DNA of 64,000 bases from Gemmobacter nectariphilus (GTDB lineage: Bacteria; Pseudomonadota; Alphaproteobacteria; Rhodobacterales; Rhodobacteraceae): positions 62,001 to 126,000 of the forward strand of contig DYMU01000001.1 of assembly GCA_020721445.1 (NCBI GenBank), in the 5' to 3' direction. Numbering within the stretch: position 1 is the first letter of the stretch; each line of letters begins with the position of its first letter. Below the pieces are notes generated by a model that was not told where the DNA came from, made no database searches, and saw nothing but the letters and a program-made list of their open reading frames with translations. A program made the position numbers and the translations under genes. Positions 1-64,000 of this stretch are shown one piece after another.

Positions 1-109
1 CCTCGGGCTGGAACAACCAGTCCGCAGGCCCGCCCACCCGCAGCCATGTGAGGTCTGCCAAAGGTCGGTTCGGGGTCAGGGTACCGCGGGGTTGGGGGAT
101 ATGCGTCAT
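1..109 (-). CDS. murB: UDP-N-acetylenolpyruvoylglucosamine reductase MurB (N-terminal part, cut by window edge)
   Basis: Only the first 36 codons are inside the window, reading leftward from an ATG at 109. The peptide begins [16 protein letters not shown] and continues with [20 protein letters not shown], the start of MurB, where the TWLRVGGPA segment opens the FAD-binding domain. MurB is the cytoplasmic flavoenzyme that reduces UDP-GlcNAc-enolpyruvate to UDP-MurNAc. Its place beyond murC on the same strand fits the alphaproteobacterial dcw order murG-murC-murB. It is separated from murC here by DUF2484 and a divergent gene pair. The identification rests on a short stretch but is strengthened by context. 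Confidence 0.85.
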
Positions 110-196
110 GACCCTTGGTATCCGCGACGCCCCCCCATTTGCAAGAGAGGGCGGGCATAGTCGACTGCACCCGCTCTCTCTTTCCGTGCGCCGGGA

Positions 197-580
197 TTAC
201 AGCCAGTAAGGCGTGACACCATAGAAATCATCGCTGCGCTTTTGCCAGTCACTGCTGACGCCCCAATCGTCATCCAGCGTCGGCGCCTTCTCACGCTGCT
301 CTTTGCACAGGTCGGTGACATAGCCATCCCGCTGGCCGTCATACCGCAACATGGCAAAGGGAATGGCGTGATGACCACCACCAAGACCAAGAAATCCGCC
401 GAATTCCAGGATGCCATAAACCGTGCGGCCCGAGGCGGTGTCGATCATCACGTCGTCGATACGCCCCAAATCGTCGCCCGTCGGGCTGTAGACAAGGGTG
501 CCCTGGATCGACCGGGCCGAGATCAGGAGGGTGCCGTTTGCCACGGTGGATGCGTTGGCGTCGCGGTTTTGGGTTTGCAT
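197..580 (-). CDS. PRC-barrel domain protein
   Basis: A 127-aa protein. An ATG at 580 lies behind an AAGGAG ribosome binding site around 588-593, so the longer open frame upstream is not used. The central segment (ISARSIQGTLVYSPTGDDLG, then RIDDVMIDTASGRTVYGILEFGG) is a typical PRC-barrel: a small beta-barrel used in photosynthetic reaction-centre subunit H, RimM and many stress-related proteins. A Gly-rich turn (GGFLGLGGGHHAIPF) follows. No signal peptide or membrane segment is seen. It is divergent from the small membrane protein at 803. The exact function is unknown. Such stand-alone PRC-barrel proteins are often stress- or envelope-linked, which is only inference here. Confidence 0.8.
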   Translation of the reverse strand: MQTQNRDANASTVANGTLLISARSIQGTLVYSPTGDDLGRIDDVMIDTASGRTVYGILEFGGFLGLGGGHHAIPFAMLRYDGQRDGYVTDLCKEQREKAPTLDDDWGVSSDWQKRSDDFYGVTPYWL

Positions 581-802
581 GGGTCGTGCTCCTTGATGGG
601 CAGACCAGAAACGAGTGACCGGATGGTCTGCGTCCTGCTGAAGGAACGCGGCAAAGCCCGCAGGGGTTCCACCTCCCTGCACCCCGACCCGGCCCATCCC
701 GCGGCCTTTACCTGTTGCGCGCGCCATCCAGCAGTGCGCCAGGGGGAACCAATTCAGCCACTCGGACGTTTTGTCGTCAACGCCCAAACAAAGGAGAACG
801 CC

Positions 803-1102
803 ATGGCTTTCCCATATCTGCGATCCGTAATCCTGCCGATTGCCGTCACCTGTATTGCCGGGGTTGTGATTATTGCCGGGCTGTCTGCCGGTTTCTATGG
901 CTGGCAGGTTTTTGCCGCTGCGGGCGTTGTCGGCCTTGCGGTTGGTGTGCCGTTCGGGCTGTGGAACGTGCGCCGGATGCGCGCCAGCACGCCGCTTGTG
1001 CGCCCGGAAAGCCCGACCATGGATCCCAGCGCCTCGGCCCGTGAGGTCAACCCGCGCCGCGCCGAACCCTATCCACCTGCGGTTGATCAAGGGCAGCCCT
1101 GA
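803..1102 (+). CDS. small two-helix membrane protein of unknown function
   Basis: A 99-aa protein with a strong AAGGAG site at 791-796. The N-terminal half forms two hydrophobic segments (about residues 8-27 and 30-50) separated by a short turn (FYGWQ). The C-terminal half is a polar, Pro- and Arg-rich tail (WNVRRMRASTPLVRPESP...), probably cytoplasmic. I do not recognise a family. It is transcribed divergently from the PRC-barrel gene and its 3' end almost touches the convergent DUF2484 gene. The pair sits between murC and murB, a position normally closed in the dcw cluster, so it may be an insertion. Confidence 0.7.
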   Translation: MAFPYLRSVILPIAVTCIAGVVIIAGLSAGFYGWQVFAAAGVVGLAVGVPFGLWNVRRMRASTPLVRPESPTMDPSASAREVNPRRAEPYPPAVDQGQP

Positions 1103-1105
1103 CCG

Positions 1106-1366
1106 CTACCCCTTGGCCTGATCATCGCGTTTTCGCGTCAGCCAGCGCCAGAGGTGGATCAGCGGCCAGCGCAGCACGCTTGCCCCGGCGGCAAGGATCA
1201 GCAGGCCAAGGATCGGGCCGCTTTGCCAGGTGACCCAGCCGACCAGCGGGATGCCAATCGCGATTAGCACGAAGGCCGCGCGCCAGTGATGGTCGCGGCT
1301 GGGCAGCATGGCGATGATGTTGGCCGCAACCAACCAGACCAGTGCGCCGGTCAGCGCCGGGGTCAT
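1106..1366 (-). CDS. DUF2484 family small membrane protein
   Basis: An 86-aa protein with three hydrophobic segments (about 5-20, 31-46, 52-70) and a basic C-terminus ([14 protein letters not shown]). Its ATG overlaps the murC stop by 4 bp (ATGA), which implies translational coupling. Small proteins of this type (DUF2484) occupy the murC-murB junction in Rhodobacterales. Conserved position suggests a link with cell-wall synthesis, but no biochemical role is established. The assignment rests on length, hydrophobic pattern and position. Confidence 0.75.
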
Positions 1367-2775
1367 GCCGCCTTGCCCATCAGCCGGGCGGGCAGATTGT
1401 TGGCCCAGGTGCTGATGGTGCCCGCGCCAAGGCAGACGAAGATATCGCCCGGCCTTGCCTGTTCGCGAAACAGGCGGGCAAGGTCGGCCTCGTCGATCAC
1501 CGCGCGGGCGTGGCGGTGGCCATGCGCGATCAGCCCCGCCACCAGATCGTCGCGGCTGGCACCGGGAATGGGGTCTTCGCCCGCGGCATAGACCTCGGCG
1601 ATGCCGGCCACATCGGCCTCGTTGAAGCAGGTGCAGAAATCCTCAAACAGCGACGACAGCCGGGTATAGCGGTGCGGCTGGTGCACGGCGATGACGCGGC
1701 CCTTGGTCGATTGCCGTGCGGCGCGCAGCACGGCGGCAATCTCGACCGGATGGTGGCCGTAATCGTCGATGATGGTCACGCCGTTGACTTCGGCCACCTT
1801 GGTGAAGCGGCGGTTGACCCCGGCGAACCCGGCCAGCGCCTCGCGGATTTCGTCTTTTTTCATGCCCAGATGGCGGGCGACAGCCACCGCAGAAAGGGCG
1901 TTCGACACGTTGTGATCGCCCGGCATTGGCAGGGTGCAACCTTCAATTTTCGAACCTTCGCCTTCATTGTTCAGCAAGATGTCAAAGTGCGCTATGCCAT
2001 TTTCGAACCTAAGGTTCACGGCACGCACATCGGCCTGCGCGTTGAAGCCAAAGGTCACCACCCGGCGGTCGGTGACGCGGCCCACCAGCGCCTGCACCTC
2101 GGGGTGGTCGGTGCAGCACACCGCAAGCCCGTAGAACGGGATGTTCGACACAAAGTCGAGAAAGCCTTTGCGCAGGGCATCAAAGCTTCCCCAATGCTCC
2201 AGATGTTCGGGGTCGATGTTGGTGACGATGGCGATGGTGGCGGGCAGGCGGTTGAAGCTGCCGTCAGACTCATCCGCCTCGACCACCATCCATTCGCCTG
2301 CGCCTGCGCGGGCGTTCGAGCCGTAGGAGTGGATCACGCCGCCGTTGATCACCGTGGGGTCAAAGCCGCCCTTGTCCAGCAGCGTCGCCACCATGGTGGT
2401 GGTGGTGGTCTTGCCATGGGTGCCGGCGATGGCGATGTTGCTGCGCATCCGCATCAACTCGGCCAGCATTTCGGCGCGGCGCACCACCGGCAGCTTGCGG
2501 CGGCGGGCTTCTTCCAGTTCCGGGTTGCCCTTCTTGATCGCCGAGGACACCACGATCACCGCGGCGTTGCCGATGTTTTCGGCCGCCTGACCTTCAAACA
2601 CCGTGGCCCCCAGCGTGACCAGCCGGTCGGTGATCTTGCTGGCCTTGGCGTCCGACCCCTGCACGGTATAGCCCAGCGTCATCAGCACCTCGGCGATGCC
2701 CGACATGCCGATGCCGCCAATGCCGACAAAGTGAATCGGCCCCAGTTCAAGGGGCAATTTGGTGGCGGCGTTCAT
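1363..2775 (-). CDS. murC: UDP-N-acetylmuramate--L-alanine ligase MurC
   Basis: A 470-aa cytoplasmic ligase that adds L-Ala to UDP-MurNAc with ATP. The N-terminal Rossmann-type UDP-binding motif [12 protein letters not shown] is at about 15-26. The Mur ligase P-loop GTHGKTTT is at 118-125. [11 protein letters not shown] (164-174) and [11 protein letters not shown] (185-195) belong to the central ATP domain, and DDYGHHP (337-343) marks the ligase C-terminal region. The length is normal for the family. It overlaps murG by 4 bp upstream and the DUF2484 gene by 4 bp downstream, so it is in one translationally coupled operon. Confidence 0.98.
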
Positions 2776-3887
2776 GGCGTGGCTCCGGCAGCTAGGGCTT
2801 CGACAAGGGCGACCAGACGGTCGGTGGCATCCGGCCGGCCCTGGGACAGGGCATTGGCGGCCATGCGGCTGGCGGCGTCGGGCCGCGACAGGATGGCCGC
2901 CATGTGGCCGGACAGCGTGGCGGCGTCAAGCGCCTTTTCCGGGATCAACACCGCCGCCTCGGCCTGCACAAGACCGCGAGCGTTGGCGGTCTGGTGGTCG
3001 CCGGTGGCGGCGGCATAGGGGATCAGGATCGACGGCCGCCCGATCACGCTGATATCGGCAATCGACGACGCACCCGAGCGCGAGATCACCAATTGCGCCT
3101 CGCTCAGCCTTGCCGGGATGTCGGAGAAGAACGGCTGCACCTCGGCCCGGATGCCGGCCTGTTCATACTGATCGACCACGCGGGCGGTGTCTTCTTCCCG
3201 CGCCTGATGCACCACGCGCAGATTGCGGCGGATGGCATCGGGCAGCATGGCCACCGCTGCGGGCACCACATCCGACAGGATGCGCGCGCCCTGAGAGCCG
3301 CCGATCACCACCAGGCTGATCGGGTAATCGCCCGGCGCGATATAGCCTGCGCCCGACCGCTCCAGCACCGCCAGGCGCACCGGGTTGCCGGTATGCACGG
3401 CCTGCACCCCCTGCGGCAGATCGGTGGGCCAGGTGCCACAGGCAACCCGGTCGACGCGCGGCGCAAAAAACCGGTTCACCCGGCCCAGCACGCCATTTTG
3501 TTCATGGATCATCCGCGGCCGCCGCAAAGCCCAAGCCGCCGCAAGGGCCGGAATGGTCGGATAACCGCCAAAGCCCACCACCACCGCTGGCCTGTCACGC
3601 AGGTGCGCCATCGCAGCACCCAGCACACCGGCCGCAATCCGGAACGGCACCGCCAGCCGGGCCAGAACACCGCCGCGCGCAAAGGTGGCCGAGGCCGCCT
3701 GTTCCACCTGCACCACATGCGGAAAGCCGCCGGTATAGCGCGCGCCCCGCGCATCGGTCGACAGCTTGACCCGCCAGCCCCGGCGCACCATCGCCTCGGC
3801 CAAGGCCTGCGCCGGGAACATGTGCCCGCCGGTGCCGCCAGCGGCGATCAGCAAAAGTGGTGCCGGGCCGTGTGTCGCGTCCATCAC
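2772..3887 (-). CDS. murG: UDP-N-acetylglucosamine--N-acetylmuramyl-(pentapeptide) pyrophosphoryl-undecaprenol transferase MurG
   Basis: A 371-aa peripheral inner-membrane glycosyltransferase (GT28) that turns lipid I into lipid II. The N-terminal glycine loop [10 protein letters not shown] is at 17-26. [17 protein letters not shown] segment and the C-terminal-domain loop GGSQGAR follow, with the donor-site region [11 protein letters not shown] near residue 270. It overlaps ftsW upstream and murC downstream by 4 bp each, the order ftsW-murG-murC being classical for dcw clusters. Confidence 0.98.
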
Positions 3888-5047
3888 CGCCCCCTGCGAA
3901 GGATGTCGCCAATCTCGCCCTGCGGACGGGTGCGCGTCAAGGCCAGAAGCATGCCCACCGTAATGCCCGCCGCGATCACCGATGACCCTCCATAGCTGAC
4001 AAAGGGCAGCGTCATCCCCTTGGCGGGCAGCAGGCGCACCGCCACCCCCATGTTGATCATCGCCTGCACGCCAAAGATGCAGGCCAGCCCGGTGCCCGCC
4101 ATCCGGGTGAACGGATCACGCTCGCGCATCAGCCGGAACAGCGAGCGCACCACGATCGTGCCGTAAAGCGCGATGATCAGCAGCACCAGAATCAGCCCGT
4201 ATTCCTCGGCCGCGACAGCGATGATGAAATCGGTATGGGCATCGGGAAGCGTCCATTTCACCTGCCCCTCGCCCACGCCCACGCCAAAGAACCCGCCCTG
4301 TTGAATGGCGTTGGTGGCATAGCCGATCTGGCTGCGCGGGTCGATTTCGGGGTTCAGAAAGCCGTCGATCCGGCGGGCAAAATGCTCGGAGGTTTCATAG
4401 GCGATGGTGGCGGCAGCACCCACGATCCCGGTGATGATGGCGATAAGGGTCATCGGGGCACCCGCGACGAAGTAGATCACCCCCCAGCCGAACAGGATCA
4501 GCGCCGCCTGACCAAAGTCGGGCTGGATGGCCAGCAGCAGCACAACCGCTACCAGCAACCCGAACGACACCGCCTTGCCGGGGGGGCCGTTCACCTCTTG
4601 GCTGGACGCCATCAGCCAGGCCACCATCACCATGAAACCGGGTTTCAGGAACTCGGACGGTTGCACCGAGGCAAAGCCGAAGGAAAACCAGCGCACCGCC
4701 CCCTTGCCGAAATCGGTGCCGAAAAACGGCAACAGCAGCAGCGCCACAAAGGCGCCGGCAAAGCCGATCACCCCAAGACGGCGGATCATCGTGGGCGGCA
4801 TCATCGACACCCCCACCATCACCAGCAGCGCCACCGTTCCGAAAAACGCCTGCCGCTGCACATAATAGAAATCGTTCAGCCCGTTGCGGCTTGCCAAAGG
4901 CACCGAGGCCGCAAGCCCCAGCAAAAGCCCGATACCGAACAGCACCATTATGGCGGTCAGAGACCATTTGTCGATGGTGCGCCACCAACGGGGCAGCACC
5001 GGCTCGCTTACCCGAACGGGATTGGAGCCATAGACCATTTCAGTCAT
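3884..5047 (-). CDS. ftsW: lipid II polymerase FtsW (SEDS family)
   Basis: A 387-aa polytopic protein with about ten hydrophobic segments. It carries SEDS signatures: VQPSEFLKP in the middle, AAEEYGLI, and the C-terminal motif [15 protein letters not shown]. FtsW is the septal peptidoglycan polymerase that works with the transpeptidase FtsI, encoded upstream in this cluster. The 4-bp overlap with murG couples their translation. Upstream of its start lies a 162-bp divergent gap to the dehydrogenase gene, so a local promoter for the ftsW-murG-murC group is possible, though I see no convincing consensus. Confidence 0.96.
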
Positions 5048-5209
5048 GGGAAAAACCGCCTGTTACGCCTGCACTGCCGATCGCCCGGTTTTCCGGGTCT
5101 GAGGGTGAGTGTAGCCAATCCCGACCCGTATGGCCAGACCAAAGCTGTGCTCGCCAAGCCTTGCCCCGCGTGTCATGCTGCACGGCAGAAACCGCGAAAG
5201 GGCAGCAGC

Positions 5210-6145
5210 ATGGCAGCAACGGTCGGGGTTGTCGGGGTGGGTCTGGTCGGCTCGGCCGCAGCCTATGCGATTGCGCTGTCGGGCATCGCCGGGCGGATCG
5301 TACTGGTCGATCATGTCGCGGCCCTTGCCTTGGCACAGGCCGAGGACATCTCGCATGCCGTGCCGTTTGCGTCCTCGACACAGATCGAGGCCGGGGGTTA
5401 TGGCCGTCTGCTTAGCGCCGAGGTGGTGATCATCGCGGCGGGCGTGAACCAGAAACCCACTGAGACCGGGTTGGACCTGCTGACGCGCAATGCCGCCGTG
5501 TTTGCCGAGGTGCTGGCCGAGGTGCGCGCCGTCGCCCCCGATGCCATCTTGCTGATCGCCACCAACCCGGTCGATGTGATGACCGAAATCACCACCCGGC
5601 TGTCCGGCCTGCCGCCGGGCCGCGTGATCGGGTCAGGCACCGTGCTGGACACTGCCCGCTTTCGCAGCCTCTTGGGCCAGCACCTTGGCATCGCGCCGCA
5701 ATCGGTGCATGCTTATGTCCTTGGCGAACATGGCGATTCCGAGGTTCAGGCCTGGTCCAACGCCCGTGCCGGATCGGTCGCGATCCGCGATTTCGCCGCC
5801 CAGATCGGGGCCGCCATCACCGATGAGGTGCGCGCCCGGATTGATGACGGGGTGCGCCGCGCCGCCTATCGCATCATCGCGGGCAAGGGTGCCACCAACT
5901 ATGGCATCGGGGCCGGGTTGATGCGCATCACCCGCGCCATCCTGCGCGACGAAGGCGCGGTGCTGTCGGTGTCGGCCCGGGCGGCCAATGTCTGCGGCAT
6001 CACCGATGTGGCGCTGTCGATCCCCCGCGTGGTGGGCCGCGCCGGCATCACCGCCGAGTTGATGCCCGAGCTTGACAGTGTCGAAGCCGCGGCCCTGCTG
6101 CGCTCTGCCCGCCTGCTGAAAGACACCCAGAACGCCCTGCCCTGA
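5210..6145 (+). CDS. lactate/malate dehydrogenase family protein (L-LDH-like)
   Basis: A 311-aa NAD-dependent 2-hydroxyacid dehydrogenase. It has the nucleotide loop VGVGLVGSAAAYA (8-20), Asp34 at the end of beta-2 (NAD preference), and IATNPVDVMT. The substrate/catalytic region GSGTVLDTARFR is followed by the proton-relay histidine in LGEHGDSEV, then KGATNYGI. The architecture is L-lactate dehydrogenase. The mobile-loop arginine of the usual NQKPGETRLDL motif is glycine here (NQKPTETGLDL, Gly87), so catalytic rate or substrate may differ. The gene is on the plus strand inside the minus-strand dcw cluster, between ftsW and murD, with a Rhodobacterales intergenic repeat just downstream. It could also act on malate or another 2-oxoacid. 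Confidence 0.88.
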   Translation: MAATVGVVGVGLVGSAAAYAIALSGIAGRIVLVDHVAALALAQAEDISHAVPFASSTQIEAGGYGRLLSAEVVIIAAGVNQKPTETGLDLLTRNAAVFAEVLAEVRAVAPDAILLIATNPVDVMTEITTRLSGLPPGRVIGSGTVLDTARFRSLLGQHLGIAPQSVHAYVLGEHGDSEVQAWSNARAGSVAIRDFAAQIGAAITDEVRARIDDGVRRAAYRIIAGKGATNYGIGAGLMRITRAILRDEGAVLSVSARAANVCGITDVALSIPRVVGRAGITAELMPELDSVEAAALLRSARLLKDTQNALP

Positions 6146-6166
6146 TCAAGGCGTGCCCCCTGCCGC

Positions 6167-6206
6167 TTTGCTGCTTGGCAAATACTCCCGCCGGAGGCTT
6201 CCCCCG
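6167..6206 (-). repeat. dispersed intergenic repeat, copy A
   Basis: Reading on the minus strand this holds GCCTCCGGCGGGAGTATTT followed by a GCCAAGCAGC tail. The same core recurs at 8359, 37564 and 56677, and a tail-only copy at 20040. It lies between the convergent ends of the dehydrogenase gene and murD. Confidence 0.8.
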
Positions 6207-6224
6207 GTGGTCCCGGCGACCCGG

Positions 6225-7625
6225 TCAGCCGATCAGCGCCCTGACCCGGGCAATGAAATCCTCGCCGCGCTTTTCAAAATCGGGGTATTGGTCAAAGCTG
6301 GCCGCCGCCGGCGCCAGCAGCACCACTTCGCCCGCCTCGGCCTCGGCGGCCGCACGGGCCACCGCGCGCTCCATCGTTTCGCAAATCTCGTGCGGGGTGT
6401 CGCCCAGTTGCAGGGCAAAGTCGCGCGCCGAATGGCCGATCAGATAGGCCTTGGTCACCGAGCCAAGGAACGGCGCCAGTGCGGCGATGCCGCCCGCCTT
6501 GCCCATGCCGCCGGCGATCCAGCGGATGCGGCCAAAGGCCTGCAACGCCTTGGCCGCGCTGTCCACATTGGTGGCCTTCGAGTCGTTGATGAACCGCACC
6601 CCGGCCCGTTCGCCCACCATCTGGCTGCGATGCGGCAGGCCGGCAAAGCTGTGGAACGCGCCCTCGATCAGCTTTGGCGCGATCCCCAGGGTGCGGGCTG
6701 CGGCATAGGCGGCACAGGCGTTCTGGTGGTTGTGCGCGCCGGGCAGGCCCGCCACCTCGCGCAGATCAACGCTTGCCACCTGACGGCCCTTGCGCCATTC
6801 GGCCAGAAACCCCTTGCGGGCAAACACGCTCCAGCCGAACTGGTCCAGCTTCTGGCCCGATGAGATGCGGATCACCCGGTCGTCCTGCGGCCCCATGCTG
6901 GTCTGATTGGCCAGAAACCGGCCCTCGACCTCATCCACCCCGATCACCGCGCGGTCCGGCCCGCCTTCGGCAAACAGCCGCCGCTTGGCGGCAAAGTAAC
7001 CGCCCATGCCGTTGTGGCGGTCCAGATGGTCGGGCGACAGGTTGGTGAACACCGCAACATCGGGCGTCAGCGCGCGGGCAAGGTCAGTCTGATAGCTGGA
7101 CAGTTCCAGCACGATCACCTCGCCATCCTGCGCGGGGTCGATCGACAAGACACCTTTGCCGATGTTGCCCGCCATCTGGGTCGGGCGGCCTGCGACGGTC
7201 AGGATGTGGTGGATCAACGCCACCGTGGTGGATTTGCCGTTCGACCCGGTGACGCAGACGACGCGCGGCATGGTCTCGAAATCATCCCAGTCGGACGTGG
7301 CGAAGCTGCGAAAGAACAGCCCGATGTCATTGTCCACCGGAACGCCTGCCTCCAGCGCGCGGGCAATCACCTTGTTGGGGCCGGGGTAAAGATGCGCGAT
7401 GCCGGGGCTGGTGATCAGGCAGGCCACATCGTCAAAGGCACCCTGACGGGTCAGGTCGGTCAGGGCAAAGCCCTCGGCTTGCGCCTTGGCGCGGGCCTCG
7501 GGGCTGTCGTCCCAAAGCAGCGGGCTGGCCCCGCCGGCGATCAGCGCATGCGCGGTGGCAAGGCCCGACCGGCCAAGGCCCAGAACCGCAACCCGTGCCC
7601 CCGCAAAACCCTTGACCGGAATCAT
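6225..7625 (-). CDS. murD: UDP-N-acetylmuramoylalanine--D-glutamate ligase MurD
   Basis: A 466-aa cytoplasmic ligase that adds D-Glu to UDP-MurNAc-L-Ala. The N-terminal motif [13 protein letters not shown] (13-25) binds the uridine part. The P-loop GSNGKSTT is at 127-134, with LSPDHLDRH in the central domain and FINDSKATN in the C-terminal domain. The ATG at 7625 (MIPVKGF) is preferred because a purine-rich GGGGGTGG precedes it; an in-frame start at 7658 would add eleven residues without family support. It is separated from mraY by a DUF2161 gene, unlike the usual mraY-murD adjacency. Confidence 0.97.
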
Positions 7626-7692
7626 CTGCCACCCCCTTGCGCTTGGTGGGCCCGGCATAGGGGATGGCGCGCGATCTTGGAAGGGCCCGCCC

Positions 7693-8331
7693 TCAGGCGC
7701 CCCGCATCGCCCGGCCCGCAGGCGACAAGGTATAGCGGCCCCGGGCGGGGTGGTCGAACCAGCCGTGATGATTGTCGCGCAAGATCACGCCGGCGCGCGC
7801 AACACCGGTGGCTTTGGCCAGCACCGCCGGGCTGCCGCCTTCGGGCATCGCGGCCAAAGCAGCGGCAAGGCGGATCGCGTCCTGCCGATACGCCGTTATC
7901 CGCGTGATGCCCGTGGTGCCGCCGACATTGGGGTCGCCGTCGCGCGTGCGGAACTCGCGCAGCAGGCGGCTGGCCTTGGCGGCATTCTTGCGCGGCTGAT
8001 AGGGTCCGGGGTCCAGATGCGCCTCGACGCGGCCCTCCCGCACCGTCAGCAGACCAAGCCCCAGCCTGCGCAACAGCGCAATCAGGTCGCGGTAGCGGTG
8101 GGTCCATTTGGCCGGCTGCGGCACCGCCAGATAGACATGGTCAAACAGCCCCTGCCGCGCGACACCTTGCAAGATCAGCCGCAGGTTCAGCGCGGTCTTC
8201 AACTCGACGATCAGCGGCGGGTCCGGGTCACGGCAGGCCATCACATCGGCAGCGCCGACCTCGGCCTTGACCGTATAGCCCTGCGCCTCAAGAAAGGCTT
8301 TGACGGCGGGGTAAAGCTCGGCTTCCCTCAC
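7693..8331 (-). CDS. DUF2161 domain protein, PD-(D/E)XK-type nuclease-like
   Basis: A 212-aa protein starting with GTG at 8331 behind a long G-rich Shine-Dalgarno. The N-terminus ([19 protein letters not shown], then [21 protein letters not shown]) has the D...ExK spacing of a PD-(D/E)XK fold: an acidic residue in AADV, then IVELK. The C-terminal third looks like a winged-helix segment ([35 protein letters not shown]). DUF2161 is described as a putative PD-(D/E)XK phosphodiesterase; no cellular role is known. It sits inside the dcw operon between mraY and murD, so it is likely co-transcribed. Domain recognition is fair and the function is open. Confidence 0.78.
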
Positions 8332-8358
8332 GTTCCCCCCCCGGATTTCTCTTTCCAC

Positions 8359-8382
8359 AAATATCCCCGCCGGAGGCATCCG
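8359..8382 (-). repeat. dispersed intergenic repeat, copy B (variant)
   Basis: Minus-strand reading gives GGATGCCTCCGGCGGGGATA followed by TTT, a variant of the core with GGGGATATTT instead of GGGAGTATTT. It sits between mraY and the DUF2161 gene, just upstream of the GTG start of the latter. Confidence 0.75.
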
Positions 8383-8410
8383 CAGAGGCCCCAAGCACAG
8401 TCAGGTCCGC

Positions 8411-9493
8411 TCAGCGCACCTTCAGCGTCGCCAATCCGATCAGCGCCAAGATCAGGCTGATGATCCAGAAGCGGATCACGATCTGCGGCTCGGCCCAGCC
8501 CTTTTTCTCGAAATGGTGGTGGATCGGGGCCATCAGGAACACGCGTTTGCCGGTGCGTTTGAAATACAGCACCTGGATGATCACGCTCATCGCTTCGACG
8601 ACGAACAACCCGCCGACGATGGCGAGCACGATTTCATGCTTGGTGCAGACGGCGATCGCCCCCAGCGCGCCGCCAAGCGCGAGGCTGCCAGTGTCGCCCA
8701 TGAACACCGCCGCCGGGGGGGCGTTGTACCACAAGAACCCCATGCCGCCGCCAAAGAGGGCGGCGCAGAAGATCAACAGCTCGCCGGTGCCGGGCACGAA
8801 GTGGACGCCAAGGTATTGGGTGTAATTGGCGTTGCCGACGACATAGGCGATCACGCCAAAGGTGCCCGCGGCAATCATCACCGGCATGATGGCAAGGCCA
8901 TCCAGCCCGTCGGTCAGGTTCACCGCATTCGCGGCGCCGACGATGACGATCATGCCAAACGGGATGAAGAACCACCACAGGTTCAGCAGCAGATCCTTGA
9001 AGAACGGAAACGCCAGTTGATGCGTGAGATCGGCGGGGTGAAAGCTGGCGGCGGCAAAGCTGGCCAGACCGGCGATCACAAGCCCCGCCGAAAAGCGGAT
9101 CTTGCCCGACACGCCCTTGGTGTTTTGCTTGGTGACCTTGGCATAGTCATCGGCAAAGCCGATCAGCCCAAAGGCCAGCGTGACCAGAAGCACGATCCAG
9201 ACATAGGGATTGTCCAGCCGCGCCCACAACAGCGTGGACACCAGCAGGGCCGACAGGATCAGCAGGCCGCCCATGGTGGGGGTGCCTGCCTTGGCGAAAT
9301 GCGAGGCCGGGCCATCATCGCGGATCGGCTGGCCCTTGCCCTGCTTGCGGCGCAGGATGTTGATCAGGGGCTGACCGAACATGAACCCGAAGATCAGCGC
9401 GGTCAGAAAGGCCCCGCCGGCGCGGAAGGTGATGTAGCGAAACAGGTTGAACACATCCCCCCCGGCAGAGAACTCGGTCAGCAGATACAACAT
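8411..9493 (-). CDS. mraY: phospho-N-acetylmuramoyl-pentapeptide-transferase MraY
   Basis: A 360-aa inner-membrane enzyme with about ten hydrophobic segments that makes lipid I from UDP-MurNAc-pentapeptide and undecaprenyl phosphate. Diagnostic cytoplasmic-loop residues are visible: [21 protein letters not shown] with the essential aspartates, and [12 protein letters not shown], then the histidine-rich [13 protein letters not shown]. Length is typical (360). The start is one base from the murF stop, so the two are tightly coupled. Confidence 0.98.
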
Positions 9494-10939
9494 TTACGCG
9501 GTCCCTTCTTTTGGGGCGGTGCCTTGGCCCATTTTGCGAAAGCCGTCAACGACAAGGCTGACCTTGATGCCCTTGGACCCCTTGACCAGCACGATATCGC
9601 CGGCATCGACCAGATGGCGGACCTGCGATGCCAGTTCGGGCGCGGTCGCGACCCATTGGCCGCGTTGGCCGCGTGGCAGCGCCGCGTGCAGCGCGCGCAT
9701 TCGCGGGCCGACGCAATGGATGGTGTCAATCGCCGAAAGGCCGGGGTGGCGGGCGATGGCAACATGCAGCGCGGTCTCGGTCTGGCCAAGTTCCAGCATG
9801 TCGCCCAAGATTGCGATGCGGCGGCCTTGGTGCGTACGGCCGACGCCATGTTCGGGCTGGGCGGCGATCAGCACGTCAAGGCTGGCCGCCATCGAGGCCG
9901 GATTGGCGTTGAAGGCGTCGTCGATCAGCTGGAAATGGGTCTCGTCGACACGGTCAAGCAGTATGGTCTCGCGGGTGCCGCGTCCGGTTGGGGGCTGCCA
10001 GTTGCCGATGTCGCAGGCGGCGATGGTGGGGTCGCAGTCCAGCGCCTGTGCCACCGCAAGCGCTCCCAGCGCGTTCAGCGCGAAATGGCGGCCCGGGGTG
10101 CGGACCTTGAACAGCAGCGCGCTGCCGTGGCAGGTGGCGCGGGCCACGGTGGCGTCATCGGTGACCTGTGCGCTGATCAGGCGAAAGTCGGCCCCTGCGT
10201 CGGTGCCAAACAGGATGGTCCTTGCCCCCACAGCGGCGGCCCGGGCCAGCAGGATGGGTGTGGTCGCAAGGTCGGCGTTCAGCACGGCCGTGCCGCCGGG
10301 CACCAGGCCCTGCATGATCGACGCCTTTTCATGGGCAATGGCCTCGACATCGGCAAAAGCCTCCAGATGGGCGGGGGCGACGGTGGTGATCATCACCACA
10401 TGCGGCTGTGCCATGCGGGCCAGAGGCGCGATTTCGCCGGGGTGGTTCATGCCGATTTCGATCACGGCAAAGTCGGCGTCGGCGGGCATGCGGGCAAGGG
10501 TCAGCGGCACGCCCCAGTGGTTGTTGTAACTGGCCTCGGCGGCATGCACCCGGCCCTGCCCGCCAAGGATGGCGCGCAGCATGTCCTTGGTCGAGGTCTT
10601 GCCAACCGATCCGGTGATGCCCACGACCCGGGCGCGGGTGCGGGCGCGGGCAGCAAGCCCCAGCTTTTCAAGGGCTTGCAGCACATCGGCCACGATCAGC
10701 AGCGGCGCATCGGCGGCCACGCCTTCGGGGCGATGCGTGACCAGCGCGGCCGCGGCACCTTTGTCCAGCGCCTGCGCCACGAAATCATGGCCATCGCGGG
10801 CGTCTTTCAGCGCCACGAACAGATCGCCCGGTTGCAGCGTGCGGGTGTCGATGGATACGCCGGTGGCCTGCCAATCGGCGGTGACCTCGCCGCCCGTGGC
10901 GATGGCGGCATCGGTTGAGGTCCAAAGCGGGGCGGCCAT
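9494..10939 (-). CDS. murF: UDP-N-acetylmuramoyl-tripeptide--D-alanyl-D-alanine ligase MurF
   Basis: A 481-aa cytoplasmic ligase adding D-Ala-D-Ala to the UDP-tripeptide. The N-terminal domain contains GVSIDTRTLQPGDLFVAL, typical of MurE/MurF. The P-loop is GSVGKTS (110-116). AEASYNNHWGVPLTLARM and DDAFNANPASM are MurF-specific. The start codon overlaps the murE stop by one base (10939). Its order, murE-murF-mraY, is canonical. Confidence 0.98.
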   Translation of the reverse strand: MAAPLWTSTDAAIATGGEVTADWQATGVSIDTRTLQPGDLFVALKDARDGHDFVAQALDKGAAAALVTHRPEGVAADAPLLIVADVLQALEKLGLAARARTRARVVGITGSVGKTSTKDMLRAILGGQGRVHAAEASYNNHWGVPLTLARMPADADFAVIEIGMNHPGEIAPLARMAQPHVVMITTVAPAHLEAFADVEAIAHEKASIMQGLVPGGTAVLNADLATTPILLARAAAVGARTILFGTDAGADFRLISAQVTDDATVARATCHGSALLFKVRTPGRHFALNALGALAVAQALDCDPTIAACDIGNWQPPTGRGTRETILLDRVDETHFQLIDDAFNANPASMAASLDVLIAAQPEHGVGRTHQGRRIAILGDMLELGQTETALHVAIARHPGLSAIDTIHCVGPRMRALHAALPRGQRGQWVATAPELASQVRHLVDAGDIVLVKGSKGIKVSLVVDGFRKMGQGTAPKEGTA

Positions 10940-12408
10940 CAGATCACCCCATCCAGGGCGGCCACGGCGACGCTGGCCTGTTCGACATCGTCAAACGGAT
11001 AGACCTGCCCGGCGATGGTCTGGCCGGTTTCATGGCCCTTGCCGGCAATCAGCAGCGCATCGCCCGGTTGCAGGCAATCAACCCCGCGCAGGATGGCCTC
11101 GGCGCGGTCGCCGACCTCGGTCGCGTCGGGACAGGAAGCCATGATCGCGGCGCGGATGGCGGCGGGGTTTTCGCTGCGCGGGTTGTCGTCGGTGACATAG
11201 ATCACATCGGCATGGGCGTGGGCTGCGGCCCCCATCAGCGGGCGTTTGGTGGTGTCGCGGTCCCCGCCCGCGCCGAAGACAATGACGATGCGGCCCATCA
11301 CATGCGGGCGCAGAGCGCGCAGCGCGGTTTCAATCGCATCGGGGGTATGGGCGTAATCGACATAGACCGCGGCACCATTGCTGCGGGTGGCGGCAAGCTG
11401 CATCCGGCCGCGCACGCCGGTCAGTTTCGGCAGGGTGGCAAACACCGCCTGCGGATCATCGCCCGAGGCGATGGCAAGGCCTGCGGCGACGGCGACGTTT
11501 TCGGCCTGAAAGCCGCCGACCAGATTGAGGCGGGTCAGGTGGGGCTGGCCTTGCCAGGCAAAGCGCAGGTCTTGGCCGGTGGCATCAAAGCGTTGCGACA
11601 GCAGGCGCAGGTCGGCCCCGTCGCCATGGCCCACGCTCAGCACGCGCAAGCCGCGCGAGCGGGCAAGCGCGGCCATCTCGGGCCCCATCGCCCCGTTCAG
11701 GTTGATGACCGCGACCGCATCTTCGGGCATCAGGTGGGTGAACAGGGCGGCTTTGGCGTCGAAATACGCGGCCATGGTGTGGTGATAATCCAGATGGTCT
11801 TGCGTCAGGTTGGTGAAGGCCCCGGCGCACAGGTGCACACCGTCCAGCCGGCGCTGGTCAAGGCCATGCGACGATGCCTCCATCGCGGCATGGGTCACGC
11901 CCGCCTGTGCGGCTTGGGCCAGCATGGCGTGCAGGGTGATGGGGTCTGGCGTGGTGTGGCTGGAGGGCGCATGCCACGCGCCTTCCACCCCGGTGGTGCC
12001 GATGTTGATGGCGGGGTGATCCAGCGCCTCCCATATCTGGCGGGTGAAGGTCGCCACCGATGTCTTGCCGTTGGTGCCGGTGACGGCGACCATGCGGGCG
12101 GGCTGGGCGGCGAACCACAGGCTTGCGGCGCGGGCCAAGGCTTCGCGCGCGTCTTCAACCACGATCAGCGGCACGGTGGCATCGGGCAGAAGCCGCGCGC
12201 CTTCACCATCGGTCAGGATGGCGGCCGCACCCTGGGCGACGGCGGTTTCGGCGAAGGCCGCGCCATGCACCCGGCTGCCGGGCAGCGCCGCAAACAGAAA
12301 GCCGGGCTTGACGGCCCGGCTGTCGATGGCAAGACCGGTCAGGGACGGGTTGCCCCCTGCCCTTGGGGTCAGTCCCAGATCTGCCAATGTTGCGCGGCGT
12401 GCTGCCAT
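10939..12408 (-). CDS. murE: UDP-N-acetylmuramoyl-L-alanyl-D-glutamate--2,6-diaminopimelate ligase MurE
   Basis: A 489-aa cytoplasmic ligase adding the third residue of the stem peptide. The P-loop GTNGKTS is at 111-117. MEASSHGLDQRRLDGV and LTQDHLDYHHTM follow, and the C-terminal DNPRSENP motif specifies meso-diaminopimelate rather than lysine, as expected for a Gram-negative. It lies 9 bp downstream of ftsI and overlaps murF by 1 bp. Confidence 0.98.
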   Translation of the reverse strand: MAARRATLADLGLTPRAGGNPSLTGLAIDSRAVKPGFLFAALPGSRVHGAAFAETAVAQGAAAILTDGEGARLLPDATVPLIVVEDAREALARAASLWFAAQPARMVAVTGTNGKTSVATFTRQIWEALDHPAINIGTTGVEGAWHAPSSHTTPDPITLHAMLAQAAQAGVTHAAMEASSHGLDQRRLDGVHLCAGAFTNLTQDHLDYHHTMAAYFDAKAALFTHLMPEDAVAVINLNGAMGPEMAALARSRGLRVLSVGHGDGADLRLLSQRFDATGQDLRFAWQGQPHLTRLNLVGGFQAENVAVAAGLAIASGDDPQAVFATLPKLTGVRGRMQLAATRSNGAAVYVDYAHTPDAIETALRALRPHVMGRIVIVFGAGGDRDTTKRPLMGAAAHAHADVIYVTDDNPRSENPAAIRAAIMASCPDATEVGDRAEAILRGVDCLQPGDALLIAGKGHETGQTIAGQVYPFDDVEQASVAVAALDGVI

Positions 12409-12417
12409 GACTGCCCC

Positions 12418-14211
12418 CTAGTTGCGAACGGCTGTTAGCCCATCAAGGGGGGCGGCTTCAACCGCTGGACGCAGTCCCAGCAAGGGGGCAATGCGGCGGG
12501 TGATTTCAGCGGCGACGGGAACGGCGGTCCAACCGGCGGTGCGCCGCGGTTCGGTGCCGCTGGTCTCAACCGGTTCATCCAGCGTGACCAGCACCACATA
12601 GCGCGGGTCCGACGCCGGGAAGACCGAGGCGAAGGTGTTGATCACCTTGTCCTTGTAATAACCGCCCGAGCGCTTTGGCTTGTCGGCAGTGCCGGTCTTG
12701 CCCGCGACTTCATAGCCCGGCACTTCGGCAAGGCTGGCCGTGCCGCGCGTGACCACCTGACGCAGCATCGACACGGCGGCATCGGCCACCTCTTCGCGCA
12801 TCACGCGGGTGCCGGGGCGCGGGGCGGTTTGCTTGATCAGCGTCGGTTTCACCGTGATGCCGCCATTGGCGATGGTGGCATAGGCGGTGGCAAGGTGCAG
12901 CGGGCTGGCCGACATGCCGTGACCGTAAGAGGTGGTGATGGTCACGATGTCGGACCATTTCGGCGGCAACAGCGGCCGGGCACCGGGGGCCTCGATCAGC
13001 TCGACCGGGGTGGCCTCGAACATGCCCAGCGATTTGAGGAACGCCTGCTGGCGCAGGCCGCCGATGTTCAGCGCCATCTTGGCGGTGCCGACGTTGGAGG
13101 ATTTCACGATGACATCGGTCACCGACAGCAACGGGCCATAGTTCTTGCCCTGAAATTCCTTGATCCGGAACTTGCCCCATTGCATTGGCGCGTTGGCGTC
13201 CACCATGGTGTCGGGGGTCACCAGACCCAGCTCCATCGCCTGCGCCACGGCAAAGATCTTGAAGGTCGAGCCAAGTTCATAAACCCCCTGCACCGCGCGG
13301 TTAAAGAGCGGGCTGTCGCCGGGTTCGGCGTCTTTGGTCAGGACCGGATTGGGGCGGTTGTTGGGGTCAAAGGCGGGCAGGCTGGCCATCGAGACGATCT
13401 CGCCCGTGTGCACATCCATGATGATGGCGGCGGCGCCCTTGGCGTTCATCATCGACATGCCGGTGGCCAGCACTTCTTCGACCGTGGCCTGCACGGTCAG
13501 GTCGATCGACAGTTCCAGCGGCGTGCCCGCCTGACCCGGATCGCGCAACCGGGCGTCCATGGCCTTTTCGATGCCGGCGGTGCCGATCACCTCGGCGCTG
13601 TTCACGCCCTCGGCCCCGAACGAGGCCCCGCCCAGCACATGCGCGGCCAGTTGGCCGTTGGGATAGATCCGCATCTCACGCGGGCCAAACAGCAGGCCGG
13701 GGTCGCCGATATCATGCACCGCCTGCATCTGTTCGGGCGACAGCACCTTGCGCAGCCACAGGAAACTGCGGCCATCGGTAAAGCGGCGGGTCAGGTCTTC
13801 GGCGTTCATTTCCGGAAAGATCGCCGCAAGGTCACGCGCCACGCGGGTCGGGTCGATCATGTCCTTGGGATGGGCATAAAGCGCATGGGTCAGCATGTTG
13901 GTGGCAAGGATGCGGCCATTGCGGTCGGTGATATCGGCGCGTTGGGCCAGAATCTCGGCCCCCGAGGCCGAGGCGCGGGGCTCGGACGGTTCGGTGCTGG
14001 CAAGGGTGCCCATGCGTGCGCCAATGGTGGAAAACGCGAGGAAAAACGCGGCCCCAAGGATCAGCAGGCGCACTTCGGCGCGGGCGCGGGCGGCATCGCG
14101 CATCTGCTCATGCCGCAGGCGCAGGTTTTCGCGTTCGATGACATCGGGGTTTTCGCCGCTGGCGCGGGCCTTCAGGATGCGTGCCAACGGGCGCAGCGGG
14201 GTGCGGATCAC
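12418..14211 (-). CDS. ftsI: septal peptidoglycan transpeptidase FtsI (PBP3)
   Basis: A 597-aa class B penicillin-binding protein. A short basic cytoplasmic tail leads into one membrane helix (about 48-66). The pedestal domain is followed by the transpeptidase domain with the catalytic serine in STFK (315-318), SSN (371-373) and KTGT (505-508). It cross-links septal peptidoglycan in partnership with FtsW, encoded about 7 kb downstream in the same cluster. The start overlaps the ftsL stop by 4 bp. All three catalytic motifs are intact. Confidence 0.97.
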   Translation of the reverse strand: MIRTPLRPLARILKARASGENPDVIERENLRLRHEQMRDAARARAEVRLLILGAAFFLAFSTIGARMGTLASTEPSEPRASASGAEILAQRADITDRNGRILATNMLTHALYAHPKDMIDPTRVARDLAAIFPEMNAEDLTRRFTDGRSFLWLRKVLSPEQMQAVHDIGDPGLLFGPREMRIYPNGQLAAHVLGGASFGAEGVNSAEVIGTAGIEKAMDARLRDPGQAGTPLELSIDLTVQATVEEVLATGMSMMNAKGAAAIIMDVHTGEIVSMASLPAFDPNNRPNPVLTKDAEPGDSPLFNRAVQGVYELGSTFKIFAVAQAMELGLVTPDTMVDANAPMQWGKFRIKEFQGKNYGPLLSVTDVIVKSSNVGTAKMALNIGGLRQQAFLKSLGMFEATPVELIEAPGARPLLPPKWSDIVTITTSYGHGMSASPLHLATAYATIANGGITVKPTLIKQTAPRPGTRVMREEVADAAVSMLRQVVTRGTASLAEVPGYEVAGKTGTADKPKRSGGYYKDKVINTFASVFPASDPRYVVLVTLDEPVETSGTEPRRTAGWTAVPVAAEITRRIAPLLGLRPAVEAAPLDGLTAVRN

Positions 14212-14570
14212 AGCGGGTCCTCCTCGGCGGTTTGGTCGCCAATCACCATCACGGAATTGTCGATCCGGCCGAACATTTCGTCAGCCGGCGGGTAAGACAG
14301 GTTGGCGGCGTCGCCAAATTGCGCAGGCTCCAGCGGCAACAGGCCCAGCCGGTCAAAGTTCAGCGATGCCAGCTCGCGCAGACGGTCGGGGCGGTTGAGA
14401 TAGGCCCATTCGGCGCGTTGCAGGGCCAGTGCCTCGCGCAGGTCGGCGATTTCGCTGTTCAGGGCCGACACGTCGCGCAACGCTTCGCGGGTGTCGTAAT
14501 GTTCGCGGTAGGCCCAGAAGCCAAGGCCAAGCACGGCAAGAAAGGTCAGGACATAAATCACAGGTCGCAT
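14208..14570 (-). CDS. ftsL: cell division protein FtsL
   Basis: A 120-aa bitopic protein with one N-terminal membrane helix (VIYVLTFLAVLGLGFWAY, about 4-21). A periplasmic coiled-coil-like stretch rich in A, L, E and R (ALRDVSALNSEIADLREALALQ) ends at about residue 60. The sequence is poorly conserved in general, but size, topology and the rsmH-ftsL-ftsI position identify it. FtsL bridges FtsQ/FtsB and FtsWI in the divisome. It overlaps rsmH by 1 bp and ftsI by 4 bp. Confidence 0.92.
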   Translation of the reverse strand: MRPVIYVLTFLAVLGLGFWAYREHYDTREALRDVSALNSEIADLREALALQRAEWAYLNRPDRLRELASLNFDRLGLLPLEPAQFGDAANLSYPPADEMFGRIDNSVMVIGDQTAEEDPL

Positions 14571-15574
14571 CAGCGGCGTCCTTTCTTCTGGGGCGGCTCT
14601 GGCAGGCCAAGATCAGCCGGATCAAGGCTTTCGGCGGCGGCCGCGGTGCGCCTGCCGATGCGCAGCTTGGCCGAGCGCGCGCGGGGGTTTTCGGCCAGTT
14701 CGGCGTCGTCCGGGCCAAGCGCGCGTTTGGTGACCAGATCGAACCGCGCGGTGGTGACGGCGGTTTGCGGCGCATAGCGGTTGGCGTTGGGGTCATGGCC
14801 GCTGGCCAGTTGGAAAAACCGCTTGACGATGCGGTCTTCCAGACTGTGGAAGCTGACCACGGCCAGAAGGCCACCGGGTTTCAGCGCGCGTTCGGCGGCC
14901 ATCAAACCTTCGGCCAGTTCGGTGAATTCGGTGTTCACCGCGATGCGGATCGCCTGAAAGCTGCGGGTCGCCGGATGGCTTTGGCCGGGTTTCGGGCGTG
15001 GCAGGCAGCGGGCGACGATCTCGGCCAGTTGCAGCGTGGTTTCAATCGGGGCGCGGGTGCGGTGCTCGACAATGGATTTGGCGATGCGGCGCGAGGCGCG
15101 TTCTTCGCCATAATGATACAGGATATCGGCCAGCCGGACCTCGTCTGCGGTGTTGACCAGATCAAAGGCCGAGGGGCCGCTTTGCGACATGCGCATGTCC
15201 AGCGGGCCGTCTTTCTGAAAGGAAAAGCCGCGCTCGGGCTGGTCAAGCTGCATCGAGGACACGCCAAGGTCCAGCACCACGCCGTCCAGCGGTTCCGGGG
15301 CGTATTGGTCAAGGTTGGAAAACGTGCCCGCCACCAACGTCAGCCGGTCGCCATAGACATCGCGCCAGTCTGCTGCCATCTGCAATGCCATCGGGTCGCG
15401 GTCGACGCCGATCACGCGGGCGCCGGCATCCAGCAGCGCGCGGGCATAGCCGCCCGCCCCGAAGGTGCCGTCCAGCCAAAGGCCACCGATCGGGGCGCAA
15501 AGGTCCAGAATGGGGCGCAGCAGAACCGGGATATGCGGATCGCGCGCGCCCTGTGGGTCAGCCTGCATCGGCAT
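14570..15574 (-). CDS. rsmH: 16S rRNA (cytosine(1402)-N(4))-methyltransferase RsmH (MraW)
   Basis: A 334-aa AdoMet-dependent enzyme. [15 protein letters not shown] is followed by the cofactor loop [17 protein letters not shown]. Then come [22 protein letters not shown] and the [11 protein letters not shown] and [11 protein letters not shown] segments typical of MraW. It N4-methylates C1402 in the ribosomal P site. The start at 15574 overlaps the end of mraZ by 17 bp; an alternative ATG two codons in (15568) is equally possible. Confidence 0.97.
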
Positions 15575-16103
15575 TGTGGACCAACCTGAGATTGGGCTTG
15601 GGATAGCGGCCGACGACGGTCAGGATATCCTCGCGATCGTCATCGTCGTCATCGTCATCTTGCTGCATGGCGCGATAGATGTCGGCCCGCCACAGGCCAA
15701 AGCGTTCCTTGGTGCCGGCAAGGACCGAGTCGATGCCGTCCCTGATCATCTCGGGCGTCAGGCCCAGCTTTTCGCGCACCGGTGACGGCAAGACGAAGCG
15801 GCCATCGTCATCCACCTCGACCGTGGCCGAACGCGTGATCAGGTCACGCTCGGCCCGGGTGCGGTCTTTGCTGCCAAGCGGAATGGATTCGACCCAATCG
15901 GCCAAGGCATCGGCCCCGGCCATCGAATAGCAATCACAATGCTGGCGGTGCTTGCCGCCATAGACGATCACCATGCGGGTGCGGGGGCTGTCGGGGGTGC
16001 GGGTGTCGCCGGCATCAAGGACACGACGAAACGCGGCCGGGATCAGCACCCTGGCTTTGGAATCTACCTTTTGGTAGTATTCGCCGCGAAACGTTTCTGA
16101 CAT
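15558..16103 (-). CDS. mraZ: transcriptional regulator MraZ
   Basis: A 181-aa DNA-binding protein of the AbrB-like fold, the first gene of the dcw operon. It contains two SpoVT-AbrB repeats: [23 protein letters not shown] (5-27), with the family DXKGR-like DSKAR, and the second around [19 protein letters not shown]. MraZ forms a ring that binds tandem GGG-containing repeats upstream of its own gene and represses dcw transcription in E. coli. Matching repeats lie upstream here (16372-16426 and 16643-16702). It is longer than the usual 140-165 aa because of a C-terminal extension holding eight consecutive Asp. ATG at 16103 follows an AGGGA site. The preceding 660 bp have no gene. Confidence 0.96.
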
Positions 16104-16164
16104 CGTCCCTGGCTTGCGCCCTTTCGTCGTTGCGGGGGTTCTGAGTGAACCCCAGAAATGCGTA

Positions 16165-16200
16165 CGGCGGATCAAGCTGCTGCCACTGCTTGATCCGCCG
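16165..16200 (-). terminator. attenuator hairpin at the 3' end of UpsM
   Basis: A perfect inverted repeat with arms CGGCGGATCAAGC and GCTTGATCCGCCG and a 10-nt loop. On the transcribed strand it is followed by TACGCATTTC, so the U-tract is weak and termination is likely partial. That would let some transcripts continue into mraZ. Confidence 0.65.
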
Positions 16201-16371
16201 CCTGTCCCATCGCTGGGCGTCCAGCTACGCGCGCCACCTGGGGGAGATGTCTGCTCGCTCGCGCGCCGGATCTGTTTGTCTAAACGGGGTTGCCTGTATG
16301 AAGCCTGACTTTTCGCCTGTTTGCGGTCTTGAAGCTGCCGCTGCTGTTCGTACTGCCCGTTTCGATGCATA
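16165..16371 (-). ncRNA. UpsM-like sRNA in the mraZ 5' leader
   Basis: In R. sphaeroides the dcw cluster has a 268-nt leader whose early termination yields the sRNA UpsM, which is cleaved by RNase E under stress. The same geometry is present here. A perfect 13-bp hairpin ends 62 nt before the mraZ ATG, and the interval to a start site about 268 nt upstream is non-coding and intervenes between mraZ and the MraZ boxes. The 5' end (about 16371) is transferred from the known leader length, not read from a clear promoter. The 3' end is the outer base of the hairpin. Family membership is inferred from position and structure, since I cannot align the sequence. Confidence 0.6.
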
Positions 16372-16426
16372 AGGGATGACATGGGATAGGCTGGGAAGCA
16401 ACGGGAAATTTCGGGGGCTGACGGGC
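16372..16426. promoter_or_regulatory. MraZ operator: six GGG-centred boxes at exact 10-bp period
   Basis: On the plus strand GGG triplets begin at 16373, 16383, 16393, 16403, 16413 and 16423, in the contexts AGGGA, TGGGA, TGGGA, CGGGA, CGGGG and CGGGC. E. coli MraZ binds TGGGN repeats spaced by 5 nt (10-bp period), so this matches one face of the helix for six turns. The block lies at the expected start of the UpsM/dcw transcript, suitable for autorepression. No E. coli-like -10/-35 pair is obvious. Confidence 0.7.
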
Positions 16427-16642
16427 AGATTTGGTTCCAAAGGGGTGGTTTGAACAGGATATTGTGGGTCAAACCCGGACCTGACTGGCATAGCTAGATA
16501 GTCACCAAGGCGTGAGCCCTATATGTTGTGTAGGCCGAGTTTTCCCGGCTTGGCCCCCTGGATGGAAAAAAGTTGCGGGCCCGCGGGGACATCTTTGGGC
16601 AAATGGGCCTTTTCCGGGCCAGCAATACGCAAGAACCGAAGG

Positions 16643-16702
16643 TTTCCCGCCAGTTTCCCAGATTTTCCCGGTTTGGCGATTCGCCGTGATCAGGCTTTCC
16701 CA
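16643..16702. promoter_or_regulatory. second MraZ-box-like cluster, opposite orientation
   Basis: On the minus strand GGGAAA boxes (CGGGAAAA, TGGGAAA, CGGGAAA) occur with GGG cores at 16669-16667, 16659-16657 and 16648-16646, spaced 10 and 11 bp. A fourth TGGGAAA is at 16702-16696. They lie about 270 bp upstream of the first group and just downstream of mrp. The interval 16104-16767 holds no protein gene that I can support. Confidence 0.5.
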
Positions 16703-16767
16703 GCCCATCCCGGCTTGTGGCGCCGCACCGCCGGGCCACCGATCAGGCCCCGTGCAGGCGCCCAGTG

Positions 16768-17841
16768 TCAGGCCATTCCGCCCTCGATCAGGCGTTGGGC
16801 CAGACGGGCATAGGCCTCGGCCTCGGGCGCGTCGGTGGCGGCGATCGGGGTGCCGCTGTCACCGGCCTGACGGACCGACAGGGTCAGCGGCAGTTCGCCC
16901 AGAAACGGCAGGCCCAGCTTGTCGGCCTCGGCCCGCACACCGCCGTGGCCGAAGATCTGGGTTTCATGGCCGCAATTGGGGCAGCAGAAGGTGGACATGT
17001 TCTCGATCAACCCCAGAACCGGGGTTTTCAGTTTGACGAACATGTCCAGCGCCTTGCGCGCATCCAACAGCGCCACGTCCTGCGGGGTGGAGACCACGAT
17101 GGCCCCGGTCAGTTGGGTGCGCTGGCACAGGGTCAGTTGGATATCGCCGGTACCGGGCGGCAGGTCGATGATCAGCACATCCAGCCGGCCCCAGGCCACT
17201 TGCGTCAGCAGTTGTTGCAGCGCGCCCATGATCATCGGACCGCGCCAGATCACCGCCTCGTCGTCTTTCAGCATCAGGCCCAGCGACATCATGGTGACGC
17301 CATGCGCGACGAGGGGTTCGATTATCTTGCCATCGGGGCTGCCAGGGCGGCGGTTGACGCCCATCATGCGGGGCTGGCTGGGGCCGTAGATATCGGCATC
17401 CAGCAGGCCGACGCGACGGCCCTGGCGGGCAAGCGCCACGGCAAGGTTGGACGAGACGGTGGATTTGCCGACGCCACCCTTGCCCGAGCCGACCGCGATG
17501 ATGCGGTCTATCCCTGTCAGCTTTTGCGGCCCACCCTGCTGCGGGGTCGGGTGCTGGCCGATCTTCAGGCTGGGGGCGGCAGGTTTCGGGCTGGGACCAT
17601 GGGCGGTGGTCACCACCTGCACCGATGTGACGCCGGGCAGGGCCCGCACCACGGCCTCGGCCTGCGGTTGCAGCGCCGCGATCTGCCGTGCCTCTTCCGG
17701 CGTGGCGGCCTCGATGACGAATCTGACGGTGCCACCGTCGATCGTCAGCGCCCGAATCAAATCGCGCGACGCCAGGGTGCCGCCACCGGGCACCGCGACC
17801 GTGCCAAGGGCGACCATCACATCGGCTTGAGAAAATGTCAT
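16768..17841 (-). CDS. mrp: Mrp/ApbC family iron-sulfur cluster carrier P-loop ATPase
   Basis: A 357-aa cytoplasmic protein. An N-terminal MIP18/DUF59 domain (about 1-80) is followed by a linker rich in Pro. The deviant Walker [10 protein letters not shown] (120-128), switch segment [14 protein letters not shown] and [10 protein letters not shown] are all present. The CPNC motif in [11 protein letters not shown] supplies the cluster-binding cysteines of the homodimer. It probably hands [4Fe-4S] clusters to apo-enzymes. It ends about 660 bp upstream of mraZ on the same strand, so it is a separate unit. Confidence 0.95.
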
Positions 17842-18011
17842 GGTGATTTCCTATATCGCCCATCTGCCCGTCACAGTTGCGATGTTTGCAGAAAAGCTCA
17901 AGCGCGTCTTGACCGATTGCTCAAAAAATGCGCGAAGCTGCTGTAATTCATGACATAATCGTGATGTTCAGCCATGCGGTTGTTGCATGGCAGCATTGCA
18001 TTCGGTATGTA

Positions 18012-18039
18012 TTGTGCAGGTGCAGCAATTGCCCCATCT
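18012..18039 (+). promoter_or_regulatory. probable heat-shock sigma (RpoH-type) promoter of the DUF1127-CcsR operon
   Basis: TTGTGCA at 18012-18018, 13 nt, then CCCCATCT at 18032-18039. The -10 matches the sigma-32 consensus CCCCATNT closely, while the -35 is a partial match to CTTGAAA. A start near 18046 gives a leader of about 50 nt. In R. sphaeroides the homologous operon is driven by the RpoHI/RpoHII sigma factors. Confidence 0.55.
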
Positions 18040-18098
18040 TTGAAAGGAACAGCGCGATCAATGATGCTGATGACTGTCAATGAAAAGGCGAGAGCACC

Positions 18099-18314
18099 AT
18101 GGCCTATGTCAATTCTTCCCGGGAAGGGGCTGCCGGACCGGTTCAGCGCGCCGGGAAATTTGTCGCAGGCCTGCGCCTGTCGTTGACCAGACGTCGGGTG
18201 TTCCGGCAGACGATACGTGAGTTGCAGGCCCTGTCAAACCGCGAACTGTCTGACCTGGGCATTGATCGGTCGATGATTACGCGGGTCTCGAGCGAGGCCG
18301 CCTACGGCAAGTAA
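18099..18314 (+). CDS. ccaF1: DUF1127 small RNA-binding protein, CcaF1-like
   Basis: A 71-aa basic protein. The C-terminal half, VFRQTIRELQALSNRELSDL followed by GIDRSMITRVSSEAAYG, is the DUF1127 helix-turn-helix-like motif with its conserved L..L..RELxDLGI core. The N-terminal half is Arg-rich. In R. sphaeroides the homologue CcaF1 binds RNA and affects maturation of the co-transcribed CcsR sRNAs and RNA turnover. The same gene order follows here: eleven bases after the stop the first CCTCC-loop hairpin begins. ATG at 18099 follows AAAAGGCGAGAG. A heat-shock-type promoter lies upstream. The gene symbol is transferred by context and domain. Confidence 0.85.
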   Translation: MAYVNSSREGAAGPVQRAGKFVAGLRLSLTRRRVFRQTIRELQALSNRELSDLGIDRSMITRVSSEAAYGK

Positions 18315-18317
18315 AGT

Positions 18318-18402
18318 TCTTTGCGAGGCCCCACTCCTCCCCTTCGGGGCCTGTAGCAAAAGCGTCGGCATCATTCCTCCTCCCTGATGCCGACGCCCTT
18401 TA
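18318..18402 (+). ncRNA. CcsR-type sRNA unit 1 (two CCTCC-loop hairpins)
   Basis: The first hairpin (18326-18352) has stem AGGCCCC/GGGGCCT with loop ACTCCTCCCCTTC. The second (18362-18396) is a perfect 12-bp stem GCGTCGGCATCA/TGATGCCGACGC with loop TTCCTCCTCCC, followed by CCTTTAAC. This weak-then-strong pair has the architecture of CcsR RNAs, which carry CCUCCUCCC in two loops and resemble the anti-Shine-Dalgarno of 16S rRNA. Ends are estimates. Downstream, a GGAAC-GAAA-GTTCC mini-hairpin (18407-18420) separates it from unit 2. Confidence 0.75.
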
Positions 18403-18424
18403 ACACGGAACGAAAGTTCCTATG

Positions 18425-18512
18425 TGATACCTGAGGCCCCCTCCTCCTCCCTGGGGTCGATTGGTAAAGCGGCACCCTCTCTCCTCCTCCCTGGGGGTGC
18501 CGCACTTTCTTT
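18425..18512 (+). ncRNA. CcsR-type sRNA unit 2
   Basis: First hairpin 18435-18458: stem GGCCCC/GGGGTC (one G-U pair), loop CTCCTCCTCCCT. Second hairpin 18469-18503: 9-bp stem GCGGCACCC/GGGTGCCGC, loop with CTCCTCCTCCC, followed by ACTTTCTTT. Hairpins are 10 nt apart. A GGGGC-CTTGT-GCCCC hairpin (18513-18527) without the motif lies between this unit and the next. Confidence 0.78.
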
Positions 18513-18531
18513 GGGGCCTTGTGCCCCACCA

Positions 18532-18614
18532 CAGTTCGAGCGGCTTTTTCTCCTCCCTGAGCCGGTCGGAATCGCGGCGGTCCTTCTCCTCCTCCCTGAG
18601 GGCCGCCGCACCAG
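18532..18614 (+). ncRNA. CcsR-type sRNA unit 3
   Basis: First hairpin 18541-18564: 5-bp stem CGGCT/AGCCG, loop TTTTCTCCTCCCTG. Second hairpin 18574-18609: 10-bp stem GCGGCGGTCC/GGGCCGCCGC with one G-U pair, loop TTCTCCTCCTCCCTGA. Spacing between hairpins is 9 nt, the same layout as units 1 and 2. A motif-free GGGCC-TGAT-GGCCC hairpin (18619-18632) follows. Confidence 0.76.
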
Positions 18615-18667
18615 TTTCGGGCCTGATGGCCCCGCGCGATTGCCCGGTCTGCGGATTGGGCGCACGA

Positions 18668-18797
18668 GATCGGAAAACAGCCTCCCCTTCCTCCTCCCTG
18701 GGGTTGCGGTTGCCGATAATTGCCCGGCCCTCCTCCTCCCTGGCCGGGATGGAATGATGCGGCGGCGCCCTTCCTCCTCCCTGGGCGTCGCCGTTTT
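18668..18797 (+). ncRNA. CcsR-type sRNA unit 4 (three hairpins)
   Basis: Hairpin one (18684-18703) has a weak CCCC/GGGG stem with loop TTCCTCCTCCCT. Hairpin two (18723-18748) has stem CCCGGCC/GGCCGGG with loop CTCCTCCTCCCT. Hairpin three (18760-18793) has an 11-bp stem with one G-U pair and loop TTCCTCCTCCCT, followed by TTTT. The last hairpin plus T-tract is a good Rho-independent terminator for the whole operon. It is unclear whether hairpin one belongs to this RNA or is an extra element. benE starts 63 nt downstream. Confidence 0.74.
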
Positions 18798-18859
18798 CAT
18801 ATCCGGGGGTTGCGGTTCCGGCGCGGGCTGGTCATCGTCGCGGCAACCTTGGGGGTGGA

Positions 18860-20011
18860 ATGCGGATTTCCCTGATTTCAGCGGCAGTTGTGGCGGCATT
18901 GGTGGGCTATGGGTCCACCATTGCGCTGGTGCTGGCTGCGGCGGCGGCGGTGGGTGCGGATGCAGGCCAGACCGCAAGCTGGGTGCTGGCGGTTTGCCTG
19001 GCCAAGGCGGTGGGGTCGGCATGGTTGTCGGCATGGAACCGGGTACCCGTGGTGCTGGCGTGGTCGACACCGGGGGCGGCGCTGATTGCGGCGACAACCG
19101 GCATCAGCATGGCGCAGGCGGTGGCGGCCTTTGTGTTGGCCGCCGGGTTGATCTTTCTGACGGCGGCGCTGCGCCCGCTTGGCCGCGCTGTGGCCGCGAT
19201 CCCCGATGGCATTGCGGCGGCGATGCTGGCCGGGGTGCTGTTGCCGTTTTGCCTGAAGGGCGCGGGTGCTGCCCAAGCAGCGCCGGGCCTGATCCTGCCG
19301 ATGGTGGCGGTGTTTGCACTGGTGCGGCTGTGGAACCCTGCGCTTGCGGTGCTGGCGGCGCTTGCAGCGGGGGTGACGCTGGCCTTTGGCACAGGTGCGG
19401 CGGTGGTTCCGGTGATCGGTTTTCCGGCTCCTGCCCCGGTGTTCATATGGCCCGAGTGGGATCTGGGCGTACTGATCGGGCTGGGGGTGCCCTTGTATCT
19501 GGTGACAATGGCCAGCCAGAACCTGCCCGGTTTTGCGGTGATGCGCGCGGCCGGGTATCAGCCACCGGTGACGCGGGCCCTGGCGGTGACGGGGGGGATT
19601 TCGGCGATCTCGGCGCTGTTTGGCGCGCATACGGTGAACATGGCGGCGATCACGGCGGCGATCTGCCTGGGCGAGGATGTGCATCCCGACCGCGACCAGC
19701 GCTGGAAGGTGGGGCTGGCCTATGCGGCGGTCTGGGTTTTGCTGGGGTTGGGGTCACCTGCGATTCTGGTGCTGCTGGCCGCCCCGCCGCCGCAGGTGAT
19801 GGCAGCCCTTGTGGCGCTGGCGCTGCTGGGGCCGCTGATGGGGGCGCTGGCCGGGGCCTATGCGGTGGCCGACACCCGCTTTGCCGCGACGATCACGCTG
19901 GCGGTCACCGGGTCAGGGGTGGCCGCGTTCGGCATTGGCGCGGCGTTCTGGGGGCTGGTGGCCGGGCTGGTGATTTACGCGATGGAGCGGGTCAAGGCGC
20001 GCCCTGTCTGA
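18860..20011 (+). CDS. benE: benzoate/H+ symporter family transporter (BenE-like)
   Basis: A 383-aa inner-membrane protein with about 11-12 hydrophobic segments, rich in Ala, Gly, Val and Leu. BenE-family signatures are seen: AWSTPGAALI near 65-75, IPDGIAAAMLAGVLLPFCLK (about 112-131), MASQNLPGFAVMRAAGY, and SALFGAHTVNMAAITAAICLGEDVHPD. The reference BenE imports benzoate with protons. No aromatic-degradation genes are nearby, so the real substrate is unknown. It lies downstream of the CcsR terminator, on the same strand, and may gain read-through. Confidence 0.85.
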   Translation: MRISLISAAVVAALVGYGSTIALVLAAAAAVGADAGQTASWVLAVCLAKAVGSAWLSAWNRVPVVLAWSTPGAALIAATTGISMAQAVAAFVLAAGLIFLTAALRPLGRAVAAIPDGIAAAMLAGVLLPFCLKGAGAAQAAPGLILPMVAVFALVRLWNPALAVLAALAAGVTLAFGTGAAVVPVIGFPAPAPVFIWPEWDLGVLIGLGVPLYLVTMASQNLPGFAVMRAAGYQPPVTRALAVTGGISAISALFGAHTVNMAAITAAICLGEDVHPDRDQRWKVGLAYAAVWVLLGLGSPAILVLLAAPPPQVMAALVALALLGPLMGALAGAYAVADTRFAATITLAVTGSGVAAFGIGAAFWGLVAGLVIYAMERVKARPV

Positions 20012-20017
20012 GACGCA

Positions 20018-20043
20018 GCACCTTTGGGCCGCGGGTGCGTTTT
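20018..20043 (+). terminator. candidate terminator after benE
   Basis: A short stem GCACC/GGTGC with an 11-nt G/C-rich loop, followed by GTTTT. The stem is only 5 bp, so this is a modest candidate. It runs straight into the tail of a dispersed repeat. Confidence 0.35.
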
Positions 20044-20062
20044 GGGTATTTTTGCCAAGAGG
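20040..20062 (+). repeat. dispersed intergenic repeat, partial copy C
   Basis: TTTTGGGTATTTTTGCCAAG has the tail half (GTATTT plus GCCAAG) of the repeat without the GCCTCCGGCGGG head. It lies between the convergent benE and uvrD. Confidence 0.5.
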
Positions 20063-20084
20063 AATGGCCAAGCGCGGTTCTGGT

Positions 20085-22448
20085 TCAGAACGGCACGTCA
20101 TCCACCTGATCGGCGGGAGTGACAAAGCGGGCCACCAGTTTCTTTTCACCGGCGTGGTCGAAAACGACATCCAGCTTGTCGCCTTCGATGCCGGTGACGC
20201 GGCCATAGCCGAACTTCTGGTGGAACACCCGGTCGCCGATGGAGAAGGCCGAAATCGCCTGGGCATCAATGGTCATGTGGCGGCTTTCGCGCGGCTGCTG
20301 CACCGGGCGGCTGGCCTGCCCGGCTTGCAGGCGCTTCCAGCCGGGGGAGTTGTAGACATCGGCCTTGGACACGCGGTCTTCCAAGGCTGACCCAAAGCCG
20401 ACCGGGGCCGCAGCCCCAAAACCGCCGCCGTAAAGGCCGGGCGGGGTCAGAACCTCGACATGATCGGGTGGCAGTTCGTCGATGAACCGGCTGGGAAGCT
20501 GGCTTTGCCACTGGCCATAAACCCGGCGGTTGGAGGCGAAGGAAATGGTGCAAAGCTCTTCGGCGCGGGTGATGCCGACATAAGCCAGACGGCGTTCTTC
20601 CTCGACGCCTTTCAGGCCGGATTCGTCCATGCTGCGCTGGCTGGGGAACAGGCCGTCTTCCCAGCCGGGCAGGAAGACCACCGGAAACTCCAGCCCTTTG
20701 GCGGCGTGCAGCGTCATGATGCTGATCTTCTCGGCGGCTTCCTCGGTTTCATTGTCCATGATCAGGCTGACGTGTTCGAGAAAGCCTTGCAGATTGTCGA
20801 ATTGTTCCAGCGCCTTGACCAGTTCCTTGAGGTTGTCGAGCCGGCCCGGGGCTTCGGGCGTCTTGTCGTTTTGCCACATCGTGGTGTAACCGGATTCGTC
20901 AAGGATCATCTCGGCCAGCGCGATGTGGTTGTAGTCGGGGGCCAGCGTGGCGGTGTGCCAGCGGTCAACGGCTTCGACGAACTGGCGCAACTGGCCCAAG
21001 CCTTTGCCGCCGATGGCACCCTTGGAAACTGCCTCACGCGCGCCGTCGAGCAGCGACACGCCCGCCGCACGGGCCAGACGCTGGATATCGCCTTGGGCCT
21101 TGTCGCCGAGGCCGCGCTTGGGGGTGTTGATGATGCGTTCAAACGCCAGATCGTCATCGGGTGACACGGCCATGCGGAAATAGGCCATGGCATCGCGAAT
21201 CTCTTGCCGTTCGTAAAAGCGCGGGCCGCCGATGACGCGGTACGGCAGGCCGATGGTCAGGAAGCGGTCTTCAAACGCGCGCATCTGGTGGCTGGCGCGG
21301 ACAAGGATGGCCTGATGGTCAAGGCTGACCGGGTCCATGCCACGGGTGCCGCGTTGCAGCGCCTCGGCCTCTTCGCCGATCCAGCGGGCCTCTTCCTCGC
21401 CGTCCCAATGGCCGATCAGGCGAACCTTTTCGCCCGGTTCTCCGGCGGTCCACAGGGTCTTGCCAAGGCGGCCCTTGTTGGCGGCGATCACGCCACTGGC
21501 GGCGGCAAGGATATGCGCGGTCGAGCGGTAGTTCTGTTCCAGCTTGATGACCGTGGCGCCCGGAAAGTCTTTTTCAAACCGTAGGATGTTGCCGACCTCG
21601 GCCCCGCGCCAGCCATAGATCGACTGATCGTCATCGCCCACGCAGCAGATGTTGCGGTGTCCTTGGGCCAGAAGGCGCAGCCACAGGTATTGGCAGATGT
21701 TGGTGTCCTGATATTCGTCCACCAGAATGTAGCGAAACCAGCGGTGGTATTGCGCAAGAACGTCAGGATGGGCCTGAAAGATGGTGACGCAATGCAACAG
21801 CAGGTCGCCGAAATCGGTGGCGTTCAGGGTGCGCAGGCGGTCTTGATAGGCGGCGTAAAGCTCGGTCCCGCGGTTGCTATAGCCTGACGCCTCGGCCGAT
21901 GGCACGTTAGCAGGCGTCAGCGCGCGGTTTTTCCAGCCGTCGATCATGCCGGCCAACATGCGGGCGGGCCAGCGTTTTTCGTCGATGTCGGCGGCACTGA
22001 TCAACTGTTTCAGCAGGCGGATCTGGTCGTCGGTGTCCAGAATGGTGAAGTTGGGTTTCAGCCCTGCCAGTTCGGCATGGCGGCGCAGGATTTTCACCGA
22101 CAGCGAGTGAAACGTGCCCATCCAAGGCATGCCTTCGGCCACCTGCCCCAGCAGACGCCCGACGCGATCCTTCATCTCGCGCGCGGCCTTGTTGGTAAAG
22201 GTGACGGCAAGGATTTCGTTCGGGCGGGCGCGGTGGGTGTTCAGAAGATGCACGATGCGGGCGGTCAGCGCCTTGGTCTTGCCGGTGCCTGCACCCGCCA
22301 GCATCAGCACCGGGCCATCCAGCGCCTCGACTGCCGCGCGTTGGGCGGGGTTCAGGTCATCAAGATAGGGCGCAGGCCGCGCGGCCATGGCGCGCTGAGA
22401 CAGCGGAACCGCTGCCTCAAACGCTTCGCTTTCGTTAAACTGTGTCAT
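20085..22448 (-). CDS. uvrD: UvrD/PcrA-type ATP-dependent 3'-5' DNA helicase
   Basis: A 787-aa superfamily 1A helicase for nucleotide excision and mismatch repair. Motifs in order: LNPAQRAAVEALDGPVL, Walker A GAGTGKT (52-58), VTFTNKAAREM, DEYQDTN, GDDDQSIYGWRGA, LEQNYRST, TLHAAKGLEFPVVFLPGWEDG, and EERRLAYVGITRA. A C-terminal Tudor-like segment (YGRVTGIEGDKLDVVFDHAGEKKLVARFV) is typical of PcrA/UvrD. The start at 22448 is near a LexA box (22489-22503), so SOS induction is likely. It is convergent with benE. Confidence 0.97.
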   Translation of the reverse strand: MTQFNESEAFEAAVPLSQRAMAARPAPYLDDLNPAQRAAVEALDGPVLMLAGAGTGKTKALTARIVHLLNTHRARPNEILAVTFTNKAAREMKDRVGRLLGQVAEGMPWMGTFHSLSVKILRRHAELAGLKPNFTILDTDDQIRLLKQLISAADIDEKRWPARMLAGMIDGWKNRALTPANVPSAEASGYSNRGTELYAAYQDRLRTLNATDFGDLLLHCVTIFQAHPDVLAQYHRWFRYILVDEYQDTNICQYLWLRLLAQGHRNICCVGDDDQSIYGWRGAEVGNILRFEKDFPGATVIKLEQNYRSTAHILAAASGVIAANKGRLGKTLWTAGEPGEKVRLIGHWDGEEEARWIGEEAEALQRGTRGMDPVSLDHQAILVRASHQMRAFEDRFLTIGLPYRVIGGPRFYERQEIRDAMAYFRMAVSPDDDLAFERIINTPKRGLGDKAQGDIQRLARAAGVSLLDGAREAVSKGAIGGKGLGQLRQFVEAVDRWHTATLAPDYNHIALAEMILDESGYTTMWQNDKTPEAPGRLDNLKELVKALEQFDNLQGFLEHVSLIMDNETEEAAEKISIMTLHAAKGLEFPVVFLPGWEDGLFPSQRSMDESGLKGVEEERRLAYVGITRAEELCTISFASNRRVYGQWQSQLPSRFIDELPPDHVEVLTPPGLYGGGFGAAAPVGFGSALEDRVSKADVYNSPGWKRLQAGQASRPVQQPRESRHMTIDAQAISAFSIGDRVFHQKFGYGRVTGIEGDKLDVVFDHAGEKKLVARFVTPADQVDDVPF

Positions 22449-22488
22449 CGGACTGAATTAACATCTCTGCCCCCAAAGGGAAAGAAGT

Positions 22489-22503
22489 GTTCTTTTTTCG
22501 TTC
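22489..22503. promoter_or_regulatory. LexA box (SOS operator) of uvrD
   Basis: GTTC, seven bases, GTTC: an exact match to the alphaproteobacterial direct-repeat LexA operator GTTC-N7-GTTC. It is 41 bp upstream of the uvrD start codon, a place suited to repression. Confidence 0.8.
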
Positions 22504-22524
22504 CAATGTTTTTGCGCTATGGCG

Positions 22525-23007
22525 TCATGGGGCCGTGGCAGCGGCGGCAATCGCGTCAAACTTTGCGTCCAGCTCGGCGGCGATGGTGGCAAGTTCGGGG
22601 CCTGCGTCGGCCACATAGGGCGCAAGCACAAAGCTGGGCGTTTTCCACGACAGGGTGGACGAGCCGTCGGCATCTTCGGTGACATAAAACCGGATCGGCG
22701 CTTCGATCATGGCGGCGGTGGACAAGGGCAGCACCCGGACCGCGAAGGCCGGGTTGAACACGCCGATCACCCGGTTTCCGGGCAGCGTGACGCCCAGCTT
22801 TTGCGCCGCCTCGGTCGGCCCGGCTTCGGTCACCACGCCCATCTTGTTGGCAAGGGTGGCGGCTTTGACCGCCTCGACCATGGCCGCATAGGGTTTGGCG
22901 CTGTCAATGACGCGCCAGCCGTCACGCCCGGCCATCGGGGCGATGTCAGGGGTTTGGGCGAAGGCCGCGATGGGCAGCAGGGACAGGACAAGGGCAAGTT
23001 TGCGCAC
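22525..23007 (-). CDS. DUF302 domain protein, secreted
   Basis: A 160-aa protein starting with GTG at 23007, 8 nt after AAAGGA. Residues 1-16 (VRKLALVLSLLPIAAFAQ) form a signal peptide with an AFA-Q cleavage site, so it is likely periplasmic. The mature part, with VVTEAGPTEAAQKLGVTLPGN followed by RVIGVFNPAFAVRVL and IEAPIRFYVTE, matches DUF302, a domain of unknown function seen in stress and copper-linked proteins. It faces the divergent pyruvate carboxylase gene across 224 bp and ends just upstream of the uvrD LexA box. Confidence 0.8.
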   Translation of the reverse strand: MRKLALVLSLLPIAAFAQTPDIAPMAGRDGWRVIDSAKPYAAMVEAVKAATLANKMGVVTEAGPTEAAQKLGVTLPGNRVIGVFNPAFAVRVLPLSTAAMIEAPIRFYVTEDADGSSTLSWKTPSFVLAPYVADAGPELATIAAELDAKFDAIAAAATAP

Positions 23008-23231
23008 GGGATATTCCTTTGGGGCAATGGTCGGGCAGCCAAGCCGGCGCATCCTAGCCCGGACGCCGATCACGCGCATCTAAAGCCTGCGTGACCAAAG
23101 GCGGGCAGGCACGCCGGGGCGAATGGGTCGCGATGACAGTTCTGTGAAGACAATGCCATTCGGCCCCTTGCGCTGCAACGCAGCAGGCCTAGACTGCGAT
23201 AAGTCGCATCAACCCGAGGGAACCCGCGCCC

Positions 23232-26200
23232 ATGCCCGAATTCAAGAAGATCCTTGTCGCCAACCGCGGGGAAATTGCGATCCGTGTGATGCGCGCCGCC
23301 AATGAGATGGGCAAGAAAACCGTCGCGGTCTATGCCGAGGAAGACAAGCTGAGCCTGCACCGCTTCAAAGCCGATGAAGCCTATCGCATCGGTGAAGGGA
23401 TGTCGCCGGTGGGGGCCTATCTGAGCATCCCCGAGATCATTCGGGTGGCCAAGATGGCCGGCGCGGATGCCATTCACCCCGGCTATGGCCTGTTGTCGGA
23501 AAACCCCGATTTTGTCGAGGCTTGCGATCAAGCCGGGATCACCTTCATCGGCCCGCGCGCTGAAACCATGCGCGCGCTTGGCGACAAGGCATCGGCGCGG
23601 CGGGTGGCGATGGAGGCCGGGGTGCCGGTAATTCCGGCGACCGAAGTGCTGGGCGACGACATGGCCGCAATCAAGGCCGAGGCGGCGGCGGTGGGCTATC
23701 CGTTGATGCTGAAGGCCAGTTGGGGCGGCGGCGGGCGCGGGATGCGGCCGATTCTGGCCGAGGAAGAGTTGGAGGCCAAGGTCCGCGAAGGCCGGCGCGA
23801 GGCCGAGGCCGCCTTTGGCAATGGCGAGGGCTATCTGGAAAAGATGATCCTGCGCGCGCGCCATGTCGAAGTGCAGATATTGGGCGACAAGCAGGGCCAG
23901 ATTTACCATCTGTGGGAGCGTGACTGCACCGTGCAGCGCCGCAACCAGAAAGTGGTGGAACGCGCGCCTGCCCCCTATCTGACCGAAGCGCAGCGGGCCG
24001 AGGTCTGCGAGATGGGCCGCAAGATCTGCGCCCATGTGAACTACGAATGTGCGGGCACCGTCGAATTCCTGATGGATATGGACGACGGCAAGTTCTACTT
24101 CATCGAGGTCAATCCGCGCGTGCAGGTCGAACATACCGTCACCGAAGAGGTGACCGGCATCGACATCGTGCAGGCGCAGATCTTCATTGCCGAAGGCAAG
24201 TCGCTGCAACAGGCCACCGGGGTGGCAAGTCAGGCCGAGGTAAAGCTGAACGGCCATGCCCTGCAATGCCGGGTCACCACCGAAGACCCGCTGAACAACT
24301 TCATCCCCGATTACGGTCGCCTGACCGCCTATCGCAGCGCCACCGGCAATGGCATCCGGCTGGATGGCGGCACGGCCTATGCCGGGGGCGTGATCACCCG
24401 CTATTACGACTCGTTGCTGGTCAAGGTCACTGCCCATGCCCAGACCCCGGAACAGGCGATCAAGCGGATGGACCGGGCGCTGCGCGAGTTTCGCATCCGC
24501 GGGGTGGCGACCAACATCGAGTTTGTCATCAACCTGCTGCAACACCCGACGTTTCTGGACAATTCCTATACCACCAAGTTCATCGACACCACGCCAGAGC
24601 TGTTTGCCTTCCGCAAGCGGCGTGATCGGGCGACCAAGATCCTGACCTATATCGCCGACATCACCGTGAACGGGCACCCCGAAACCGTAGGTCGGGTCAA
24701 GCCGCCCGCCCAAGCCAAGGGCCCTAGAGCGCCGAAGGTCCGGGCCGAGCCTGCGATGGGCACCCGCAATCTGCTGGAACAACATGGCCCGCAAGCCGTG
24801 GCCGACTGGATGCGCGCGCAGACCAAGGTGCTGATCACCGACACCACCATGCGCGACGGCCACCAATCCTTGCTGGCCACCCGGATGCGGTCGATCGACA
24901 TGATCAAGGTGGCCCCCGCCTATGCAGCACATCTGCCGCAACTGTTCAGCGTCGAATGCTGGGGCGGGGCGACGTTTGACGTGGCCTATCGCTTCTTGCA
25001 AGAATGCCCGTGGCAGCGCCTGCGCGATCTGCGCGCCCAGATGCCCAACCTGATGACGCAGATGCTGCTGCGCGCGTCCAATGGCGTCGGCTATACCAAC
25101 TACCCCGACAATGTGGTGCAGGCTTTCGTCAAGCAGGCGGCGGAAACCGGGGTTGATGTGTTCCGGGTGTTCGACAGCCTGAACTGGGTCGAAAACATGC
25201 GCGTCGCCATGGATGCGGTGCTGGCATCGGGCAAGGTCTGCGAGGGGTCGATCTGCTATACCGGCGACCTTTTGGACCCGGCACGCAGCAAGTATGACCT
25301 GAAATATTACGTCGAACGGGCGTTGGAGTTGAAGGCGGCGGGCGCGCATATTCTGGGTCTGAAAGACATGGCGGGGCTGCTGAAACCTGCGGCGGCGCGG
25401 GTGCTGGTCAAGACGCTGAAACAAGAGGTCGGCCTGCCGATCCATTTCCACACCCATGACACCAGCGGGGCAGCGGCGGCCACGATCATTGCCGCCTGCG
25501 ATGCCGGGGTCGATGCGGTGGACGCGGCGATGGATGCGTTTTCGGGCGGCACCTCGCAGCCCTGTCTGGGGTCGATTGTCGAGGCGTTGCGCCACACCGA
25601 GCGTGACACCGGGCTGGATATCGCGGCCATTCGCGAAATCTCGAACTATTGGGAGCATGTGCGCACCCAGTATGCCGCGTTTGAATCAGGCATCCCGGCA
25701 CCGGCGTCCGAGGTTTACCTGCACGAGATGCCCGGCGGCCAGTTTACCAACCTGAAGGCGCAGGCGCGGTCTTTGGGGCTGGAAGAGCGTTGGCCCGAGG
25801 TGGCGCAGGCCTATGCCGATGCCAACCAGATGTTTGGCGATATCGTCAAGGTCACGCCCAGTTCCAAGGTTGTGGGCGACATGGCGCTGATCATGGTGGC
25901 GCAAGGGCTGTCTCGGGCGCAGGTCGAAGACCCCAGCGTGGATCTGGCCTTCCCCGAGTCGGTCGTGGACATGCTGCGCGGCAATCTGGGGCAACCGCAT
26001 GGCGGCTGGCCCGAGGCGATCATGAAGAAAGTGTTGAAGGGCGAGGCCCCGCTGACCGAACGCCCCGGCAAGACCCTGCCGCCGGTCGATCTGGACGCTG
26101 TGCGCCGCAAGCTGGCCGAAGACCTGCGGCTGGGCCAGGAAGAGGCCGACGGCGAGGTGCTGGATGAAGAAGACCTGAGCGGCTATTTGATGTATCCACG

Positions 26201-26693
26201 CGTGTTCATGGATTACCGCGTCCGGCATCGCCTCTATGGCCCGGTGCGGGTGCTGCCGACGCGGACGTTCTTTTACGGCATGGTCTCGGGCGAGGAAATC
26301 AGCGCCGAGATCGACCCCGGCAAGACGCTGGAAATCCGGCTGCAAGCGGTGGGGGACACCTCGGAGGACGGCGATGTGAAGGTGTTCTTTGAGCTGAACG
26401 GCCAACCGCGGGTGATCCGGGTGCCGAACCGCGCGGTCAAGGCCAAGACCGCCGCCCGGCCCAAGGCGGCCGAGGGCAACCCCGCCCACATCGGCGCGCC
26501 GATGCCGGGGTCGGTTGCATCGGTGGCGGTGACGGTGGGGCAAAAGGTGCGGGCGGGCGACCTTTTGTTGACCATCGAGGCGATGAAGATGGAAACCGGC
26601 CTGCACGCCGACCGGGAAGCGGTGGTCAAGGCACTGCATGTGCATGCGGGCAGTCAGATCGACGCCAAGGATCTGCTGGTGGAACTGGAATAG
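23232..26693 (+). CDS. pyc: pyruvate carboxylase
   Basis: A 1153-aa biotin enzyme making oxaloacetate from pyruvate, bicarbonate and ATP. The N-terminal biotin carboxylase domain (about 1-455) has KILVANRGEIAIRVMRA, the ATP-grasp loop KASWGGGGRGMR and FIEVNPRVQVEHTVTEE. The carboxyltransferase domain begins near 530 with DTTMRDGHQSLLATRMR (from 537), plus the metal-site histidines in HFHTHDTSG. The C-terminal carrier domain holds the biotinylated Lys1119 in EAMKMET. Length is typical. The start is a well-placed ATG behind GAGGG, and a terminator follows. It is the only anaplerotic enzyme in the window. Confidence 0.98.
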   Translation: MPEFKKILVANRGEIAIRVMRAANEMGKKTVAVYAEEDKLSLHRFKADEAYRIGEGMSPVGAYLSIPEIIRVAKMAGADAIHPGYGLLSENPDFVEACDQAGITFIGPRAETMRALGDKASARRVAMEAGVPVIPATEVLGDDMAAIKAEAAAVGYPLMLKASWGGGGRGMRPILAEEELEAKVREGRREAEAAFGNGEGYLEKMILRARHVEVQILGDKQGQIYHLWERDCTVQRRNQKVVERAPAPYLTEAQRAEVCEMGRKICAHVNYECAGTVEFLMDMDDGKFYFIEVNPRVQVEHTVTEEVTGIDIVQAQIFIAEGKSLQQATGVASQAEVKLNGHALQCRVTTEDPLNNFIPDYGRLTAYRSATGNGIRLDGGTAYAGGVITRYYDSLLVKVTAHAQTPEQAIKRMDRALREFRIRGVATNIEFVINLLQHPTFLDNSYTTKFIDTTPELFAFRKRRDRATKILTYIADITVNGHPETVGRVKPPAQAKGPRAPKVRAEPAMGTRNLLEQHGPQAVADWMRAQTKVLITDTTMRDGHQSLLATRMRSIDMIKVAPAYAAHLPQLFSVECWGGATFDVAYRFLQECPWQRLRDLRAQMPNLMTQMLLRASNGVGYTNYPDNVVQAFVKQAAETGVDVFRVFDSLNWVENMRVAMDAVLASGKVCEGSICYTGDLLDPARSKYDLKYYVERALELKAAGAHILGLKDMAGLLKPAAARVLVKTLKQEVGLPIHFHTHDTSGAAAATIIAACDAGVDAVDAAMDAFSGGTSQPCLGSIVEALRHTERDTGLDIAAIREISNYWEHVRTQYAAFESGIPAPASEVYLHEMPGGQFTNLKAQARSLGLEERWPEVAQAYADANQMFGDIVKVTPSSKVVGDMALIMVAQGLSRAQVEDPSVDLAFPESVVDMLRGNLGQPHGGWPEAIMKKVLKGEAPLTERPGKTLPPVDLDAVRRKLAEDLRLGQEEADGEVLDEEDLSGYLMYPRVFMDYRVRHRLYGPVRVLPTRTFFYGMVSGEEISAEIDPGKTLEIRLQAVGDTSEDGDVKVFFELNGQPRVIRVPNRAVKAKTAARPKAAEGNPAHIGAPMPGSVASVAVTVGQKVRAGDLLLTIEAMKMETGLHADREAVVKALHVHAGSQIDAKDLLVELE

Positions 26694-26713
26694 CATTCAT
26701 TTCCATGGGTTTG

Positions 26714-26744
26714 ACGGCCCTGCCCCAGTGGCGGGGCCGTTTTT
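26714..26744 (+). terminator. Rho-independent terminator of pyc
   Basis: Stem ACGGCCC/GGGCCGT with an inner GCC/GGC extension, then TTTTT. It starts 21 bp after the pyc stop. Confidence 0.85.
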
Positions 26745-26842
26745 CGTTGCCGCGGTCCGCCGCGGAAAAATCGGCGGCACCGACGTATTTTCCGCTTGCA
26801 GCCGTCGGCGCCTTACCCTAAATCACGCCTCACCGAAACGGT

Positions 26843-26917
26843 GCGGGCGTAGCTCAGGGGTAGAGCATAACCTTGCCAAGGTTAGGGTCGGGCGTTCGAA
26901 TCGCCTCGCCCGCTCCA
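26843..26917 (+). tRNA. tRNA-Gly(GCC)
   Basis: A 75-nt cloverleaf. Acceptor strands GCGGGCG/CGCCCGC, D-arm GCTC-AGGGGTA-GAGC, anticodon stem AACCT/AGGTT with loop TTGCCAA (anticodon GCC at 26875-26877), T-arm with GTTCGAATC, and an encoded CCA end. Reads glycine codons GGC and GGT. Confidence 0.98.
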
Positions 26918-26930
26918 TTTCGGTCAGACA

Positions 26931-26951
26931 GGGCACCTTAGGGTGCCCTTT
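26931..26951 (+). terminator. terminator after tRNA-Gly
   Basis: Stem GGGCACC/GGTGCCC, 4-nt loop TTAG, then TTT, fourteen bases after the tRNA. It may also serve the convergent EamA gene. Confidence 0.75.
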
Positions 26952-26975
26952 GTCATTTCAGACCACTGGCATTGC

Positions 26976-27875
26976 TTAGATCGGGTCTGGCACGGTCTGG
27001 CTGCGGCGCGACAGGCGGGCCTCGCGCCAGGCGATGAAACTGACCGACCCCACGATGATCGCGCCACCGGTCAGAACGAACGGGTCCACCGCCTCATCAA
27101 ATACCACCACGCCCATGATGGATGCCCAGACCAGTTGCAGAAACACAACCGGCTGCGACACGGCAACTGCGGCGGCGGCGAAGGCCCGGCTCATGCAATA
27201 ATGGCCCAAGGTCGCGCAGGCCGCCACCACCGCCAGCCACAGCACCGGCCCAAGCCCGACCGGAACCCAGACCGCCCAGGCCAAGGGGGCAAGTGCGGCG
27301 GTCACGATCAGCGACAGCATGGCCACCGCCTCGCCCGCCGGGACCATGGCCGAAAGTTTCTTGGCGATCAGATAAGAGCTTGCAAAGAACACCGCCGCAC
27401 CCACCTGCGCCAGATGGCCGCCGGTCAGTTCCCGCAGGCCGGGGCGCAGCACAATCAGCGCGCCGATGATGGCGATGCCGATGGCGATCAGCCGCCGCGC
27501 CGCCAGCTTTTCGCCCAGAAACAGCGCGGTGCCCAGCGTCAGCAGCACCGGGTTCAGATAGCCGATGGCGGTTGCCTCGGCCACGGGGATGCGGGCCAGC
27601 GCGTAAAACCAGCACAGCACTGCCAGCACATGCAGCAAGCCGCGGCCCAGATGCAGGCGGAACATGCCAGCCCCAAGGCCCGAGCGCATCAGCCCCCACA
27701 GCGACGGCAGCAAGAACACCACGCCCCAGGCAAAGCGGATGAAGGCCGATTGCGCAGCGGGAAGGTCGGTGCCCAGATAGCGCACGATCCCGGTGACGGC
27801 GACAAAGCACAGGCCTGCCACCAGCATCCACAAGATCGCGTGCAGGGGTTTTTGCGGGGGCGGCGGCATCGTCAT
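26976..27875 (-). CDS. EamA/DMT-superfamily transporter
   Basis: A 299-aa membrane protein from ATG 27875 (MTMPPPPQKPLHAILWML); a longer frame to 27950 is less likely. Ten hydrophobic segments fall into two EamA repeats, each with the typical helix pattern. ARIPVAEATAIGYLNPVLLTL and AVAVSQPVVFLQLVWASIMG mark equivalent helices of the two halves. DMT proteins of this size usually export amino acids or metabolites. It faces the lysE/argO-type exporter divergently. Substrate unknown. Confidence 0.88.
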   Translation of the reverse strand: MTMPPPPQKPLHAILWMLVAGLCFVAVTGIVRYLGTDLPAAQSAFIRFAWGVVFLLPSLWGLMRSGLGAGMFRLHLGRGLLHVLAVLCWFYALARIPVAEATAIGYLNPVLLTLGTALFLGEKLAARRLIAIGIAIIGALIVLRPGLRELTGGHLAQVGAAVFFASSYLIAKKLSAMVPAGEAVAMLSLIVTAALAPLAWAVWVPVGLGPVLWLAVVAACATLGHYCMSRAFAAAAVAVSQPVVFLQLVWASIMGVVVFDEAVDPFVLTGGAIIVGSVSFIAWREARLSRRSQTVPDPI

Positions 27876-28052
27876 GGCGACAACGTGCTGTGCCCAAGTG
27901 CCGGACACAAGCGGCATATTGTATCGGTAACACCTGCACCGCCGCGGCACGTGCAGCCATCGGCAAAACTGGCAGCCTTGGGCAAAACAGGCTATGGCTT
28001 AACCGCGCGGCCGTGGTCTATGTCAGCCTGCACCCTGCGAAAGGCCCCGCGC

Positions 28053-28658
28053 ATGACCCCTGCCCTGATCGCCGGTTTCCTGACCTCGCTGTCGCTGATT
28101 GCGGCCATTGGCGCGCAGAATGCCTTTGTCTTGCGCCAAAGCTTGCGGCGCGAGCATGTTCTGCCGGTGGTGCTGGCCTGTGCGGCCTCGGATGCAGCCC
28201 TGATTGCGGCCGGGGTCGCGGGGTTTGGCACGCTGTCGGCGCTGGCGCCGTGGATCACCACGGCCATGCTGTACGCGGGTGCTGCGTTCCTGATCGTCTA
28301 CGGCACCTTGCGGTTCAAGGCGGCGCTGCAGGGCGGTGAGGCGTTGCGCCCCGCCCCCGGCAGCGGGGCCAGCCTTGGCCGGACGCTGGCCACGGTGCTG
28401 GTGCTGACTTGGGCCAACCCGCATGTCTATCTGGATACCGTGGTTCTGCTGGGGGCGATTTCGGCGCAATATACACCGCTGCACTGGGCGTTTGGCGCAG
28501 GCGCAATGGCGGGCAGCTTTGCGTTTTTCTCGGCGCTTGGCTTTGGCGCGCGGCTGCTGGCCCCGCTGTTTGCCAACCCGAAGGCCTGGGTCTGGCTGGA
28601 GGTGATCGTGGGGGTGACGATGTGGGCCATCGCGGCGGCGCTGATCGCGGGGGCGTAA
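28053..28658 (+). CDS. LysE/ArgO family amino acid exporter
   Basis: A 201-aa membrane protein with six hydrophobic segments. The N-terminus LIAAIGAQNAFVLRQSL is the family fingerprint (GxQNAFVLRQ), and TWANPHVYLDTVVLLG is the second conserved block. These match ArgO (arginine export) closely. The start ATG at 28053 is well placed for the first helix. No LysG/ArgP-type regulator is adjacent. Export of basic amino acids is the likely role. Confidence 0.9.
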   Translation: MTPALIAGFLTSLSLIAAIGAQNAFVLRQSLRREHVLPVVLACAASDAALIAAGVAGFGTLSALAPWITTAMLYAGAAFLIVYGTLRFKAALQGGEALRPAPGSGASLGRTLATVLVLTWANPHVYLDTVVLLGAISAQYTPLHWAFGAGAMAGSFAFFSALGFGARLLAPLFANPKAWVWLEVIVGVTMWAIAAALIAGA

Positions 28659-28681
28659 GGCACGGATCGCGGGGGATGTTT

Positions 28682-28819
28682 GGCGCAGCTCCCCACCCCC
28701 ATCCCCTCCCCACGAGGGGGAGGGGTGGTGCCCCGTTGCAGCACGTTACGCCCGGCTCCGTGACGGCCCCCCTCCCCACAAGGGGGAAGGGGTGGGGGTG
28801 GGGGGATTGGCGCTGCGCA
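28682..28819. repeat. large intergenic inverted repeat of G/C-tract hairpins
   Basis: Two arms of about 50 bp (28682-28734 and 28764-28819) are imperfect inverted copies. Each arm has a CCCCTCCCCAC core that also folds on itself with the G-rich tract after it (CCCCTCCCC / GGGGGAGGGG). Outer ends are GGCGCAGC and GCTGCGC. It fills the gap between argO and the csp terminator. It resembles non-autonomous repetitive elements of Rhodobacterales intergenic DNA. No transposase is present. Confidence 0.65.
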
Positions 28820-28823
28820 ATGC

Positions 28824-28854
28824 AAAACGGGGGCGGCTTGCGCCACCCCCGTTT
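28824..28854 (-). terminator. Rho-independent terminator of the cold-shock gene
   Basis: On the minus strand a 13-bp stem beginning AAACGGGGG (one G-U pair) closes on a GCAA tetraloop and is followed by TTTT. It lies 21 bp after the csp stop. Confidence 0.85.
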
Positions 28855-28874
28855 CAAAGGTCAGACCGGATAAA

Positions 28875-29081
28875 TCAGGCCAGAGCCAGATTGGTCGCGG
28901 ATTCGCGGCCGTTGCGGTCACGCTCCAGATCGAAGGTGACAGCTTGGCCGTCGTTCAGCGCACGGATACCAGCGCGCTCCAGCGCGGTGATGTGCACGAA
29001 CACGTCCTTGGTACCGCCCTCAGGGGCGATAAAGCCGAAGCCTTTGGTGGCGTTGAACCATTTCACGGTGCCGTTGGCCAT
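28875..29081 (-). CDS. cold-shock protein (CspA family)
   Basis: A 68-aa OB-fold nucleic-acid chaperone. RNP1 is KGFGFI (in ATKGFGFIAPEGG) and RNP2 is DVFVHI. An ATG at 29081 follows AGGAG, while a longer open frame upstream is leader. The leader is at least 80-200 nt of non-coding DNA, compatible with post-transcriptional control seen in csp mRNAs. A strong terminator makes it monocistronic. Confidence 0.97.
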   Translation of the reverse strand: MANGTVKWFNATKGFGFIAPEGGTKDVFVHITALERAGIRALNDGQAVTFDLERDRNGRESATNLALA

Positions 29082-29290
29082 CGTGAGATCTCCTGTAGTG
29101 TGCGCCACCCACAACATGCGATGGCCCGGCCGAGAGTCGTCTAGATCGAGTGACTGTGGGCCGAAGCAGACAGAAGACCGAAAGAGAGAAACTTTGCACG
29201 CCATACATGCACCATGTGTCGGGCGTTTGCAAGGGGGCATGGCGAAATGAGGCTGTTACCACGGGGCCACCACGATGACATTCGGTACAG

Positions 29291-29689
29291 TCACACGCTG
29301 GCAGCCAACGCCTGCAAGACATTCAGGGCATCCCCCTCACGCCCGACGGGCACAAAGAGGTGATCGTGAAAAAAGCCCGAGACGGGGTTGACGCCCATGT
29401 CGTGCTTGGCCAGTTCAGAGGCAATCAGCGCCATGAATCCAACGGCTTCCAGCGACGAATGAACATTCAACGTGATCATCCGGCAGGGAAACTCATACGC
29501 CAGACCATGCTGCTCGGCTTCGGACTTCAACAAGATCAGGGTGGTGCCTTCGGCTTCCTGAAAGATCATGCGCGGAGCGATATCCTTCGGCAGCCGATCA
29601 GGGGCGACGGTCGCAAAGACAAACACCCCTTCCGCCAACACTGCCGAAAGAGACCGCAACAGTTCGGTCAACCGCATCTCGCCCGCCAT
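29291..29689 (-). CDS. ACT_3 domain protein
   Basis: A 132-aa protein starting MAGEMRLTELLRSLSAVLAEG after an AAGGGGGC site. The segments GVFVFATV, MIFQEAEGTTLILLKSEAEQ and CRMITLNVHSSLEAVGFMALI resemble the duplicated ACT-like fold (ACT_3) found in small proteins of unknown function. HSSLEAVGF is well matched to that family. No catalytic domain is attached, so a ligand-sensing role is possible but unproven. It is in line with yebC (78 bp gap). Confidence 0.72.
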   Translation of the reverse strand: MAGEMRLTELLRSLSAVLAEGVFVFATVAPDRLPKDIAPRMIFQEAEGTTLILLKSEAEQHGLAYEFPCRMITLNVHSSLEAVGFMALIASELAKHDMGVNPVSGFFHDHLFVPVGREGDALNVLQALAASV

Positions 29690-29767
29690 TTTCGCCCCCT
29701 TGGCCAAAGTTCTGTGCCTTGCCCGTCAGTTAGCGCACAGGCATCAGCTGCAGCAACAAACAGTGCG

Positions 29768-30511
29768 TCATTCCAACTGCGCCGCAACCTCTTCGGGGAT
29801 GTCGAAATTGTGGGTCACGGTCTGCACGTCGTCATCTTCTTCCAGCAGGTCGATCAGGCGCATCAGCTTTTGTGCGGTTTCCAGATCCACCTCGGTCAGG
29901 GTTTGCGGCTTCCAGATCAGCTTTGATTCGGTCGATTCCCCCAGCGTCTTTTCCAGCGCATCGGACACCTCGTTCAACGCCTCGACCGAGCAATAGATCC
30001 AGTGGCCGTCTTCATCGGATTCGACATCATCGGCCCCGGCCTCCAGCGCCGCCATCATCACCGTGTCGGCATCGCCCACCGACGCCGGATAGGTGATCTC
30101 GCCGACCCGGTCAAAGCTGTGGCTGACCGACCCGGTGGTGCCAAGGTTGCCGCCTGCCTTGCTGAAATAGCTGCGCACGTTGCTGGCGGTGCGGTTCATG
30201 TTGTCGGTCATCGCCTCGACGATGATGGCGATGCCGTTGACGCCGTAACCTTCATAGCGAATCTCGGTATAATCGGCGCCGTCGCCCATCTGGCTTTTCT
30301 TGATGGCGCGGTCGATCACGTCTTTCGGCATCGACACTGCCTTGGCGGCCTTGACGGCCAGACGCAGGCGCGGGTTCATCTCGGGGTCGGGCATGCCCAT
30401 CTTGGCGGCGACGGTGATTTCCTTCGCCAGTTTCGAAAACATCTTCGAGCGCAGCTTGTCCTGCTTGCCCTTGCGATGCTGGATGTTCGCCCATTTGGAA
30501 TGGCCAGCCAT
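29768..30511 (-). CDS. yebC: YebC/PmpR family DNA-binding regulatory protein
   Basis: A 247-aa protein opening with the invariant [20 protein letters not shown]; the three-domain YebC fold follows. Further signatures are [17 protein letters not shown]-like spacing, [19 protein letters not shown] and [13 protein letters not shown]. YebC proteins act as transcription regulators or, by newer evidence, as ribosome-linked factors that ease proline stalling. It is expressed alone or with the ACT_3 gene. Confidence 0.95.
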
Positions 30512-30553
30512 GTGCCCCGTGCTCCCTCAACCCGTCTGAAATGCTGGGTTCCC

Positions 30554-31939
30554 TTACACCAGCCCCTGCCCCGGCTGCAAGGCTTGGCCCAAGGCGACCC
30601 TTACCAGATCAAGGGCACGCGCCATCAGCGCCGCCGCCGCCTTGGGGCTGGCTGCCTCGGCATAGATGCGGAACTCGGGCGCATTGCCCGACGGGCGCAG
30701 ATGCACCACATCGCCGCCGTCCAGCGTCAGGCGCAGGCCATCGGTGTGGTCCACCGCCTGCACCCGACCCAGCGAGGCGACAAACGCCGCCGGATCGGCA
30801 TCAACCCGCGCCAGCAGCGCCTGTGACGCTTCGGTCGGCACGTCCTCCAGCCGGTCGGTGACGGTAAAGCGCGCGGGTTCCATCGCCACCCGCGCCGCCA
30901 GAGACCCGGCCCGCTTACCCTCGGCCAGTGCCGCCACAATCGGCAGCAGGCTGTCGCGGGTCATCAGGCGGGGCAACGGCCCCGCGGGCCCCATGGCATC
31001 GAACCCCAGCAGAAAGCCGCCGTTGGGTTCATAGCCCACCACGCGGCCACCGGCGGCCTGCATCGCCGCAATCACGAATGGCGATCCGATGCGGGTGCGC
31101 ACCACCCGGCCAAAGCGGCCCGCAAGGTCCACCCCGGTGTTGGCGGAAACGGTCGTCACCACCACATCGGCGCCCAGAGCCGCCGCCGTGATCTGGCCCA
31201 GCACATCACCCGGCACGATCTGGCCGGTGGCATCGGCCACCAGCGGGCGGTCACCATCGCCATCGGTCGAGACGATCGCATCCAGCCCTTCGGCCCAACC
31301 GGCCAGCAAGGCCCGCACCTCGGCTGGCACGGCTTCGGTATCGACCGGCACGAACACATCCGACCGGCCCAGCACCGCAACGCGCGCGCCCAAGGCCTCA
31401 AGACAGGCCACCAGCGGTTCGCGGCTGACGGCAGAATGCGCCCAGACGCCCACCTTCATCCCGTCCAGCGCCCGGCCAAAGGCAAGGCGGTAGCGCGCGG
31501 CCCAATCGCCGCCCACCTCGAACGTGCTGTGACGATGGCCCGCCAACCCGGCAGGCGCGCGGCCAAGGGTTGCCAGAATGGCCGCCTCATCCGCCTTGGT
31601 GATCTCGCCGCCCGGCACATAGAACTTCAGCCCGTTGCGGTCTGCCGGGATATGGCTGCCGGTAATCATCACCGCCGCCGCCCCGGCCGACATTGCCGCC
31701 ATCGCCAGCGCAGGCGTCGGCACAGCACCACAATCGGTGACAGACACGCCTTCATCCCGCGCGGCGGCAATCACCACCTCGGCCAAGGCGGGCGAGCTTG
31801 CGCGCAGGTCGCGCCCGACCCAGAGGCCCGTACCATGCGGGCAGGCCGCCAGAAACCCCCGCGTGTAATCGCCCACGAGGTCGGGCGTCAGATCGCTCAC
31901 CAGACCGCGCAGGCCGCTGGTTCCAAACTTTGGCGACAT
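30554..31939 (-). CDS. phosphohexomutase (phosphomannomutase/phosphoglucosamine mutase type)
   Basis: A 461-aa alpha-D-phosphohexomutase starting with MSPKFGTSGLRGLV behind AAGGAG. The phosphoserine is in TGSHIPADRNGLKF. The Mg-binding loop is DGDGDRPL, the sugar-binding region is YEPNGGFLLG, and the phosphate loop lies in RPSGNAPEFRIYAEA. The shortened GSHIPADRNG active loop is like enzymes annotated as phosphomannomutase in Rhodobacterales. Without neighbours of a sugar-nucleotide pathway I cannot decide between mannose and glucosamine substrates. Confidence 0.85.
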   Translation of the reverse strand: MSPKFGTSGLRGLVSDLTPDLVGDYTRGFLAACPHGTGLWVGRDLRASSPALAEVVIAAARDEGVSVTDCGAVPTPALAMAAMSAGAAAVMITGSHIPADRNGLKFYVPGGEITKADEAAILATLGRAPAGLAGHRHSTFEVGGDWAARYRLAFGRALDGMKVGVWAHSAVSREPLVACLEALGARVAVLGRSDVFVPVDTEAVPAEVRALLAGWAEGLDAIVSTDGDGDRPLVADATGQIVPGDVLGQITAAALGADVVVTTVSANTGVDLAGRFGRVVRTRIGSPFVIAAMQAAGGRVVGYEPNGGFLLGFDAMGPAGPLPRLMTRDSLLPIVAALAEGKRAGSLAARVAMEPARFTVTDRLEDVPTEASQALLARVDADPAAFVASLGRVQAVDHTDGLRLTLDGGDVVHLRPSGNAPEFRIYAEAASPKAAAALMARALDLVRVALGQALQPGQGLV

Positions 31940-31943
31940 GGGA

Positions 31944-32303
31944 TCACTCCTTTTCCGGCGGCGGGGGCGAGACGAACACCCGGTCAATCCCCGCCGGGTC
32001 GGTGATCACCACCTCGGCCAAGGGGGCGACGATGCCTTCGGCCCCCAGCGCGGTGGTCAGGCTGGTCCAGAACTGCCGCACGATGTTGGGATTGTCGATC
32101 ACCCGCACCGCATAGCCATAGCCCGGACCGCAGCGGTCCAGCCGACCCACCGGCGCCGAAGCCCAAGGCGCACGGCAGACCGTTCCATCGGACAGGGTCA
32201 GCGTCAGAACAATGGCCGACAGGCTGGCCGATTGCGGCACGGGGGTGCCAATGGGGGCGACGCAACCGCCCAGAGCCAAGACAAGGGCCAAGACCTTACG
32301 CAT
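31944..32303 (-). CDS. putative lipoprotein, unknown function
   Basis: A 119-aa protein with signal sequence MRKVLALVLALGGC, where Cys14 in LGGC is a lipobox. The mature part shows two further Cys (VCRAPW, DRCGPG) and a conserved-looking YAVRVIDNPNIVRQFWTSLTTAL region. It ends 5 bp before the phosphohexomutase start and follows the SLC13 gene by 15 bp, so these may be one transcript. I do not recognise a family. Confidence 0.7.
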   Translation of the reverse strand: MRKVLALVLALGGCVAPIGTPVPQSASLSAIVLTLTLSDGTVCRAPWASAPVGRLDRCGPGYGYAVRVIDNPNIVRQFWTSLTTALGAEGIVAPLAEVVITDPAGIDRVFVSPPPPEKE

Positions 32304-32318
32304 CAGGAATACCTTTCT

Positions 32319-34097
32319 TCAAAACGGAAAGAACACCGGGATCAGCAGGCTGATAGCCACCATCATCACAATGTTCAACGGAATCCCGATGCGCAGGAAA
32401 TCGGTAAAGCGATACCCGCCGGGCCCGTAAACCAGCGTGTTGGTCTGATAGCCGATGGGGGTCGAGAACGCCGCCGAGGCCCCGAACATCACCGCCACCA
32501 GCAGCGGACGCGGTTCCAGCCCCAACTGCGTGGCAAGTGCAATCGCGATGGGGGCCATGATCACCGCCACCGCCGTGTTCGACACCACCTCGGTCAGCAC
32601 CGAGGTCATGGCATAGACGGACAGGATCAGAAAGAACGGCGGCAAGCCCACCAGATGCGGCGCGATCGGATTGACGACCATCTGGATCGCACCCGAGTGT
32701 TCCAGCCCAGCCCCCACCGCCAGCATGGCAAAGATCAGCGCCAGCAGGCGGCCCTCGACGAAACCAAACGCCTCGTCGGCATCGATGCAGCGCGTCAGCA
32801 AGACCACGCCGACGCCGATCATTGCCAGCACCAGAATGGGGGCCGTGTCCAGCGCCGACAGGCCCACCACCCCTGCCAGCACCGACACGACGATCGGTGC
32901 CTTGGTCCGGCGATAGGCGCGGTCTGACGGCTCTGAGATGTCAACCACCTCCATCTCGGCGGCAAGTCGCTGAATATCGGCGGGCGCGCCTTCCAGCAGC
33001 AGCGTGTCGCCGACCTGGACAATCAGGTCATCCAACTGCCGCCCGATGTTCTGGTTCTTGCGGTGCACTGCCAGCGCATAGACGCCATAGCGCCGCCGCA
33101 ACCGCATGCTGCCCAAGGACCGGCCCACCATGGCACAGCCGGGGGTGATCAGCACCTCGACCGTGGTGGTCTGCACCGAAGACAGCTTTTCAACCATCCG
33201 CAGTTCCTTGGACTCTTGCAAGGCCAGCACTTCCGACATCGGTGTGCGCAGCACCACCCGGTCACCGAACTGAAGCACCACCTCGGCCAATTGACGGCGC
33301 AGGCTGGCATCCCCGCGCAGCACATCGACGACACGCATGCTGTCACGCTTGAACAGTGGCACACTGTCCAGCTTTTGCCCGATGATCGGGCTGCCCTCGG
33401 GCACCACGACTTCGGTAAAGAACTTCATCTGGCTGCGGTCCGTCAGCATCATCGCCATGCTGTCGCGATCTGGCAGCAAGCGTTTTGTAAACAGCGCAAG
33501 ATACCCCAGCCCCACCATCGATGCCGCAATGCCCAAGGGGGTGATTTCGAAAATGCTGAAGGGTTCAAGCCCGCTTTGGCGCGCCACCCCATCGACCACA
33601 AGGTTGGTCGAGGTGCCGATCAGGGTGATCGTGCCGCCAAAGATCGACATATAGGACAGCGGAATCATCAGCTTGGACGGAGACAGATGCAACTTGCGGG
33701 CGATCTGCATGAACACCGGGATCATCAGCACCACGATCGGGGTATTGTTCATGAAGGCCGACAGCGTTACCACGCTGAGGCAGATCACCACCAGCGCCGA
33801 TTTCGGATGCGTTTCGACATAGCGCAAAGCCAGTTGGGTGGCGTTGTCCAGCGCCCCGGTCCGCACCAGACCGCCCATGATGATGAACATCGCGGCAATC
33901 GTCCACGGGGCTGCATTCGACAGCGCCCTTGCCGCCTCGGCTTCGGGCAAGATGCCCAGCAGCAGCATCACGCTGGCCCCGCCGATGGCCGTCACCTCGA
34001 CCGGATAGGTTTCGCGCACGAACAAAACCAGCATGCCGATCAGAATTGCCATGGCCGCATAGGCCTGAACGGTCTGATCCAGCGCAATCCCGAACAT
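32319..34097 (-). CDS. SLC13 family permease with two central RCK_C domains
   Basis: A 592-aa membrane protein (ATG 34097 after AGGGGA). Hydrophobic segments at each end (about 1-200 and 400-592) flank a soluble middle of two TrkA-C/RCK_C-like domains: VVPEGSPIIGQKLDSVPLFKRD (about 205-290) and ITPGCAMVGRSLGSMRLRRRYG (about 300-375). SLC13 signatures are NNTPIVVLMIPVF in the first half and VVSNTAVAVIMAPIAIALA in the second. Such proteins carry dicarboxylates, sulfate or other anions with Na+; the substrate is not readable. The preceding tiny ORF ends 8 bp upstream. Confidence 0.92.
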   Translation of the reverse strand: MFGIALDQTVQAYAAMAILIGMLVLFVRETYPVEVTAIGGASVMLLLGILPEAEAARALSNAAPWTIAAMFIIMGGLVRTGALDNATQLALRYVETHPKSALVVICLSVVTLSAFMNNTPIVVLMIPVFMQIARKLHLSPSKLMIPLSYMSIFGGTITLIGTSTNLVVDGVARQSGLEPFSIFEITPLGIAASMVGLGYLALFTKRLLPDRDSMAMMLTDRSQMKFFTEVVVPEGSPIIGQKLDSVPLFKRDSMRVVDVLRGDASLRRQLAEVVLQFGDRVVLRTPMSEVLALQESKELRMVEKLSSVQTTTVEVLITPGCAMVGRSLGSMRLRRRYGVYALAVHRKNQNIGRQLDDLIVQVGDTLLLEGAPADIQRLAAEMEVVDISEPSDRAYRRTKAPIVVSVLAGVVGLSALDTAPILVLAMIGVGVVLLTRCIDADEAFGFVEGRLLALIFAMLAVGAGLEHSGAIQMVVNPIAPHLVGLPPFFLILSVYAMTSVLTEVVSNTAVAVIMAPIAIALATQLGLEPRPLLVAVMFGASAAFSTPIGYQTNTLVYGPGGYRFTDFLRIGIPLNIVMMVAISLLIPVFFPF

Positions 34098-34105
34098 CAC
34101 ATCCC

Positions 34106-34237
34106 CTACATGGCGCCGTGTCTGGCGCCCCGCTGCACCCATGCCACGCCCGGCAGCACAACCGCAAGCGCGCTGACGACAACAGTGACCAAAGCCCGGT
34201 CAAAGGGCGCGCGACCGTCCAGCAATTGGGCACTCAA
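34106..34237 (-). CDS. tiny single-helix membrane protein, TTG start, coupled to the YmdB-like gene
   Basis: A 43-aa frame beginning LSAQLLDGRAPFDRALVTVV and ending VQRGARHGAM. Residues about 16-32 (ALVTVVVSALAVVLPGV) form one hydrophobic helix followed by a basic end. The TTG overlaps the upstream stop as TTGA, the same 4-bp coupling as ATGA used elsewhere in this window. The stop is 8 bp before the SLC13 ATG, so it fills the gap exactly. No homologue is recognised; it may be an accessory peptide of the permease or a chance frame. Confidence 0.45.
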   Translation of the reverse strand: MSAQLLDGRAPFDRALVTVVVSALAVVLPGVAWVQRGARHGAM

Positions 34238-35046
34238 GGCCGCGCCTCTTGCAGCCGCCCGCCACTGCGGATCATCCGCACGTTCAGGGCCTTGCCGGTG
34301 CGGTCATCGGTTTCGACATAAACGCCCGACAGCGTGGCCGGCCCCGCTGCCGGTTCAAACCGCGCCTTCGGCATGCCGGTGATGAAACGGCGCAGGGGTT
34401 CCAGCTTTTCCATCCCGATCACCGAGTTATAGTCGCCGCACATGCCGGCATCGGTCAGGTAGGCGGTGCCGCCGGTCAGGATTTGCGCATCGCCCGTGGG
34501 CACATGGGTATGGGTGCCGACCACCAGACTGGCCTGCCCGTCGCACCAATGGCCCATCGCCATCTTTTCCGACGTGGCCTCGGCATGCACATCGACAATC
34601 GAGGCCTGCACCATACCGCCCATGGGATGCGCCTTCAGCACCTGCTCGATGGCGGAAAACGGGTCGTCAAACGGGCGCTTCATGAACACCTGCCCCAAGA
34701 CCTGCGCCACCAGCACCTTGCGCCCCTGGGTGGCGGTGAACACCCGCCAGCCTTTGCCGGGGGCCACCTTGGAGAAATTGATCGGCCGCAGGATGCGCGG
34801 TTCCTGCTCGATGAAGGCCAGCATGTCCTTTTGGTCAAAGGCATGGTCGCCCAGCGTCAGACAATCGGCCCCGGCCTCCAGCAGGCCTTTGGCATGTTCG
34901 GGCGTCAAGCCTGCGCCACTGCTGGCGTTTTCGCCATTGACCACGACGAAATCAAGATTCCATTCCGCCCGAAGCGTCGGCAACCGCTCGGCAATCGCCG
35001 CGCGCCCGGTCCGGCCCATCACATCGCCCAAAAAAAGCATTCGCAT
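34234..35046 (-). CDS. TIGR00282/YmdB family metallophosphoesterase
   Basis: A 270-aa protein starting MRMLFLGDVMGRTGRAAI. Metal ligands sit in FLGDVMG, VVNGENASSGAGL (NGEN), GDHAFDQKD and HAEATSEKMAMG, then VVGTHTHVPTGDAQI (H-T-H). These are the marks of the YmdB-type di-iron phosphodiesterases that cleave cyclic nucleotides in vitro (B. subtilis YmdB). It is divergent from the Lhr-like helicase (97-bp gap). The stop overlaps a TTG-started tiny ORF. Confidence 0.93.
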   Translation of the reverse strand: MRMLFLGDVMGRTGRAAIAERLPTLRAEWNLDFVVVNGENASSGAGLTPEHAKGLLEAGADCLTLGDHAFDQKDMLAFIEQEPRILRPINFSKVAPGKGWRVFTATQGRKVLVAQVLGQVFMKRPFDDPFSAIEQVLKAHPMGGMVQASIVDVHAEATSEKMAMGHWCDGQASLVVGTHTHVPTGDAQILTGGTAYLTDAGMCGDYNSVIGMEKLEPLRRFITGMPKARFEPAAGPATLSGVYVETDDRTGKALNVRMIRSGGRLQEARP

Positions 35047-35143
35047 AGCGCCCGGATTAGGCCCCGGCGCACCCGCCTTCAAGCAAAATCGCGCAAAGGT
35101 CGTGGGGCGTTGACGCGGGCGTCGCCGCCGCTACCCTTGGGCG

Positions 35144-37537
35144 ATGATGCAGCTTCCCCCCGCCCTTGCCGACTGGTTCACCGCAAAGGGCTGGACCTTG
35201 CACCCGCACCAGTGGGAGATGCTGGCCCGCGCGGGCGATCCCGCCACGCTGTTGATTGCGCCTACGGGCGGCGGCAAGACCCTTGCCGGGTTCTTGCCGA
35301 CCTTGGCCGAGTTGACAACATCCCCCGCCAAGGGGTTGCACACGCTGTATATCTCTCCCCTCAAGGCGCTTGCCGCCGACATCCGCCGCAACCTGCGCAC
35401 CCCGATTGAGGGCGCAAATCTGCCGATCCGGGTCGAGGATCGCACCGGCGATACCAATTATTCCCAGCGCCGCCGCCAGCGCGCCGACCCGCCGCAGATC
35501 CTGCTGACCACGCCGGAAAGCCTGGCCTTGCTGCTGTCGTATGAAGACGCGCCGCGCATCTTTGCCGGGTTGCAGCGGGTAATCCTGGATGAATTGCATG
35601 CGCTGGCCGAATCCAAGCGGGGCGACCAGATGACGCTGCTGCTGGCCCGGTTGCAGACGCTGTCGCCGGGGTTGCGTCGCGTCGGCCTGTCGGCCACGGT
35701 GGAAGACCCACCCGCATTGGCGCGGTATCTCGCCCCCGATACCGGCATTCTGCTGGCCGACCCCGGCCCTGCCCCCGATATTGCGATGCTGGAAACCGAC
35801 ACGCCGCCGCCCTGGGCGGGCGGGGGCGGGCGCTATGCCATTCCGGCGATCCTGGAACAGGTCAAACGCCACCGTACCACGCTGATCTTTCACAACACCC
35901 GCGCGCAGGCCGAGTTGTTCTTCCACGACCTGTGGCTGGCCAACACCGATGATCTGCCCATTGGCATCCACCACGGCAGCCTGTCACGCGAACAGCGCGA
36001 ACGGGTCGAGGCGGCGATGGTGGCGGGGGCTTTGCGCGCCATTGTCTGCACCGGCAGTCTGGACCTGGGCATCGACTGGGGCGATGTCGATCTGGTGATC
36101 CAGGTCGGCGCGCCAAAGAACGTCAAACGCCTTGTGCAGCGCATCGGCCGGGCCAACCACCGCTATAATGCGCCGTCCAAGGCGCTGCTCTTGCCCGCCA
36201 ACCGCTTTGAGGTGGTCGAATGCAAGGCCGCACTTGACGCCGTGCGCGACGGCACGCTGGACGGCGAACCCCGTGGCCCCGGCCCGCGTGATGTGCTGTG
36301 CCAGCACGTGCTGATGACCGCCAGTTCGGGGCCGTTTGATGCCGATGCGCTGTTTGCCGAGGTGATCACCGCGGGCCCCTATGCCGCGCTGACGCGGGCA
36401 GAGTTTGATGCGACGCTCGATTTCGTGGCCACCGGCGGCTATGCCTTGCGCGCCTATGACCGCTGGCAGCGGCTGAAACTGACGCAGGGCCTGTGGCATT
36501 TGCGCGACCCACGCGCCGCTGTCGTCATCCGGCAGAACCTTGGCACCATCATCGACGTGGAAACCCTGAAGGTGCGGCTGAAGAACCGCGCGGGCGGCAC
36601 ACCCTTGGGCGAGGTGGAAGAGGCCTTTGCCGCAACCTTGACCCCGGGCGACACCTTCCTGATCGGCGGGCAGGTGGTGCGCTATGAAGGCCTGCGCGAA
36701 ATGACGGTCGAGGTCAGCCGCCAACCGGGCCGCGACCCCAAGGTGGCTGTGTTCAATGGAACAAAATTCGCCACTTCCACCCTGCTGACGCAGCGGATTC
36801 TTGACATATTCCAACAAGACCGCTGGCCCGACCTGCCAGCCCACACCGCAAGCTGGCTGACCCTGCAACGCGAGGTGTCGCGCCTGCCCGATGCACACAC
36901 CCTGCTGTGCGAAAGCTTTCCGCATGACGGGCGCGAGCATCTGGTGGTTTACGGCTTTTCCGGACGCAACGCGCAGCAAACCCTTGGCCTGCTGTTGACC
37001 AAGGCGATGGAGGAGGCGGGCCTTGCCCCCTTGGGCTTTGTCGCCACCGATTACGCCACCCTGATCTGGGGGCTGGACGCGGTGCAGGACGCCGCACCCC
37101 TGTTTGATCTGACCGCGCTGCAAGACGGGCTGGAGACCTGGCTTGCAGGCAATGCCGTGATGAAACGCACCTTTCGCGCCAGCGCGATCATTTCGGGCCT
37201 GATCGAGCGCAGCCATCAGGGCCGCCGCAAATCGGGCCGGCAGGCGACGTTTTCATCCGATATCCTGTATGACACCTTGCGCAAATATGACCCCGGCCAT
37301 TTGCTGTTGCAGATCACCCGCGAAGAGGCGATGCGCGGCCTGATCGACTTTTCGCGCATCGAAGACATGCTGGGCCGCGCGGCAGGCCGGATCGAGACCC
37401 GCCGCCTGCCGCGCATCACGCCGCTGGCGGCACCGCTGTTTCTGGAACCCGGACGCATCCCGGTGCAGGGCGCGGGCCGCGAACGATTGGCGGATGAGGC
37501 GGCACGCCGCTTGATGGCGGCGGCGGGTCTGGCCTGA
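35144..37537 (+). CDS. ligase-associated DEXH-box DNA helicase (Lhr-like)
   Basis: A 797-aa superfamily 2 helicase. Walker A is APTGGGKT (39-46), the DEXH box DELH is at 149-152, and GLSATVEDP and QRIGRANHRYNAPSKALL (motif VI) follow. The C-terminal half is the Lhr-specific winged-helix/beta region with TLLTQRILDIFQQDRWPDL and FSSDILYDTLRKYDP. This type travels with PdeM nuclease, an ATP-dependent ligase and an MBL-fold exonuclease in a DNA repair module. Here only PdeM follows, 110 bp downstream. Confidence 0.95.
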   Translation: MMQLPPALADWFTAKGWTLHPHQWEMLARAGDPATLLIAPTGGGKTLAGFLPTLAELTTSPAKGLHTLYISPLKALAADIRRNLRTPIEGANLPIRVEDRTGDTNYSQRRRQRADPPQILLTTPESLALLLSYEDAPRIFAGLQRVILDELHALAESKRGDQMTLLLARLQTLSPGLRRVGLSATVEDPPALARYLAPDTGILLADPGPAPDIAMLETDTPPPWAGGGGRYAIPAILEQVKRHRTTLIFHNTRAQAELFFHDLWLANTDDLPIGIHHGSLSREQRERVEAAMVAGALRAIVCTGSLDLGIDWGDVDLVIQVGAPKNVKRLVQRIGRANHRYNAPSKALLLPANRFEVVECKAALDAVRDGTLDGEPRGPGPRDVLCQHVLMTASSGPFDADALFAEVITAGPYAALTRAEFDATLDFVATGGYALRAYDRWQRLKLTQGLWHLRDPRAAVVIRQNLGTIIDVETLKVRLKNRAGGTPLGEVEEAFAATLTPGDTFLIGGQVVRYEGLREMTVEVSRQPGRDPKVAVFNGTKFATSTLLTQRILDIFQQDRWPDLPAHTASWLTLQREVSRLPDAHTLLCESFPHDGREHLVVYGFSGRNAQQTLGLLLTKAMEEAGLAPLGFVATDYATLIWGLDAVQDAAPLFDLTALQDGLETWLAGNAVMKRTFRASAIISGLIERSHQGRRKSGRQATFSSDILYDTLRKYDPGHLLLQITREEAMRGLIDFSRIEDMLGRAAGRIETRRLPRITPLAAPLFLEPGRIPVQGAGRERLADEAARRLMAAAGLA

Positions 37538-37563
37538 CCCCGGTCGCGCGCGGGGCCGGCCGA

Positions 37564-37600
37564 CGGATGCCTCCGGCGGGAGTATTTCAAAAGCAGCAAG
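37564..37600 (+). repeat. dispersed intergenic repeat, copy D
   Basis: GGATGCCTCCGGCGGGAGTA with TTT and an AAAGCAGCAAG tail, between the helicase and pdeM. The full head and tail are present. Confidence 0.8.
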
Positions 37601-37646
37601 CCCTTGGGGGATTGCCTTTGCCGGGCCGGCGTTGCACCCCAAGCGG

Positions 37647-38351
37647 ATGAGCTATGCCCTGACCCTTGGCAACGAGTCGTTGATCGCGCGGCCTTCGGGT
37701 GCGTTGCACTGGCCCGGCCAGCAGCTTTTGTGCGTGTCGGACCTGCATCTTGGCAAGGCCGAGCGGATGGCGCGGCGGGCGGGGGCGCTGCTGCCGCCCT
37801 ATGACAACCGCGAGACGCTGGCGCGGCTGGAAGCGGAAATCGAGGCGGTGGGGCCAAGGACCGTGATCTGTCTGGGCGACAGTTTCGATGATGGGGCCAG
37901 TCTGGCGGGGCTGGAGGAAGACACGCGGTTGTGGCTGGCGCGGCTGATGGCCGGGCGGGACTGGGTCTGGATCACCGGCAATCATGATCCGGGGCCGCTG
38001 GACATTGCCGGCACACATCGGGCCGAGGTGCAGATTGCGGGGCTGCGATTTCGCCACATCGCCGCAGCGGGCGGGGTCGGCAAGGCAGACGGGATGGCCA
38101 ATGCAGGCGGTGTGGCCGAGATTTCGGGCCATTATCACCCCAAGGTGCGGCTGGCGGGCAAGGCGTGGCGGTGCTTTCTGGCCGATGCACAGCGGATGAT
38201 CCTGCCGGCCTTTGGCACCTATACCGGTGGGCTTTGGGCCGATGACGCGGCGTTTGACGGCCTGTTTGGCCCGGCGGCACTGGCCATTTCCTGCGGCGGG
38301 ACGGTGGCGCGGGCCATGCCGAAACCGCGTGCCTCGACCAGATCGCGATAG
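37647..38351 (+). CDS. pdeM: ligase-associated metallophosphoesterase PdeM
   Basis: A 234-aa calcineurin-like nuclease/phosphoesterase. Metal-site motifs: CVSDLHLGKAERMARRAG (D-x-H), CLGDSFDDG (GDxxDD), ITGNHDPG (GNHD) and SGHYHPK (GHxHP). The family C-terminal block FGTYTGGLWADD is near 193-204. ATG 37647 (MSYALTLG) is chosen over a TTG five codons upstream. Its last 44 codons overlap the 3' end of the convergent LytTR gene by 133 bp. The extra tail after GPAALAISCGG may be encoded only because of that overlap. Partner of the helicase upstream. Confidence 0.92.
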   Translation: MSYALTLGNESLIARPSGALHWPGQQLLCVSDLHLGKAERMARRAGALLPPYDNRETLARLEAEIEAVGPRTVICLGDSFDDGASLAGLEEDTRLWLARLMAGRDWVWITGNHDPGPLDIAGTHRAEVQIAGLRFRHIAAAGGVGKADGMANAGGVAEISGHYHPKVRLAGKAWRCFLADAQRMILPAFGTYTGGLWADDAAFDGLFGPAALAISCGGTVARAMPKPRASTRSR

Positions 38352-39097
38352 GGTTTCGACACGGGCACCCGGCTGCCGTCCTGCATCACAAGGGCCAGCT
38401 TTCCCGCCGCGCGCTCGACGCCTGCAACCGCCCCCCATGCCACCCAATGCGAGCGGTGCACCTGCGCGCCATCGACACCGTCCACCTCTTCGACCGCGTC
38501 GCCAAGCCGCAACAGCAGGCTGACGCGGCCCCGGCTGGTGGCGACATCGACATAGTGATCGCGCACCGACAGCGAGATCAACGCGCCGCGCCGTTCGGGC
38601 GGCAGGCGGCGGATCAGGCGAGGCAGCGGCGCCGGTGCGGGTGCCGGAACCGATGTGGGCGGCGGCGGGGCGGGCAGGCTCGCCACCTCGGCACCCGTCG
38701 CCGCCCGATAGGCGCTGATCCCCAGCGAGGTGCAAAACACAAACAGCGACAGCTCCAGATGACTGGGGGCGCTGCTGTAGGCCGGGCCAAGCAACAGCCG
38801 GATAGAGCCGTAGATGAACACCGGCAAGGTCAGGGCAAGGATCAGGGCGATCAGCGCAGATCCCGCCGGCGTTCGGCGCAGCCCCATCACGCCATAAACC
38901 AGCGCCCGCATCATTGCCCCTAGCACAAGGCACAGGCCGATGTTGACCGCCCAGAACAGCAGGCGATGGGCAAGGTCAAAGGTTGGATAGGTGCCGAAAG
39001 GCCCGGCCAACCCCACAATCACCGTCAAGAAAATCCAGATCAGAAATGGAATTGGCGTGCGAAAGTCAGCGCGCAACGCCTGCAAGAAAACACCCAT
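38219..39097 (-). CDS. membrane-anchored LytTR domain DNA-binding protein
   Basis: A 292-aa protein. Four hydrophobic segments (about 18-36, 45-68, 80-100, 115-135) are followed by a Pro/Ala-rich linker (PAPPPPTSVPAPAPAPLP). A C-terminal LytTR domain comes next: ISLSVRDHYVDVATSRGRVSL, LGDAVEEVDGVDGAQVHRSHWV and VSKPYRDLVEARGF. LytTR binds DNA in two-component regulators; here it is joined to a membrane part, with no receiver domain. The 3' end overlaps pdeM by 133 bp tail-to-tail. ATG 39097 follows AAAGGGG. Targets unknown. Confidence 0.85.
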   Translation of the reverse strand: MGVFLQALRADFRTPIPFLIWIFLTVIVGLAGPFGTYPTFDLAHRLLFWAVNIGLCLVLGAMMRALVYGVMGLRRTPAGSALIALILALTLPVFIYGSIRLLLGPAYSSAPSHLELSLFVFCTSLGISAYRAATGAEVASLPAPPPPTSVPAPAPAPLPRLIRRLPPERRGALISLSVRDHYVDVATSRGRVSLLLRLGDAVEEVDGVDGAQVHRSHWVAWGAVAGVERAAGKLALVMQDGSRVPVSKPYRDLVEARGFGMARATVPPQEMASAAGPNRPSNAASSAQSPPV

Positions 39098-39206
39098 GCG
39101 CACCCCTTTGGCGCCCTACCCACACACCGGAGCGGGCATAGCCTTTGGGTTGAACGAAAGCAAGCCGTGCGTCGGGCGCGGGCTGCCTGAGGACGCAAGG
39201 TGTGGT

Positions 39207-40097
39207 TCAGGCCGTCAGGCCGTCGGGTTCGGGCAGGCCGTTGGCGCGGCAGCAGGCGGTCAGGGTGTTGGCCAACAGGCAGGCAATGGTCATCGGGCCG
39301 ACCCCGCCCGGCACCGGGGTAATGGCCCCGGCCACCGCCGCCACGCTGGCGAAATCGACATCGCCGACCAGACGGGCACGGCCGTCGCGTTCCACCCGGT
39401 TGATACCAACGTCAATGACGGTGGCTCCCGGTTTGACCATGTCGGCCGTAATCATCTCGGGCCGGCCAACAGCGGCCACCAGAATATCGGCGCGGGCACA
39501 GACCCCGGCCAGATCGCGGGTCCGGCTATGCGCGATGGTCACCGTGCAGCTGTCGCCCAAGAGCAGTTGCGCCATCGGCTTGCCGACGATGTTGGACCGC
39601 CCCACCACCACCGCGTTCAGCCCCGACAGGCTGCCCAGATGATCACGCAGCATCATCAGACAGCCCAGCGGCGTGCAGGGCACCATCGCCTTTTGCCCGG
39701 TACCCAGCAGCCCGACGTTCAAGATATGGAACCCGTCCACATCCTTGGCCGGGTCAATCGCGTTGATCACCAGATCGGTGTCGATGTGGCCGGGCAGTGG
39801 CAGTTGCACCAGAATGCCGTGCACCGCCGGATCGGCGTTCAGGTTGTGGATCAGCGCCAGCAGATCGGCTTCGGGCGTGTCAACCGGCAGCTTGTGTTCG
39901 AAACTGGCCATCCCGGCCTCTGTCGTCTGGCTGCCCTTGTTGCGGACATAGACCTGGCTGGCCGGGTCTTCGCCGACCAGAACCACCGCCAGACCGGGCA
40001 CCAGCCCGTGGACTTCGCGCAGGCGCACCACATGGGCGGCCAAATCGGCGCGCACCCGTGCCGCAAATGCCTTGCCGTCGATCACCGTGGCCGTCAT
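39207..40097 (-). CDS. folD: bifunctional methylenetetrahydrofolate dehydrogenase/cyclohydrolase FolD
   Basis: A 296-aa cytoplasmic enzyme of the C1 folate pathway. The catalytic lysine region is [14 protein letters not shown] and the substrate block is [29 protein letters not shown]. The NADP-binding part has [17 protein letters not shown] and [12 protein letters not shown], ending in [25 protein letters not shown] 40097 follows AAAGGA. fhs lies upstream on the same strand, so 10-formyl-THF from Fhs can be turned into methylene-THF here. A chorismate mutase gene lies between. Confidence 0.97.
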
Positions 40098-40098
40098 G

Positions 40099-40413
40099 TC
40101 AGCCGTCCTTTCGCATGCTGTCGGGACCAAGGCGGTTTTCTTCGCGGGCAATCGACCAGTCAATCAGCCGCCGCCACAGCTTTTCCACCAGATCGGGTGG
40201 CAACCCATAAGTAATCGCATGGCGGCGCACGTTCTGCACCACCTCTTCGACCCGCGACCCGATCCGGGCGGGCAGATCGACCTGCGCCTTGATTTCGGCC
40301 GCGCGGTCGATATAGCCCGCGCGCTCGGCAAACAGCCGCACCAGATCTTCGTCCAGCCGGTCAATCTCGGCCCGGATCTGGGCCATCGAGTTGCAATCCT
40401 TGGGCTTGAGCAT
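40099..40413 (-). CDS. chorismate mutase (AroQ class, monofunctional)
   Basis: A 104-aa all-helical protein. The helix-1 motif [26 protein letters not shown] carries the conserved Arg and the DxxLvxLf..R pattern. [16 protein letters not shown] and [14 protein letters not shown] complete the AroQ fold. It converts chorismate to prephenate for Phe/Tyr synthesis. Length is typical of stand-alone forms. ATG 40413 or the in-frame ATG at 40419 are both possible. It ends one base before folD begins. Confidence 0.92.
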
Positions 40414-40498
40414 CGCCATCTTCCCCGTTCAGCACGCCCTTCACATAGCGGCCCGACCCACGAAGGGCAACGTGAAGCGTTGTCTCAACCCCCGGGCC

Positions 40499-42175
40499 CT
40501 AGAACAGCCCTTCGACATCGCCATCAGCATTCAACCGGATCACCTCGGCGCTGGGGCTGCGCGGCAGGCCCGGCATCGTCATGATCTCGCCGCAGATCAC
40601 CACCACGAAACCCGCGCCCGCCGACAGCCGCACCTCGCGCACCGGGATGGTGTGGCCGATGGGGGCGCCGCGCACCGAAGGGTCAGTGGTAAAGGAATAC
40701 TGCGTCTTGGCAATGCAGACCGGCAGCCGGCCATAGCCTTCGGCCTCCCACACCGTCAACTGATCGCGGATCGCCTTGTCGGCCACCACCGCATCGGCGT
40801 GGTAGATGCGCTTGGCGACGGTTTCGATCTTGTCAAACAGCGGCATATCGTCGGGGTAGATCGGGGCGAAACGGCTTGCCCCGCTTTCGGCCAGTTCTAC
40901 CACCTTGTGCGCCAGATCGGTGATGCCTTCGGACCCGTTTGCCCAATGGCGGCACAAGATCGCCTCGGCACCCAGACTTGCGACATAGGACTTTACCGCG
41001 GCAATCTCGGCCTGGGTGTCGGAATGGAAATGGTTGATCGCCACCACCACCGGCACGCCAAAGCCTTTGACATTGGCAATGTGGCGGCCAAGGTTCGGGC
41101 AGCCCAGTTGCACCGCGTTTACATTTTCGTCACCAAGATCGGCCTTGGCAACACCGCCGTTCATCTTCATCGCGCGCACCGTGGCAACAATCACCGCCGC
41201 CGCAGGTTTCAACCCTGCCTTGCGGCACTTGATGTCAAAGAACTTTTCCGCCCCCAGATCGGCCCCGAAGCCGGCTTCGGTCACCACATAGTCGCCCAGT
41301 TTCAGCGCCGTTGTGGTGGCGATCACCGAATTGCAGCCATGCGCGATATTGGCGAAAGGCCCGCCATGCACGAAGGCCGGAGTGTTTTCCAGCGTCTGCA
41401 CAAGGTTGGGCTGCATCGCGTCGCGCAACAGCACCGTCATGGCGCCATCGGCCTTGATGTCGCGGCAAAACACCGGCGACTTGTCGCGCCGATAGGCCAC
41501 CACGATATCGCCAAGTCGGTCATGCAGATCGTCCAGATCGCGGGCAAGGCACAGGATCGCCATCACCTCGGAGGCCACCGTGATATCAAACCCGGTCTGG
41601 CGCGGAAAGCCGTTTGCGACGCCGCCAAGGCTGGTGACGATGTCGCGCAGCGCGCGGTCGTTCATGTCGATAACCCGCCGCCAGACCACCCGGCGGTCAT
41701 CAATCTGCAACTCGTTGCCCCAGTAGATATGGTTGTCGATCATCGCCGCCAGCAGGTTGTGGGCGGATGTGATGGCGTGGAAATCACCGGTGAAGTGCAG
41801 GTTCATGTCTTCCATCGGCACCACCTGTGCCATGCCGCCGCCCGCAGCCCCCCCCTTCATGCCGAAGTTGGGGCCAAGGCTGGCCTCGCGGATGCAGACA
41901 ATGGCCTTTTTGCCGATGCGGTTCAGCCCGTCGCCCAGACCCACGGTGGTGGTGGTCTTGCCTTCGCCCGCCGGGGTCGGGTTGATCGCGGTCACCAGGA
42001 TCAGCTTGCCATCTGGGCGGTCCTGCACCGAGCGGATGAAGGCCTGCCCGACCTTGGCCTTGTCATGGCCATAGGGCAAAAGGTCAGCCTCGGGGATGCC
42101 CAGCCTGGCCCCGATCTGCATGATCGGCAGCTTTGTCGCCGCGCGGGCAATCTCGATATCGGTTCTGAAGTCCAT
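40499..42175 (-). CDS. fhs: formate--tetrahydrofolate ligase
   Basis: A 558-aa enzyme making 10-formyl-THF from formate, THF and ATP. The P-loop is [14 protein letters not shown], preceded by [28 protein letters not shown] and [19 protein letters not shown] are family blocks. ATG 42175 ([12 protein letters not shown]) follows a strong GGGAGGCGG site; a longer open frame upstream is non-coding. That site differs by one base from the complement of the CcsR loop motif CCTCCTCCC. With folD it feeds C1 units into purine and Met-tRNA formylation. Confidence 0.97.
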
Positions 42176-42301
42176 TTTGCCGCCTCCCAAGATCCTGCCG
42201 CCGTTCCGGCGTGCGAACCAGTAACGGCGGGCGCGACCCGGCGTCAACAGCGATCCGGTCTGGCGGCACGGCGATGGCCCACCGATCACCGGCACATAAG
42301 A

Positions 42302-42334
42302 AAGCCCCGAAACCTGCTACAGGTTTCGGGGCTT
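42302..42334 (-). terminator. Rho-independent terminator of ftsH
   Basis: A perfect 15-bp stem, AAGCCCCGAAACCTG / CAGGTTTCGGGGCTT, with a 3-nt loop. On the minus strand it is followed by TCTTAT. It is 24 bp after the ftsH stop. Confidence 0.88.
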
Positions 42335-42357
42335 GCGGTCTTGTCGTCAGGGCGTGA

Positions 42358-44268
42358 TCAGATCGTCGGCTCAGGCTCCAGCCCAGGTTTGGGTGCCTTC
42401 GGCTTGGTTTTCGGAATTGAGGCGATCGAACTCAGCCCGCCACCCGAGGCCGGTTTGTCGGCGTCATCGTCCTTGCCCAAAGCCTCACCCGCAACCACGC
42501 GCTTGATCTCGTCGCCGGTCAGGGTCTCATATTCCAGCAGGCCCTGCGCCAGACGCTCAAACTCGGTGTTCTTTTCCAGCAGGATGCGGCGGGCGGTTTC
42601 ATAACCTTCGTCAATCAGGCGTTTGACCTCTTGTTCGATCAACCGCTTGGTTTCGGCCGAGACCGAGAAGCCCCCCGCATTGCCGGAATAACCTTCGGCC
42701 GCTTCGGCATAGTCGATGTTGCCGACCAGATCCGACATGCCCCAGCGCAAAACCATGGCGCGGGCCAGGGCCGAGGCTTGCTGGATATCGCCCGACGGAC
42801 CGTTCGAAACCGAGTCCGGTCCCCATTTGATGATCTCGGCAGCCTTGCCGGCCATGGTCATCGCAATGCGCTGTTCGCACTGGTCGCGGTGCCAGTTCAG
42901 GCGGTCCATTTCCGGCAGGCTCATCACCATGCCAAGCGCACCGCCGCGCGGGATGATCGTCGCCTTGTAGACCGGGTCGCATTTCGGCAGCGCCATGCCG
43001 ACGATGGCGTGCCCGGATTCGTGATAGGCGGTCATTTCCTTCTGATCCTGGGTCAGGACCATCGACCGACGCTCGGCCCCCATCATTACCTTGTCCTTGG
43101 CATTTTCAAAGTCGTCCATCGCAACAAAGCGGCGGCCAATGCGGGCGGCCATCAAGGCGGCTTCGTTGACAAGGTTCATCAGATCGGCACCCGAAAAACC
43201 GGGGGTGCCGCGCGCAATGGTGCGCAGGTCAACATCGGGGCCCAGCGGCACCTTGCGGGCATGCACGCCAAGGATCTTTTCGCGACCCTTGATATCGGGG
43301 TTCGGCACGTGGATCTGGCGGTCAAACCGGCCAGGGCGCAGCAGGGCGGGGTCAAGCACATCCTTGCGGTTGGTGGCGGCCACGATGATGACGCCTTCGT
43401 TGGCTTCAAACCCGTCCATTTCGACCAGAAGCTGGTTCAGCGTCTGTTCGCGTTCATCATTGCCGCCGCCCATGCCGACGCCGCGCGCCCGGCCAACGGC
43501 GTCGATCTCGTCGATAAAGACGATGCAGGGGGCGTTTTTCTTGGCCTGTTCGAACATGTCACGCACCCGGCTTGCACCGACGCCCACGAACATTTCGACA
43601 AAGTCAGAACCCGAGATGGTAAAGAACGGCACACCCGCCTCACCAGCGATGGCACGGGCCAGCAGGGTCTTACCGGTGCCGGGGGGGCCGACCAGCAAGG
43701 CGCCTTTCGGGATCTTGCCGCCCAGACGGCTGAACTTTTGCGGATTGCGCAGAAACTCGACGATCTCTTCCAGCTCTTCCTTCGCCTCGTCGATGCCGGC
43801 GACATCATCAAAGGTGACGCGGCCCTGCTTTTCGGTCAGCAATTTGGCGCGCGATTTGCCAAAGCCCATCGCCCCGCCTTTGCCGCCGCCCTGCATCCGG
43901 TTCATGAAGAAGATCCAGATGCCGATCAGCACAAGGAACGGCAGCCACAACGAGATCATGCTGAGAAAGCCGGATTGTTCCTGTGCCTCGGCGCGCACTT
44001 CCACGCCATTGGCGATCAACTGCCCGGTCACATCGGTGCCTTGCGGGATGATGGCGGTGAACTGGTTGCCATCCTTGCCGCGGACCAGAACCTTTTCACC
44101 GTCAATCACGGCCGAGGCGACATTGCCCGTCTCTACCCGGCTGATGAAATCCGAATAGGAAATCTGACGCGACGACATGGTGGTCTGGCTGCCGCTGAAC
44201 AGGTTGAACAGGGCAAGGATCAGGAAGAACAGAACGACCCAGAATGCGATATTTCGTGCGTTACCCAC
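42358..44268 (-). CDS. ftsH: ATP-dependent zinc metalloprotease FtsH
   Basis: A 636-aa inner-membrane protease. Two membrane helices (about 7-23 and 103-122) flank a small periplasmic domain. The AAA domain has Walker A GPPGTGKT (194-201), Walker [11 protein letters not shown] and the second-region-of-homology RPGRFDRQ. The zinc site is HESGH at 416-420. It degrades misfolded membrane proteins and short-lived regulators such as heat-shock sigma. It is the last gene of the tol-pal-cpoB-tilS run, followed by a strong terminator. Confidence 0.98.
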
Positions 44269-44345
44269 GAGCGTCTCCTCGATTGTTCGCGGCCCTGGAT
44301 GGGGCAGCGATCTTGTATCCTAAGATAGACAGAACCGCGCGGGGT

Positions 44346-45611
44346 TCAATGCGATATCAGGAATAAGGTGAAACTCGCCGTCAATGTCGCAGTGTAATTT
44401 TCACAAGACGCCACCAAAGGTGCCGCAAGCAGGGTTTCGCCCTGCCACACTGCCGGGCAAACCAGCGCCGCATCGCGCGACAGCCCTGATTTTCGCCACT
44501 CCGGCAGCTGCTGCAACCCGCAGGCCCCCAAGGCCCGCACCTCGGCATTGCCCGGCCCGGCCACCTGCCAGCGATGATCCCAGACCTGCCCCAGCGGCAC
44601 CGGGCCCATCACCGCGCGCGGCTCTCGGCTGACGGTGATCGCCGCATCGCGCGACCGAAAGCGCACGCCGCCCAATGTCGCATCGCGGTTGTCGTGCAGC
44701 GCCTGCTCCAGCTGGCGCACTTGCGCCTCACGCGGGGGATAATCGCTGCCGTTCATCCAGCGGATCATGCGGGTCAGCAGCCGCCGCCGGATCTCCGGCG
44801 GGCAACAAAACAGCGCGTCGCGGCGCAGATGCAAGCTGCCCGCCGTCTCAACGATCGCGCCCGCAGCCTGCACCGTGGCCGCGATCACCGCATCCTGCGC
44901 CATCGCCAGATTGTGGATCGAGGTGGTCAACCGATCCACCGTGATCCCCAGCGGCGTCAGCGCCTGCAAGGCCCGCCGCGCCCGCACGCGGGTGAACCGG
45001 TCGTTGTCGTTGCTGGGGTCTTCGATCCATGTCACGCCGTTGCGGCGCAGATAGGCGCGCAACGCCGCACGGGTCTGGCCCAGCAGCGGGCGGGTCCAGC
45101 AGACACCGTCCCGGGTCCAGGCCGCGCGCATCCCCGCCAACCCATCAAGGCCTGCTGCACGCGACAGGTTGATCAAAAAGCTTTCGGCCTGATCGTCGGC
45201 GGTATGGCCAAGTGCTATGTGGCCAATGCCGCGCGACCGCGCCCAATCGGCCATCAGGCGCATCCGGGCGCGGCGGGCCTGATCCATCAGATTGCCGGTG
45301 GCGTCCGGCCCGGCCCAGCGCAGGGTTTCATGCGGCACGCCCAATGCTGCACAAAACCCAGCCACCGCCGCCGCCTCGGCCGCTGCCTCTGGCCGCAATC
45401 CGTGATCCACCGTCACCGCATGCAGCACATGCCCGGCAGGTTCCGCGACGCGGTGCAGCAGATGCAACAGCGCCGTGGAATCGCCGCCGCCCGACACCGC
45501 CACCGCAATGGGCAAAGGCGCGGCCCCTGCGGACCGCGCCATCTTGAAAGCCTCGGCCACCGCCAGCAAAAGCCCGGCATCGGCTGCGCCGGTTACCGGC
45601 GGTTGCGTCAC
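44346..45611 (-). CDS. tilS: tRNA(Ile)-lysidine synthetase TilS
   Basis: A 421-aa N-type ATP pyrophosphatase. The PP-loop SGGGDS is at 40-45. HAVTVDHGLRPEA, LMDQARRARM and LGHTADDQAESFLINLSR follow, and WIEDPSNDNDRFTRVRAR is specific to TilS. It makes lysidine at C34 of tRNA-Ile2 so that AUA is read as Ile; the gene is essential. The GTG start at 45611 overlaps the cpoB stop as GTGA, so it is translationally coupled. Confidence 0.95.
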   Translation of the reverse strand: MTQPPVTGAADAGLLLAVAEAFKMARSAGAAPLPIAVAVSGGGDSTALLHLLHRVAEPAGHVLHAVTVDHGLRPEAAAEAAAVAGFCAALGVPHETLRWAGPDATGNLMDQARRARMRLMADWARSRGIGHIALGHTADDQAESFLINLSRAAGLDGLAGMRAAWTRDGVCWTRPLLGQTRAALRAYLRRNGVTWIEDPSNDNDRFTRVRARRALQALTPLGITVDRLTTSIHNLAMAQDAVIAATVQAAGAIVETAGSLHLRRDALFCCPPEIRRRLLTRMIRWMNGSDYPPREAQVRQLEQALHDNRDATLGGVRFRSRDAAITVSREPRAVMGPVPLGQVWDHRWQVAGPGNAEVRALGACGLQQLPEWRKSGLSRDAALVCPAVWQGETLLAAPLVASCENYTATLTASFTLFLISH

Positions 45612-46450
45612 TGGCACTGATACCCCAGCATCGCCACGCCCGCCTGTGTCGCGGCAATGCTGCCGGGATAGCGCTTTTCCACCTCGGCCAGGGTCACGCA
45701 AGCCTCGGGCACCTGACCCAACTGGCCCAGCGACTCGCCCAGTTTCAACAGCGCATCGGGGGCAAACGGCCCATCGGGATTGCCCGAAAACGCCTCAAGA
45801 TAGGCCCGCGCTGCGTTTGATGTCTCACCCGCCTGCGACAGCGCCTCACCGCGGCTGTAATGCGCTTCCTGCGTCAGCGGCGAGCCAGGATAGGATTGGG
45901 CAAAGGTCGCAAAGAGCTGCGCAGCGGCGCGAAAGTCACCTTGACCGAGCACCCCCTTGGCCCGGTCAAAGTCAGCTTGTTCGCCAATGGCGAGTTCCGC
46001 CCCGCCGGTTGATCCGGCCACGGGGTCTTCGATGATGACCGCATCGGGCGATTGTGGCGCAACCGCCCCGCCCCCCAGATCGCCGCCCAGCGTGGGTGTG
46101 GTGCCAATGGCCGCGATATCGCAGCCTTCGGTAACTTCGCACAGCCGGAACTCCAGATCGCCGATCCGGTTGGTGCCGTCGCTGACCACCCGGTTCAGCC
46201 GAAGTTCAATCTCTTCGGCCTTTGAGGTCAGGCGCGACAACTCGGCCTCCATCGCGTCCATCCGCTCCAGCACCGAGCCGCCTGCGATGCCGCCCGCCGA
46301 CCCGCCGCTTTGCACCAGCTCGGCCTTCAGGGCGTTGAACTGGCCTGCCAGCGCGCCAAGCTCGGCCCGGATATCGGCCAGCGTTTGCGCCCGATCCTGC
46401 GCCAAGGCAGGACCGGCCAGCAGCATCAGCGCCAAAATCAGCGCGCGCAT
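45608..46450 (-). CDS. cpoB: Tol-Pal system coordinator CpoB (YbgF)
   Basis: A 280-aa periplasmic protein. The signal peptide MRALILALMLLAGPALA-QDRA is cleaved after ALA. A coiled-coil-like stretch (RAELGALAGQFNALKAELVQ and MEAELSRLTSKAEEIELRLN) leads to C-terminal TPR repeats (FDRAKGVLGQGDFRAAAQLF, AHYSRGEALSQAGETSNAAR). CpoB links peptidoglycan synthesis to Tol-driven outer-membrane constriction. Two Cys in CEVTEGC are unusual for the family. Position after pal is standard. Confidence 0.93.
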   Translation of the reverse strand: MRALILALMLLAGPALAQDRAQTLADIRAELGALAGQFNALKAELVQSGGSAGGIAGGSVLERMDAMEAELSRLTSKAEEIELRLNRVVSDGTNRIGDLEFRLCEVTEGCDIAAIGTTPTLGGDLGGGAVAPQSPDAVIIEDPVAGSTGGAELAIGEQADFDRAKGVLGQGDFRAAAQLFATFAQSYPGSPLTQEAHYSRGEALSQAGETSNAARAYLEAFSGNPDGPFAPDALLKLGESLGQLGQVPEACVTLAEVEKRYPGSIAATQAGVAMLGYQCQ

Positions 46451-46454
46451 GATG

Positions 46455-46985
46455 TTATGACCCCACGCCAACCGACAGCACCGTGACAGCGCGGCGGTTC
46501 TTGGAATAGCACGCCTCGGTCGAGCAGACCTCGATCGGGCGTTCCTTGCCATAGCTGATGGTGCGCATCCGCCCCGCCGAGACGCCCTGGCTGATCAGGA
46601 AGTTCTGCACCGCCGCTGCACGACGCGACCCCAGCGACAGGTTGTAATCACGGGTGCCCTGCTCGTCGGCATGGCCTTCGATGATCACCGCATAGGAAGA
46701 ATTCGCGTTCAGCCACTGCGCCTGACCTTGCAGCGTGCTGCGGCCCTCAGCCGTCAGCGTGTGCTGATCGACCGGGAACAGCACGCGGTCGCCAACCCGC
46801 TGGTTGAAATGCGCGATCGAGGTGGGGTCATTCGGATCGCCCAGACCGGTGGTGTCAATGAAGCCACTGCCGGCGCCGCCAGCGCCCCCCGCACCGGCAC
46901 CGCCGGCGCCAAAACGGTCAGGGTTGTTGCAGGCCGCAAGCCCAAGGGCTGCGACCAGAAGAAAGGCCTTGGGAAGAAGAGACAT
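46455..46985 (-). CDS. pal: peptidoglycan-associated lipoprotein Pal
   Basis: A 176-aa outer-membrane lipoprotein. Signal MSLLPKAFLLVAALGLAAC with Cys19 acylated (LAAC lipobox), then a Gly/Ala linker. The OmpA-like C-terminal domain has VLFPVDQHTLTAEGR, IEGHADEQGTRDYNLSLGSR (peptidoglycan contact) and GRMRTISYGKERP. It anchors the outer membrane to the cell wall and binds TolB. The gene starts 90 bp after tolB and ends 5 bp before cpoB. Confidence 0.97.
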   Translation of the reverse strand: MSLLPKAFLLVAALGLAACNNPDRFGAGGAGAGGAGGAGSGFIDTTGLGDPNDPTSIAHFNQRVGDRVLFPVDQHTLTAEGRSTLQGQAQWLNANSSYAVIIEGHADEQGTRDYNLSLGSRRAAAVQNFLISQGVSAGRMRTISYGKERPIEVCSTEACYSKNRRAVTVLSVGVGS

Positions 46986-47074
46986 GCGTGTCGTTCCTTG
47001 TTTTGGGTCTTGGCTCGATTGGCCATGATCTTAGCAGCTTTGGCGCGGCCTGAACATCGGGGCCGCGGCCCATT

Positions 47075-48412
47075 TCACGGCAAAAGCGGCGACCATGCCG
47101 GGTCGGACGCCGCCCCTTCGGTGGGGATCTGGCGCAGGTTGCGGCCCGAGATATCGACCGAGTACAGCGCCGCCGCCCCGCCCGCACCACTGGTTTCGCG
47201 GGTGAACATCAAGACGCGGCCATTGGGGGCCCAGGTCGGGCCTTCATCCAGAAACGACGCGGTCAGCAGACGCTCTTCCGAACCATCGGTGCGCATGACG
47301 CCAATGTGAAAGCGGCCCTGATGCTGCTTTGTAAAGGCGATCAGGTCACCGCGCGGCGACCAGACCGGGGTGCCGTAACGGCCCTGCCCGGCGGAAATCC
47401 GACGCCCCTCGCCGCCGCCCGTGCTCATGATATACAACTGCTGGGTGCCCGAGCGGTCGGATTCAAACACGATCTGGCTGCCATCGGGCGAAAAGCTGGG
47501 CGCGGTTTCGATCGAGGGCGCATTGGTCAACTGCGTCAGCCCACCCGACCCAAGGTCCAGCATGTAAAGGTCTGAATTGCCGCCGCGTTCCAGACTGAAC
47601 ACCACCCGCCGACCATCGGGCGAAAAGCGTGGCGCAAAGGTCATGGTGCCATCCTGTTCGGCCAGCGTCTGGGTGCGCAGTGACCCCACATCCATCAGCG
47701 TGATGCGGGGAAAGCCGCTGGCATAGCTGGTGTAAAGGATGCGGTCACCGTTGGGCGAAAACCGCGGGCCCAGCACGATGGAACTGCTGTCGGTCAGATA
47801 TTGCACATTGGCGCCGTCGTAATCCATCACCGCCAGCCGTTTCAGCCGCTGGTTCTTTGGCCCGCTTTCGCTGACAAATACCACGCGGCTGTCGAAATAG
47901 CCGCCCTCGCCGGTGATGCGGGCATAGGCGGCATCGGCCACCTTGTGCGCCATCCGCCGCCAGCTTTGCGGCGTGCCGGCAAATTGCAGCCCCTCGCCCA
48001 GTTGCTGGCCGGAAAACACGTCAAACAGCCGGAACTTGACCACGATCCGGTCGCCCGACACCTGCACCGCCCCGGTGATCACGGCTTGGGCGTTGATCGC
48101 CTTCCAGTCCTCATAGCCGATGGTGCTGTCAAAGCTGGTGACGCGGGCGATATGCGCCTCACGCGGGATTTCGCGAAACAGGCCGGTGCCCGCCAGATCG
48201 GCGGCGATCACGCGGGCGATGTTTTGCGCATATTCCCCCGCCGCGCCGTTTTCGGGCACGAAGTCGGGCACGGCAAACGGCAAGGGTTCGATCACCCCGT
48301 CGATGATTTCAATGCGCAGCGGGCCGTTTTGCGCGCTTGCGGCCAGCGGGCCAAGCGCCATGCAGGCGACCAGCGCCAGCAGACGAAACAGGGGGAAATA
48401 CACTGTACTCAT
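47075..48412 (-). CDS. tolB: Tol-Pal system protein TolB
   Basis: A 445-aa periplasmic protein starting [20 protein letters not shown]; the signal peptide ends around AASA-Q. The N-terminal alpha/beta domain (about 30-160) is followed by a six-bladed beta-propeller with repeated FSPDGxxI blocks: [39 protein letters not shown] and [11 protein letters not shown]. It binds Pal and TolA. A longer open frame upstream runs over tolA in another frame and is not coding. Confidence 0.97.
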
Positions 48413-48524
48413 GGCCTTACAGATTCCTCGGTCAGTTGCGGGCAGCATAGCGCTGCCATCGCCGGGTTCAGGGGGAAAACGCACGCGGGGCGCGCCGTTT
48501 CGGCAGGTCTTTGCGCAAGGCAGG

Positions 48525-49697
48525 TCATCGCATCCGCATCCCTTCGGGATTGAACACCAATTCCATCTCGCGCCATTGGTCGTATTTTTCGGGCGGCAGC
48601 GGAAAGCCCTTGGCACCGCAGCGGATGATCGCGCGGCGTGCGGCCTCGAACGCGCCGCGCGCGCCCGCCTCGGTGCCGCCGGTTGACGACACCAGACGGA
48701 TCGAGCCCGCATCGGGCACGCCGTTTTGCGCGACCGAAACATAGACCACCACCGTTGTCGACAGCGCATCGCTGGACAGGCTGCCGACGTTCCAGCATTG
48801 CTGCACCGCCACCCGCATCGCATCTTTTTCGCCGCTGGTGATCGGCGGCCCCTGCGGGGCGTTGGTGGGCGCGGCATCGCTGGCCTCGCTGGTCGTGGGG
48901 GTGTCTTCGGCAAGGGCCTCGGCAAGGGCTTGGGCGACCGCATCGGTATTGACCGCAGGCTCGGCCGCGGCGGTTTCGGTCGCGGGGTCTTCGGTCGCGG
49001 GGTCTTCGGGGGGGGCGCGGCGGATGGGCCGACCCTTGGGCCGGGGGCTGGTGGGCAGCGCGCCCGCGGCGGCCACCTCTTCGGCACGGTTGGCCTCGGT
49101 CTCCAGCACCGTGCCGGCCTCTTCGGGTTGGGCCTCGGCACGCTCGGGTTCAACCACCTGAGGCTGCTCGACCGGATCGGGCGTCACCGCCTCGACCGGG
49201 GCTTCGGCCACCTCGGTTGCGGGGTCCGGGGCATCGACCGGGATCGGCGCCACCCGCGGCGCGGGTTTCGGGCGTGGGCTGCTGGTCGGCGGCAACGGCA
49301 CTTCGGGCACCGGATCGGGCACCACCGGCAACGGCAAGGCGTCGGCCACGCCGTTGTTTTCCGGCAGGGGTTCCGGCTCCGGTTCGGGCGCAGGTTCAGG
49401 TTCGGGTTCGGGAAGGGTGGGCTGCACCGGGGCGGGCGGCTCGACCTGCGGCGGGGCTTCGGGTTCGGGCACAGGCTGGGGCGCGGGCTCTGGCTGGGGC
49501 GCGGGGGTCGGGGCGGGTTCGGGCGTCGTCGGCGCTGCCGCCACCATCGCATCGAATTCGGCCGACGAGATCAGCGACACCTCGGCCACCTCGACCGGCG
49601 GGGCATCTTGTGGCGCAAACAGCCAATCGCCCAGCACGACCCACAGGATCGCGACCCCATGGCCGATGCCCGAGATAAGGGTTCCGCGATCCATCAC
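48525..49697 (-). CDS. tolA: Tol-Pal system protein TolA
   Basis: A 390-aa bitopic inner-membrane protein. The membrane helix is near residues 7-27 ([20 protein letters not shown]). A very long Pro/Glu/Ala-rich periplasmic rod (about 55-285) follows, with the C-terminal TolA/TonB-like domain (about 295-390; [39 protein letters not shown]). It transmits proton-motive force from TolQR to TolB-Pal. The first 51 residues are 75% identical to the TonB encoded at 58450-59520. Confidence 0.95.
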
Positions 49698-49706
49698 CGT
49701 TATGCC

Positions 49707-50177
49707 TTAGCCGCCATTGCCGTTCATCGACGGGCCGTCCGTATCTGTCACCAGCCCGATGTTGTTGAACCCACCCGCATTCAGCGCGCCCATCACCTGC
49801 GCCACCCGGGCATAGGGAATGGCCCCGTCAGCGCGCAGGAACACCTTGTTGCTGGTCCGCTCGGCGGCGATTGCCGTCAGGCGGGGGATCAACTCCTCGA
49901 CCGCCACATCGGTGTTCTGGATCAGCGTGCGGCCATCGGCCGTCAGCGTGATGGTCAGCGGCTCTTCTTGTTCGGTGGGCAGGGCGCTTGCAGCCGTTTT
50001 CGGCAGTTCCACCGGAACCCCCACCGTCAGCAACGGCGCTGCAACCATGAAGATGATCAGCAGCACCAGCATCACGTCCACAAACGGCGTGACGTTGATT
50101 TCGGCCATGGCTGCGGCCTTGCCCCGACGGCGGCGACGCCCGCCGCCGTTTGATTTCTGCGTGACCCCGGCCCCCAT
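49707..50177 (-). CDS. tolR: Tol-Pal system proton-channel subunit TolR
   Basis: A 156-aa ExbD/TolR protein. A basic cytoplasmic start (RRRRGKAAAM) precedes one helix (VDVMLVLLIIFMVAAPLL, about 32-50) with the proton-relay Asp in NVTPFVDVMLVLLIIF. The periplasmic domain ends in PYARVAQVMGALNAGGFNNI. It starts 3 bp after the tolQ stop and ends 9 bp before tolA. Confidence 0.96.
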   Translation of the reverse strand: MGAGVTQKSNGGGRRRRRGKAAAMAEINVTPFVDVMLVLLIIFMVAAPLLTVGVPVELPKTAASALPTEQEEPLTITLTADGRTLIQNTDVAVEELIPRLTAIAAERTSNKVFLRADGAIPYARVAQVMGALNAGGFNNIGLVTDTDGPSMNGNGG

Positions 50178-50180
50178 CGC

Positions 50181-50876
50181 TCAGGCGTCCAACTGGCGCG
50201 ACAGGATGGTGGCAAACTCGTCGGCAAAGCTTTCATAGCCGCCAAGGATGCGCTCACTGTCGGCGTTCAGCTTGTTGTAGAACACGACCGCCGGAATGGC
50301 GGCCACAAGGCCGATGCCGGTGGCCAGCAGCGCCTCGGCAATGCCGGGGGCCACGACGGCAAGATTGGTGTTCTGGCTGATGGCGATCTGCTCGAACGCA
50401 TGCTTGATGCCCCAGACCGTGCCGAACAGCCCGATGAAGGGTGCCGTGGCACCCGTGGTGGCCAGAAACGACAGACCGTTGTTCAACCGCTCGCTTTCGC
50501 GCGCAATCGCCACATTCATCGCCCGGTCGATCCGCGCCTGTGCGCCAGCGATCAGCGCGCCGTCCTGCCGGTGGCTGCGCCGCCATTCAAGCATGCCGGC
50601 GGCAAAGATCTTTTCGCTGGCGCCTTCGGGCTGTGGTCCGATCTTTTCGAACAACTCGTCCAGCGGTTCTCCCGACCAGAAGGCACGGTCGAACACCCCC
50701 GCCTCTTTGCGCGCCGCACGAAACAGGATGATCTTTTGCGCGATGGTCGCCCATGACCAGAAGGACATCACCATCAGCATCAGCATGACGACCTTCACCG
50801 TCAGCGTTGCACGTGCAAAAAGGGCGAAGATAGAGAAATCAATCTCCTGCGCCATCGCTAGGGTTTCCGTTTCCAT
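50181..50876 (-). CDS. tolQ: Tol-Pal system proton-channel subunit TolQ
   Basis: A 231-aa MotA/TolQ/ExbB protein with three membrane helices (about 19-42, 135-160, 170-195). Family signatures LSFLATTGATAPFIGLFGTVWG and GIAEALLATGIGLVAAIPAVVFYN are complete. With TolR it forms the channel that powers TolA. It is the first gene of tolQRAB-pal-cpoB-tilS-ftsH. The acyl-CoA thioesterase ybgC, often placed just before tolQ, is 7 kb away here. Confidence 0.97.
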   Translation of the reverse strand: METETLAMAQEIDFSIFALFARATLTVKVVMLMLMVMSFWSWATIAQKIILFRAARKEAGVFDRAFWSGEPLDELFEKIGPQPEGASEKIFAAGMLEWRRSHRQDGALIAGAQARIDRAMNVAIARESERLNNGLSFLATTGATAPFIGLFGTVWGIKHAFEQIAISQNTNLAVVAPGIAEALLATGIGLVAAIPAVVFYNKLNADSERILGGYESFADEFATILSRQLDA

Positions 50877-51045
50877 AACGCCTGCTCTTGTTATCGGGGC
50901 ATTGTACGCCGCCTGTTGTGCGCGATTCTACCTGCAAACGAAGGGGAATGCCAACACATCTGCGTGGACCGCGCGGATGCGTGCTGACGCGGGCCGGATC
51001 GGGCTGAAACGGGGCACCGCCGCGGGCCGTCGGGACAGGCGCGCG

Positions 51046-51324
51046 TCAGCCAAACAGCGTTTCGCCCAACTGGTCGATGGCCTGCCTCGCCTTCAGGATG
51101 CTGGCCGTTGTCGCCTCATCGAGGCTGGCCCGCGTGTCGGCGCGGATCAACTGATGGGTCCGGGTGACCCCGTCCATGTCCTTTTCCACCCGTGCCGCAA
51201 TGCGATAGCCCGCCACGTCCTTCATCGGCTGCGGGAAAATGCGAAAGCCGTTGTGAGTAACCGGCTCTGCGGCCTTTGGCACCTCGGGGGCGGATTTGCC
51301 GAACAGGCGCGAGAGGAGGGACAT
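51046..51324 (-). CDS. HlyU-like protein
   Basis: A 92-aa protein, MSLLSRLFGKSAPEVPKAAE at its start, followed by VTHNGFRIFPQPMKDVAGYRI and RVEKDMDGVTRTHQLIRADT. This matches the short HlyU-family proteins common in Rhodobacterales; the name comes from the Vibrio haemolysin regulator, but these alphaproteobacterial forms have no shown regulatory role. ATG 51324 with CGGAG upstream. It sits between tolQ and the toxin-antitoxin patch. Confidence 0.78.
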   Translation of the reverse strand: MSLLSRLFGKSAPEVPKAAEPVTHNGFRIFPQPMKDVAGYRIAARVEKDMDGVTRTHQLIRADTRASLDEATTASILKARQAIDQLGETLFG

Positions 51325-51405
51325 GGGCAAACGCTCCGGCAAGGGATGATACCGCCGACTCTGCCGCAAGGAACGCGCGCCGACAAGCGCCCGTGATGGG
51401 CGGGG

Positions 51406-51433
51406 TTGCAATTTGAGCGGTGAAATGTATATT
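51406..51433 (+). promoter_or_regulatory. sigma-70-type promoter of the phd-doc pair
   Basis: TTGCAA (51406-51411), 16 nt, TATATT (51428-51433). The start would be near 51440, about 20 bp before the antitoxin ATG. The match is strong for this GC-rich genome. The TGTAGTGCACA stretch right after (51434-51443) may hold the antitoxin operator. Confidence 0.6.
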
Positions 51434-51459
51434 GTAGTGCACATCAAAGGATGCACCCC

Positions 51460-51708
51460 ATGACACGCCTGCTGACCCCGCATATCGCCACCATGACCGA
51501 ACTGCGCGAACCCCATAAGGTCTTCGAACGCTCGGGCGGCAAGCCTGTGGCGATCCTGAAGAACTCCGCAGTCGTGGGGTATCTGGTGCCGAATGAAGCG
51601 GTGAACCAGATCGAGTCGCGTGGGGCCACACTGGCTGAGGTGATGGAGCACATCGAGGCGACCCGTGCCGAGGTGCAGCCCGTGCTGGATTACCTGCGTG
51701 ACAGATGA
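51460..51708 (+). CDS. Phd/YefM-type antitoxin
   Basis: An 82-aa protein. The second ATG (51460) is preferred because AAAGGA lies 8 bases upstream; the ATG at 51451 is too close to it. The N-terminal part TELREPHKVFERSGGKPVAILKNSAVVGYLVP resembles the Phd DNA-binding fold (KNSxVVGYLVP). The C-terminal helix EVMEHIEATRAEVQPVLDYL is the likely toxin-wrapping segment. The stop overlaps the toxin start as ATGA. Presumed to neutralise Doc and autoregulate the operon. Confidence 0.85.
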   Translation: MTRLLTPHIATMTELREPHKVFERSGGKPVAILKNSAVVGYLVPNEAVNQIESRGATLAEVMEHIEATRAEVQPVLDYLRDR

Positions 51709-52082
51709 CCTATGTCCTTCTGTCGCCTGATCTGGTCGAGGCGCTGCACACTTCTGTCCTGAACCCCGGCGAATTGCTGGGGCGTGCGCGAGACAAATCG
51801 CTTGAGAGTGCGCTTGCCCGCGTCGATAACCGCCTTGCCTATGGCATGGTGGCGGATGTGTTTGATCTGGCCGCCGCCTATGCCGTCGCGGTTGCGCGCG
51901 GGCATTGGTTCAACGATGGCAATAAACGCACGGCATTTCGCACGATGAACGCGGCCCTTGCGTTGAACGGCGTGCGGATGCGGTGGAACACCGAGGAAGT
52001 CGGCCAGATCATCGTCCGCTGCGCCCAAGGGAGGATGGAGGACGGCGATCTGGCGGATTGGTTGCGGGAGAAGGCGGGGTGA
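51705..52082 (+). CDS. Doc-type death-on-curing toxin (Fic fold)
   Basis: A 125-aa Fic/Doc protein. The catalytic motif HWFNDGNKR is at 67-75, fitting the Doc variant HxFx(D/A)(G/A)NKR. LIxAHxxxLxxGG-like N-terminal spacing is represented by VEALHTSVLNPGELLGRARD. Doc kinases phosphorylate elongation factor Tu and halt translation. The catalytic residues look intact, so the toxin should be active when free. Translationally coupled to the antitoxin by a 4-bp overlap. Confidence 0.9.
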   Translation: MTYVLLSPDLVEALHTSVLNPGELLGRARDKSLESALARVDNRLAYGMVADVFDLAAAYAVAVARGHWFNDGNKRTAFRTMNAALALNGVRMRWNTEEVGQIIVRCAQGRMEDGDLADWLREKAG

Positions 52083-52104
52083 TGGGTTCCGACCGAGACG
52101 CAGA

Positions 52105-52410
52105 TTATTCAATCGTTTGACGGCGGCGGTGTGTACGATTGTAACCGATGGTCGGGTCGTTCGATTTGTACAATCTGATGAGTTCTGATTCTTTTGCGCT
52201 AACCGCCAACTTATCGGCGCTTTCGAACAGAATTTCCTTTCTCAGTGTAAAGTCCCGCAACTGATCTGTGGTAAAATCGGCCTCGACAGTCAAATTGTCC
52301 CATGATCCAAAGTAGCGCAGGGAATGCCCAGGTTCGCCGATATCCTTGCCGATGTAAATTTTTCCGTTCGGAAACGAAATTTTAGACACGACGTAGGGAA
52401 GCTTACGCAT
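52105..52410 (-). CDS. GIY-YIG-like nuclease domain protein
   Basis: A 101-aa protein. The N-terminus MRKLPYVVSKISFPNGKIYI continues to GKDIG: the hallmark strands YVV (GIY-like) and YIG, 14 residues apart. GHSLRYFGSW and KESELIRLYKSNDPTIGYN could supply the Arg and Glu of the fold. It is short, near the minimum for a GIY-YIG domain. Base composition is AT-richer than the neighbours, which suggests transfer. ATG 52410 follows GGAAG. The biological role is unknown; it resembles stand-alone phage or homing-type members. Confidence 0.62.
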   Translation of the reverse strand: MRKLPYVVSKISFPNGKIYIGKDIGEPGHSLRYFGSWDNLTVEADFTTDQLRDFTLRKEILFESADKLAVSAKESELIRLYKSNDPTIGYNRTHRRRQTIE

Positions 52411-52506
52411 CGCCACTTCCAACGAAAAAAGGCGCCCGTGAGGAGCCAGATTTTACTGACCTCGGAAACCCCGCAGCTTCCTGCGCCGCGACATGTGCTT
52501 CAGCAT

Positions 52507-52532
52507 GTAGGGCGGGGTTAACCCCGCCCTAC
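52507..52532. repeat. perfect 26-bp palindrome over the rpoD stop codon
   Basis: GTAGGGCGGGGTT followed directly by AACCCCGCCCTAC. The rpoD TAG (52531-52529) is inside one arm. It may act as a bidirectional transcript end between rpoD and the GIY-YIG region, but there is no T-tract. Confidence 0.7.
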
Positions 52533-54523
52533 TGATCCAAGAAACTGCGCAACTTCCTTGACCGGCTCGGATGCTTCAGCTTCCGCAGCGCCTTGGCCTC
52601 GATCTGCCTGATCCGTTCGCGGGTGACGCTGAACTGCTGGCCCACCTCTTCCAGTGTGTGGTCGGTGTTCATGCCGATGCCAAAGCGCATGCGCAGCACA
52701 CGTTCTTCGCGCGGGGTGAGGGAGGCCAGAACGCGGGTCGTGGTTTCCTTCAGGTTCTCCTGAATGGCACTGTCCAACGGCAGGATCGCGTTCTTGTCTT
52801 CGATGAAGTCGCCAAGCTGGCTGTCTTCCTCGTCGCCAATCGGGGTTTCCAGCGAAATCGGTTCCTTGGCGATCTTCATCACCTTGCGGACCTTTTCCAG
52901 CGGCATTTGCAGCTTTTCGGCCAATTCTTCCGGCGTCGGTTCGCGGCCGATCTCGTGCAGCATCTGGCGGCCGGTGCGGACCAGCTTGTTTATCGTCTCG
53001 ATCATGTGCACCGGAATACGGATCGTGCGGGCCTGATCGGCAATGCTGCGGGTGATCGCCTGACGGATCCACCACGTCGCATAGGTGCTGAACTTGTAGC
53101 CGCGGCGGTATTCGAACTTGTCCACCGCCTTCATCAGGCCGATGTTGCCTTCCTGAATAAGATCAAGGAATTGCAAGCCGCGGTTGGTGTATTTCTTGGC
53201 GATACTGATCACCAGACGCAGGTTTGCCTCGACCATTTCCTTCTTGGCCTGACGCGCCTCTTTCTCGCCCTTCTGGACCTGATTGACGATGCGGCGGAAT
53301 TCGGAAATATCGACGCCGATATACTGGCCGACCTGCGCCATCTCGGCGCGCAGTTCCTCGACCTTTTCGCGGGATTTGTCCATCAGCGCCTGCCAGCCGC
53401 GCCCCCCCTTGGCGGCCATGCGGTCGCACCACGACGGGTCCAGCTCATAGCCCTGATATTCATCAATGAATTCGCGCCGGTTGATGCGGGCGGCATCGGC
53501 CAGTTTGACCATGTTCGAGTTGATCGCCATGATCTTGCGGTTGATGCCGTAAAGCTGGTCGATCAGCGCCTCGATCCGGTTGTTGTGCAGGTGCAATTCA
53601 TTGACCAGCACCACGATTTCCGAGCGCAGCTTCTGATAGGCCGCCTCGTCATTGGCCGAAAACCGGGTCTTTTCCGACAGGGTCGCGCTCATCCGCGCTT
53701 CCTGCATATCGGCCAGTTTGACATAGTCCCGTGCGATCAGCGCCAGCGTGTCCAGCACCTTGGGCTTAAGCGCGGCCTCCATCGCGGCCAGCGACATGTT
53801 GCTGGCCTCGTCGTCCTCGTCATCATCATCGCCGCGCATCAGCGGGTTGCCATCGGCGTCAAGTTCCGGCTGTGCCTCATCCGGCCGTGCCGGCGCGGCG
53901 GCGGCGACCGCAACGCCTTCCAGATCGGGGCCGTCCACATCCTCTTCGCCGTCAAGGCTGCGGCCAAAGGTGGTTTCCAGGTCGATCACGTCGCGCAGCA
54001 GGATATCTTCGTTCAGCAGTTCGTCGCGCCAGATGGTGATGGCCTGAAACGTCAGCGGGCTTTCGCACAGGCCCAGGATCATGGTGTTGCGGCCAGCCTC
54101 GATCCGCTTGGCAATTGCAATCTCGCCCTCGCGGCTCAGCAACTCGACCGAGCCCATTTCGCGCAGATACATCCGCACCGGGTCATCGGTGCGATCCAGC
54201 GCCTCGGCACTGGTGCCCGCGACGGCCACTTCGCGCGATGTCGACACCTCGACCAAAGCCCCGGCTGCGGCGGGGTCGGCTTCTTCGACGTCATCGTCTT
54301 CGATGATGTTGATGCCCATCTCGGACAGCATCGACATCACGTCTTCGATCTGTTCCGACGACACCTGCTCTGGCGGCATCACCTGATTAAGCTGTTCGTA
54401 GGTGATATAGCCACGCTCTTTGGCGTCGGCGATCATCTTCTTGACCGCAGCCTGGCTCAGGTCAAGCGAGACATCGGCCTCATCAGCTTCGGGCTTGCCG
54501 TCGTCGGTGTCTTTCAGGGCCAT
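52529..54523 (-). CDS. rpoD: RNA polymerase sigma factor RpoD (sigma-70)
   Basis: A 664-aa primary sigma factor. ATG 54523 ([15 protein letters not shown]) follows AAGGAG. Region 1.1 covers about 1-110, followed by an acidic non-conserved insert (about 195-260, [13 protein letters not shown]). Region 2 has [24 protein letters not shown] and the -10 reading helix [20 protein letters not shown]. Region 4 ends with [32 protein letters not shown] (-35 recognition). Directly downstream of dnaG on the same strand (123 bp), the common alphaproteobacterial arrangement. Confidence 0.98.
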
Positions 54524-54646
54524 GGGTGCTCCTTGAGGGCGCGCGGGGCGAATCGTTTCAGACGTGTTCGAATCAATAACGCGAATCACGCCGGGTTAAA
54601 GGCCAGAGGCGCATTTTCTTGGCCGATTGGGTGTGAAAAGCCTTTC

Positions 54647-56623
54647 TCACTGCTTACCGCCTCGCCCGCCACGGCTGAAATCAATCGAATCATGCAGGGA
54701 TCTGGCCCGCGCCAGTTCATCCCTGTCCAATTCGACACCATTCGGGGCAATCACCGACTCGCCCTTGGCATCCTGCGGGCCGCGGGCGGCGCTGCGGATG
54801 GCCTCGGTCGCCCGTGTGACCCGCCATGTCAGGCCTTCGTCGGCCACACCTGTCAAATCGTCCTCCGCATCGGAAATTTCAAGACGGTGGGCGCGATCGG
54901 CCTGCAATCTGGCCAAAGCCTCGGCCAGACAATGCTCGGCAGCAAGCGGGGTGGCATCGGGGCCAAGGGCAGCCGTGATCCGCACATGCGGGTGCAACAG
55001 CACCGCTTCGGTGGGCAATGGGGCCTCGGCCATCAGCACTGCCAACAGGTCCGGCGCGTCCTGATGATACAAGATCAGACTGCGCAGGGTGTCATGCCCG
55101 TCGCCCACGAAATCCAGCCGCTCCAGCGCCGTATCGAACCGGGCGATCAGCGACGGGTGACGGATGCAGGCGGCCAGGATCACCGCCTCGCGCAGCGTGT
55201 CGTTCACCGGACCCGAGGTCGACGCAAGCAGCGACAGCCGCGTGCTTTGCATCGGCGCCACCGGCTGGAACGGCTTGAACCGCTGCCCCGGTTGCCACGG
55301 CGCACGCGGCGGGCGGGTGGTGCCGCCGCGCGGGCCATGGCCGAACAACTCCCAGCGCAGTCGCTTGATTTCCTCGCCGTAATGGCCGCGGATCGACGGG
55401 TCGGCGATGCGTTGCAGCGCGGCGCGCAGGGTCTTGTCCAGCGCGGCCTTGCGTTCGGGGCTGTCAAAGGTCTTGCCTTCGGTCTCGCGCCGCCACAGCA
55501 GGCTGACCATCGGTTGGGCTGCATCCAGTACCTTTTGCATGGCCGACACCCCCTGCTGCTTGATCAGGTCATCGGGGTCCAGACCGTTAGGCAGAATGGC
55601 AAAGCGCAGGCCCTTGCCCGCCTCCAACAGCGGCAAGGCCAGATCGACCACCCGCAAGGCCGCGCGAATGCCCGCCGTATCGCCATCCAGCGCGATGACC
55701 GGCTCATCACTGATGCGCCACATCAGACGCAACTGATCCTCGGTCACCGCCGTGCCCAAGGGTGCGACGGTGGCGCGAAAACCGGCCTCGGACAAAGCGA
55801 TCACATCCATATAGCCTTCGGCCACGATCAAGGGCGCACCCTTGCCCGCCGCCTCGCGCGCCGGGCCGTGGTTATAGAGGTTGCGGCCCTTGTCGAACAA
55901 CGCGGTTTCCGGGCCGTTCAGGTATTTGGCCGGGTCACTTGCCAGCATGGCCCGCCCGCCCAGACTGATGGCGCGGCCACGTGCGTCGCGGATCGGAAAG
56001 ATGATGCGGTTGCGAAACCGGTCGTAAGGCCTGCGCTTTGGATCATCGGACTCCACGCAGAGCCCCGCCGCGACCAGCAAATCCGGCGTGATGCCCTTTT
56101 GCGTCATGGCGGTGAACAGACCGTGCCAGCCATCCGGGGCAAAGCCGATCTCCCACCGCTCGACCGCCGCCTCGGACAGGCCACGCTTGGCGATATAGGC
56201 CCGCGCCTCGGCCGCCGCCCCGGTTTTCAGTTGCAGGCGGAACCATTTGACCGCTTCTTCCATCACCTGCACCAACCGGGTGCGGTGATCGTGCTTTTCC
56301 ACCGCCTGCGGGTCGCGCGCCGGCATCGGCACCCCGGCTTCACGCGCCAGAATCTCGACCGCCTCCATAAAGCCGGTGTTTTCGGTTTCCTTGATGAAGG
56401 TCAGCACATCGCCTTTGGCGTGGCAGCCAAAGCAATAGTAAAACCCCTTGCGGTCATCGACGTGAAAGCTGGCCGACTTTTCCTGATGGAACGGGCACGG
56501 CGCCCACCAGTCGCCCTTGGCCATGTTCGACTTGCGCATGTCCCAGGTGACCTTGCGCCCCACAACCTGTGAAAGCGAGATCCGGGTGCGCAGGTCATCA
56601 AGGAATCCGGCGGGCAACGACAT
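54647..56623 (-). CDS. dnaG: DNA primase DnaG
   Basis: A 658-aa primase. ATG 56623 (MSLPAGFLDDLRTR). The CHC2 zinc finger has Cys43, His46, Cys64 and Cys67 (APCPFHQEKSASFH ... YYCFGCHAKGD). The TOPRIM domain begins with LIVAEGYMDVIALSEAGF and includes ALDGDTAGIRAA. The C-terminal helicase-binding region is degenerate, as usual. Upstream is a dispersed repeat and the divergent gene at 56777. Confidence 0.97.
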   Translation of the reverse strand: MSLPAGFLDDLRTRISLSQVVGRKVTWDMRKSNMAKGDWWAPCPFHQEKSASFHVDDRKGFYYCFGCHAKGDVLTFIKETENTGFMEAVEILAREAGVPMPARDPQAVEKHDHRTRLVQVMEEAVKWFRLQLKTGAAAEARAYIAKRGLSEAAVERWEIGFAPDGWHGLFTAMTQKGITPDLLVAAGLCVESDDPKRRPYDRFRNRIIFPIRDARGRAISLGGRAMLASDPAKYLNGPETALFDKGRNLYNHGPAREAAGKGAPLIVAEGYMDVIALSEAGFRATVAPLGTAVTEDQLRLMWRISDEPVIALDGDTAGIRAALRVVDLALPLLEAGKGLRFAILPNGLDPDDLIKQQGVSAMQKVLDAAQPMVSLLWRRETEGKTFDSPERKAALDKTLRAALQRIADPSIRGHYGEEIKRLRWELFGHGPRGGTTRPPRAPWQPGQRFKPFQPVAPMQSTRLSLLASTSGPVNDTLREAVILAACIRHPSLIARFDTALERLDFVGDGHDTLRSLILYHQDAPDLLAVLMAEAPLPTEAVLLHPHVRITAALGPDATPLAAEHCLAEALARLQADRAHRLEISDAEDDLTGVADEGLTWRVTRATEAIRSAARGPQDAKGESVIAPNGVELDRDELARARSLHDSIDFSRGGRGGKQ

Positions 56624-56676
56624 GGTCTGTATATCGGGTTTCCCGGTCTGCGAGTCCAGCGCCTGGGGCCGATGTC

Positions 56677-56712
56677 GGATGCCTCCGGCGGGAGTATTTG
56701 GCAAGCAGCAAC
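56677..56712 (+). repeat. dispersed intergenic repeat, copy E
   Basis: GGATGCCTCCGGCGGGAGTA with TTT and a GGCAAGCAGCAACC tail, in the divergent gap between dnaG and the gene at 56777. The head and tail match copy A almost completely. Confidence 0.8.
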
Positions 56713-56776
56713 CGCCACGCGTTGTCACCGAAGGGACCGGACGCTAAACCCGGCAAGGCAGCGCGGGGAGGGCAAT

Positions 56777-57400
56777 ATGGACGCGGATGAAATCAAGCGG
56801 TTGTTCACGCGCGGCGACGGGCAGTATTTCTGCGCCCGCTGGGGGCGGCCGATCGTGCCGGTGGTGTTTGGCGTCGAAGACGCCACGCTGCGGGTGGTGA
56901 AGGGCGCGTTCGAGGCGGTGGTGGCGCTTGCCGGGCACCAGATGGCGGAAACCGACCCCGAGCTTGGCGCCAACCTGATGCTGTTCTTTCTGCGCGACTG
57001 GGATGACTTGCGCCATGTGCCCAATCTGGACCGGATGATCCCGGACCTGTGGTCGCTGCTGGAGAGGTTGGAGGCCGCCGATGCCAACCAGTACCGGATT
57101 TTCCGCTTTGATGCGGGTGGCGCGGTCAAGGCCTGTTTCGTCTTCCTGCGGATGGACGCACATCTGTCGGCGGTCCCGGCCGAGACGCTGGCGCTGAGCC
57201 AGGCGGTGCAGTCCATTCTGGTGTGGAGCGACCGGGCCTTTGTCGGCACCTCGCCGCTGGGTCTGGTCGGGGATGCGGTGATGCTGCGCCCCGAAATCGC
57301 CGGGGTGATCCGCGCCGCCTATGACCGGGTGATGCCGGCTGTGGCGCAAGACGAAAGCCACGCCCTGCGCCTTGCGGCACGGGTGGGGATGGTCAGTTAG
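56777..57400 (+). CDS. conserved hypothetical protein
   Basis: A 207-aa protein with ATG 56777 after GGGGAGGG. It starts MDADEIKRLFTRGDGQYFCA and continues RWGRPIVPVVFGVEDATLRVVKGA. Repeated motifs such as HVPNLDRMIPDLWSLLERLEAADANQYRIFRFD give an alpha/beta character with no membrane segment or signal peptide. I do not recognise a catalytic motif. Its 3' end overlaps the convergent creA by 8 bp. Strong codon usage and a good ribosome site support a real gene. Confidence 0.75.
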   Translation: MDADEIKRLFTRGDGQYFCARWGRPIVPVVFGVEDATLRVVKGAFEAVVALAGHQMAETDPELGANLMLFFLRDWDDLRHVPNLDRMIPDLWSLLERLEAADANQYRIFRFDAGGAVKACFVFLRMDAHLSAVPAETLALSQAVQSILVWSDRAFVGTSPLGLVGDAVMLRPEIAGVIRAAYDRVMPAVAQDESHALRLAARVGMVS

Positions 57401-57845
57401 CGCTTGCCGGCACCGGGATGACCGAGATCGACATCTTGCCCGAGCCTTGGGTCAGCTCGCTGGCATGACCAAGGTAGATCAGCGCGTTGTTCTGCGCATC
57501 ATAGACCCGGGTGACGCGAAGCGATTTGAGGATCAGTGACTGGCGTTCGGAAAACACCTTCTCGCCCCCCTTGCCCCGGTTGATGTCGCCGATGACAATC
57601 GGGCCGGTCTGGACGCAATCGACGGCGGAATAGGACGGGTCTTCGAACCAGTTGCCTTGCGACAGCCGGTCGATCAGCGAGCGGTCGAAATAGGCAAGAT
57701 GGCAGGTGACGCCTTGCACCTTGGGGTCGGCAAAGCTTTCGATCAGGATGTCATTGCCGACCCAGTCAACAACGACGCGGCCAACCTGTTCGGCAAGGGC
57801 GGGGGTGGTCAGGGTGAGGACGGCAAGCACGGCGGCGCGGAACAT
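57393..57845 (-). CDS. creA: CreA family periplasmic protein
   Basis: A 150-aa protein with signal peptide MFRAAVLAVLTLTTPALA-EQ. The mature part has IESFADPKVQGVTCHLAYFD and AVDCVQTGPIVIGDINRGKGGEKVFSE, then SLRVTRVYDAQNNALIYLGHAS, matching CreA. The family is widespread but without a proven function (the name comes from the creABCD locus of E. coli). Two Cys of the family are kept. It overlaps the preceding convergent gene by 8 bp. Confidence 0.92.
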   Translation of the reverse strand: MFRAAVLAVLTLTTPALAEQVGRVVVDWVGNDILIESFADPKVQGVTCHLAYFDRSLIDRLSQGNWFEDPSYSAVDCVQTGPIVIGDINRGKGGEKVFSERQSLILKSLRVTRVYDAQNNALIYLGHASELTQGSGKMSISVIPVPASAN

Positions 57846-57922
57846 GGGAAAAACTCCGGATCAGATGGGGTGGAACGCTTCGGATCGCGATACGTTCCCA
57901 CGGTAGCAGGAAAGGAATGACG

Positions 57923-58324
57923 ATGACGCATCGGTTTTCGGTTCGGGTCTATTATGAGGACACCGATCTGGCGGGGATCGTCTATTACGCCAACTATCTG
58001 AAGTTCATCGAACGCGGCCGCAGTGAGTGGGTGCGCGGCTGCGGGGTGGATCAGGCGCGGCTGAAGGCCGAGGCCGGGGTGGTGTTCGTGGTGCGCCGGG
58101 TGGAGGCCGATTATCTGCGGCCTGCGGTCTATGATGATGTGCTGGAGGTGACGACCGACCTTGTCGAGCTGGGCGGCGCGCGGATCGTGCTGGATCAGGC
58201 GGTGTGGCGGGGCGGCGAGACGCTGTTCACGGCAAGGGTGGTGCTGGTCTGTCTGGGGGCGTCGGGGGCCACGCGACTGCCCGCTGCGGTGCGGACGGCG
58301 TTACAGCGGTGTCCCGCTGTGTGA
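57923..58324 (+). CDS. ybgC: YbgC/FadM family acyl-CoA thioesterase
   Basis: A 133-aa hotdog-fold enzyme. MTHRFSVRVYYEDTDLAGIV opens with the active-site Asp15 (second D of DTD), followed by YYANYLKFIERGRSEWVR. Of the two ATGs (57917, 57923) the second is better spaced from AAAGGA. YbgC acts on phospholipid-linked acyl-CoA and is usually the first gene of tol-pal operons; here it is separate and on the other strand. Confidence 0.93.
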   Translation: MTHRFSVRVYYEDTDLAGIVYYANYLKFIERGRSEWVRGCGVDQARLKAEAGVVFVVRRVEADYLRPAVYDDVLEVTTDLVELGGARIVLDQAVWRGGETLFTARVVLVCLGASGATRLPAAVRTALQRCPAV

Positions 58325-58449
58325 CAGCCGTTCTGCCTGAACGATTTCAATGACTTGAAACTTCATGTTAACGGTTTGGCAATGACTGTGGGCCGGAGTG
58401 AACCCTGGCCGTATCGGCCTGCGGATGGTCCCCGCGGACGGTCAGGGCA

Positions 58450-59520
58450 TCAGCGCGAGAACGTGACGGGCAAGGTAAAGCTGTAGTTGGCGTCGGTCAG
58501 ACCTTTGGGGGCTGGGGGAAACTTTCCAGCCGCTTTGACCGCGCGCAAGGCGGCCTGATCCAGCGCGGCGTTGCCCGATGAGGCGGCCACCGAGGCGCCC
58601 GTCAACTGACCCGCGCGGCTGATGGACAGCCGCAGGCTGACCTTGCCCGCGGCACCCCGGGCGGCGGCGGGGTAGGATTTCCGCCGCTCGATCCGGGCGC
58701 GGATGGCGGCGCCCCAATTGGCCTTGATCTTGCGCAGGCTGGCCGCCGTCGGGCCAGAGGATTTGGCCAAAGCTGCCGCGCCGTCGCCTGTGCCCCCTGC
58801 CGATGGTCTTGCGGCGTGACCGGGCGGCGTGGCCTTTGGTGCAACGGCCTTGGTCGGTGGCGACTTTTTTCGGCTTGGAGGATCTGCGACTGCCTTGGGG
58901 GGGGCCGTCTTGGGTGGGGCGGGATCGCTGGCCTGTGCTTGCGGTTTGGGCTTGGCGGCAGGTGCGCGCTTGGGTGGTGGCGGGGGGGGCAAATCGCCGA
59001 TATCCGCGGTGACCGTTGGATCAGCCTGCGGGGCGGGCAACGCCATCTGCGCCGGGGTTTGGGCCGGATCGGGAACAGCCGTCGGTTGCGCCAGCGCGTC
59101 GGGGGGCAGCGCGTCGGGGGGCAGCGCATCGGGGGGCAGCAGATCGGGGCTGGCGTGCGCCGCGGCATCGGCGGCGGGGGGCGGCGGCTGGGCCGTGGAT
59201 GGCGCGGGCGGGTCTGGCAAAAGCAGGGCCATCTGCGGCGCGACATCGCTGGCCGGGGCGGGCTGCGTCGTGGCCGACACCGGCGTGGGCTGCGTCGGGG
59301 ACAGGTCGGGGACGGGTGGCATCTGCTGGGCCGGGGCCGGTTCTGGCGCTGCGGGCATCGGTGCTGTCATTGCATCGAAAGCGGCCACCGAAATCAGCGA
59401 CACCTCGGCTGCATCAACGGCCGGCGCGTCTTGCGGGTCCGGCAACCAGCCGCCGAAGACCACCGACAGAACCGCGACGCCATGGCCAATGCCGGAAATC
59501 AGGATGCCGCGCTGCATCAT
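58450..59520 (-). CDS. tonB: energy transducer TonB
   Basis: A 356-aa bitopic protein. Membrane helix at about 7-27 ([20 protein letters not shown]), a long Pro/Ala-rich periplasmic region, and the C-terminal TonB domain (about 270-356; WGAAIRARIERRKSYPAAAR and GKVSLRLSISRAGQLTGASV). It carries PMF energy from ExbBD to the outer-membrane receptor. It follows the ABC genes by 151 bp and is the last gene of the uptake operon. No exbBD is in the window. Two tandem repeats are visible: DALPP three times in the protein (59096-59140) and a 15-bp duplication at 59616-59650. The N-terminus is a paralogue of TolA. Confidence 0.9.
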   Translation of the reverse strand: MMQRGILISGIGHGVAVLSVVFGGWLPDPQDAPAVDAAEVSLISVAAFDAMTAPMPAAPEPAPAQQMPPVPDLSPTQPTPVSATTQPAPASDVAPQMALLLPDPPAPSTAQPPPPAADAAAHASPDLLPPDALPPDALPPDALAQPTAVPDPAQTPAQMALPAPQADPTVTADIGDLPPPPPPKRAPAAKPKPQAQASDPAPPKTAPPKAVADPPSRKKSPPTKAVAPKATPPGHAARPSAGGTGDGAAALAKSSGPTAASLRKIKANWGAAIRARIERRKSYPAAARGAAGKVSLRLSISRAGQLTGASVAASSGNAALDQAALRAVKAAGKFPPAPKGLTDANYSFTLPVTFSR

Positions 59521-59671
59521 GCGCCAGCCCCCTTTGGCTGGCTGCGGGCAGCGCTGCGGGCCTGCCGTGGCGACCCGCCAGCCCAAAGCCACCTCTGGCC
59601 CGGGACGGGGCAGCCGTATCGGGGGCCGCCGTATCGGGGGCCGCAGGGCGCAGCACGGAACAGGGTAGCGA

Positions 59672-60430
59672 TCATTTCACCACCTTCAGCGGTTGAAACA
59701 CCGGCCCATCCGCCGTGTCGTGAAACCAGGCCGAGATGTGAAACGTGTCGCGCAGCAACTCGGGCGTCAGGACGGCACCGGGGGGGCCGTCGGCCTTGAC
59801 CCGGCCGGCATCGACCACGATCAACCGGGTGCAATGGCGCACCGCAAGCCCCAGATCGTGCAGCGACACGATCACCGAACGCCCGTCGCGGGCAAGCGCC
59901 GAGAACACCTGCAAGGTGGCGATCTGATGCGCCGGGTCCAGCCCCGCGGTGGGTTCGTCCACCATCAACAGCGGGGTTTCCTGCGCCAGGGCACGCGCGA
60001 TCAGCACGCGGGCCTGTTCGCCGCCCGACAGTTCGGTCGCCGGGCGTTGGCGAAAGCTGTGCAACTCCATCCGGGTGATGGCGCGGTCTACGGCGGCCTG
60101 ATCTTCGGGCCGGACAGGCTGGCCGGGGGCCAGATGCGGCGTGCGGCCCAGCATGACCAGGGTTTCCACCGACACCGGCCAGGCGATATCGCGCGCTTGC
60201 GGCATCCAGGCCGCAGCGCGGGCCCGGGCGCGGGCGGGCAGGTCGGACAGCGACGAGCGCCCGCGATGCGGCACAAGGCCAAGGATGGCGCGCATCAGCG
60301 TGGTCTTGCCCGCACCGTTGGGGCCGATCAGGCCGATCACCTCACCCTGCGCCGCCCGCAGGCTGATGTCATGCAAGACCGGCCTGCCCCGCAGCGACAC
60401 CGACAGGTTTTCAACGGTCAGCAGGGTCAT
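59672..60430 (-). CDS. ABC transporter ATP-binding protein (iron/heme/B12 type)
   Basis: A 252-aa ATPase. Walker A GPNGAGKT (36-43), signature LSGGEQARVLIARALAQ, Walker B LLMVDEPTAGLDPAH and the H-loop SLHDLGLAVRH. It is of the FecE/HmuV/BtuD class. The start overlaps the permease gene by 4 bp. The substrate is set by the binding protein. Confidence 0.93.
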   Translation of the reverse strand: MTLLTVENLSVSLRGRPVLHDISLRAAQGEVIGLIGPNGAGKTTLMRAILGLVPHRGRSSLSDLPARARARAAAWMPQARDIAWPVSVETLVMLGRTPHLAPGQPVRPEDQAAVDRAITRMELHSFRQRPATELSGGEQARVLIARALAQETPLLMVDEPTAGLDPAHQIATLQVFSALARDGRSVIVSLHDLGLAVRHCTRLIVVDAGRVKADGPPGAVLTPELLRDTFHISAWFHDTADGPVFQPLKVVK

Positions 60431-61407
60431 GCGATGGCCCTTCGGGTGCGGTAGATCAGGTGCAGGAACAACGGTGCGCCGACCAGTGCGGTCAGCACCC
60501 CCAGTTTCAGATCCCGTTCGGGCAGGATCATCCGCACCGCGATGTCGGCGGCCAGCAGCATGACCGCGCCACCCAGCGCCGAGGCGGGCAACAGCCGCCC
60601 CGGCCGCGCCCCGACAAAGCCGCGCAGCACATGCGGCACCACAAGGCCGATAAAGCCGATGGCCCCGGCCACCGCGGTCGAGGCCCCGACCACCGCCGCG
60701 GTGCCAAGGATCAGCGTCAGTTGCAGACGGGGCAGGTTGATGCCCATGGCTTGCGCTGCATCCTCGCCCAGCGTCAGCGCATCAAGTCCCCGGCCCAGCG
60801 ACAGCAGCATCACCGACCCCAGCACGATCAGCGGCAGCGCGATCCAGACATGGGTCATCGAGCGGTCGGCCAGCGACCCCATCATCCAGAACACGATCTC
60901 ATTGGCGGCAAAGGGGTTGGGCGACAAGTTCAGGACCAGCGAGGTCAGCGCCCCCGCCAGCGCCGAAATCGCGATCCCGGCCAGGATCAGGGTCAGCGAT
61001 CCGCCGCGCGGGCCCGCCAGCAGCAGCACCAGCAGCACGCCGATCAGCGCCCCGGCAAGGGCCGACACCGGCAGGGCAAAGGCGGTCATCGTGGCAAGCC
61101 CGGTCTGCAACGCGATCACCGCGCCCAGCGCCGCCGAGCCCGAGACGCCGATCAGCCCTGGATCGGCCAGCGGGTTGCGCAAGAACCCCTGCATCGCCGC
61201 CCCGGCAAGGCCCAGTGCCGCGCCGATCATCGCGGCCAGCAGGGCGCGCGGCAGGCGGATTTCGCGCATCACCAGCGTCAGCGGGCCACCGTCGCCCACC
61301 AGCAGCGCGCGCAGGCTGACGACGGGGTCCATGCCCGCCGGGCCAATCACAAGGGCCGCCACGAACAGCAGCCCCACCAGCGCGGCAAGAAGGCGGGTCA
61401 GGGTCAT
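60427..61407 (-). CDS. FecCD-family ABC transporter permease
   Basis: A 326-aa inner-membrane permease with about ten helices. RLPRALLAAMIGAALGLAGAAMQGFLRNPLADP with GLIGVSGSAALGAV is the FecCD signature, and GAIGFIGLVVPHVLRGFVG is the coupling region. It forms the importer with the ATPase at 59672. Start overlaps the binding-protein stop by one base. Confidence 0.95.
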   Translation of the reverse strand: MTLTRLLAALVGLLFVAALVIGPAGMDPVVSLRALLVGDGGPLTLVMREIRLPRALLAAMIGAALGLAGAAMQGFLRNPLADPGLIGVSGSAALGAVIALQTGLATMTAFALPVSALAGALIGVLLVLLLAGPRGGSLTLILAGIAISALAGALTSLVLNLSPNPFAANEIVFWMMGSLADRSMTHVWIALPLIVLGSVMLLSLGRGLDALTLGEDAAQAMGINLPRLQLTLILGTAAVVGASTAVAGAIGFIGLVVPHVLRGFVGARPGRLLPASALGGAVMLLAADIAVRMILPERDLKLGVLTALVGAPLFLHLIYRTRRAIA

Positions 61408-62255
61408 CAGGGTGCACCTGTCGTCAGGCGGCGGCGCAGGGCGGCCATTTCAGCCACGGCGCGCAGGACATAAGGCGTGCCGCAGACCCAGTCACCGTCG
61501 GCCAGGGTGCCGCGGGCGCGGCTGTCTTGCACCGCACGCAAGGCCGGGTGGTCCATCACTGCCTCGGCGCGGGTCGCCCCGGGATAGGGGCGGCTGGTGA
61601 TCACCGCTTCGGGTGCCTTCATCACCAGCACCTCCAGCGGCATCATGCCACCAAAGGCATAGCCGGCCTCGGTCGCCACATTGGCGAAACCGGCGGTCAG
61701 CAGGATCTGCCCCGACAGGCTGCGCAGGCCGGTGGTATAGCCGTTGGCGGCGTAAAGGGCGGCACTGGGGGTGCGTGACACCTGTGCCTGAAACGCCTTC
61801 AGATCGGCGGTATAGGTGGCGGCCAGGGCGGCGGCCTGTTCGGGCCGACCCAGCAGGTCGCCCATGTGCAGGATCTGGCCCGGCACGTCTTCCAGCGTGG
61901 CGGTCAGATCGAACGTCACCACCCGTACCCCCAGCCGTTCCAGCATGGCGACCGAGGCGCGCGCGGTATAGGTGCCAGCCAGCACCAGATCGGGCTGCAT
62001 CAGATACACTTCTTCCGCCCGGCCCTGATTGGACGCATAGCCCCGCGCCTGATCGGCCATCGCCGAGGAGCGCGGGTCAGCGGCAAGGTTCGAGACCGAC
62101 ACAAGCTGCCCCGGTGCCGCCAGCAGCATGGCAAGCTGATCGGTGCACAGGTTCATCGACACCACGCGCTTGGGTGCCTCGGCGCACAGCACGGCAGGGG
62201 CGCAGATCAGCGCCCCCACCAGAAGCCCGCGACGGATCGGGTCAGAACCGGGCAT
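61407..62255 (-). CDS. periplasmic substrate-binding protein, BtuF-like
   Basis: A 282-aa protein from ATG 62255 (MPGSDPIRRGLLVGALICAP); a signal peptide ends around LCA-EAPK. RVVSMNLCTDQLAMLLAAPG is the helical-backbone start of the BtuF/FhuD class, and QPDLVLAGTYTARASVAMLERLGVRV completes the first lobe. It probably binds cobalamin, heme or an iron chelate; the CTDQL block is frequent in those annotated near BtuB receptors. The start overlaps the receptor end by 14 bp. Confidence 0.88.
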   Translation of the reverse strand: MPGSDPIRRGLLVGALICAPAVLCAEAPKRVVSMNLCTDQLAMLLAAPGQLVSVSNLAADPRSSAMADQARGYASNQGRAEEVYLMQPDLVLAGTYTARASVAMLERLGVRVVTFDLTATLEDVPGQILHMGDLLGRPEQAAALAATYTADLKAFQAQVSRTPSAALYAANGYTTGLRSLSGQILLTAGFANVATEAGYAFGGMMPLEVLVMKAPEAVITSRPYPGATRAEAVMDHPALRAVQDSRARGTLADGDWVCGTPYVLRAVAEMAALRRRLTTGAP

Positions 62256-64000
62256 TGAGCCCCACATAGACCGCCCGGCCCCGCGTGGCATAGCCCCAGA
62301 CATCGGTGGCGTTCGCGTCAAAGGCATTGTCGATCCGCCCGGTCAGTTGCAGCCTGTCGGTCAGGTCATAGCGCGCGGCCAGATTGACGGTGGTATAGTC
62401 GGGCAATTCGACGGTGCTGTATGTTCCCCAGAACTGGGTATCGTAATTGCCCGCGACATGGCGCAGATCGGCGCTGACCGAGCCTTTGCCGCCAAAGGCG
62501 TTCAGCGTGGCCCCAAGGGCAAGCTCGTGCATCGGGCGGCGGCGTTCGATGCTGCCATTGGGGTCTTTGGCATCCAGATAGGTATAGGCCAGCCGCAGCG
62601 ACAGATCATCGGTCGCGCGCACCTGACCCGCCACCTCGACCCCCTGGCGCTTGCTGTCGCCGGTCTGGTTGACAAAGCCAAAGGTGCCCCGTCCGGTGCT
62701 GATATCGGTGATCTCGTCGGTCAGGGTTTCCTTGAACCATGTCACATCCAGCGTGCCGCGGTCGCCAAACACCGGCACCTCGATCCCCAGATCAAAGCCT
62801 CTGTTCTTCTCGGGTTGCAGCGCCGGGTTGCCGGTATAGCCCAAGGCCGCGGCATAAAGCTCAAAATACGTCGGGTTCACCACGCCCGTGCCCGCCGAGC
62901 CATGCAGCCGCACACCATTGGCAAAGCGATACGACAGCCCGACGTTCCAGGTGCTGGCATCCTTGAACACATCATTGTCGTCAAACCGCACCCCGGCCTG
63001 CACATCCAGCCCCGATTGCAGGCTGGCGCGGTATTCCAGCGCAACCGAGGTGGCCTTGCGCCCATAGGCCGGGTTGGAACTGCTGGAGTCCTTGCGGTTT
63101 TCGACCAGCAGGTTCACCAACTGGCTGGCATCTGCTACCGCCCCGTCAATGCCAAAGCTGAGGCGGTATTTCAGCGCATCGGTGCTGGTCTTATCGGCTG
63201 TGCCACCACCATAGCTTTGCTTGTTCTGGGTGGTTTCCGCCGCAAGACGGTGGGTCAGCCGACCGTCCAGCATGCTGTATTCGGCATAGACCCCGGCGGT
63301 GGTTTCATCGCGATCGGCAAACAGGGTCGGGTCATCCAGCAAATACGACGCTTCATCCACGGCGGCGAAGGACGGCCCGTCATAGTCATAATCCTCCTGC
63401 GACCGGCGCAAGGTGAAGCCCAGCTTCAGGTCTTCGGTCAGTAGATAATCGCCGGACAGGATCGCCGTGGCGCGGTTGATGGCATCCTTTTCGCCGCCGT
63501 CGCCAGAGGTGTCATAGCCCCGGTCATTGGCCCGCGACAGCGACAGCGACACCCCGCCGCGCGCATCGCGACGCGCAAAAAACGCCGTGGCGGTGGTCCC
63601 TGCCCCGGTTTCGATGCTGGCGGTGGCCGTGGTGCCCTCGGCCCCCTTGCGGGTGATGATGTTGATCACGCCCGACGAGGCGTTGGAGCCATAAGACGCC
63701 GATTGCGGGCCGCGCAACACCTCGATCCGGTCGATATTGGCGGTTTCAAGCCCGCTGAGAACATATTCGCCATCGCCCCCGGCAGCGGCGATGCCGTCGA
63801 TCAGGATCAGCGTGTGGTTGCTTTCGCCGCCCCGGATGCGGACCGAGGTCAGGCTGTCGCCCGAGCCATTCACGGCCACACCCGGCAGCGCGCGCAACGC
63901 GCTTTGCACGGTGGTCAGGCCACGCTCGGCAATATCATCGGCGGTCAGCACGCTGGCGGCGCGGCCATAGCCCAAGGCCCCGATGGGCGACAGCCCGCCC
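62242..64000 (-). CDS. TonB-dependent outer-membrane receptor, BtuB-like (N-terminus beyond window edge)
   Basis: The frame runs off the right end (first visible residues GGLSPIGALGYGRAASVLTA), so at least the signal peptide and TonB box are missing. The plug domain is readable: IAERGLTTVQSALRALPGVAV, SVRIRGGESNHTLILIDG, IEVLRGPQSASYGSNASSGV. A 22-strand-type barrel follows and ends NLAARYDLTDRLQLTGRIDNAF and aromatic Phe at the C-terminus (GLNARF). It is nearest to the BtuB/heme-type receptors. Overlaps the binding-protein gene. Any riboswitch or iron box would lie outside the window. Confidence 0.92.
   Translation of the reverse strand, partial: GGLSPIGALGYGRAASVLTADDIAERGLTTVQSALRALPGVAVNGSGDSLTSVRIRGGESNHTLILIDGIAAAGGDGEYVLSGLETANIDRIEVLRGPQSASYGSNASSGVINIITRKGAEGTTATASIETGAGTTATAFFARRDARGGVSLSLSRANDRGYDTSGDGGEKDAINRATAILSGDYLLTEDLKLGFTLRRSQEDYDYDGPSFAAVDEASYLLDDPTLFADRDETTAGVYAEYSMLDGRLTHRLAAETTQNKQSYGGGTADKTSTDALKYRLSFGIDGAVADASQLVNLLVENRKDSSSSNPAYGRKATSVALEYRASLQSGLDVQAGVRFDDNDVFKDASTWNVGLSYRFANGVRLHGSAGTGVVNPTYFELYAAALGYTGNPALQPEKNRGFDLGIEVPVFGDRGTLDVTWFKETLTDEITDISTGRGTFGFVNQTGDSKRQGVEVAGQVRATDDLSLRLAYTYLDAKDPNGSIERRRPMHELALGATLNAFGGKGSVSADLRHVAGNYDTQFWGTYSTVELPDYTTVNLAARYDLTDRLQLTGRIDNAFDANATDVWGYATRGRAVYVGLNARF

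Follow-up and report, generated by a model that had tools for sequence, protein, structure and literature searches.

In R. sphaeroides, the small RNAs (sRNAs) CcsR1-4 are reported to be co-transcribed with ccaF1 (PMC10253847). RS0680a has been described as carrying two stem-loops of the anti-Shine-Dalgarno (aSD) type (PMC3927594), flhR has been reported as a target of CcsR1-4 in R. sphaeroides (PMC8307010), and the CcsR RNAs have been described as modulators of pyruvate dehydrogenase (PMC8625941). CcsR, SorX, and SorY were all presented as being under the control of alternative sigma factors (PMC8307010). The same loops are found in the ar14 sRNAs (NfeR1) of Sinorhizobium, which have three hairpins. 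NfeR1 is a stand-alone sRNA without a DUF1127 gene; loops of its type silence mRNAs at the translation start, and its promoter contains an LsrB site (PMC10746234). In the LsrB/VtlR regulon of Rhizobiales (AbcR1, NfeR1, and DUF1127 genes), the box of the regulator lies upstream of DUF1127 genes and aSD sRNAs, and the regulator gene is followed by a box and an sRNA; both arrangements recur in the genome studied here.

The window, by which the whole analysed stretch of 64,000 nucleotides is meant, contains on its plus strand a gene (18099-18314) for a CcaF1-like DUF1127 protein of 71 aa (PF06568, E 1.9e-12, 47.1 bits with a cut-off of 23.3), which gave only two chance-level matches among solved structures. 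Directly 3' of this gene, at 18320-18797 on the same strand, nine stem-loops were obtained when the TCCTCC core was forced to stay unpaired during folding: hairpin 1 at 18320-18360, hairpin 2 at 18364-18394, hairpin 3 at 18435-18458, hairpin 4 at 18469-18503, hairpin 5 at 18535-18570, hairpin 6 at 18574-18609, hairpin 7 at 18680-18707, hairpin 8 at 18723-18748, and hairpin 9 at 18749-18800, with its core at 18759-18794. A preliminary description of this DNA had listed eight stem-loops with the motif and one variant. The total of nine was confirmed but the division was not, since CTCCTCCC is present in all nine hairpins and CCTCCTCCC in seven; hairpin 1 diverges 3' of the motif, where CTTCGG replaces TG. 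All seven copies of CCTCCTCCC in the window belong to the array (0.66 expected; none of 100 shuffles reached seven). A scan of the whole window revealed scattered TCCTCC hairpins elsewhere, three on the plus and two on the minus strand, none of them with CTCCTCCC. The stop codon TAA of the DUF1127 gene is located at 18312-18314, and the start of the array at 12 bp behind it, as first described, holds for the strong stem of hairpin 1 (about 12 nt on) but not for a weaker outer stem, which begins at about 6 nt. The end was described correctly: behind GC hairpin 9 comes a short stretch of T, TTTT at 18794-18797.

The fold of 18312-18800 has a z of -7.2, and none of 100 shuffles was equally good. 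When the motifs were kept fixed and their flanks were shuffled 200 times, on average 3.8 and at most eight hairpins were formed, never nine, and the mean summed energy was -24.6 as against the observed -149.5 kcal/mol. The same picture emerged without any folding: each motif-anchored arm of the nine hairpins fits its own partner better than a permuted one, the observed value being reached in none of 5000 permutations, and for the 753 motif instances from 81 loci the arm pairing amounted to 5932 versus 4702 ± 23 in 200 permutations. Covariation was examined in the second motif hairpin, using an ungapped alignment of 31 rows (the window plus 30 of 80 related loci; 23 distinct) that were chosen by one loop register, a choice that favours pairing; 31 loci had the register and one of them, L052, was dropped as a duplicate. 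In this alignment, 87 % of the cells are paired and two-sided changes occur in all 12 pairs. The covariation score of 0.749 compares with 0.203 after shuffling (0 of 500 shuffles reached it), while partners slid out of register pair in 32-67 % of the cells, the highest value being that of +3 (67 %, covariation score 0.398). The innermost pair is not conserved, being unpaired in 19 of the 23 distinct rows. Judged by partner permutation and covariation, the structure of the array hairpins is under selection, and the earlier suggestion that stems vary around a constant, structurally selected loop can be upheld; the loop also proved to be conserved across the relatives. A low-complexity, C-rich tandem repeat without RNA function would be another way to read such an array, and 40 of 81 arrays do contain tandem units. 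No such unit was found in the window array; its stems differ, pairing is kept through compensating changes, and the flank shuffles fail to give nine hairpins. This reading is hardly credible and was rejected on the basis of the flank shuffles, the partner permutation, and the covariation.

Several other elements were seen in the array. Its minimum-energy fold contains a stem of 8 bp with a four-base loop and no motif at 18642-18661 (plus strand). As the distance of 106 nt between hairpins 6 and 7 equals about one long plus one short step and this motif-less stem lies inside it, one may speculate that it is a decayed tenth hairpin. The linkers also hold two short GC hairpins, similar to each other and lacking the motif (18512-18527 and 18617-18632), which are perhaps processing marks. 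Long open reading frames (ORFs) across the array (18420-19097, minus strand, and 18424-20109, plus strand) were taken as by-products of the C-rich repeats.

Hairpins 1 and 2 (18316-18401, plus strand) match the CcsR1 family RF02791 with 79.8 bits, and theirs is the only one of four CcsR-like pairs that reaches the gathering score of 65.3. The other three score 43-56 bits, that is, 55.5 bits for hairpins 3 and 4 (18426-18508, plus strand), 45.0 bits for hairpins 5 and 6 (18534-18614, plus strand), and 43.3 bits for a match over 18715-18799. The terminal trio of hairpins 7-9 with TTTT at its end (18670-18797, plus strand) gave the best match in the array to ar14 (NfeR1; RF02344), 51.8 bits, below the gathering score of 58.8. 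Because the CcsR1 match exceeds its gathering score, the DUF1127 domain is present, and the neighbouring genes are shared, the comparison supports the assignment of the locus as the CcaF1-CcsR (CIN1/cuckoo) operon of this genome, a kind already known, in agreement with the orthology put forward earlier. The window is like CcaF1-CcsR1-4 of R. sphaeroides in its 71-aa DUF1127 gene followed directly by paired hairpins, in loops of the CCUCCUCCC type on variable stems, and, as far as can be read from the DNA, perhaps also in an RpoH-like promoter and a terminator-like end. It differs in having nine hairpins, where four pairs have been published, and in its terminal trio and one possibly decayed hairpin. 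The trio has three hairpins and the loops of the ar14 sRNAs, although it sits behind a DUF1127 gene, which the stand-alone NfeR1 does not. Another difference from R. sphaeroides is a second, two-hairpin paralogue elsewhere in the genome (L005:1180-1580, on contig C36), where a 71-aa DUF1127 gene with the same promoter block is followed by two aSD hairpins and TTTT.

Relatives were collected by querying named genomes with eight aligned DUF1127 sequences from close relatives, and the best 80 of 225 were kept; these genomes are related, so the counts are not independent, and L051 and L052 represent one strain. A sequence pattern, rather than an HMM, served to recognise DUF1127 genes, both in the hairpin counts and in the neighbourhoods of the strict box sites discussed below. 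A DUF1127 ORF was recognised in 77 of these 80 Rhodobacterales loci, while the three others have 9, 8, and 10 CTCCTCC motifs downstream. Among the best 80 of 225, all 77 recognised loci carry 3-20 hairpins, the first of which starts 1-99 nt past the DUF1127 stop, and within 13 nt of it in 72. Eight hairpins were found in Cereibacter johrii (L051, L052) and Luteovulum azotoformans (L050), which fits the four R. sphaeroides CcsR RNAs of two loops each cited in the preliminary description; these loci have mraZ and mrp upstream, as at the window locus. Cereibacter changlensis has 13 hairpins, and L047, a close relative with a 95 % identical Mrp, has nine, arranged in the same order as in the window. 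In the fetched flanks of the best 80 of 225 relatives, mrp was found at 72, mraZ at 67, mraW at 62, uvrD at 42, and benE at 29 loci, and the order mraW-mraZ-mrp-DUF1127-array is recurrent. In the window, the stretch before the mraZ-like ORF lies at 16470-16770 on the minus strand, in the conserved mraZ-mrp-ccaF1 neighbourhood; in R. sphaeroides, the sRNA UpsM is reported to be made from the mraZ leader (PMC7866481). The tandem units mentioned above commonly have periods of about 100-122 bp, corresponding to two hairpins, with shorter ones of 35-43, 60, and 73-78 bp, and periods of 183-189 bp (four hairpins) in four Paracoccus loci. The largest array observed, of 20 hairpins, is that of Paracoccus saliphilus (L113, about 3727-4630), in which a four-hairpin unit of 188 bp is repeated 4.2 times with 96 % identity. 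The variation from 3 to 20 hairpins behind ccaF1 in the 77 relatives, together with the tandem duplication of whole sRNA units in many of them, suggests that seed dosage evolves quickly while the loop remains fixed.

That the array begins 1-99 nt after the DUF1127 stop at every one of the 77 scored loci (best 80 of 225) would also suit a function mainly in cis: the hairpins would be a 3' untranslated region that shields the ccaF1 message from exonucleases and is bound by CcaF1 for autoregulation, with the loops as protein sites. The reported part of CcaF1 in the maturation of these RNAs (PMC10253847) is compatible with this. Such a role leaves aside that the loop is identical to the anti-Shine-Dalgarno, that relatives standing alone, without a DUF1127 gene, repress through the same loops (NfeR1; PMC10746234), that a stand-alone three-hairpin form with the same promoter block exists in the same family (L255), and that flhR is reported as a target in trans (PMC8307010). 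We consider a mainly cis-acting array improbable.

The best explanation overall, to which we assign a probability of about 0.8, is a CcaF1-CcsR operon that yields processed RNAs with aSD hairpins and is under RpoH-type and LsrB/VtlR-type control. This explanation builds on the gene, the hairpins, their orthology and covariation, the gene order, the conservation of the promoter block, and the presence of a regulator homologue, all read from sequence, and from these it predicts that the locus is expressed and processed, that it has targets, and that the regulator binds its box. One promoter would give a transcript that encodes the DUF1127 RNA-binding protein and carries nine aSD hairpins at its 3' side, the last three tightly spaced and the very last terminator-like. 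As in R. sphaeroides, RNase E together with CcaF1 would probably process this transcript into short RNAs, each with two or three hairpins, and the C-rich loops would pair with purine-rich ribosome-binding sites and so lower translation. Transcription would probably have two inputs, an RpoH-type sigma factor and a LysR regulator of the LsrB/VtlR type, which would bind a conserved upstream dyad and also serve a SorX/SorY-like sRNA beside its own gene.

The likeness of the loop to the anti-Shine-Dalgarno, already pointed out in the preliminary description, agrees with the report on RS0680a (PMC3927594) and with the tested NfeR1 loops (PMC10746234); each RNA might, as was also put forward there, mask many ribosome-binding sites. 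In RNAduplex calculations, the loop CUCCUCCCUG pairs with CAGGGAGGAG at -19.0 and with GGGAGGAG at -16.0 kcal/mol, but with the canonical AAGGAGGUGA at only -9.2 kcal/mol, whereas the tail of 16S rRNA prefers the canonical site (-16.1 vs -11.3). Such preferences fit a role in which only particular sites are masked, not every one. Within the 64-kb window, GGGAGGAG is absent from the plus strand, and on the minus strand it occurs nine times, each time as the complement of an array motif.

An addition to the preliminary description, which made no mention of it, is a conserved promoter block. When upstream regions were aligned, conservation extended over about 70 bases, interrupted by more variable stretches; the elements of this block were then counted in 82 upstream regions (those of the window, the 80 loci, and L005). 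The block contains a LysR-type dyad, CCATGC-N7-GCATGG, at 17972-17990 (plus strand), which has the T-N11-A form generic for LysR proteins and is centred at about -65 from a transcription start predicted near 18046, the usual place for LysR recognition sites. Exact ATGC-N7-GCAT was found in 73 of the 82 upstream regions, compared with a mean of 0.15 after shuffling. A core-promoter-like element, TTGTGC...CCCCATCT, marked by its conservation and overlapped by a second LysR-like half-site pair, lies at 18012-18039 (plus strand) and occurs with up to two mismatches in 74 of the 82 regions, in 64 of them exactly (shuffled mean 2.85); judged by its sequence, this core looks RpoH-like. TTGTGCANNTGCAGCA is present with at most two mismatches in 81 of the 82. 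The piece TGCATGGCAGCATTG at 17984-17998 (plus strand) was found with at most three mismatches in 74 of the 82 regions, 73 of them on the strand of the window; it turned up in 1.2 % of shuffled regions and in 1.3 % when motifs were shuffled. This piece agrees at 14 of 15 positions with the reverse complement of the published VtlR-binding motif CAATGCAGCCATGCA (PMC12595884). Compared with the narrower LsrB consensus GCAT-N3-TG-N3-T given in PMC8844928, the window is one base short, with AG where TG is expected. The bare 15-base VtlR motif (one free position) has 80 sites with at most two mismatches in the genome and was taken as uninformative; one of these sites, in the array promoter, is exact, and seven have one mismatch.

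A candidate for the protein that binds this block was found through G073, a genome hit blindly by a class-wide scan with a pattern built from ccaF1 promoters and the VtlR motif. In G073, a LysR gene stands next after trxB and has the box 68 bp past its end; it is followed by a SorX-like RNA, which scores 42.6 bits (less than the gathering score) and has the loop CTCCCTCCC; the arrangement is like that of trxB, vtlR, and abcR described in PMC7486931. The LysR protein of G073 (P0001) has LysR domains. At E<=1e-60, it has a single match in the genome of the window (L224), to which it is 50 % identical, one match each in 58 of 61 genomes of the same family, this one included, and one each in 80 of 101 genomes overall. 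The best PDB match of the L224 protein is 9HH1 (244.5 bits over 285 residues; next chain 109.4), which is LsrB of A. tumefaciens (PMC11975290), while NCBIfam gave it no name, none of the 25 models listed out of 56 reaching its cut-off. By homology, the genome has one LsrB-type LysR regulator, and this match speaks against the statement in PMC11975290 that LsrB is unique to Rhizobiales. The protein has no cysteines and its 30 homologues have 0-2, compared with two in the B. abortus protein and four in A. tumefaciens LsrB, in which thiols are reported to matter (PMC11975290); the thiol switch is therefore absent from it. The trxB neighbourhood of this genome was rejected as the place of the regulator, since it has no LysR gene; the adjoining gene reads like a putative Lrp gene.

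With up to two mismatches, the box is located 3-209 bp behind the LysR gene at 21 of 31 homologue loci and at 11 of the 12 from Rhodobacteraceae, whereas no such box follows the gene at 10 of the 31. RNA families were scanned in 13 of the 31 loci. SorX/SorY-like RNAs (E up to 0.5) were found behind the LysR gene at all nine Rhodobacteraceae loci scanned, four of them reaching the gathering score of SorX and none that of SorY, with a weak match (26.1 bits) in L212. In the genome of the window, such an sRNA (L224:2669-2860, minus strand, contig C1) lies behind the LsrB-type gene and the box, with a match below both gathering scores, and before an ORF of 720 aa that reads like a putative purL. 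Binding of the box by the LsrB-type protein is predicted from DNA and protein comparison, the T-N11-A form would suit many LysR proteins, and the protein lacks the redox cysteines; another LysR protein or a different regulator might occupy the upstream block, the LsrB-type protein being a paralogue with other targets. The recurrence of the extended box behind the LsrB-type gene at the distances and loci given above, together with the stretch LSQSA[VI]SRQ of the DNA-binding domain, which is kept in this protein and in all aligned homologues except L215, makes this somewhat unlikely, and control by the LsrB-type regulator remains the preferred reading.

A strict box pattern matched at 24 sites, spread over 19 of 80 Rhodobacteraceae genomes, and at none with the reversed control. 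The pattern was composed after the regulator-linked sites were known, so that its 10 regulator matches are not blind, and two of the 24 sites are those of the genome itself that supplied the motif; the RNA-family scan covered 18 of the 24 loci. Seven sites precede a DUF1127 gene with aSD hairpins, and at one (L255, in G063) three aSD hairpins come immediately after the box region, with no DUF1127 gene in between. Ten are located 38-233 bp behind a LysR match, before a SorX/SorY-like RNA, and six have no such neighbour, two of these being inside ORFs. In L255, the whole promoter block (box near position 1500 of its strand) is followed by the three hairpins and a run of eight T; from its sequence, this locus looks like a stand-alone NfeR1-like form in Rhodobacteraceae. 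No strict site was found in 61 of the 80 genomes, some of which (for instance G040 and G049) have CcsR matches. The class-wide scan gave 32 sites in 27 of 241 genomes, for 30 of which loci were obtained (RNA families scanned in 12); a DUF1127 gene with hairpins is present at only two of the 30, one being that of the window.

In the genome of the window, three of five DUF1127 genes have the box (contigs C29, C36, and C40) and two do not. The gene on C40 (L232, about 1500-1830 on the box strand) encodes 73 aa and has the box 104-106 bp upstream, and CTCC hairpins are absent behind it. Another box of this genome (L227, G000:C13:84116, at about position 1500 on its strand) is at the end of one ORF, with a putative dihydrolipoyl dehydrogenase gene 92 bp downstream. 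In a further Rhodobacteraceae genome (L154:1497-1661), the box lies about 53 bp before a SorX match of 51.6 bits, above gathering. In two other families of the class (L135, L150), box-like sites, that of L135 inside an ORF, are located about 160-180 bp before suhB/MmgR sRNA matches.

The distribution of the 24 strict sites (eight with aSD hairpins, ten with regulator and SorX/SorY-like RNA, six unexplained) suggests one regulon. On balance, we lean towards the view that the ccaF1-CcsR arrays and the SorX/SorY-type RNAs of Rhodobacterales form a single regulon under an LsrB/VtlR-type regulator that has no thiol pair, and that this regulon and the LsrB-AbcR/NfeR1-DUF1127 regulon of Rhizobiales are homologous. 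In the genome of the window, it would differ from the latter in a regulator that lacks cysteines, lies away from trxB, and neighbours a SorX/SorY-like sRNA, and in a ccaF1 core promoter that looks RpoH-like, not sigma-70. A limited literature search, mostly of titles and the beginnings of abstracts, gave no report tying CcaF1, SorX, or R. sphaeroides sRNAs to LysR or LsrB; the link between the LsrB-type regulator and ccaF1-CcsR may be new, the locus itself being known.

The switch site in the promoter points to a regulator hitherto described mainly in rhizobia and their relatives. A single candidate regulator can be named for the Rhodobacter stress sRNAs CcsR, SorX, and SorY, and the confinement of LsrB to Rhizobiales is called into question. 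If the proposed regulon is real, the link between the regulator, DUF1127 genes, and aSD RNAs would predate both orders and would need no thiol switch.
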